From positions 1 through 29,011 of the IMG/VR virus record IMGVR_UViG_3300046010_011601: 29,011 bases of DNA. One strand, 5' to 3'. The DNA is from a virus. The notes under the pieces were generated by a model that worked only from the letters and a program-made list of their open reading frames with translations, was not told where the DNA came from and searched no databases. Of the stretch, positions 1 to 29,011 are shown in pieces; positions within the stretch are counted from its first letter, which is position 1, and each line of letters starts with the position of its first letter. A program made the position numbers and the translations under genes.

Positions 1-2
1 AG

Positions 3-395
3 CCAATAAATTTAAGAGCTAAACAGTTTACTGCAGCAGAATACCAACAAGCGACCAAATCAAAGTCGTTTAATCCAAAAGATTACGAGTGGAACGAAGA
101 GAAGCTGTTATACATAAAGAAAGATTTTGAAAAATCGTTGCCAGTTAACGAAAATTATTTTAGGTTTAAAAAACAAACTTCAACAAGAACGGTAGAAGAG
201 CAAGTTCACACAGCAATAAAAGAGATTAATAAAAAGTTAGAAGAAGCTAATAAGTTATTAAAATATACTGAGAGGCTAAAAGAAGAAGTTTCTGTACTCG
301 GAGAGCTAAAACACAAAAAAAGAACCGACGAGCTGACCACGGTAATGCAGAAAAAGATAGCAGAAGTCTATACTCGCTGCAAAAAAATAAAATAA
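3..395 (+). CDS. 5'-truncated helical protein, possible prohead core component
   Basis: The reading frame is open from base 3 to a TAA at 393-395, and the start lies left of the window. The visible 130 residues contain no ATG, so a downstream TTG at 138 is an unlikely true start. The last 85 residues are rich in Lys, Glu and Leu with heptad-like spacing (VEEQVHTAIKEINKKLEEAN and onward), suggesting a coiled coil, and the protein ends in a basic tail. I do not recognise the family. In T4 the small prohead-core genes 67 and 68 precede the protease gene 21; this gene lies two positions upstream of the protease here, so a core role is plausible from position only. It is not recognisably portal protein sequence. 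Confidence 0.6.
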   Translation, partial: PINLRAKQFTAAEYQQATKSKSFNPKDYEWNEEKLLYIKKDFEKSLPVNENYFRFKKQTSTRTVEEQVHTAIKEINKKLEEANKLLKYTERLKEEVSVLGELKHKKRTDELTTVMQKKIAEVYTRCKKIK

Positions 396-402
396 ACAAA
401 CA

Positions 403-410
403 TATTTATA
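403..410 (+). promoter_or_regulatory. putative late promoter motif, copy 1 (TATTTATA)
   Basis: ATATTTATA fills most of the 21-base gap before the gene at 417 and ends only 6 bases before its ATG. If it works like a T4 late promoter -10 box, transcription would start at or next to the start codon, giving a leaderless or nearly leaderless mRNA. Confidence 0.5.
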
Positions 411-416
411 GTTACC

Positions 417-1805
417 ATGACTACCGCAAATTTATACAAAAAACACCTTAACGGAGAGATATCTAAAAGTAAATTCTTACAAGAAGTGCGTAAGGACGAT
501 AATTTGCCCTGGATAACAAACGTAACTTCTTATGAAGATGCGATAAACATACTAAAAAATAAAAGAATCATATCAGAAGTTCAATTAACGGTAGATCAAA
601 AAATAGATAGATTAAATCCTTACATATACAAGCATGCTCTAAATAAAGAAATAGAAAAGGCTAACGTAAAAGACGATGTGGCTTTCGAAAAGGCAAAGAA
701 TAGAGTAGTAAATCGTCTAATGAAGGATATAAATAAGAATCGCTACGAGATGTTCGACGGTTCAGATAAGGTTAAAAAGCAGGACAAAAAGCTTGAAATG
801 GTTAAAGTAAAAGGAGCTTCTAATAAAGACGAAGCCAACGCCATGAAAAAAGTAAAGGGACAAGAAATACCTAAAGCTAATACCAAAGCCAGCAAAAAAG
901 AGAATAAAAAAGGCAAACCAAAAGGAGTAAAAGAAATGACTACTAATGCCAAAAAAGCAAAAGGCATAGTAAAAGTCATGGAAAAACCAGGAAAGCCTAA
1001 AATAGTAAAAGAGAGCGTGTTAGAAGCTCTTATTTCCCTGTCAAAAAAAAAGTCAAGTAATATCTTGACAGAGGATACTCACGAAGAATTTTCATTGGGA
1101 CAAAACGTACATCTTCCACAAAAAGATAGAGAGCAATTTTCAGTATCTAACGGTATAGTAAAAGGAATTCGTGGTGGTACTATAACCATAGAACTTCCAA
1201 TACACGACGAAAATAATAAGCCGATTGAAATAACAAGGCAAGTTAACGTATTAAAGCACGCGAAGAAGGAGAGTAACGAACAAAATAACAAAAACGAAAG
1301 CGTGCTCGAAAAACACACTAATAAGAACGGAATAGAATTCCAAGTTGGGGAAAAAGCGAAAGATCCTAAAGGTAACGAAATCACAGTTCGTGGATTCAAG
1401 ACAGAAGACGGAGCGGTATACGCTTTAACTGGAACAAATTCTATGTACAACTCCGTAAAAATAGACGACTTAGTTAAACCAGGGGACGAAGCTCCTATTA
1501 GTGATAAGGAGTATAGAGATAAGGCGTTTGGCAAATTACCGAATTATAACGCTGGTCAAGGTTGGTTGAGTCAACAAGTTACAAAAAAAGAAAGTAAGTT
1601 AGATAAAGTCGTAGGTAAATTAAAAGAGTTTATAAAAAACAAGAAAAAAGACGAAGTAGAAGAAGCAGTAGACGTAGTAACTGGTACTGAACCTGACGGT
1701 GACGAAGTATCTATAACCACTCTTCCTTCAGGCCAAGGCGTAAAAAAAGTTGCTCAATTAAAAAAACAAGGCGTAAAATCAGCAACGTCAAAAACAGTAG
1801 TTTAA
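417..1805 (+). CDS. Lys-rich protein upstream of prohead protease, probable head-core/internal protein
   Basis: This 462-aa protein has three visible parts: a helical N-terminal region (about 1-115), a very lysine-rich low-complexity linker (about 118-215), and a C-terminal half with two short beta-rich stretches (about 224-282 with G-I-V-K-G-I-R-G-G-T-I-T-I-E-L, and about 306-355) that resemble small SH3-like barrels. Its stop codon overlaps the ATG of the protease gene by one base, so the two are translationally coupled. The motif ESVLE occurs twice (199-203 and 294-298) and resembles the hydrophobic-X-Glu sites cut by T4-type prohead proteases, so it may be a protease substrate. The basic linker could pair with the acidic gp22 scaffold. 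I do not recognise the family; a core role is inferred from position and composition. Confidence 0.75.
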   Translation: MTTANLYKKHLNGEISKSKFLQEVRKDDNLPWITNVTSYEDAINILKNKRIISEVQLTVDQKIDRLNPYIYKHALNKEIEKANVKDDVAFEKAKNRVVNRLMKDINKNRYEMFDGSDKVKKQDKKLEMVKVKGASNKDEANAMKKVKGQEIPKANTKASKKENKKGKPKGVKEMTTNAKKAKGIVKVMEKPGKPKIVKESVLEALISLSKKKSSNILTEDTHEEFSLGQNVHLPQKDREQFSVSNGIVKGIRGGTITIELPIHDENNKPIEITRQVNVLKHAKKESNEQNNKNESVLEKHTNKNGIEFQVGEKAKDPKGNEITVRGFKTEDGAVYALTGTNSMYNSVKIDDLVKPGDEAPISDKEYRDKAFGKLPNYNAGQGWLSQQVTKKESKLDKVVGKLKEFIKNKKKDEVEEAVDVVTGTEPDGDEVSITTLPSGQGVKKVAQLKKQGVKSATSKTVV

Positions 1806-2437
1806 TGGCAAAAGATTTATTGATAGAGTATTCGGTATTTAAGCCGAAGATGAAAATAAACGAAAGCAGACGTCACTCAAACGGTAACTTAATAGTGAGC
1901 GGACAAGTGCAAGCTTGCGATAAACCAAACGCCAATAGAAGAATATACCCTTACGATACGCTAAGAAAAAAAGTGGACGCGTACATCGATGGACCAATTA
2001 GAGAGAATAGAGCTTTGGGAGAATTGGATCACCCTCAAGATTCTGTAGTTAACTTAAAAAACGTATCTCACAATATATTAGAATTGTGGTGGGAAGGTAA
2101 AGATTTATTCGGCAACATAGAAATATTACCAACAACTTCTGGAAACATATTAAAAACATTATTCGAAAATAGAATAACTGTAGGCATATCTTCAAGAGCT
2201 TTAGGAAGCGTAACTCCTATAGGCGAAGGTCTAGTGCAAGTTGAAGATGATTTAGACTTAATATGTTGGGATTTTGTTTCTACTCCTTCGACTTACGGCG
2301 CTTACATGCATCCAATAAAAGGATTAAACGAAGGCTTTGATCCTACAATTAATCCAACAATAGGAAAATACGACGTTGCTCATAGATTAGTTTCAGATAT
2401 TATCTGCACTATGGGAGGATATTGTTGCGTGAAATAA
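1805..2437 (+). CDS. gp21: prohead core protease (T4 gp21-like)
   Basis: This 210-aa protein matches the size and motifs of the T4 gp21 prohead protease family, a serine protease that cleaves scaffold, core and capsid proteins inside the prohead and then destroys itself. The N-terminal NRRIYP (44-49) is typical. The candidate catalytic His is H76 in GELDHP, and the nucleophile lies in GISSRALGS (S129 or S130). The following DLICWDFVSTPS (151-162) is the usual third conserved block. The start is the ATG overlapping the upstream TAA by one base. It lies immediately before gp22 and gp23, as in T4. The Cys-containing C-terminus (CTMGGYCCVK) is not something I associate with the family. Confidence 0.94.
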   Translation: MAKDLLIEYSVFKPKMKINESRRHSNGNLIVSGQVQACDKPNANRRIYPYDTLRKKVDAYIDGPIRENRALGELDHPQDSVVNLKNVSHNILELWWEGKDLFGNIEILPTTSGNILKTLFENRITVGISSRALGSVTPIGEGLVQVEDDLDLICWDFVSTPSTYGAYMHPIKGLNEGFDPTINPTIGKYDVAHRLVSDIICTMGGYCCVK

Positions 2438-2465
2438 AAATATTTTTCTATATTTTTATTTTTTT
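2432..2465 (+). terminator. weak AT-only terminator-like hairpin after gp21
   Basis: An 11-bp perfect inverted repeat (2432-2442 with 2451-2461) has an 8-base loop and runs into a T tract to 2465. It overlaps the gp21 stop codon. The stem is entirely A:T, so it would be thermodynamically weak, and it may simply be AT-rich spacer. Confidence 0.35.
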
Positions 2466-2591
2466 GTATAAGTACGTATATTTATTGTCGTACATGCGTC
2501 ACCACAATCTAAATGCGACGCTAATCTACACACATATCCTATATTGCTTTTTATTAAGTAAGCAATCAAATCCAGTTTAATTTATTAACAA
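2438..2591 (+). other. 154-base gp22 leader, the longest intergenic region
   Basis: This is the largest non-coding stretch. It holds, in order, the T-rich end of the hairpin after gp21, the promoter-like TATTTATT flanked by GTACG/CGTAC, a short GCGTC/GACGC pair around 2507-2532, and a TTGCTT/AAGCAA pair with a 10-base loop around 2546-2567, then an A/T-rich segment up to the gp22 ATG. It has no Shine-Dalgarno sequence. The long structured leader is unlike the other short leaders here and may tune scaffold and capsid expression. Confidence 0.5.
2479..2486 (+). promoter_or_regulatory. putative late promoter motif, copy 2 (TATTTATT)
   Basis: ATATTTATT, one base off the majority motif, lies in the 12-base loop of a GTACG (2472-2476) / CGTAC (2489-2493) inverted repeat, 105 bases before gp22. 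It is the only motif copy in the gp22-gp23 unit and thus the likely promoter for the capsid gene. Confidence 0.45.
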
Positions 2592-3680
2592 ATGGACGAT
2601 CTGTCAAAACAGGCCATCCTAGACGCTAAGCAGTTAAGGGCTCACATTACAGCCATAACAAAAGCATCTCTGGAAGAACAATTTGGCCCAACAATGAAAA
2701 AAATGATTCAAGAGTCTTTGGAAAAAGAACTTGACGAAGTTGATGAAATGGAAGAAGGCAAAGATAAAACTAAGCCTGAACACGGAAAAAAACCAGTTGT
2801 AAAGGAAGAAGAAGAAATCGACGAAGCTAAAGACGAAGAACTCGAAGAAGGCAAAGATGAAGAATTAGAAGAAGCCTATGACGAAGAAATCGACGAAGCT
2901 AAAGACGAAGAACTCGATGAATCCGAAGACGAGCTCGACGAAGTACTAAAAGAACTCGAAGCCCTATCAGAGTACGAATCAGAACTTGAAGAGGCAGACG
3001 AAGACGAAGAAGGTGCTGAAGAAGAACTCGGTGGAGAAGAAGGTATAGAAGACGAAATGGGTGAAGAAGACGAAGAAGAAATCGTAATCACTTTCGGTCA
3101 ACTTAAACAAGCTCTTGCTCCATTTATGGACGCAGAAGAAGGCGAAGAGTTCGAACCAGAAGAAATGAGCGATGAAGAAGTCGTTAACGTTGACGAAGAG
3201 CTTGAAGAAGCGCAAGTTAACGAACCCTACGTAAAAGCTACCGCTGCTCCTAAAAAAGCTCAATCTTCTAAAATGAACGAGAAATTAGCTCATTCAGTTA
3301 AGAAGGAAGCAAAAAAACACGACGAAGAAAAAGCAAAAATGGAAGAAACCATCAAGCGTCTTCAGCGTGAGTTAAGAGAAACAAACCTCTTAAGTGCAAA
3401 GAATCTTTACATGAATAAGATATTTGCAAAAAGATCTTTGAGCGAGTCTCAGAAGTTTAAAGTAATAAGTTCATTCGACAAGGCAACTACAGTAGATCAA
3501 GTTAAAACTGTATATCAAACCCTTAGCGAATCTCTTACTACAAAAACCCAAAAGACTAGCATAAGAGAATCAGTTGGTTTCGCGTCAAAACCCGCGGGTA
3601 ACGCGCCTGTTAAACGCAGCATAATCGAAGTAGATCCTACTTTCGATAGATGGGCAATCATAGCAGGATTAAAAAAATAA
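2592..3680 (+). CDS. gp22: prohead scaffold/core protein (T4 gp22-like)
   Basis: This 362-aa protein is longer than T4 gp22 (269 aa). Residues about 45-210 are an extreme Glu/Asp-rich low-complexity region, which accounts for the excess length. Residues about 230-315 form a predicted coiled coil and helical domain (EETIKRLQRELRETNLLSAK, then a SLSESQK segment and FDKATTVDQVKTVYQTL) that is the conserved core of gp22-type scaffolds. The C-terminus (about 346-362, VDPTFDRWAIIAGLKK) is conserved-looking and may bind the capsid or be trimmed off. The gene lies between protease and capsid genes, as in T4. Its product should form the inner core on which gp23 assembles and should be degraded by gp21. 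The next gene starts 24 bases downstream without a promoter motif of its own. Confidence 0.88.
   Translation: MDDLSKQAILDAKQLRAHITAITKASLEEQFGPTMKKMIQESLEKELDEVDEMEEGKDKTKPEHGKKPVVKEEEEIDEAKDEELEEGKDEELEEAYDEEIDEAKDEELDESEDELDEVLKELEALSEYESELEEADEDEEGAEEELGGEEGIEDEMGEEDEEEIVITFGQLKQALAPFMDAEEGEEFEPEEMSDEEVVNVDEELEEAQVNEPYVKATAAPKKAQSSKMNEKLAHSVKKEAKKHDEEKAKMEETIKRLQRELRETNLLSAKNLYMNKIFAKRSLSESQKFKVISSFDKATTVDQVKTVYQTLSESLTTKTQKTSIRESVGFASKPAGNAPVKRSIIEVDPTFDRWAIIAGLKK
2811..2917 (+). repeat. 35-base direct repeat inside gp22 acidic region
   Basis: An identical 35-base sequence occurs at 2811-2845 and 2883-2917, offset by 72 bases (24 codons). It encodes EEIDEAKDEEL twice. The exact nucleotide identity, including synonymous sites, suggests a recent in-frame duplication or slippage within the Glu/Asp-rich segment. 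Confidence 0.85.
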
Positions 3681-3704
3681 ATCAAAAAACAAAAAAAGTA
3701 ACAA

Positions 3705-5423
3705 ATGGCAAATTTAGTACAAAGTCTGTTAAACGAGTCAGCTCAAAACGCTGCACAAGCCCAGTTTACAGTCGCTCAAAAATTGAGTAAAAAATGGGCA
3801 AAATCCGGACTGTTGAACGGTCTGGAAGGTCAAGATCGCAATAACATGTCTATCATGTTAGAAAACCAAGCTAAGCAGCTTGTGATCGAAGCCTCTACTT
3901 CTGGCGGTGGTACCACTACAGGTGCTAACTTCACTGCTGGTACCGGCGAACAGTGGGCCGGTGTAGCTCTTCCGTTGGTTCGTAAGATCTTCGGACAGAT
4001 CGCTGCAAAAGAATTCGTTTCAGTTCAACCAATGAACCTGCCAGCTGGTTTAGTGTTCTTCTTGGATTTCCAGTACGGTAACTCTACCAACCCCGCTTTT
4101 GCTTTGGGTGGTTCTCTGTACGGTGCTAACACGAAGAACTTCGGTAACGCTGCTTCAGGTGGTCTTTACGGAGCTGGTAGATGGAACTACTCACTGAACC
4201 TGTTTTCTTCTTCTTTCGTTAGTGCTTCTGTTGCAACTGGTTCAGCTGTAACTTTCGCTGACGTACAGTTCGATTCAACTTTCAGTGGTTCTTTAGTTAC
4301 TCAAGCTACTACAAACACGCTCGCAGCAACTCAAGTGTTTAAAGTAACTATCGCAAACTTCCAAAGATCAGTTGCTCCTGCATTCAACGAGCTTGGCGTA
4401 CGCGCTACTGAATTCGTTGGTTCTGGTATCGGAACTGACGGTGTGATCAATCAGTTTACCACTTACAACTCTGTTGCTGACACTATCAGCTTCATTTTCA
4501 CCGGTTCTCTGTCATCTGTACAGTTTAACCAATTGACTGGTTCCGCTAGCCAATTGCGTGTACTGTTCAACAAAGACACTGACTTTAACGTAAGAGGTGA
4601 CTTCGAAGACAGAAGCTCAACAGAAGGTTTCTCAGTACCAAACGCTGCTAGCAACACAAGCATCGTTATCCCTGAGATTAACGTACAGATGAAATCTCAA
4701 ACGATTTCTGCTAAAACTCGTAAGCTTAGAGCTCAGTGGACTCCGGAATTCGCTCAGGATCTGAACGCGTATCACTCTCTTGACGCAGAGGCCGAATTGA
4801 CTGGTCTTTTGTCTGAGTACATCTCTTTAGAGATCGATCTCGAAGTACTTGAGATGTTGTTACAAGAAGCTCCTACAGTTGAATATTGGTCAGCTCGCGT
4901 AGGTAGTCAGATCAACGCGACCAATACCGCTTTCGTAACCAACACTGCTGGTGTGTTCTACACTCAAATGTCTTGGTTCCAAACAATCGGTATCAAACTG
5001 CAAAAAGTATCTAACATCATCCACCAGCGTACACTTCGCGGAGGTGCCAACTTCATGGTAATTTCTCCAGCGGTTGCAACCATCCTGGAATCAATCCCTG
5101 GATTCGCTGCTGACACTGACGGTGCTGCTGATACTATGAAATACGCTTTCGGCGTACAAAAGATCGGTAGCTTGAACAGTCGCTACAAGGTGTATAAGAA
5201 CCCATACATGACTGAAAACACTATCCTGATGGGATTCCGTGGAAATCAGTTCCTTGAGTGCGGTGCTGTATACTCTCCTTATGTGCCTCTGATCATGACT
5301 CCTCTTGTGTACGATCCACAAACCTTCACTCCGCGCAAAGGTATCATGACCCGCTACGCGATGACGATGGTTCGTCCTGAATACTACGGAGTAGTTTACG
5401 TAGCTGATCTGAACATTGTGTAA
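3705..5423 (+). CDS. gp23: major capsid protein (T4 gp23-like)
   Basis: This 572-aa protein carries clear gp23 hallmarks: SVQPMNLPAGLVFFLDFQYG (106-125, aligning with T4 GVQPMN) and the block about 331-383 with SAKTRKLRAQW, FAQDLNAY and SLDAEAELT. The segment about 165-325 is probably the surface insertion domain, longer than in T4. LVIE62-A63 sits where T4 gp23 is cut (after Glu65, LTE-A), so the mature protein probably starts at A63. Arg codons are unlike the neighbours: 13 of 18 are CGT or CGC, against 2 CGN of 24 in the fibre-block gene at 19490. This is consistent with selection for very high expression. It follows gp22 by 24 A-rich bases and is followed by a strong terminator. Confidence 0.97.
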   Translation: MANLVQSLLNESAQNAAQAQFTVAQKLSKKWAKSGLLNGLEGQDRNNMSIMLENQAKQLVIEASTSGGGTTTGANFTAGTGEQWAGVALPLVRKIFGQIAAKEFVSVQPMNLPAGLVFFLDFQYGNSTNPAFALGGSLYGANTKNFGNAASGGLYGAGRWNYSLNLFSSSFVSASVATGSAVTFADVQFDSTFSGSLVTQATTNTLAATQVFKVTIANFQRSVAPAFNELGVRATEFVGSGIGTDGVINQFTTYNSVADTISFIFTGSLSSVQFNQLTGSASQLRVLFNKDTDFNVRGDFEDRSSTEGFSVPNAASNTSIVIPEINVQMKSQTISAKTRKLRAQWTPEFAQDLNAYHSLDAEAELTGLLSEYISLEIDLEVLEMLLQEAPTVEYWSARVGSQINATNTAFVTNTAGVFYTQMSWFQTIGIKLQKVSNIIHQRTLRGGANFMVISPAVATILESIPGFAADTDGAADTMKYAFGVQKIGSLNSRYKVYKNPYMTENTILMGFRGNQFLECGAVYSPYVPLIMTPLVYDPQTFTPRKGIMTRYAMTMVRPEYYGVVYVADLNIV

Positions 5424-5443
5424 TTGAATAACAGCTAATATCT

Positions 5444-5474
5444 AAAAGGTCCGACCAAAATCGGACCTTTTTTT
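5444..5474 (+). terminator. strong intrinsic terminator after gp23
   Basis: An 11-bp stem (5444-5454 with 5461-5471) containing GGTCCGA/TCGGACC has a 6-base loop and runs into T's through 5474. It lies 20 bases after the gp23 stop codon and separates the capsid unit from phoH. Confidence 0.93.
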
Positions 5475-5488
5475 ATGCTGTCTACTCA

Positions 5489-5496
5489 TATTTATA
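5489..5496 (+). promoter_or_regulatory. putative late promoter motif, copy 3 (TATTTATA)
   Basis: ATATTTATA ends 18 bases before the phoH ATG, just after the gp23 terminator. It lies in the 19-base loop of a CTACT (5482-5486) / AGTAG (5506-5510) inverted repeat. Its position after a terminator makes a promoter role likely, since the next genes need new transcription. Confidence 0.6.
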
Positions 5497-5514
5497 TAAA
5501 ATCAAAGTAGTTCA

Positions 5515-6192
5515 ATGAGTAGTACAAAACCACAAAAAGTAGTAAAAAAACCAAAGAATCCAATAAAGTTTCAAGTATCTTTAAACGAAGAACAGAAACA
5601 AGCAAAGGCGATTATATTAGAAAATAAAATAACAGTTATACGAGGGGGAGCAGGTTCGGGAAAGTCTATGGTAGCAGCACAGGTTGCGTTAGATTTACTC
5701 TTTACTAATCAAGTAGAGAAAGTAATATTAACTAGACCAGCTGTAACTTCTGGAGAAGATTTGGGATTTATGCCTGGCGATAAAGACGCGAAACTTGCTC
5801 CGTATACAGCAGCCATATACGACAATATGTATAGACTGTATAACAAAGAAAAGATTGATAGAGAAATAGCAGAAGGAAAAATAGAAGTAATACCAGTTGC
5901 TTTTATGAGAGGAAGAAATTTAAGCAATTGTTGTGTAGTGGTGGATGAAGGGCAGAATATAACTCATCGACAAATGGAATTGATATTGGGTAGATTGTGC
6001 GAGGGTTCTAAGATGATTATATGCGGAGACGTAGCCCAAATCGATTTAAAAGATAAGAAGTTATCCGGATTTAATTTTATATGTAACAATTTAACAAACG
6101 TTATAGGATTTGCTGTAGTGACATTAAAAACCAATCACAGAGATCCAATAGTGGAGGATATACTAAAAATATACATTGATCACAGAGATTAA
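5515..6192 (+). CDS. phoH: PhoH-like P-loop ATPase
   Basis: This 225-aa protein is a compact PhoH-family ATPase. It has a Walker A GGAGSGKS (44-51), TRP at 73-75, a Walker B VVVDE (141-145) followed by GQN, a GDVAQID motif (171-177) and NHRDPIV (207-213). These are the standard PhoH and superfamily-1-helicase-like nucleotide-binding blocks. The first 20 residues are a short Lys-rich extension. PhoH is a frequent auxiliary gene in aquatic phages; its molecular role in infection is unsettled, with phosphate stress and RNA metabolism both proposed. Its place between capsid and neck genes is unusual compared with T4 and would give late, structural-type expression. It shares a transcription unit with gp13, which starts 6 bases after its stop. 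Confidence 0.95.
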   Translation: MSSTKPQKVVKKPKNPIKFQVSLNEEQKQAKAIILENKITVIRGGAGSGKSMVAAQVALDLLFTNQVEKVILTRPAVTSGEDLGFMPGDKDAKLAPYTAAIYDNMYRLYNKEKIDREIAEGKIEVIPVAFMRGRNLSNCCVVVDEGQNITHRQMELILGRLCEGSKMIICGDVAQIDLKDKKLSGFNFICNNLTNVIGFAVVTLKTNHRDPIVEDILKIYIDHRD

Positions 6193-6197
6193 AAATC

Positions 6198-7364
6198 ATG
6201 GCAAATCCAATAATTTATTCAGGTAATCCTGGACCTATATCCGGAAGCACTCCTTTTGGATTTTACGACGAAGACGTAATCTACAGAGCAGATGGACCTA
6301 AAGCAGCGAACTACGTCGCGTATAAGTTGGGATATCCAGTAGTGGACGTAGAATTGCAAGACGTAAACATCTATGCTTGTTTTGAAGAAGCTGTCTCTGT
6401 GTACGCGGAAGAGTTGTATCACGCAAAAATTAAAGACAACTATTTAAGTTTAGAGGGAGCTCCAACATCTTCTGTATTAAATAACACAGTTGTAGTTCCA
6501 TCTTTGAATTCAATCATAACTTTGGCCGATAATTACGGTTCCCCAGCTGGAGTGGGCGGTAACGTAGAGTACTATACTGGTTCTATATCGTTGGTTGCTG
6601 GACAGCAAATTTACGATATTCAACAATTGGCGATAAGCAGTAGTTGGATACAACAAGGAGATAGAATGGTTGTGCAGAGGGTATTTTATGAAAGCTCGCC
6701 TGCAGTTAATCAGTACTATGATCCGTACATAGGGGGATCTATAAACTATCAAGGAGCTACAGAAAATTTTGGTTGGGCTTCCTACTCCCCAGGTTTAAAC
6801 TTCGTTCTTTTTCCTGTTTATTGGGACATACAGCGTATACAACAAATAGAGATGTCTAATCAAGTGAGAAGGAGCGCGTATACATTTGAGTTAATAAATA
6901 ACAAACTTAGAATATTTCCAAGACCAGAAATAGACGGAATGAATCTTTGGTTAACTTACTCGAAGAAGAGCGAATTATCGAGTGTTACAGGAAACAGTCC
7001 GTACGGAACTAATACGGGACTTATTTCAAATCCATCTAACGTACCTTACACGAAGATATCGTACTCACAAATCAATCAACCTGGTAAGCAGTGGATATAC
7101 GAATACACTTTAGCTTTAGCTTCAGAATTGTTGGGATTGATTAGAGGAAAGTACACGCAATTGGCAATACCTGGTAGCGAACTTACACTAAACGGAGCGG
7201 ATTTGATTGCTAAAGGTAAAGACGCACAAGCGGCGTTAAGGGAAAAATTGAGATCCGATCTTGAAGATATGAGTAGAAAATCACAGTTAGAAAGAAAAGA
7301 CATAGAAAATCAATCGATTACGAATACGTTGATGCAAGTACCGTCTTTGATATACATTGGATAA
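6198..7364 (+). CDS. gp13: neck/head-completion protein (T4 gp13-like)
   Basis: This 388-aa protein is assigned to the gp13 neck family by its N-terminal pattern (about 22-75: FYDEDVIYRADGPKAANYVA, then LGYPVVDVELQD and a helical EEAVSVYAEELY) and its C-terminal helical segment (about 330-370, KGKDAQAALREKLRSDLEDM). T4 gp13 is 309 aa, so this one is longer, mainly through Gly/Tyr-rich loops in the middle. gp13 proteins sit at the portal and close the filled head so that the tail can join. It is followed 14 bases later by the gp14-like gene, matching the T4 order 13-14-15. No Shine-Dalgarno sequence precedes the ATG. Confidence 0.82.
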   Translation: MANPIIYSGNPGPISGSTPFGFYDEDVIYRADGPKAANYVAYKLGYPVVDVELQDVNIYACFEEAVSVYAEELYHAKIKDNYLSLEGAPTSSVLNNTVVVPSLNSIITLADNYGSPAGVGGNVEYYTGSISLVAGQQIYDIQQLAISSSWIQQGDRMVVQRVFYESSPAVNQYYDPYIGGSINYQGATENFGWASYSPGLNFVLFPVYWDIQRIQQIEMSNQVRRSAYTFELINNKLRIFPRPEIDGMNLWLTYSKKSELSSVTGNSPYGTNTGLISNPSNVPYTKISYSQINQPGKQWIYEYTLALASELLGLIRGKYTQLAIPGSELTLNGADLIAKGKDAQAALREKLRSDLEDMSRKSQLERKDIENQSITNTLMQVPSLIYIG

Positions 7365-7378
7365 AACAACAACGAAGC

Positions 7379-7870
7379 ATGGCATTATTTGGTAGTACTA
7401 GGGACGTAAATTTAATGAAGTCCGTGTCTAGGGAATTTATGGAAGACATAGTTAGTCAACAAGTTGGCTACTATAAAATCATGCTCGATAAAACCAAAGC
7501 AAACTTGTACGGAGAATCAGCTAATAAGTACTACGTGGGTCCCGTACTTGTGTATTGTTTGATAGCTAGACAAGATTTTGGAGTAAACCAAGAACAATTT
7601 GGTAGGGACGTCAATAGACCCGTGGATTTTAGGTTCTTAAGGGATCACTTAGTAGACGCAAACATATATCCTGAAGTGGGAGACGTGATAATGTACAACG
7701 AATTGTATTATTTGGTGGATAACGTTAACGAAAACCAACTAATAGTTGGTAAGGACAACGCTTACGCGTATTCTACGGGATTGGAAAATTACGGATCTTC
7801 TTACTCTATAATATTAAACACTCACTATGCTTCTGGGGAGTCACTGGGCATAACTAAAATAGTACCTTAA
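7379..7870 (+). CDS. gp14: neck protein, head closure (T4 gp14-like)
   Basis: This 163-aa protein begins with a helical segment (about 9-50: VNLMKSVSREFMEDIVSQQV, then YYKIMLDKTKANLYGES) followed by a beta-rich domain (about 52-135: KYYVGPVLVYCLIARQDF, EVGDVIMYNELYYLVDNV). This layout fits head-closure proteins of the gp14 type, and the gene is in the gp14 slot between gp13-like and gp15-like genes. It is clearly shorter than T4 gp14 (256 aa), so it would be a reduced version. The alternative is an unrelated small neck adaptor. Its stop TAA overlaps the following ATG by one base, so the next protein is translationally coupled. Confidence 0.68.
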   Translation: MALFGSTRDVNLMKSVSREFMEDIVSQQVGYYKIMLDKTKANLYGESANKYYVGPVLVYCLIARQDFGVNQEQFGRDVNRPVDFRFLRDHLVDANIYPEVGDVIMYNELYYLVDNVNENQLIVGKDNAYAYSTGLENYGSSYSIILNTHYASGESLGITKIVP

Positions 7871-9123
7871 TGGCAAATACGAAAGTAAGACCAGCTAAGC
7901 AGAGAGAGTTCATGGAAGCTCTGGCAGCGCCCGATCAAACCGAGCGTATAATGGAGGCCAAATTGGGTCAACCGGAAAATAATCGTGCGTTAGAACTATC
8001 ACAAAGAAATTCCGAAGGCAAAAACATACAAGTGGGTATTCAAGACTTGGACGAAGCGGTTATGTATTATATAAAAAATAAATTAAAATTATCTGTAATA
8101 CAAAATAATAAGCTTGTACCAGTTAACGTGATATATGGAACACCAGAAAATTGGAAAGGAGTACAGCAAGACGGATTTTACAGGGACAAAAATGGAAAGA
8201 TACAAGCTCCGTTAATTATGTTTTCTAGAAGTAGTATATCGCAAAACAGAGAACTTGGATTTAAGATAGACGGAAATTTCGCTCAAAATTTACAGTTTAT
8301 AGAAAAAAAATACAATAAAAGAAATAACTATAGTAATTTTTCTGTGTTAACGAATAGGGTACCAGAAAAAGAGTATCAAGTAGTAGTAACTCCGGATTAC
8401 GTAACTGTAACTTACTCTTGTATAGTGTGGACCAATTTCGCAGAACAAATGAATAAACTAATTGAGAGTTTAAATTTTGCGTCAAGATCTTATTGGGGGG
8501 ATTTAGAAAGATTTAAATTTTACTCTTCTATAGAAACTTTTAACGATTCTATAACTTACGAAGTCGGAGAAGATAGACTAGTTAGAACTAACTTTGATAT
8601 AACACTTAATGGATATTTAATACCAGATGTGTTAAACGAGTATTTGGCATCAACTAAAATACAATATAGTACGTCTCAGATAGTTTTCGATTTAGAAGTA
8701 TCCAGCGGAGACAAAGAGCAATTTATATCAAAAACAAATAGAACTCAAGCGCAAGTGAATAAAGCTACAAATTTTGTGGGAGCAGGGGCTAACATCGTTA
8801 ACTATATTGGAGGATCTGGAGGCGCTGCTTCTGCTGATTTAGCGTATTTAAACACTTTCATAAATAAGATAGCCAACTCTGTAACCGCTAATACAGCTAC
8901 GTTTGTTGGAGCATCTATTTTACAACCTTCGCCTGGATCTAGTTTGCCGCCTACGACAGTAAATAATTTTAACTTTTATGCGAACGGTCTTCCTATATTG
9001 GCCAATGAAATATCAAGTTTTGGTCCCGATGGATTTGGCAATCTTGTGTTGATCGTAAACACCCCAATATTGGGATACGAATTAACAGATAAAATAATAG
9101 TAGCAGTAGGTAAATTCTCATAA
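7870..9123 (+). CDS. gp15: tail terminator/sheath stabiliser (T4 gp15-like) with C-terminal extension
   Basis: This protein has 417 aa against 272 in T4 gp15. The first 290 residues fit gp15: a conserved-looking PVNVIYGTPENWKGVQQDGF (about 79-98), the IMFSRSSISQNRELG block, EYQVVVTPDYVTVTYSCIVW (about 168-187), and an FNDSITYEVGEDRLVRTNFD segment before NGYLIPDVLNEY. gp15 forms the ring that ends tube and sheath polymerisation and docks the tail to the neck. The last 120 residues are extra: a Gly/Ala-rich linker (about 307-323), a short hydrophobic helix, a Pro-rich stretch and a small beta-rich end domain. It is coupled to the upstream gene by a one-base overlap. gp15 identity is from family pattern plus position. 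Confidence 0.75.
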   Translation: MANTKVRPAKQREFMEALAAPDQTERIMEAKLGQPENNRALELSQRNSEGKNIQVGIQDLDEAVMYYIKNKLKLSVIQNNKLVPVNVIYGTPENWKGVQQDGFYRDKNGKIQAPLIMFSRSSISQNRELGFKIDGNFAQNLQFIEKKYNKRNNYSNFSVLTNRVPEKEYQVVVTPDYVTVTYSCIVWTNFAEQMNKLIESLNFASRSYWGDLERFKFYSSIETFNDSITYEVGEDRLVRTNFDITLNGYLIPDVLNEYLASTKIQYSTSQIVFDLEVSSGDKEQFISKTNRTQAQVNKATNFVGAGANIVNYIGGSGGAASADLAYLNTFINKIANSVTANTATFVGASILQPSPGSSLPPTTVNNFNFYANGLPILANEISSFGPDGFGNLVLIVNTPILGYELTDKIIVAVGKFS

Positions 9124-9125
9124 AA

Positions 9126-10094
9126 ATGTCCCAACTAAAATTAGATCAAATACTTGCCCCGCTTAGGTTTACAGGAAGTAGACTTATAGTTACTGGTAGC
9201 GACTTTTTAGTTTCTGGGTCTGACGTGTTTGGTAATAATATTTCTCAAAGTCATGATTTTACAGGCAGTGTACGCATAACTGGATCTTTATGGATTAATA
9301 ATTCTCCTGTAATAGCGTCTTCTCAAACATCGTCTATGACTGTTTTGAGTAGCAGTTTTGCGGCTACTGCATCGTTTGTACAAAATGCTATATATTCAGC
9401 ATCAGTATCTCTAAATACAATTACTTTTACCAAAGGTGATGGTACTACATTTCCAATAACTGTTAATACAGGATCTGGTGGAGGGGGAGGCACAGGAGCT
9501 GGTTTTCCATATAGCGGATCTGCCATAATTACAGGTTCTTTAGAAGTTACACAAGGTATTACTGGATCTTTATTTGGAACTTCCAGTTGGTCACAAAACG
9601 CTTTAACTGCGTCTTATGCTATTAGCATAATGGATCAAGGTTTTGTATATACGCAATCTAGTCCATCTACTACTTGGACTATAAACCATAATCTTAATAC
9701 TCAAATCCCGCATGTTGACGTTTATGGTTCTGACTATTATGCAGTAATACCTCAAGAAGTAGTAGCTACTACTTTAAATACAATAACAATTACTTTTCCA
9801 AATGCATTGAGTGGCTACGCAATTGTATCAAAGGGAAGTGGCACGGCTATATCAGCATCTTTTGCAACATCTGCATCATTTGCGGCAAATACTCCATTCT
9901 ACAAAATAGGCGTATCTGGATCAACCATGTATACTATCACTCATAGTTTAAATGAAGAGTATCCCATAGTTCAGATATATGACGCAGTTGATAGAGAGCA
10001 AATAATACCGATCCAAATACAGTCGATAAATACAAATCAAGTATTTATAAACATTGGATTTTTATTTTCTGGAAGTATAGTGGTAAAGAAGTAG
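9126..10094 (+). CDS. fibre-like protein with two repeated C-terminal beta domains
   Basis: This 322-aa protein starts 2 bases after gp15. Residues 1-90 are rich in TGS repeats. Residues 92-156 are one copy of the fibre module shared by four genes here (TITFTKGDGTTFPIT, a Gly tract, SGSAIITGSLEVT, SLFGTSSWS). Two homologous domains follow: about 172-237 (TTWTINHNLNTQIPHVDVYG, ending in SGYAIVSKG) and about 258-322 (MYTITHSLNEEYPIVQIYD, ending in SGSIVVKK). Both have the (W/Y)TI-x-H-x-LN pattern of beta-sandwich domains found at the ends of phage fibres. It probably forms a trimeric fibre or tail-tip accessory. The receptor is unknown. Confidence 0.75.
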   Translation: MSQLKLDQILAPLRFTGSRLIVTGSDFLVSGSDVFGNNISQSHDFTGSVRITGSLWINNSPVIASSQTSSMTVLSSSFAATASFVQNAIYSASVSLNTITFTKGDGTTFPITVNTGSGGGGGTGAGFPYSGSAIITGSLEVTQGITGSLFGTSSWSQNALTASYAISIMDQGFVYTQSSPSTTWTINHNLNTQIPHVDVYGSDYYAVIPQEVVATTLNTITITFPNALSGYAIVSKGSGTAISASFATSASFAANTPFYKIGVSGSTMYTITHSLNEEYPIVQIYDAVDREQIIPIQIQSINTNQVFINIGFLFSGSIVVKK

Positions 10095-10104
10095 ACCAAA
10101 AAGA

Positions 10105-10112
10105 TATTTATA
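10105..10112 (+). promoter_or_regulatory. putative late promoter motif, copy 4 (TATTTATA)
   Basis: ATATTTATA in a 38-base gap ends 20 bases before the ATG of the 830-aa fibre gene. The leader after it is A-rich (AACAAATAAAAA) with no Shine-Dalgarno sequence. I see no inverted repeat around this copy. Confidence 0.55.
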
Positions 10113-10132
10113 AACAGCGCAACAAATAAAAA

Positions 10133-12625
10133 ATGAGAATATATAGTCCAGTAATATCAGGTTCCATAATAATAAGTGGTTCTGGCGTAGTCAGTGGAAG
10201 CTGGACCGTGACAAATGGAATCACTGGATCAGTATTCGGCACTGCTAGTCAAGCAATATCTAGTAGTTTGGCTCTCACTGCTTCTTTTTTATTGGGAAGT
10301 GTAGCAAGTGCATCATTTGCTACTAATGCCGCAACTGCATCTACTTTACAATCAGGCACATATGCAATTACAGCAAGCCAAGCAAATTCAAGTAGCTTTG
10401 CACAAACAGCTTCTTTTGCGCCGGCTTACGTATTGAATAGTAGTACATCTTCAATGTTAGCACCATACGTGTTAACTTCACAGACGAGCTCGATGAGCGT
10501 ACTAAGCGCTTCATTTGCTATAAGTTCTTCTATAGCAATTACTGCATCAGTAGCATTGAATAATTTAGTAACTGCGTCCGTATCTCAAAACACTATTACT
10601 TTCACTAAAGGGGATGGAAGTACTTTCCCTATTACAGTTAACACAGGTTCTGGAGGCGGCGGTGCAGGCGCTTCTGATTTTCCTTTTACGGGGTCTGCCA
10701 TAATTTCGGGCAGCTTAGTAGTAACAGGATCAATAACAGCGACCCAAGGATATACAGGTTCTTTATTTGGAACTGCTAGTTGGGCTTTAAATGTTATAAG
10801 TTCATCGTATGCAGTTTCTTCTTCATTTGCTGCAACAGCTTCTTTTTTTAGCGGTTCTATTTTAAATGCTATAAGTTCATCTTATGCTTTAACAGCTTCA
10901 TTTGCTGATGGTGCTCGTAATGCTCAAGACGTTTTAATTTATGTAAAGAATGTAACTGGAGTACAAATCGATAAAGGAAAAGTTGTTAGAATATCAGGAG
11001 CTACAGGAGATAATGCATTGATAGATCTTGCAGACTGGACAAATGATACTAATTCAGCAAATACTTTAGGATTAACTAATGAAAATATACCTGATCAAGC
11101 TTTTGGTTACGTAATGACAGAAGGTAAGTTGTTAGGTATAGATACATCTAATTATACAGCAGGACAGTTATTATTTTTAGCATCAAGTGGATCAATGACA
11201 GGTTCAGCTCCACAGGCTCCACTACACGCAGTAAGATTAGGTCAAGTATTAAGAGTACAATTGAATAATGGTTCAATGTATGTTAGAATTGACAATGGAT
11301 TCGAATTAGATGAATTACATGATGTTAAAATAATAAGTCCTGAAACTGGTCAAGGATTAGTAAGAAGTGGAAGTATATGGATAAATGCCGCAGTTACTGC
11401 ATCAACAGCACTTAGTGCATCATTTGCTGTAAGCTCATCTAGAACTGTAACGGCATCTTTGGCTTTAAATAATATTTTAACAGCCTCAGTAAATTTTAAT
11501 ACTATTACATTTACTAAAGGAGATGGTAGCACATTCCCAATTACTGTAAATACAGGTAGTGGTGGTGGAGGAGGTGGAAGTACTTTTCCATTTACTGGAT
11601 CAGCTATTATATCAGGTAGCTTAATAGTAACAGGTTCTATTATCTCGACTTTGGGATATACTGGATCTTTATTTGGTACTGCAAGTCAAGCAATTAGTTC
11701 TTCTTTTACACAAACAGCTTCTTTTGCCCCTGCTTATGTATTAAATAGTAGTACAGCATCGATGCTTACTCCGTACTTACTAGTATCTCAGACGAGTTCA
11801 ATGAGTGTAGCAACAGCTTCTATTGCAACTAATGCAGCTACTGCTTCTTTTTTAGCAATAGGTACATACTCTATTACGTCAAGTCAATCAATATCTAGTA
11901 GTTTCGCTGTTACTTCATCAGTAGCATTAACTAATATAATTACGGCTTCAATTAATCTAAATACCATTACGTTTACTAAAGGAGATGGAACTACATTTCC
12001 ACTAACAGTAAATACAGGTAGTGGCGGTGGTGGCGGTGGAAGCATCTCTGATTTTCCTTTTACTGGTTCTGCTATTATATCTGGTAGCTTAATAGTAACA
12101 GGTTCTATAATTGCAACTCAAGGAATTACTGGATCTTTATTTGGTACTGCGAGTCAAGCTGAAACTAGTAGTTTGGCGCTTACTGCTTCTTTTTTATTGG
12201 GAAGCATCGCTACAGCATCTTTAGCTTTTACTGCGTCTTTTACTCCTAATGCTTTAGTAACAGCATCAATATCATCAAATACTATTACTTTTACAAAAGG
12301 AGATGGAACTACTTTTCCTATTACAGTTACAGGTGGCGGAGGCGGAGGAAATTCTGTAAATATAATAGAAGTTAATAACCAAACAATATCAATTCCTTCT
12401 GGAAATGGAGACACGTATATTTATAATTCAAAAGGGGTAAATACTTTTATATTACCAACAGCTTTAGGAAATAAAAATCAATATATAATAAAATTAATAG
12501 ATGGTTTAGCAACTATATATGCAATAGATTTTAGCTTGATAGATGATGGAACAATAGTAAACATAGATAATCCATTTAACGCAATAAACTTAAGTTCTAA
12601 TAATACACAATACATAATATATTAA
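10133..12625 (+). CDS. large repeat-built tail-fibre protein (830 aa)
   Basis: This fibre-like protein is made of Ala/Ser/Thr-rich beta repeats (SSSFAxTASF, NAATAS) and four copies of the shared module, at residues about 148-220, 451-520, 605-675 and 711-739 (the last lacks its second half). A non-repetitive domain at about 262-418 (QDVLIYVKNVTGVQIDKGKV, ending with ELHDVKI and GSIWIN) is of a type common in phage fibres. The C-terminal about 90 residues form a different beta domain (IPSGNGDTYIYNSKGVNTFI, ending NNTQYIIY) that could be the distal tip. There is no S74 chaperone domain and no enzymatic motif that I can see. It is likely a trimeric shaft with interspersed knobs. The motif ATATTTATA also occurs inside the gene at 12417-12425. 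Confidence 0.82.
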   Translation: MRIYSPVISGSIIISGSGVVSGSWTVTNGITGSVFGTASQAISSSLALTASFLLGSVASASFATNAATASTLQSGTYAITASQANSSSFAQTASFAPAYVLNSSTSSMLAPYVLTSQTSSMSVLSASFAISSSIAITASVALNNLVTASVSQNTITFTKGDGSTFPITVNTGSGGGGAGASDFPFTGSAIISGSLVVTGSITATQGYTGSLFGTASWALNVISSSYAVSSSFAATASFFSGSILNAISSSYALTASFADGARNAQDVLIYVKNVTGVQIDKGKVVRISGATGDNALIDLADWTNDTNSANTLGLTNENIPDQAFGYVMTEGKLLGIDTSNYTAGQLLFLASSGSMTGSAPQAPLHAVRLGQVLRVQLNNGSMYVRIDNGFELDELHDVKIISPETGQGLVRSGSIWINAAVTASTALSASFAVSSSRTVTASLALNNILTASVNFNTITFTKGDGSTFPITVNTGSGGGGGGSTFPFTGSAIISGSLIVTGSIISTLGYTGSLFGTASQAISSSFTQTASFAPAYVLNSSTASMLTPYLLVSQTSSMSVATASIATNAATASFLAIGTYSITSSQSISSSFAVTSSVALTNIITASINLNTITFTKGDGTTFPLTVNTGSGGGGGGSISDFPFTGSAIISGSLIVTGSIIATQGITGSLFGTASQAETSSLALTASFLLGSIATASLAFTASFTPNALVTASISSNTITFTKGDGTTFPITVTGGGGGGNSVNIIEVNNQTISIPSGNGDTYIYNSKGVNTFILPTALGNKNQYIIKLIDGLATIYAIDFSLIDDGTIVNIDNPFNAINLSSNNTQYIIY

Positions 12626-12627
12626 AT

Positions 12628-12939
12628 ATGGCATACAATCAAGTACCAAAAAATGCTGCAACAGATGACTCAATACTTTTATTGAGACGTATATTAAGAG
12701 CTTTAGAAGCTTCTTCTAACGCAGATTCTTTACAAAGACAGAGAATTAATATAGACTCTATAACATCGGGTTTAACATTATCTACAGTAACTACTGTATC
12801 AGCTGTAACAGCTATAACTAACGCCCTACCAGTAGGTACAAACTCAATTGGTAACTTTGGTGGTTACACAAACAACGACTTTCAGATGATGAACCAAAGG
12901 ATAATGTATAATACAGGAATAAGAAGTAATATATCATAA
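12628..12939 (+). CDS. small virion-associated protein, unknown (103 aa)
   Basis: This 103-aa protein starts 2 bases after the fibre gene. It has a helical N-terminal half (about 10-45, DDSILLLRRILRALEASSNA) and a Thr/Val/Ser-rich middle (about 46-75), followed by a conserved-looking tail with NSIGNFGG and MMNQRIMYNTGIRSNIS. I do not recognise a named family. Small proteins of this shape often sit between fibre genes of environmental T4-type phages. It could be a connector or minor tail component between the 830-aa and 948-aa proteins. The position inside the fibre operon makes it a real gene despite its size. Confidence 0.7.
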   Translation: MAYNQVPKNAATDDSILLLRRILRALEASSNADSLQRQRINIDSITSGLTLSTVTTVSAVTAITNALPVGTNSIGNFGGYTNNDFQMMNQRIMYNTGIRSNIS

Positions 12940-12958
12940 AAAATATAAAATAAATAAT

Positions 12959-15805
12959 ATGGCCATAATTAATAACAATAAACTTGCAATAGATTTACCA
13001 GTATGGGAACCATTAAGAGCAGCTCAAGGAGGTAACAGTTCTGCTATATCAACTTCATGTACTGCTTTAAATCCTGTAATGCATATAAACTTTGGTAGAT
13101 ATATATACTATATAAATGCTGCTACTAGTTTTTGGAAGTATGATACATGGACAGATACATACATACAGTTAGCTTCTCCACCAATCCCTCCAACAACCTT
13201 TTCAACAATGAGATTTTTAATGTCTGCTGGTATTGAGGGATTTGTATTAGGAGCAACTAATAATACATTGTATGTACCTGCTAACTTTGGCAAAGCTTAT
13301 GTAGGTTATGATGTATCTATAGTCTCTGGCACAGGCGCCGGCCAAAGAAGAACTATATTAGACGTATCTGATGCAATTGTAGAAGATATCGCTATAGCCA
13401 CTACAGTTACAAATACGCTTGGTGATATAACATTAACAGATACAGCTAAAAACTGGGGAGTTAATAGGTGGTTAGGATATCAAGCGAGAGTTATTCAAGG
13501 CGCTGGTTCTACTCAAGTAAGAAGAATAATAGGAAATTCAGCTAATCAATTGATTTTTGGATCCACATTGTATGCAGTGTACGAGCCTTTTGCAATCCCT
13601 TCAGTATTCTCTCCCGCTATTGCCGCTACTGCAGGCGTTCAGACAATAGTTAGTATAGAAGCAAATAACGTTACACTTGATTTTCCATGGTCAATTGTGC
13701 CGGATAGTTCTTCTCGTTTTAAAATTGAAGGAGGAGCCATAGTATTGGCCTCTTCACAAGCTACCTCTAACTATAGTGTGCAACAATATGACGCAATCAG
13801 TGATACGTGGTATATTAAAACATCTTTAACTAATTTTATACGCTCTACAGGTACAGACGCATCACTGGAGCGTACAGGAGATCAAGCGACTGTTTGGGAG
13901 AGAGGTATAGTGACGCAGACTTCAACAACTTCTAGTTTAATAGATTCCAGCAAATCTTGGAATGTAAATCAATGGGCAAGTAGTAGCTTAAGTGGAAGTT
14001 ATTATGTTAGAATATGGAGTGGACAGGGCGAAGGTCAACAAGCAAGAATATTAACTAACACCGCAACTTCATTAACATATGAGACAATGTCAGTGGCACC
14101 AAATTCTGGATCTCAATATTTTATAGATGGATTTGATGCTGGTAGAGCGACTTCGGGTTCTTTTAATCAATTGATAGATAGTACAAAAAACTGGCCATTA
14201 AATAGATGGAAAAACTATGCCCTTAGAATCGTTAGTGGTAGTGGATTTGGAACTCTATTACCAATAGCTTCGAGTAATTCTAGCTCTATTACAGTGTATG
14301 GATCTTCTTCTTTTTCGTATAATAGCTCATCAGTTTACAATATAACAGCAGATCCTGATAAGACATATCTTGCGATCGGGGGTCAGTCTAGTATTGCGTT
14401 CTTAAATCTCGCTGATGATTTGCCGTCGTATGGTAGAGACGAAGAGAGCGGTATAGCTTTAAATGCATCTGCACAATTTGGTAATAATAAACCGATAGGA
14501 ATATCATTTATGACTGCGTCTGGCACAACAGCTACAATAACAACAGCAGTTAGCCATTCTTTTAAACTTAATCAACCAATAACTATTAGAGGTATATCAC
14601 ATGCCAACTATAATGGCACATTTTCTATAACGAGTATACCATCGGCGAGTGTTTTTCAATATACTATGGCAGGTACACCAAATGCATCCGGATCTTCTTC
14701 TCAAAGTTTATCGACTTTAGTTGATACTACTAAGAACTGGAGAACAAATCAATGGGCAGGTTATAATTTATACATGAATGTGTCTACGATAGCAACAAAT
14801 GGTATTGCTACGGGCGCAAGTGCACGTATTGTATCTAATACTTCTAGCTCTCTTGTATTTGCTGCGCCACAACCACTTGTGCCACTAAATGGAGTTACTC
14901 GCTATATATTGACCAAAAACGACATGATTGGTAGTATGTATACTGGTTTTGCTACTGGTAGTGTGCCAACAGCAACAACCCTAACTGACACAAACGCATT
15001 TTTTGTTGGATCTGGTTCTATATCAGGAAACTTACTCACTGTAACAACTAATGTGGGAGTTAGTGGAAGTCTTGGTATAGGCTCGTTAATAACAGGTAGT
15101 TTAATATTTCCAGGTACTTTTATAGTTAACTATGCTTCGGGTACACTTGTAACAGACTATTCTGGAAGCTATTTAGTAAATTATACTCAAAGTGTGCCTC
15201 TTACGGCTATCACTTCAAGTGGTTGGGTAACAAACTTCTTTGCTGGTAGACGTTTAAAAATATTAGCTGGGTCTGGTATAGGAGAAGAAACTACTATTGC
15301 AAGTAATACAAATACTACATTAACTTTTGGAAGTATAACTGCCCCTGGCTTATTAAGTTCTTCTTATGCTATTATGCAACAACCAACTCGAAGCGTTGGT
15401 ATTGAAGCGCAGTGGGCGCAAAATACAACAAATCTAGATCTTAAAGGAAGAAGGATATATATCCCTCGCGGTGGCGCTACAAATAACTGGGAATTTATAG
15501 ATATACCTACTGATAAAGTAGAATTTATAGCAGCAAGTCCATTGGGAGAAACTTTAAGTACTGGTACTATGACCGCTTATGATGGTGGAGATAGAATATA
15601 CTTTACTAAAGATGCAACACTAAGATTTTACTATTTAGACACTAATACAAATCAGATACATGGAGCAGGATTGGCGCCATTTGCAAATGGTGCTGCAATA
15701 ATAAGAAATAGGATGGAAGTATTTACAAGTCCAGACGGTCTTAAATATTTATGGTTTGTAAAACATACATCTACCGAGGTAATGAGAACTATGTTATATT
15801 ATTAA
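12959..15805 (+). CDS. 948-aa multidomain adhesin with propeller-like ends and repeated W-rich units
   Basis: The protein contains a recurrent unit of about 50-65 residues, (D/S)(T/S)xKxWxxNxWxGY, then RIxSGxGxGxxxxIxSN and a hydrophobic end. Clear copies lie at about 160-210, 325-390, 404-462 and 585-652, weaker ones at about 112-145 and 755-806. Kelch-like strands with Tyr-Asp and Asp-x-Trp pairs occur near the N-terminus (about 45-72, FWKYDTWTDTYIQL), at 272-290 (VQQYDAISDTWYIKTSL) and near the C-terminus (about 872-910, GGDRIYFTKDATLRFYYLDT), so the ends may close a propeller. Residues about 515-575 are an HxFxxNQPITI-type beta domain frequent in phage tail proteins, and 685-750 a Gly/Ser-rich one. 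It is probably a surface tail protein; its ligand is unknown. Confidence 0.75.
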   Translation: MAIINNNKLAIDLPVWEPLRAAQGGNSSAISTSCTALNPVMHINFGRYIYYINAATSFWKYDTWTDTYIQLASPPIPPTTFSTMRFLMSAGIEGFVLGATNNTLYVPANFGKAYVGYDVSIVSGTGAGQRRTILDVSDAIVEDIAIATTVTNTLGDITLTDTAKNWGVNRWLGYQARVIQGAGSTQVRRIIGNSANQLIFGSTLYAVYEPFAIPSVFSPAIAATAGVQTIVSIEANNVTLDFPWSIVPDSSSRFKIEGGAIVLASSQATSNYSVQQYDAISDTWYIKTSLTNFIRSTGTDASLERTGDQATVWERGIVTQTSTTSSLIDSSKSWNVNQWASSSLSGSYYVRIWSGQGEGQQARILTNTATSLTYETMSVAPNSGSQYFIDGFDAGRATSGSFNQLIDSTKNWPLNRWKNYALRIVSGSGFGTLLPIASSNSSSITVYGSSSFSYNSSSVYNITADPDKTYLAIGGQSSIAFLNLADDLPSYGRDEESGIALNASAQFGNNKPIGISFMTASGTTATITTAVSHSFKLNQPITIRGISHANYNGTFSITSIPSASVFQYTMAGTPNASGSSSQSLSTLVDTTKNWRTNQWAGYNLYMNVSTIATNGIATGASARIVSNTSSSLVFAAPQPLVPLNGVTRYILTKNDMIGSMYTGFATGSVPTATTLTDTNAFFVGSGSISGNLLTVTTNVGVSGSLGIGSLITGSLIFPGTFIVNYASGTLVTDYSGSYLVNYTQSVPLTAITSSGWVTNFFAGRRLKILAGSGIGEETTIASNTNTTLTFGSITAPGLLSSSYAIMQQPTRSVGIEAQWAQNTTNLDLKGRRIYIPRGGATNNWEFIDIPTDKVEFIAASPLGETLSTGTMTAYDGGDRIYFTKDATLRFYYLDTNTNQIHGAGLAPFANGAAIIRNRMEVFTSPDGLKYLWFVKHTSTEVMRTMLYY

Positions 15806-15823
15806 TAGTTAAATATAAATTAG

Positions 15824-15988
15824 ATGAATCTTAGAGATATAATTCTTGTGTTAGAAAGAAAATTACAAAACTTACACGTTCTTATGAGATTGGCTCAAAG
15901 TACTGGAGATTTGCAAACTATAACTAAATTACAAATAGAAATTATAGAGACAGAAGAATCTATATCCACTATAAAAAGCACAATGTAG
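15824..15988 (+). CDS. 54-aa helical protein after the 948-aa adhesin
   Basis: This short frame runs ATG to TAG and encodes 54 residues that look entirely helical with heptad-like spacing (NLRDIILVLERKLQNLHVLM, TGDLQTITKLQIEIIETEES). It starts 18 bases after the adhesin stop codon and ends 65 bases before the next gene, filling an otherwise empty gap of 248 bases. The residue pattern TGD-L-x-x-I-x-x-L-Q-x-E-I-x-x-T-E is protein-like rather than random. I do not recognise a named family. A small coiled-coil chaperone for fibre folding, as T4 gp57A is, would fit the location, but that is speculation. Confidence 0.65.
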   Translation: MNLRDIILVLERKLQNLHVLMRLAQSTGDLQTITKLQIEIIETEESISTIKSTM

Positions 15989-16011
15989 TCAATTTATAAT
16001 AAGTAATTGAC
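15988..16011 (+). other. inverted repeat GTCAATT/AATTGAC
   Basis: A 7-bp stem (15988-15994 with 16005-16011) with a 10-base loop starts at the stop codon of the 54-aa gene. No T tract follows, so it is not a canonical terminator. It may protect the 3' end of the upstream message or be a chance repeat in AT-rich DNA. Confidence 0.35.
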
Positions 16012-16026
16012 AAATAGTTACCCGTA

Positions 16027-16034
16027 TATTTATA
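16027..16034 (+). promoter_or_regulatory. putative late promoter motif, copy 5 (TATTTATA)
   Basis: ATATTTATA ends 19 bases before the ATG at 16054. It sits in the 12-base loop of a perfect GTTACC (16017-16022) / GGTAAC (16035-16040) inverted repeat. The copy-2 site has the same arrangement, with a 12-base loop and the motif inside. Confidence 0.6.
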
Positions 16035-16053
16035 GGTAACACTAGCTAAGATT

Positions 16054-17682
16054 ATGTCAATTAGAATAATATTAAAAAATAGTTCTGCTGTAGGTACTCA
16101 ACCCACTGTCCAAGATTTGGCATTAGGTGAATTAGCCATAAATACTACAGATGGAGTAATATTTTTTAAACAGAGCAATGGCGTTTCTGAATCTATACAA
16201 AGATTATCGTCTAGTGGAAGTGCAACTGCATCTTATGCATTACAAGCATTAAGTAGTTCTTACGCAGCTACAGCATCTTTCTTATTAGGAAGCATATCAT
16301 CAGCTTCGTTTGCAACTACTGCAGCTACAGCTTCTACTACGCCCAATGCTATAGTAACAGCATCAGTTAACTCAAATACTATAACTTTTACCAAAGGCAA
16401 TGGTTCTACATTTGCATTAACAGTAAATACCGGTTCAGGCGGTGGAGGTGGAGGTGCTTCTGATTTTCCATTCACTGGTTCGGCTATTATATCTGGTAGC
16501 TTAGTAGTTACAGGATCAATTAGAGCCACTCAAGGAGTTACTGCTTCTTTATTTGGAACTGCGAGTCAAGCAATAAGCTCGTCGTATGCATTATCTTCAA
16601 GTTACGCAAACTTATCTAATATACAGTACGTTACTAGTAGTCTACAATCCTTATCACAAATAGAAGTATTAGATTATTCTACAGACGTTGCTGTAGACTT
16701 TACCGCAGGTAGACTTAAATTTATATTTGGAAATCCAGCCACTCACTCTATATCTTCGTTTTCTTTTAATTCTACATTTATAACTGATAGGTTTAATAAA
16801 GTATTGGACGATTACACAGCTTCAGCTGCGTGGTCAAATGCAGGATACACTTTAATATCTGCTTCGATATTTGAAGGTGGCGTATTATTGGCCCAAACAG
16901 GAGTTGGTACTACATTATCATATCAAACTTTGGATTCTGGAAGTCACACTTATCTTTTACAAATAACAGCAAGTAATCCAGCGAATGGATCTATTCTTGT
17001 ACAAAGTGCATCTTTGGCAGGCACTCTTAGCAAAACAAATCCTGGAGCTCCAACCATAACCCCAACAGCTAGTATTCAATTAGGAGCATCATCAAATCAA
17101 ATAGAACAAGGCGCGACTGGAAGTATCACTTACGTGACAGCTTCTGGAGCTGCAAATGGATGGGTATTAAATTTTGTAACTTCTTCTAGAACAAGCCCCA
17201 TATTTGTTACAGGATCATTGACAGGATCGGCGAGCATAGTGTTTGGAGCTACATCATCATACTCTTCTTCAGGCGTTAATGGATCAGATAATAGTCCGGC
17301 CTTAGTTACTACTGCGTTGGCAACTAGTACATTTACAAAGATAAGAAGTCTAAGATCTGGAGCTTCAGTATCTTCGAGTTTAACTCAAAATGAAATAGAA
17401 AATATTGGAGGTTGGGATACTACTATAGGTGGAAATGTGGGAATTATATCTAAAGGCACTGTTACAAATCCTGGACAATCAACAACTATAACATGGACTG
17501 GAGATAAGTACCACTATATAGTATATAACTCCTCTTTAGCCTTTTTAACCAATATACAATCATCGGGATTTGGAGTTTTAAGTTCATTTACTTCGTCGTC
17601 TCTTGGAGATTATAAAGTGTACAGAACTATTTTACTTCAAGCTGGAGGTGCAGGAACAACTATAACCTATGATTTAACATAA
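16054..17682 (+). CDS. tail-fibre protein with LGELAINT-type N-terminus (542 aa)
   Basis: Residues 1-55 carry the pattern DLALGELAINTTDGVIFFK, a typical N-terminal region of phage tail fibres and baseplate-attached spikes. One copy of the shared fibre module follows (103-172), flanked by Ala/Ser repeats. From about 200 the protein changes to longer beta-rich domains: about 203-310 (SQIEVLDYSTDVAVDFTAGR onward), about 320-410, and a C-terminal domain of about 130 residues with GDKYHYIVYNSSLAFLTNIQ and a VYRTILLQAGGAG ending. The distal domains are probably the receptor-contacting part. The module copy has GNGSTFALT where the others have GDG(S/T)TFP, a small drift. It begins a new unit after a promoter-like motif and lies 3 bases before the next fibre gene. 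Confidence 0.82.
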   Translation: MSIRIILKNSSAVGTQPTVQDLALGELAINTTDGVIFFKQSNGVSESIQRLSSSGSATASYALQALSSSYAATASFLLGSISSASFATTAATASTTPNAIVTASVNSNTITFTKGNGSTFALTVNTGSGGGGGGASDFPFTGSAIISGSLVVTGSIRATQGVTASLFGTASQAISSSYALSSSYANLSNIQYVTSSLQSLSQIEVLDYSTDVAVDFTAGRLKFIFGNPATHSISSFSFNSTFITDRFNKVLDDYTASAAWSNAGYTLISASIFEGGVLLAQTGVGTTLSYQTLDSGSHTYLLQITASNPANGSILVQSASLAGTLSKTNPGAPTITPTASIQLGASSNQIEQGATGSITYVTASGAANGWVLNFVTSSRTSPIFVTGSLTGSASIVFGATSSYSSSGVNGSDNSPALVTTALATSTFTKIRSLRSGASVSSSLTQNEIENIGGWDTTIGGNVGIISKGTVTNPGQSTTITWTGDKYHYIVYNSSLAFLTNIQSSGFGVLSSFTSSSLGDYKVYRTILLQAGGAGTTITYDLT

Positions 17683-17685
17683 GCT

Positions 17686-19035
17686 ATGCCTATAATACTA
17701 CCTGCAGGATTTAATGTCACTAGCACAGAACCAGTAGATGCTAGATTTAGTGTGGCAAATGCTACAGCTAGACTTGGTTTGTCTGTTGCTAACGTATATG
17801 AAGGCTTGATAGTGTATCAAAGAGATAACGATACTATTTATGTTTTAGTAAATGCAGCTCAGCCATCATTAGAAGTGAGTTGGCAAATAATAGGAGCCAA
17901 TGTTAGCGGATCTTTATTTGTTACAGGAAGTATTACTAGTCTTGGAGGATTTACAGGATCTTTATTCGGCACAGCTAGTTGGGCAATAAATGCTTTAACT
18001 GCATCTTTTACGCCTAATGCGCTAGTAACTGCGTCTGTAAACTTAAATACAATAACATTCACTAAAGGTGATGGTAGTACTTTTCCAATAACTGTTAATA
18101 CAGGTTCAGCGGGAGGAGGATCTGGTGCAGGATTCCCATTTAGTGGTTCTGCTGTTATAACAGGTAGTTTAATAGTTACAGGATCAGTTACAGCTACTCA
18201 GGGTTATTCTGGGTCATTATTTGGAACTTCTAGTTGGTCAATCAACGCCTTAACATCTTCTACATCGACCAGTGCGTCCTATGCAGTCACTGCGAGCGTA
18301 GCACAATCTGGTACGGGATCATTTACTGGATCTTTCTTTGGAGTATTTAGTGGGTCTTTATTTGGAACCTCTAGTTGGTCGATAAGTGCACTAACAGCAT
18401 CTAATACTCCCAATGCATTAATTACAGCTTCGGTCTCATTAAATACTATTACGTTTACTAAAGGGGACGGAAGTACGTTTCCAATAACTGTTAACACTGG
18501 TTCTGGAGGCGGTGGAGGAGGTGGTGGCGGAACTACTACAAACTCTCTATTCTTTAATGCATCTGGCAGCGGATCAGCACCAGGTACTTCTTTCGACGGA
18601 TCTGTAGCTTTTACTGCTAGTTACAACACTGTTGGTGCAAATAAGGTGATAACTTCAGGGCCAACTGCGCCCACTGGAGGATTAGATGGAGATTATTATT
18701 TCCAATATGATGTATCGAATACTTTATTTTTCTATACAACTAGAAAAACTGGTTCTTACACTTTGGCAGGAATAGACATAGGTAGATTAGTAGAAATTGA
18801 TTCTGGTTCTGCAAATACATTAACTATACCAACAAATGCAAGTGTGGCTATTCCACTATATTCAAGATTTACAGTAACTCAATATGGAGCAGGGCAGACA
18901 TCATTTGCATCTGGCTCTGGAGTAACAGTCAGAAGTAGGAGTAATTTTACAAAAATCTCTGCAAGATATGGTTTTGCCAATTTAGTAAAAATTGGTACAG
19001 ATGAATGGTATTTATATGGAGATATATCATCATAA
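17686..19035 (+). CDS. tail-fibre protein with VDARF-type N-terminus (449 aa)
   Basis: The N-terminal domain (about 15-72: EPVDARFSVANATARLGLSV, then VYEGLIVYQRDNDTIYVL and SWQIIG) is a known-looking attachment domain of phage fibres. Two module copies follow, at 116-184 and 248-282. The second ends in a run of nine glycines and continues into a different C-terminal half (about 283-449). That half contains LDGDYYFQYDVSNTLFFYTT and a beta domain with YTLAGIDIGRLVEIDSG, TLTIPTN and RFTVTQYGAG, of a type common at fibre tips. The segment NALTASFTPNALVTASV (102-118) recurs in part in the second 700-aa paralogue downstream. Three bases separate it from the preceding fibre gene, so the two are probably co-expressed. 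Confidence 0.82.
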   Translation: MPIILPAGFNVTSTEPVDARFSVANATARLGLSVANVYEGLIVYQRDNDTIYVLVNAAQPSLEVSWQIIGANVSGSLFVTGSITSLGGFTGSLFGTASWAINALTASFTPNALVTASVNLNTITFTKGDGSTFPITVNTGSAGGGSGAGFPFSGSAVITGSLIVTGSVTATQGYSGSLFGTSSWSINALTSSTSTSASYAVTASVAQSGTGSFTGSFFGVFSGSLFGTSSWSISALTASNTPNALITASVSLNTITFTKGDGSTFPITVNTGSGGGGGGGGGTTTNSLFFNASGSGSAPGTSFDGSVAFTASYNTVGANKVITSGPTAPTGGLDGDYYFQYDVSNTLFFYTTRKTGSYTLAGIDIGRLVEIDSGSANTLTIPTNASVAIPLYSRFTVTQYGAGQTSFASGSGVTVRSRSNFTKISARYGFANLVKIGTDEWYLYGDISS

Positions 19036-19050
19036 AAAATAATAAGGATT

Positions 19051-19479
19051 ATGCCATCACTAATAAAATTTAATTGCTTTACAAAAGACTTAGCAGAGAA
19101 AAAACACAATCTATCCACAGATCAATTAACTGTAGCATTAACAAATGTTCAACCAAGTACTAGTTATTCGCAAATAAGCGAAATAACAGAGATAAATTAC
19201 ACTGGATTAAGTAGTCGTAATTTAGTTACAGTTTCGTCCGCTCAAGTGGAAGGTACATACAAATTGGTAGAAAATAGTTTAACTATATCAGCAACTGGAG
19301 TAAATAGTCCCATATTTAGATATGTAGTAGTCTATAATTCCACAGTTTCTGGAGGACCGCTACTAGGATATTTTGATATTGGTTATGGTGTTGTCATTTA
19401 TAATAATGGAGGATTTTTCCCAAGTTCAGGATTTACAATAGGATTATCATTAATAGATGGATTTATAATAATACAATAA
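19051..19479 (+). CDS. 142-aa virion structural protein of a widespread phage family
   Basis: The pattern KFNCFTKDLAEKKHNLSTDQ, then LTVALTNVQP, ITEINYTG, SSAQVEGTYKLV and FRYVVVYNST is that of a small beta-rich protein found in many tailed phages, usually next to tail genes and regarded as a virion component. At 142 aa it has the usual family length. It is one of the few genes here with a purine-rich AAGGA 5-9 bases before the ATG, unlike the A-rich leaders elsewhere. The C-terminus (GYFDIGYGVVIYNNGGFFPS and IIIQ) is consistent with a complete protein. Its exact location in the virion cannot be read from sequence. Confidence 0.72.
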   Translation: MPSLIKFNCFTKDLAEKKHNLSTDQLTVALTNVQPSTSYSQISEITEINYTGLSSRNLVTVSSAQVEGTYKLVENSLTISATGVNSPIFRYVVVYNSTVSGGPLLGYFDIGYGVVIYNNGGFFPSSGFTIGLSLIDGFIIIQ

Positions 19480-19489
19480 ATTATATAAT

Positions 19490-21628
19490 ATGAAAGTTGC
19501 AATAGAACAAATTTTTAATGGAACAATCCAACAAGTAGATATTACTGGATCATATGATTCTACTAAAATAAATAGAGGAAAACATACTGGGCAATACAAC
19601 TTAGGTTCGGGCGAAATAGATAAGTTTGTAGGTCCAGCGCCATTGGGAGTTGCAAATTTTGGAGAATCTTCTTTGGCAATGCCATCAAATATAGTGAGTG
19701 CTGTAAAAATAAATAACGATTTGTATTGGATTTTTGGCGCTGATGTAGCAGCTGCTGCAGTAACTAGAAGAATTCAATTGTGGACATACGTACCATCTAC
19801 AGCAACTTACACTTTTGTTGGAGCCATACTTGTAAATTATCCAGTTGCAACTAATAAAACATTTAGAGGACTAACTGCGATTCTTACAAATTATACGACT
19901 GGAAGCGTTACAGTTAACGCTACTACGGTTACAGGCTCAGGTACGACTTGGAATACGGGAATTTCAGTAGGTTCTAGGATAGGATTCGGATCAACAAATC
20001 CTGATGCAATATCTACTTGGTATGAAGTGGCAACTATAAGCAGCGACACTCAAATGACTATAAGTTCTTCAGCGGGTACAGTCGCTTCTGGATCTCCGTA
20101 TGTTATTCAAGATCTAATGATGGTGCAAGCAGTAACAGCAGCAACTGCAACAAACGGAGGTTTATTTGTTACAAAGGGACTTAGATATGAAGATTTTCAA
20201 ACTTCCCCAAAGTCTATACCATCTGCGTCTGTTGCTGATAAAATAAAAGCAACTTATTGGTTAAAAGATGCCGCAACCGTGACTAACGATGTTATTGGAG
20301 GCTGCGCAGTTGGAAATTTTGATTCTTGGAGTCAACAATACGTGTATTGCACAGAAGGATCTGCTACTTCACTACAGATGTATAGATATAATCTAAGAGC
20401 CGCATTAACTCCATTAACTGCTGGCCAAATAGCGTTATCGGGTAGCAATGTAGTAATCACAGGCACACAAACTGTTACGGGTAACATATCGCAAAATAAT
20501 AATGGACGTGTAGCAACTTTAAATCATGGATCTGGATTGGGAGTGCCAAGCATTTATTGTTTTACATCAACTAGAATACTTAGAATACCCACTGGAAGTG
20601 TAACGTCAGGTAATACAACGTTTGTTGCAGACTCAATGTCAGAAGTACCTCCAGGAACTACTAATACGAACATATCAACAGGTACATTTTTATCTTTTGA
20701 TGTAGCCAAAACTATAGATAAGTTAATTATTTTAACTGCAGGTGCAAATGGTACTATGTATGTTAGTGATTATTATACAGGAGGTCAACAGCTAGATAGA
20801 AGATCTACATGTTTATCTTCTCAAATTCCATCTTCTTTAAGAGATTTAGATAGTCCAATGTTTGTACACGTACCGATAGGTAGTACTCCATTTATATCTG
20901 TTGAAGATGGATGGTTATTTTGGATGTATGGAACTGCGACGACAACTAATACGAATGCACTAACAGCGTATCCACTGGCAGCAGATTTTGATACTCAAGC
21001 AGATGAAAATAATAGAATAATTTGTCCTAAAATTAATTTAGGATCAAATCCTTCTCAATTTTATAGGGTATTGGTGAATGGAATGCAAAACATAGGAGAC
21101 TTTAATATGGGATTAGCTCCGGATATGTATAAAGTTCAATACAGGACTTCAGGAATAGATGATAATAGTGGAGCTTGGACAGACGTTACACAAAATGGAA
21201 ATTTATCTGGAGTTTTACCAGCATCAGCTATACAATTTGCTTTTCAATTTAGAACGCTAGGAGTAATAATGCTACCTGCTAGAATTTTATCATTAGCTTT
21301 AGTTTATGAAACAGTGGATTCATTACCTGCTCAATATAGATGGAATTTTAGTGATTTTAATTCTGCGACTGGATCTTTTGCGTGGATTCAAAATTCCCTG
21401 TTTGGATCTTTACCAACTCATAGCATAGAAATATATAGAGCAGACACCAACGCATTAGTATTAACACAATCATCTACAGGCAGTATAAACGGAGCTTTTG
21501 AATTTTGGAATGGAAGCGTTTGGGCGGGAGGATTAGGAACTAATACTGTTGGAACTCGCAGAAGATTTGTTCCATCTGGATCTCTACCAGGAAGCATAGA
21601 TCTTTACGCAAAAATTATAGTTTCATAA
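19490..21628 (+). CDS. large tail-associated protein, paralogue A (712 aa)
   Basis: This gene and the next are tandem paralogues. Shared blocks include MKVAIEQIF at the start, GQYNLGSGEIDKFVGP (about 38-53), a VNNDLYWIFG-like strand, a domain at about 128-212 with SGTTWNTGISVGSRIGFGST, YVIQDLMM, a C-terminal region with NIGDFNMGLAPDMYKVQYRT, IQFAFQFRT and PARILSLALVYE, and a final FEFWNGSVW and GTRRRFVPSG. The middle (about 260-430) is most divergent between them. No transmembrane segment, signal peptide or enzyme motif is visible. A large beta-rich protein at the end of the fibre block is likely a distal adhesin or baseplate-peripheral protein. Its TAA is directly followed by the ATG of paralogue B with no spacer. 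Confidence 0.72.
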   Translation: MKVAIEQIFNGTIQQVDITGSYDSTKINRGKHTGQYNLGSGEIDKFVGPAPLGVANFGESSLAMPSNIVSAVKINNDLYWIFGADVAAAAVTRRIQLWTYVPSTATYTFVGAILVNYPVATNKTFRGLTAILTNYTTGSVTVNATTVTGSGTTWNTGISVGSRIGFGSTNPDAISTWYEVATISSDTQMTISSSAGTVASGSPYVIQDLMMVQAVTAATATNGGLFVTKGLRYEDFQTSPKSIPSASVADKIKATYWLKDAATVTNDVIGGCAVGNFDSWSQQYVYCTEGSATSLQMYRYNLRAALTPLTAGQIALSGSNVVITGTQTVTGNISQNNNGRVATLNHGSGLGVPSIYCFTSTRILRIPTGSVTSGNTTFVADSMSEVPPGTTNTNISTGTFLSFDVAKTIDKLIILTAGANGTMYVSDYYTGGQQLDRRSTCLSSQIPSSLRDLDSPMFVHVPIGSTPFISVEDGWLFWMYGTATTTNTNALTAYPLAADFDTQADENNRIICPKINLGSNPSQFYRVLVNGMQNIGDFNMGLAPDMYKVQYRTSGIDDNSGAWTDVTQNGNLSGVLPASAIQFAFQFRTLGVIMLPARILSLALVYETVDSLPAQYRWNFSDFNSATGSFAWIQNSLFGSLPTHSIEIYRADTNALVLTQSSTGSINGAFEFWNGSVWAGGLGTNTVGTRRRFVPSGSLPGSIDLYAKIIVS

Positions 21629-23824
21629 ATGAAAGTAGCAATTGAGCAAATATTTGATGGGTCAATACAGCAAGTTCCAATAACTGGTGCTTACGATCCA
21701 GATAAAATTAGTAGAGGTCCTCATGTAGGACAATATAATTTAGGATCTGGAGAAATTGATAAATTCATAGGCCCAAATCCGATAGATATTGCAAATAACG
21801 GAAATACTCAATTGGCTATACCGTCAAGTATGTATTCTATTGTAAAGATTAATGAAGATTTATATTGGATATTTGGAAATGATGCAGCTGCAGCTTCTAC
21901 TACAAGAAGAGTGCAACTTTGGACTTTTGTTCCTTCTACCAATACTTATACTTTCGTCGGTGCAATTATTTTAAATTTTCCTGGAGGAGGCAGTGCCACT
22001 GCCATATCGACAAGAGCTGCTTTAACGAATTATACCTCAGGGAGCGTATCTGTAATAAGTAATCAAGTTACGGGATCAAGCACTACTTGGAATACTGGCT
22101 TATCTGTCGGTTCTCGAATAGGGTTTGGCTCAACTAATCCCAATCAAATATCTGCGTGGTATCCCATAAGTAATATAGGTTCAGATACGTCATTAACTAT
22201 ATCTGGAAGTTTATCTGCTTCGTTGGGAACTCCTTATGTTATACAAGATTTGATGATACTTCAAGCAAATTCTAATAGTAATAATTTATTTGTAGCGAAG
22301 GGATTAAGATATGAAGATTTTTCGATTCCTGCAACTAATATACCCACTGCGAGTTTAACCGATAAAGTAAAAGCTGTTTATGGATTGTCTACTGTGGGAA
22401 GTTCTATGTGCGGACTAGACATTAGTAATTTTGAATCTTGGACATTACAAAGAGTTTTTGTAGTGGCGCAAGCTGGTCCTCAATTTCAACCTCTTAGATT
22501 AGGTTTTGCAAATTTTAGAGCTCCCTTAACATCGTTAAGCGCCGGAGTGCAAACAGGATCTTTTACAACGTATAATCAACTAAGTACCGATGGATTTTTA
22601 GCGCCTTTGGCAACTGTAAATAATGGAGTTATAGGCACACTTTCGGCTGGTGTATTAGCAAATACCGCGTCTATGTATTTTTATACGAATCCTTCATTTG
22701 GTATCACCGGCGCTGTTTATGGAACTCCTTTGGAGTACATACTTAATGGATCATCAAGTCTATTTTTAAAGACTGGATTGGCATTTGATGCAATAAATAA
22801 CAAACCCGGCGGAGCCAATACAAATCTATTTATGCAACCCACGGCTTCAAGTGTAACTGTTGATGATGTAACAGGAAAGATACTAATGATAATGGGAAGC
22901 AGCGGAAGTCTTTATGCCGTTGATTTGACATCCCCCGCAGGCACTATTACTGCATCCTTTACGCCTAATGCAGTACTTACAGCTTCAATTAATAGGCGTA
23001 GTACAGTCATAGAATCTATGTTACCAAATACACTTAAAAATAAAAACGCTATCCCACACGCACATGTAATTCCAGGAAACACACCAACCCTATCAGCTAA
23101 AGATGGATGGATGCTTTTTAATTACACTTCCGCAACTACAGCAACAGTGAATTCATTTACAGCATATCCTATGGGAGCAGATTTAGAATATGCAAATGTT
23201 GTAAATAATAGAGTAATTTGTCCAAGAATAAATTTAGGAGTTACTCCTACAAAATACTATAGAGTTTTAGTTAATTGTGCAAAGAATATAGGAGATAGTA
23301 AATTTGGTGTAACTCCAGATATGTATAAATTGCAATATAGAACTTCTGGAATATCTAATAATAGTGGAAGTTGGATAGATGTTAGACAAGACGGCAATCT
23401 GTATCAAGTTACACCAAGCAATGAAATACAATTTGCTTTTCAATTTAGGACAATGGGCTCTATGATGCTACCTGCTAGAGTTTTATCTTTAGTGCTCTTA
23501 TACGAAGATCAAGAAAGCATAGCATCTTTTTATAGATGGAATATAGCAGATTTTAATCCCGCTAATGGAACTTTTGCATGGATTCAAATAAACTTAAGTC
23601 CCATAACTCATAAGTACATTATTGAGATATACAGATTTCAGGATGATCTATTATTGTTATCTCAAGATACTAATGGAACTACAAATGGAATATTCGAATA
23701 TTGGAATGGAGAAGCTTGGGTTACTGGATTAGGAAATAATATAATTGGAACAAGAAGAAGATTCGTACCAACTAGATTAATACCAAAAGATACTAATGTG
23801 TACGCAAAATTATTACTTATATGA
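21629..23824 (+). CDS. large tail-associated protein, paralogue B (731 aa)
   Basis: This is the tandem copy of the preceding gene, with the same start (MKVAIEQIFDGSIQQVPITG), the same WNTGLSVGSRIGFGST domain and the same C-terminal FQFRTMG and GTRRRFVPT ending. It differs most in the middle third. There it carries an extra stretch at about 438-456 (TITASFTPNAVLTASINR) that matches the Ala/Ser fibre repeat of the 449-aa fibre gene and is absent from paralogue A, which joins TGGQQ to LDRRST there. That looks like a transferred fibre-repeat fragment. The TGA overlaps the next ATG by 4 bases (ATGA). Two such proteins could give two receptor specificities or form a heteromer; neither is shown by sequence. 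Confidence 0.72.
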   Translation: MKVAIEQIFDGSIQQVPITGAYDPDKISRGPHVGQYNLGSGEIDKFIGPNPIDIANNGNTQLAIPSSMYSIVKINEDLYWIFGNDAAAASTTRRVQLWTFVPSTNTYTFVGAIILNFPGGGSATAISTRAALTNYTSGSVSVISNQVTGSSTTWNTGLSVGSRIGFGSTNPNQISAWYPISNIGSDTSLTISGSLSASLGTPYVIQDLMILQANSNSNNLFVAKGLRYEDFSIPATNIPTASLTDKVKAVYGLSTVGSSMCGLDISNFESWTLQRVFVVAQAGPQFQPLRLGFANFRAPLTSLSAGVQTGSFTTYNQLSTDGFLAPLATVNNGVIGTLSAGVLANTASMYFYTNPSFGITGAVYGTPLEYILNGSSSLFLKTGLAFDAINNKPGGANTNLFMQPTASSVTVDDVTGKILMIMGSSGSLYAVDLTSPAGTITASFTPNAVLTASINRRSTVIESMLPNTLKNKNAIPHAHVIPGNTPTLSAKDGWMLFNYTSATTATVNSFTAYPMGADLEYANVVNNRVICPRINLGVTPTKYYRVLVNCAKNIGDSKFGVTPDMYKLQYRTSGISNNSGSWIDVRQDGNLYQVTPSNEIQFAFQFRTMGSMMLPARVLSLVLLYEDQESIASFYRWNIADFNPANGTFAWIQINLSPITHKYIIEIYRFQDDLLLLSQDTNGTTNGIFEYWNGEAWVTGLGNNIIGTRRRFVPTRLIPKDTNVYAKLLLI

Positions 23825-24480
23825 GTGATAGATTAACAGTAGACGGAGATGTAATATCTCAAAGAGCAGGTTTACAATCGGGTTTGATCACTAATTTCCA
23901 ATTCCAAGTAGGAGATGGTTCTTTACTTTACAATAATCAGAATGAAATTAATGGATGGTGTAGAAGAAATAGATCATGGAATAAAATAGTAGGAGAATGG
24001 AAAAATAATTCAAATTACATAAATAATACATCATATAAACAAACAGAGTTAGCTATAAAAAATCCAAATATTGTTGGATCGTTATTTGATACCAATGGTA
24101 CTCAGATATCAATTAATTATACAACTTTTATAAATAATAATCAAGGTAATTTAAGAATAACAAATAATCATCCAACGTACATCGTAACTGCAATTTTTAT
24201 TGGAGAAAACACGGCAAACTGTGCACCTGTGATATATTTTAGTGGTAAAAATTTTCCTATAAGTACAGGCGAATCCGGGATCTTTATAAGAGATTTAAAC
24301 GGTCCAAGTGGATCTACTACATGCGTATCTGGAACTGGAATAGGATCTGCAGCTTACAGTTGGGCCAATACGAGTGGCGGAGGTTCTTCGGGCACTGCTT
24401 TCTCTTCCTTTGGATGTTTTTTTGATAACAACTCACTAGACCCAGGTGTAGGTAGAACTGCAGTACTTACTTTTAATTAA
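23821..24480 (+). CDS. 219-aa unknown tail-associated protein
   Basis: It starts inside the stop of paralogue B (ATGA overlap), so it is translationally coupled. The N-terminus (SDRLTVDGDVISQRAGLQSG) and a Trp-rich stretch (about 45-62, NGWCRRNRSWNKIVGEWKNN) are followed by an Asn-rich beta region (about 85-125) and a Gly/Ser-rich C-terminus with TTCVSGTGIGSAAYSW and SGGGSSGTAFSSFGC. I do not recognise a family. Coupling to the paralogue pair suggests it acts with them, as a tip, cap or adaptor. Codon use is as AT-rich as its neighbours. It ends the fibre block; the next gap carries a promoter-like motif. Confidence 0.65.
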   Translation: MSDRLTVDGDVISQRAGLQSGLITNFQFQVGDGSLLYNNQNEINGWCRRNRSWNKIVGEWKNNSNYINNTSYKQTELAIKNPNIVGSLFDTNGTQISINYTTFINNNQGNLRITNNHPTYIVTAIFIGENTANCAPVIYFSGKNFPISTGESGIFIRDLNGPSGSTTCVSGTGIGSAAYSWANTSGGGSSGTAFSSFGCFFDNNSLDPGVGRTAVLTFN

Positions 24481-24525
24481 AACTTATATATATGCAACTA
24501 CTACGTTTTTTAAGTAAAGTTTCGA

Positions 24526-24533
24526 TATTTATT
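24526..24533 (+). promoter_or_regulatory. putative late promoter motif, copy 6 (TATTTATT)
   Basis: ATATTTATT in the 79-base gap before the sheath gene ends 26 bases before its ATG. It is the same TATTTATT variant as in the gp22 leader. No convincing hairpin flanks it. Confidence 0.5.
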
Positions 24534-24559
24534 GGTAGACAAAATAAAACTAAATATAG

Positions 24560-26341
24560 ATGTCCGATTTAATCTTCAGTCCAGGAGTAGTATTAATAGA
24601 AAACGATCAATCGCCATACACTCAAGGCCCAATAGAAGCAGGTGCCGCAATAGTTGGCCCGACTGTTATAGGTCCTGTAAATACTCCAACTCTAGTAACC
24701 TCTTATTCAGAATACAAAGCTGTATTCGGAGCTTCTTTCATAACTGGAGGAGCTTCTCAAGAATATTTAACTAGTATAGCTGCTTACAATTACTTTAATC
24801 AAGGAGGAAGTTCGCTATTAATTACGAGAGTAGCTTCCGGTTCGTACACTTCTGCTACTGCTAATGTGACCTCTATAGGTAACGTAAATAGTACCACTGC
24901 ATCTTTTCAACTAGAGACAATATCTACTGGAGTTGTAATGAACAACTCAGGAGCAGTTGGAAGTGTAGGTAATTTAATTACGGGTTCAGACATCAATATT
25001 CGTTGGGAGATCTCTGCCGTTAATACTGGCTCTGGAGTATTTTCTATCATAATCAGACGCGGAGACGACACAAATAATAACAAGACTATATTAGAGACTT
25101 GGAACAATTTGTCTCTAGATCCTAATCAAAATAACTACATAGAGTACGTTATAGGTAGCCAAAAAAATGTAGTTCAATTGGACTCTTCAAATTCTCAATA
25201 CTACATACAACCACAAGGCGCTTATCAGAACAAATCAAAATACGTTCGCGTAATACCTGGCACAGTAGCCGCTACTCCGAATTATTTCGATGCTGCGGGA
25301 AATCCAGTATCCTCTTTGACGGGATCCATGCCTCGTATAGGTTCAGGTTCACTTCACGGAGCTTTTTCTGGAGCAACTGGAGCAATATTTGGATTCGCAA
25401 ATTCTACTCCAAGCGCGCCTTTAACATTGAATCAATCAATAAGCGGTAGTTCTGTTGCGAACTCTGCAGCTACGAACGTACAAGGATTGTTGGACACAGA
25501 TTACGCTATAGCAATAAACTTACTTAGAAATAAAGACGAGTATCAATTTAACGTAATTACTGCGCCTGGTCTTAACTCACTAAACGCACCAAGCTCTACA
25601 GCAGATTTAATAAGTTTAGCGGCCGATAGAGGCGACAACATAGCAGTGGTTGATATGGTTGGATACAGTTCTAATCTAACATCCGTTATATCACAAGCTT
25701 CTACTTTCGATAACTCTTACGCAGCCACTTATTGGCCTTGGGTACAAGTAAGATCGGTAGAGACTGGAAGAATACAGTTCGTTCCACCCGCTACAGTGAT
25801 TCCTTCAGTATACGAATACAATGATAAAGTTGCCGCTGCTTGGTGGGCTCCAGCTGGAGTTGATCGTGGAGGTTTAGGTAACGTTATTCAACCAGAAAGA
25901 AAAGTATCGTTGAACGATCGTAACCTTTTATACGCAGGAAAAGTTAACCCGATCGCTAGTTTCCCTGGAGTTGGTGTAGCAATATACGGTCAAAAGACTC
26001 TGCAATCCAAAAACTCAGCATTAAATAGAGTTAGCGTAAGACGACTCTTGATAGAATTGAAATCTTACATAGGTCAAATAGGACAAACTTTAGTGTTCCA
26101 ACCCAACACTCAAGTTACAAGAAATAAATTCTTGAATCAAGTTAATCCTTACCTTGAATCCGTACAACAGCGTGAAGGTTTATACGCATTTGAAGTAATA
26201 ATGGACGATACTAACAACACTCCCGATACAATCGATCGTGGAATTCTTGTAGGAGCCATTAACATAAAACCCACAATCGCTGCGGAAATCATCAGCTTGA
26301 CCTTTAACATCATGCCAACTGGCACTACTTTTAACGTATAA
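24560..26341 (+). CDS. gp18: tail sheath protein (T4 gp18-like)
   Basis: This 593-aa protein (T4 gp18 is 659 aa) is the contractile sheath subunit. The N-terminus (about 6-60: SPGVVLIENDQSPY, AAIVGPTVIGPVNTPTLVTS, YKAVFG) and the C-terminal domain (about 450-593: NDRNLLYAGKVNPIASFPGV, then the helix SALNRVSVRRLLIELKSYI, FQPNT, LNQVNPYLESVQQREGLYAF, DRGILVGAINIKP) are the conserved sheath blocks. The middle holds variable surface domains. It polymerises around the gp19 tube and contracts on infection. It opens a transcription unit shared with the 197-aa protein 4 bases downstream. The leader has no Shine-Dalgarno sequence. A short +1-shifted overlapping frame at its 5' end has no support. Confidence 0.97.
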   Translation: MSDLIFSPGVVLIENDQSPYTQGPIEAGAAIVGPTVIGPVNTPTLVTSYSEYKAVFGASFITGGASQEYLTSIAAYNYFNQGGSSLLITRVASGSYTSATANVTSIGNVNSTTASFQLETISTGVVMNNSGAVGSVGNLITGSDINIRWEISAVNTGSGVFSIIIRRGDDTNNNKTILETWNNLSLDPNQNNYIEYVIGSQKNVVQLDSSNSQYYIQPQGAYQNKSKYVRVIPGTVAATPNYFDAAGNPVSSLTGSMPRIGSGSLHGAFSGATGAIFGFANSTPSAPLTLNQSISGSSVANSAATNVQGLLDTDYAIAINLLRNKDEYQFNVITAPGLNSLNAPSSTADLISLAADRGDNIAVVDMVGYSSNLTSVISQASTFDNSYAATYWPWVQVRSVETGRIQFVPPATVIPSVYEYNDKVAAAWWAPAGVDRGGLGNVIQPERKVSLNDRNLLYAGKVNPIASFPGVGVAIYGQKTLQSKNSALNRVSVRRLLIELKSYIGQIGQTLVFQPNTQVTRNKFLNQVNPYLESVQQREGLYAFEVIMDDTNNTPDTIDRGILVGAINIKPTIAAEIISLTFNIMPTGTTFNV

Positions 26342-26345
26342 TTAA

Positions 26346-26939
26346 ATGAAAGACACTACAATTTTAAGAATAAAAGTTCCAAAAAAACTTTACGAATCGG
26401 TAAGTAAACAATTGATAAGGGAATCCGAAGACGAGCAGATGGTAAAAGTAACTCTTGACGAGTATACTGGTAGTTCTTGGGAATACGATTTGGGTAAATG
26501 GACTGCAGACAATTGGCCGGCAATCGCAGACGCACTAAAGAGTACATCAACTGACCCAGGTCAAGCCATGGCAGATTTAGGAGGACAAGTAATGACATTA
26601 GCAACTGCTGGTACAGTGATGTTAAGCGCTGGTTTGGCTGTAGCAAAAGACAGCATAGTAGCCGCAGCTAAAAAAGTAAAAGAAAAACTCGCAAATAAAG
26701 AAGGCGCAGCTGTTCCCGCTATATCTGAAGGACTTGAAGAGGGAGACGATCTTTCTCAAATTCTTGCCAAAGTGCCAGAAGACATAAAATCAAAAGTGCA
26801 AGAAGCCAAACCAAAGCCAGAAGACAAAAAAGAATTGGTAAAAGAGTATGAAAGAATTTACAAAATGATAGATGGACAATGTTATCGTGTCGACGACGAA
26901 GGAAACAAAGTAAAAGTAAATTCTAAGTACTGCAATTAA
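26346..26939 (+). CDS. 197-aa unknown protein between sheath and tube genes
   Basis: The gene starts 4 bases after gp18 and is co-transcribed with it. The N-terminus is charged (about 5-24, TILRIKVPKKLYESVSKQLI), a Trp-containing segment follows (about 42-60), then a hydrophobic, Ala/Gly-rich stretch (about 76-108, QVMTLATAGTVMLSAGLAVA at its core) that could be a membrane-spanning or amphipathic helix. The second half is Lys/Glu-rich and ends in DGQCYRVDDEGNKVKVNSKY. I know no T4 counterpart between 18 and 19. AISE (126-129) before a Gly resembles a prohead-protease site, so an internal or ejected head protein is one idea; a tail-assembly helper is another. Function is unassigned. Confidence 0.65.
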   Translation: MKDTTILRIKVPKKLYESVSKQLIRESEDEQMVKVTLDEYTGSSWEYDLGKWTADNWPAIADALKSTSTDPGQAMADLGGQVMTLATAGTVMLSAGLAVAKDSIVAAAKKVKEKLANKEGAAVPAISEGLEEGDDLSQILAKVPEDIKSKVQEAKPKPEDKKELVKEYERIYKMIDGQCYRVDDEGNKVKVNSKYCN

Positions 26940-26951
26940 TAGTTATACGTA

Positions 26952-26959
26952 TATTTATA
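26952..26959 (+). promoter_or_regulatory. putative late promoter motif, copy 7 (TATTTATA)
   Basis: ATATTTATA in the 42-base gap ends 22 bases before the gp19 ATG and is followed by a pure A-rich leader (AAAGAAAAAACAAAACGAAA). It would let the tube gene be transcribed separately from the sheath gene. Confidence 0.55.
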
Positions 26960-26981
26960 AAAAGAAAAAACAAAACGAAAA

Positions 26982-27467
26982 ATGCCAATACTTTCTCCAA
27001 ACGAAATAATGTTTACCGCTTTCGAACCGATGTTACAGCATCGTTTCATATTTTACATAGACGGTATTCCTGCCTATATGATTAAAAAGGCAGACGCTCC
27101 AGGAGTATCATTTAATGAGATAAAGTTGGATCACATCAACGTATATCGTAAGATAAAAGGTAAAGCTGAGTGGAGGGACATCACTCTTGGGTTGTACAGT
27201 CCCATATCTCCTTCTGGCCAGCAGGCTGTGATGGAGTGGGTAAGACTTCACCACGAATCAGTAACAGGCCGCGACGGGTACTCAGATTTTTATAAAAAGG
27301 ACGTAAACTTGAACGTAGTTGGTCCGTTGGGCGACATAGCTAGTTCTTGGGTGATAAAAGGAGCTTTCATCAAGGAAGCAAATTTTGGAAACTACGACTT
27401 TTCTGCAGTAGAAGCGGTGGAAATCAGCATGACTCTTGGAATGGATTACTGTGAAATTCTCTTTTGA
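26982..27467 (+). CDS. gp19: tail tube protein (T4 gp19-like)
   Basis: This 161-aa protein is almost the size of T4 gp19 (163 aa). It shows the family blocks HRFIFYIDGIPAYMIKKADAP (from about residue 20, the first strands), VYRKIKGKAEWRDITLGLYS (about 54-73), the SPSGQQAVMEWVRLHHES helix, and the C-terminal ASSWVIKGAFIKEANFGNYD with VEISMTLGMDYCEI. It forms the inner tube through which DNA passes. Its codons are less AT-biased than those of the fibre genes. It has its own promoter-like motif and is followed by a terminator hairpin, so it appears to be a one-gene unit, fitting a protein needed in many copies. Confidence 0.96.
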   Translation: MPILSPNEIMFTAFEPMLQHRFIFYIDGIPAYMIKKADAPGVSFNEIKLDHINVYRKIKGKAEWRDITLGLYSPISPSGQQAVMEWVRLHHESVTGRDGYSDFYKKDVNLNVVGPLGDIASSWVIKGAFIKEANFGNYDFSAVEAVEISMTLGMDYCEILF

Positions 27468-27511
27468 GCTATCATACTAACTAATTTACTGAACTAGATT
27501 ATTAATTTAGT

Positions 27512-27547
27512 AAAACTCCCAATATTTATAGTAAAGGGAGTTTTTTT
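27512..27547 (+). terminator. intrinsic terminator with promoter motif in its loop
   Basis: AAAACTCCC (27512-27520) pairs with GGGAGTTTT (27536-27544) as a 9-bp stem with a 15-base loop, followed by T's to 27547. It lies 44 bases after the gp19 stop and directly abuts the ATG of the HNH gene at 27548. The 15-base loop contains the ATATTTATA motif. GGGAG in the stem could also act as a Shine-Dalgarno-like site 7 bases before the ATG. Confidence 0.8.
27523..27530 (+). promoter_or_regulatory. putative late promoter motif, copy 8 (TATTTATA), inside terminator loop
   Basis: ATATTTATA lies in the loop of the terminator hairpin and ends 17 bases before the HNH gene ATG. As DNA it can act as a promoter while the RNA read from upstream folds into the terminator, so the same bases could end one unit and begin the next. 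Confidence 0.5.
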
Positions 27548-28288
27548 ATGCTAAGTACTTATTTTAAATTAATTAGAAAAGCGATATCACAAAATAGACA
27601 AAAGGGCGATGGAGGTTATTACGAATCTCATCACATAATTCCAAAATCTTTCGATAAAAAAAGTAGCACAGTATTATTAACCCCGGAAGAGCACTATAGG
27701 GCGCACAAAATACTTGTAGAATGCTTCAAACATCATCCAATATATTGCCATAAAGTATATTGGTCATTTCACAGAATGTCTTATGATGGTAAAAGAGTAA
27801 TCTCTGAAATAGAATATAAGCAAGCGAGGGAAACTTTGATGTCTTTTTGGAAAAGAAAAAAATCAGAAACTCACAAAAAAAATATAGGATCAAAGCATAA
27901 GGGCAAAAAGTGGATAATTAATCCAATAACTAAAGATATTAGACAAATTGATGCTAAAGATCTTCAAAAATACTTAAATGAGGGTTGGATAAACAGCAAC
28001 AAAAGTGTAGGCCAAAAAAGATCTGAAAGTACCAAGAAGAAAATATCAGAGAAAGCTAAAAATAGATCCAAAGAAGCTTATAAAAATATAGGATCTCTTG
28101 GAAAAGTAGTTTGCGAAAATTTAAAAGATGGTACTGTACACGAAGCAGCTTCAGCTACTGAATTGGCCAAAAAATTAAACATGCATTATTCATTTATTCA
28201 TGATTACTTAAATAGAGGAATAAAAAGAAGAGGGGGTAGTAAGTATTACGAATTCTTAAATACGCATAAAATTTATTACAAAATTTAA
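27548..28288 (+). CDS. free-standing HNH homing endonuclease-like protein
   Basis: This 246-aa protein starts with an HNH-type nuclease core (about 25-57: YYESHHIIPKSF, then TVLLTPEEHYRAHKIL) that matches the HHxxP...LTxxEHxxAH form of phage homing enzymes. The usual Asn (as in DNLVxLT) is replaced by Ser or Thr (SSTVLLT), so activity is uncertain. The middle holds two NUMOD3-like Lys/Ser-rich DNA-contact stretches (SETHKKNIGSKHKGKK and KRSESTKKKISEKAKNRS) and DLQKYLNEGW. The C-terminus has a NUMOD1-like helix-turn-helix (ASATELAKKLNMHYSFIHDY). Such genes sit between conserved genes and spread by cutting alleles that lack them. It has inserted between gp19 and gp26 homologues without disrupting either. 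Confidence 0.85.
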   Translation: MLSTYFKLIRKAISQNRQKGDGGYYESHHIIPKSFDKKSSTVLLTPEEHYRAHKILVECFKHHPIYCHKVYWSFHRMSYDGKRVISEIEYKQARETLMSFWKRKKSETHKKNIGSKHKGKKWIINPITKDIRQIDAKDLQKYLNEGWINSNKSVGQKRSESTKKKISEKAKNRSKEAYKNIGSLGKVVCENLKDGTVHEAASATELAKKLNMHYSFIHDYLNRGIKRRGGSKYYEFLNTHKIYYKI

Positions 28289-28296
28289 AATATACA

Positions 28297-28304
28297 TATT
28301 TATA
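28297..28304 (+). promoter_or_regulatory. putative late promoter motif, copy 9 (TATTTATA)
   Basis: ATATTTATA in the 29-base gap after the HNH gene ends 13 bases before the gp26-like ATG. It keeps the baseplate gene under its own signal, independent of the inserted nuclease gene. Confidence 0.55.
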
Positions 28305-28317
28305 GAAAACAGTTACA

Positions 28318-29011
28318 ATGTCAGATCAAAAATTTGTTACACCAACAGAAAACATAGAACTACCTTCAAAAGGTCTTCTGTACCCAAAATCTAATCCTTT
28401 GTCTTCAGGATTTGTCGAAATGAAATACATGTCCGCTAAAGAAGAAGACATCATCACAAACGTGAATCTGCTTAAACAGGGCATCGCGATAGAGCGAATG
28501 TTAAAATCTCTTATTAAATCTCAAATAAAGTACGAGGATTTGCTCCTGGGTGATAGGAACATGCTGTTGATAGCCGCTAGAATATTAGCGTACGGACCAG
28601 AGTACTCGTTTAAGTACCCTCACCCAATCACTGGAGAATTTGAGGTGGTTAAAGTTGACTTACAACAACTCAATCATAAGAAAGTAGATTACTCAGTATA
28701 CAATGAAAACAACGAGTTCACTTTCGAGTTGCCGTACACAAAAAACGTAGTTACTTTTAAAATACTGACCGTAGAGGACGATAACAAGATAGAGCAAGAG
28801 ATAAAATCTACGAAGAGGGTGTTAGGAGAAGACGCTATTGGTGAGTACACTACGAGATTAAAGTACCAACTCACTTCAATAAATGGAGACAGATCTCAAG
28901 CTACGATAAGACAATACATAGATTCTGGTAACTTAATATCAAGGGACAGCGCACCGCTTAGAAAGTATATGCGAAGCGTAACTCCAGACTTGGATATGAA
29001 CATTAACGCTC
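28318..29011 (+). CDS. gp26: baseplate hub/chaperone protein (T4 gp26-like), 3'-truncated
   Basis: The frame is open from the ATG to the right edge: 231 complete codons plus one base, and the stop lies outside. The N-terminal part (about 9-100: PTENIELPSKGLLYP, GFVEMKYMSAKEEDIITNVN, LLKQGIAIERMLKSLI, YEDLLLGDRNMLLIAARILA, YGPEYSF) is the pattern of the T4 gp26 baseplate family, which acts in baseplate hub assembly. T4 gp26 has 208 residues, so this protein is already longer. The later part is charged and less familiar (VDYSVYNENNEFTFELPYTK onward, then RQYIDSGNLISRDSAPLRKY). The leader after the promoter-like motif (GAAAACAGTTACA) has no Shine-Dalgarno sequence. Baseplate genes probably continue to the right. 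Confidence 0.8.
   Translation, partial: MSDQKFVTPTENIELPSKGLLYPKSNPLSSGFVEMKYMSAKEEDIITNVNLLKQGIAIERMLKSLIKSQIKYEDLLLGDRNMLLIAARILAYGPEYSFKYPHPITGEFEVVKVDLQQLNHKKVDYSVYNENNEFTFELPYTKNVVTFKILTVEDDNKIEQEIKSTKRVLGEDAIGEYTTRLKYQLTSINGDRSQATIRQYIDSGNLISRDSAPLRKYMRSVTPDLDMNINA

Follow-up and report, generated by a model that had tools for sequence, protein, structure and literature searches.

A putative variant of the T4-type late promoter architecture with one predicted leaderless gene in a T4-like phage clade

How would a phage gene be translated when its start codon lies only six bases behind what resembles its own promoter? This question is raised by gene 417 of the virus record IMGVR_UViG_3300046010_011601 (IMG/VR), of which a stretch of 29,011 nucleotides, hereafter the window, was analysed. 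The window covers 29 kb of a T4-like phage genome, a fragment with densely packed genes all pointing one way. Gene 417 (417..1805, plus strand, 462 aa) belongs to the capsid cluster and has no assigned function, its protein matching no PHROG at E<=0.001. It lies upstream of genes, likewise on the plus strand, for a gp21-like head maturation protease (1805..2437; phrog_207, E=1.9e-45), a gp22-like scaffold protein (2592..3680; named by its position before gp23 and without match in a PHROG search) and the gp23 major capsid protein (3705..5423; phrog_138, E=9.8e-68), and further downstream are found a PhoH-like gene (5515) and the tail sheath gene (24560). By its gp23, the top relative in the phage collection is Microcystis phage Mel-JY01 (48% identity, 95% covered), while Flavobacterium phage immuto, in the same collection, reaches 62% identity with 73% covered, and Rhodothermus phage RM378, ranking after an uncultured record, 34% identity with 98% covered. 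The relationship to immuto, together with the translation signals described below, suggests that the host of the window phage is probably a member of the Bacteroidota. The listed host of Mel-JY01 is Microcystis, which counts against a phage of Bacteroidota.

The motif close to gene 417 is TATTTATA, at 403-410, with six bases between it and the ATG at 417-419. It is part of a strand-specific box, ATATTTAT(A/T) in the sense orientation, found ahead of genes in the window, the putative late-type promoter box of gene 417 being ATATTTATA (402..410, plus strand), which is conserved in relatives. The other boxes, all on the plus strand, precede gp22 (ATATTTATT, 2478..2486), the phoH-like gene 5515 (5488..5496), gene 10133 (10104..10112), gene 16054 (16026..16034), the tail-sheath gene 24560 (24525..24533), gene 26982 (26951..26959), gene 27548 (27522..27530) and gene 28318 (28296..28304). 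On recount, their distances to the ATG are 6 bases for gene 417, then, in the order just given, 105, 18, 20, 19, 26, 22, 17 and 13 (the motif being TATTTATT for 2592 and 24560), every one of them as given in a preliminary description of this DNA, which had overlooked a variant box, GTATTTATA, located 34 bases upstream of gene 19051 (19008..19016, plus strand). Altogether, TATTTATA occurs ten times on the plus and twice on the minus strand of the window, i.e., 12 copies against 5.5 expected, a number reached by none of 100 shuffles, and all 11 copies of ATATTTAT are on the plus strand. Eight of the ten plus-strand copies of TATTTATA lie at most 40 nt upstream of one of the 23 starts (binomial p=5e-11). 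With up to one mismatch the excess is weak (122 copies versus 100 expected, reached by 2 of 100 shuffles), and a looser motif, CATATTTATA, with up to two mismatches shows none in the window (73 versus 84 expected). The six-base gap at 417 is unlikely to be a sequencing error, since it recurs in L005, a second, non-identical strain, and in L004.

The box is not a peculiarity of the window. In 91 related loci (L006-L096) taken together with it, no 8-mer is more enriched than ATATTTAT within 50 nt before the 1071 ORFs, 272 of which it precedes, versus 1 in a matched coding stretch and 24 for its reverse complement; the box is hence family-wide and oriented. In the 12 kb of RM378 that were read, no ATATTTAT was found. 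A box is present within 150 nt upstream of 322 of 903 genes with a bimodal distribution of spacings, and the box-to-ATG spacing depends on the gene family. Indeed, in per-family counts that also take in L097-L099, and in which some hits are cut by contig ends, gp22 has its box at 61-107 nt in 70 of 88 hits (67 of those at 88-107), phoH in 42 of 67, mostly at 12-29 nt, gene 6198 in 25 of 62, at 9-23 nt, and gene 417 in 51 of 65, while none of the 82 hits of gp21 or the 85 of gp23, some of them cut by contig ends, has a box within 150 nt; gp21 and gp23 of the window are likewise devoid of one. Among 783 distinct boxes pooled from three sets, the spacing is below 3 nt in one, exactly 3 in 51, 4 in 11, 5-10 in 25 and 11-30 in 549. 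L004 and L005, being the same virus as the window, were left out of the spacing counts, and the held-out set does not include L160 (a repeat of the contig of L057) or L183-L188 (near-identical to the window).

For gene 417, the preliminary description had proposed a comparison of leader lengths across related phages, and the spacing proved to be even tighter in the closer relatives than in the window. Among 61 homologues with a complete 5' end (four hits cut by contig ends, L021, L045, L046 and L068, were left out, CTATTTAT was also accepted as a box, and some contigs are double, i.e., L008/L032 and L010/L036), the spacing is exactly 3 nt in 47 and 4 nt in three; the remainder have 6 nt (one, the window), 10 nt (one), 14-17 nt (five) or no box (four). 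The 47 three-base cases comprise 12 different spacer triplets. In pairs of phages with 60-70% gp23 identity, the spacing of gene 417 is identical in 63% of 764 pairs, as compared with 6% for phoH, 4% for gene 6198 and 3% for gp22. Within the window's own subclade, spacings of 3, 4, 6 and 10 nt are met; indeed, of the 17 loci retrieved by means of the L020 member, the 12 inspected show 3 (six loci), 4 (three), 6 (L282), 10 (L278, which is the L020 sequence) or no box (L293).

Where transcription would begin is suggested by the bases that follow the box. In promoters with a spacing of at least 11 nt, purines make up 89% of the bases found four positions past the box (+4; n=244), and 97% (n=143) and 98% (n=130) in two later-fetched sets, with p-values of 4e-23 or smaller that overstate the case, here as elsewhere, related sequences not being independent; the neighbouring positions have a purine in 55-62%. 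For the boxes of the window, +4 is A in eight of nine and G in one; within gp22 alone the share of purines is lower (82%, n=55), which speaks against the preference. Transcription usually starts at a purine preceded by a pyrimidine. In all 51 three-base-spacing cases, the base preceding the ATG is C or T, and in the four-base class the fourth base is T in 7 of 11, the next A being that of the ATG. As the spacing wall at 3 nt, the +4 purine and the base before the ATG agree, we place the predicted start at +4, on a purine that is usually A. The +4 purine could instead belong to the recognition sequence, and one box of immuto, 1 nt before the ATG at 1346 (in its early half, outside the pool of 783), contradicts the wall at 3 nt. 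In Flavobacterium, the host -7 box is described as lying at -12 to -5 (PMC9723704), with 4-5 nt between it and the start (PMC6847099), and ATATTTAT would have the same register if +4 is the start.

With this start, the leader is predicted to be 0 nt in the 47 three-base homologues of gene 417 and about 3 nt (ACC) in the window copy, whose predicted start is A414 (plus strand). In the window, the predicted leaders of the eight other genes are 102 nt for gp22 (start at G2490), 15 for the phoH-like gene 5515, 17 for 10133, 16 for 16054, 23 for the tail-sheath gene 24560, 19 for 26982, 14 for 27548 and 10 for 28318, and leaders of 1-7 nt are rare, being predicted for 36 of the 783 boxes. The preliminary description had assumed a start 5-8 bases after the box, as in T4, leaving most leaders under 20 bases and gene 417 with none. 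Very short predicted leaders and a near-leaderless gene 417 are supported, notably by the 47 of 61 homologues at exactly 3 nt, but the T4 offset is not, since the sequences point to the fourth base; the total lack of a leader would thus apply to most of the three-base homologues and not to the window copy.

These observations are probably best explained as a whole by a late-type promoter with a single element, a start at +4 and a gene-417 ATG mostly held at that start. NATATTTATN would serve a clade of T4-like phages, probably infecting Bacteroidota, as a late-type promoter consisting of one element. A gp55-like sigma of the phage itself would probably read it on the host RNA polymerase, with transcription beginning four bases past the box at a purine, usually A. 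Where gene 417 owns a box, selection would have mostly fixed its ATG at the start site; with the ATG at that site, the first gene of the 417-gp21 transcript would be leaderless and translated by initiation at a 5'-terminal AUG. In the window's subclade, the spacing would have drifted (3, 4, 6, 10), the window copy having a predicted 3-nt leader. Of the overall picture, we would say that it is a predicted variant of the T4-type late promoter architecture with one predicted leaderless gene, the window member of which appears slightly relaxed.

Such a reading supposes that the ATG at 417 is the genuine start and that the box acts on the sense strand. Were the ATG mis-called, gene 417 would have a downstream start and an ordinary leader, and internal Met codons are indeed present, the earliest at residue 16 in 13 of the 61 homologues; Met1 itself is present in 61 of 61 by construction, the ORFs having been called from the first ATG. 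However, alignment columns 3-45 after the ATG are conserved among the 61 homologues (column 7 is L/Q in 59, 8 Y/F in 59, 14 G in 59, 21 F in 59, 26 R in 59 and 43 D in 61), whereas the next Met is scattered from residue 16 to 161 (102 in the window). In addition, a helix starting at residue 3 opens the predicted fold, with a mean pLDDT of 82-87 over residues 1-50 in a protein model that is overall of low confidence (pLDDT 66.7, pTM 0.24). The conserved start codon further downstream that the preliminary description had envisaged was not found, and we rejected a downstream start, to which we give hardly any probability, on account of this conserved N-terminus and the lack of a conserved later Met. 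Equally remote is that the box is a T4-type promoter of the opposite strand producing antisense RNA. The T4 late promoter consensus is TATAAATA, and TATTTATA read on the minus strand is precisely TATAAATA. Nevertheless, a purine occupies +4 in 89-98% on the sense side, as against 65-68% for its mirror position, and it is the sense ATG that sets the spacing wall; with both signs on the sense side, the minus-strand promoter was rejected. In the sense orientation, the plus strand of the window has TATAAATA only at 728, inside gene 417, and at 24129, 431 nt before the next start.

More serious, though still unlikely, is that gene 417 is translated mainly from longer transcripts reading in from upstream, the box at 402 serving gp21 and the position of the ATG being irrelevant. 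This would suit the packing of the genes in one direction and the finding that all 82 hits of gp21, which in the window is presumably read from the 402-410 box, lack a box within 150 nt. Gene 417 is also kept where it is boxless, in 4 of 61 homologues and, above all, on the side of the sister immuto, where it was found with a conserved N-terminus in 35 of the 78 held-out loci searched and has no box within 40 nt in 33 of them, so that it can be expressed from upstream transcripts. A near-leaderless gene 417, as put forward in the preliminary description, would thus hold for most closer relatives and not for the immuto side, and the count of 33 of 35 slightly lowers our confidence in the promoter-held ATG and slightly raises that in read-through. 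Read-through predicts, however, that the spacing drifts as in phoH and gene 6198 (6% and 4% of identical pairs), whereas that of gene 417 is identical in 63%; furthermore, both boxed immuto-side members (L158 and L162) are at exactly 3 nt, while boxes at less than 3 nt amount to 1 of 783. The leaderless arrangement thus appears to go with gene 417 having its own promoter. Compaction alone, i.e., the box, the upstream stop codon and the ATG being squeezed together with no selection for leaderless translation, seems improbable to us, more so than read-through. The upstream stop was judged by eye to be near or abutting the box in most relatives, but compaction should also give spacings of 0, 1 and 2, which are found in a single one of 783 boxes. 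Moreover, all 51 three-base cases have a pyrimidine as their last spacer base, and the window has a spacing of 6, with its upstream ORF terminating at 395.

How the other genes served by the box are translated is suggested by their start regions. The preliminary description had stated that Shine-Dalgarno sequences are absent from nearly all box leaders, and the recount agrees, 8 of 10 box-led starts of the window being without a Shine-Dalgarno-like core; the exceptions are 27548 (AAAGGGAG), the sole box-led start with GGAG, and, weakly, 19051 (AAGG). It had also taken this absence as fitting short leaders, an argument that does not stand, since none of the 13 window starts without a nearby box has a core either, as is usual in Bacteroidota. 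In the main set of relatives, cores are found at 5.9% of box-led starts versus 3.4% in shuffles and at 10.1% of the others versus 6.9%, and on the immuto side at 17.4% of non-box starts versus 10.6%; being slightly above shuffles, these figures suggest that a minority of genes in the relatives may use Shine-Dalgarno sequences. Among genes without a box, A is the base at -3 in 65%, and in 51-58% at positions -11 to -14 (n=671), which is the A-rich upstream pattern described for Bacteroidota starts (PMC7366714). For Bacteroidota in general, mRNAs are described as being without Shine-Dalgarno sequences though mostly leadered (PMC6847099, PMC9723704, PMC7366714), and the missing sequences as not explicable by leaderless translation (PMC6847099). 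In the figures reported, leaders shorter than 10 nt account for 3.7% in Bacteroides (PMC7366714), and leaderless mRNAs make up 5.5% in Flavobacterium psychrophilum (PMC9723704), a small minority that counts against the leaderless reading of gene 417. Most other box-led genes would have A-rich leaders of 8-27 nt and be translated in the manner of Bacteroidota, without Shine-Dalgarno sequences.

The leader of gp22, the only long one according to the preliminary description, is long indeed (spacing 105), but it is more than that, being a conserved and structured RNA of 102 nt (2490..2591, plus strand). In an alignment (A1) of 49 of the 51 non-redundant leaders among 79 found, L084 (61-nt leader) and L099 being excluded, two hairpins with a total of 12 pairs are supported by compensatory changes in 12 of 12; in the window, hairpin 1 spans 2496..2521 (stem 2496-2500 with 2517-2521) and hairpin 2 spans 2543..2566 (stem 2543-2549 with 2560-2566), both on the plus strand. 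Paired cells amount to 98.3%, versus 72.8% in shuffled alignments and at most 55% when the pairing is slid, and the 171 double-change cells are reached by none of 500 shuffles, while further pair types in the leader alignment are not in excess (26 versus 26.3 in shuffles). Single-sequence folds of six leaders are mostly not significant (z -1.1 to -3.1), so that the support for the predicted structure, which is strong, is comparative. A covariance model was run on 42 of the 78 immuto-side loci, with matches at E<=1 in 35 and at E<=0.01 in 23, one per locus and 0.9-1.5 kb before gp23; immuto itself has one match and nothing else, and 28 of the 74 tail-region loci gave nothing at E<=0.1. Searching Rfam with 2380-2700 of the window (E<=10) returned only RatA and RUF1, far under their gathering scores, and no family match. 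As gp23 lacks its own box, the gp22 box presumably serves it too, the leader RNA presumably heading the scaffold-capsid message. For gp22-gp23, this two-hairpin leader of about 100 nt would likeliest act as a 5'-end stabiliser of the mRNA or as a binding and control site for a phage protein. The UAAU(A) with which each of the two hairpin loops ends would be in keeping with binding sites arranged in tandem.

Regarding the promoter class, the closest parallel is the T4 late promoter, with which the box shares a single AT-only element of 8 bp, a position before capsid and tail genes and the lack of an upstream element. Indeed, in three promoter sets (n=184, 112 and 172) every position from -40 to -1 stays at or below 66%, and a host-like TTTG at -33 is not above control; T4 late promoters are likewise described as lacking a -35 element (PMC2988020). 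They differ in that the sense box here, ATATTTAT(A/T), is the reverse complement of TATAAATA and in that 3 bases are predicted between TATTTATN and +1, instead of 5 as in T4, whose 8-bp box would start at -13, judging from a passage on A(-13) (PMC2988020). Bacteroidota sigma-A promoters are similar in having an 8-mer at -12 to -5 followed by 4 nt and, in Flavobacterium johnsoniae, a -33 element reported as barely visible (PMC6847099), but their TAnnTTTG contrasts with ATATTTAT, which misses the final G. A box at a set distance from the ATG and a transcript beginning at the start codon are also described for leaderless genes of Deinococcus-Thermus (PMC12340547); here, in contrast, the promoter would be of a phage late type, chiefly one gene family is concerned and the presumed host phylum has few leaderless mRNAs. 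Leaderless phage transcripts are not new as such, phage transcripts having been termed 'often leaderless' (PMC5312081). In a literature search that left subscription journals mostly outside, no title or abstract was found to describe such a motif, immuto promoters or a capsid leader RNA. The label 'late' is given mostly on the ground of which genes are served, the enrichment in immuto being modest: TATTTAT occurs at most 50 nt upstream of 18 of 75 genes of the structural half (from 79 kb) versus 13 of 116 before it (p=0.026).

T4 late promoters are recognised by gp55 acting with gp33 and gp45, and the relatives encode a gp55-like sigma candidate. Counting the record of the query itself, 10 of 11 large related records have this protein, whose length is about 235-257 aa, and no sigma gene is visible in the 29-kb window; the copy in the record of L179 has in-frame stops within the matched stretch, and gp118 of immuto, annotated as hypothetical, is one of the candidates. 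In a model built from seven members (pLDDT 73.6), residues ~31-140 align on sigma region 2. It matches gp55 in a gp55-dependent open complex (7d7c chain F; 127 residues, rmsd 6.2) with Z 9.7 and region 2 of sigma-E (4lup; 93 residues, rmsd 2.7) with Z 9.4, both below the warning level of ~13 for helical folds, and the 50 structure matches shown all bear sigma-factor titles with Z values of at most 10, which can arise by chance for such folds. Sequence matches are weak, i.e., phrog_234 (gp55) at E=0.011 in 2 of 9 members and phrog_1740 ('RNA polymerase sigma factor') as the best for 5 of 9, at E=0.013. A sequence-profile search of the PDB gave 0 matches, Foldseek none below E 0.001 (best E=0.021), and a profile comparison with the sigma of RM378 nothing. 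Four of 11 records matched Pfam PF04542 (sigma region 2) at E<=1, and two did so above the cut-off, the proteins being RM378's own sigma and a different protein of 178 aa in the L081 record; the record lists of the Pfam and protein searches, 11 each, differ by one member (L098 versus L054). The candidate would thus resemble T4 gp55 in its predicted sigma region 2 fold and differ from it in its length, in the lack of a confident sequence match and in a C-terminal half with no clear match. We infer that it probably reads the box.

In its broadest form, the proposal is that a clade of T4-like phages of Bacteroidota transcribes its virion genes from a hitherto undescribed late promoter that gives genes fixed types of leader, i.e., exactly leaderless for gene 417 through a selected 3-nt spacing, 8-27 nt for most, and a two-hairpin RNA for scaffold and capsid; to this we assign close to an even chance. 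If true, selection would have set one late phage gene to be leaderless, a state that comes or goes together with its promoter, in hosts that make no use of Shine-Dalgarno sequences. A promoter definition would become available for phages that are common in environmental viral contigs and have hardly been studied, their transcription starts would be predictable from comparative genomics, and the spacings found within one gene family (3, 4, 6, 10 and 14-17) would offer a natural series showing how ribosomes that dispense with Shine-Dalgarno sequences cope with leaders of 0 to 14 nt. Immuto, which is cultured and has both two genes with a 3-4-nt spacing, KNV73_gp114 (81525, 3 nt) and KNV73_gp048 (142474, 4 nt), and the structured gp22 leader, would make these predictions directly testable.

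In most relatives, the gene located upstream of the homologue of gene 417, the capsid-cluster gene preceding gp21, terminates by eye in a conserved GQG(R/K) followed by the stop codon, and the end of the corresponding ORF in the window (3-395) is unlike it. The altered spacing in the window between the ATG of gene 417 and its box, the AT-only putative late-type promoter motif, may accompany this different end of the upstream ORF. Very short spacings are also found in a second gene family, which encodes an ORF of ~650 aa with the N-terminus MADQQPQRNL and whose ATG is separated from the box by 4 nt (members in loci L035, L037, L041, L042, L044 and L050). Regarding the Flavobacterium phage immuto, a box at position 1346 (L100), on the half of the genome devoted to replication, lies just 1 nt ahead of the annotated start of KNV73_gp002; either this match arose by chance, or it breaks the rule that boxes closer than 3 nt to an ATG are nearly absent.

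Of note, an unannotated gp55-like sigma factor candidate is present in 10 of the 11 large related phage records, including immuto gp118 (L101:28174-28872), L265:1333-2067 and L267:1372-2106.

In the window, inspection by eye also revealed a terminator-like inverted repeat (27515-27548; ACTCCC ... GGGAGT, then a T run), which holds the box of gene 27548 in its loop and runs right up to the ATG of this gene. The gp22-gp23 leader (2490-2591) is a covarying RNA with two hairpins, found in the phage clade of the window (alignment A1, model R1), and a UAAU(A) motif adjoins the 3' stem in both hairpin loops. No Rfam match was obtained for the copy of the window. Judged by eye, eight relatives (L058, L060, L062, L063, L066, L075, L076 and L086) carry a GGAG-type Shine-Dalgarno sequence directly 5' of gp22, while most of the clade is devoid of it.

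Finally, in the Microcystis phage Mel-JY01 (L099), an annotated ribosomal protein S21 gene (L099:5110-5337) sits between the gp21-like protease gene and the gene in gp22 position. The same box is present in this phage with a spacing of 33 before three genes (362, 9667 and 14568), all of which have GAGG, GGAG or GAGGG near the ATG, and Shine-Dalgarno-like cores occur in 8 of its 17 genes, as compared to 26% in shuffles. With such a spacing and such cores in Mel-JY01, leader length may track the mode of translation initiation of the host.
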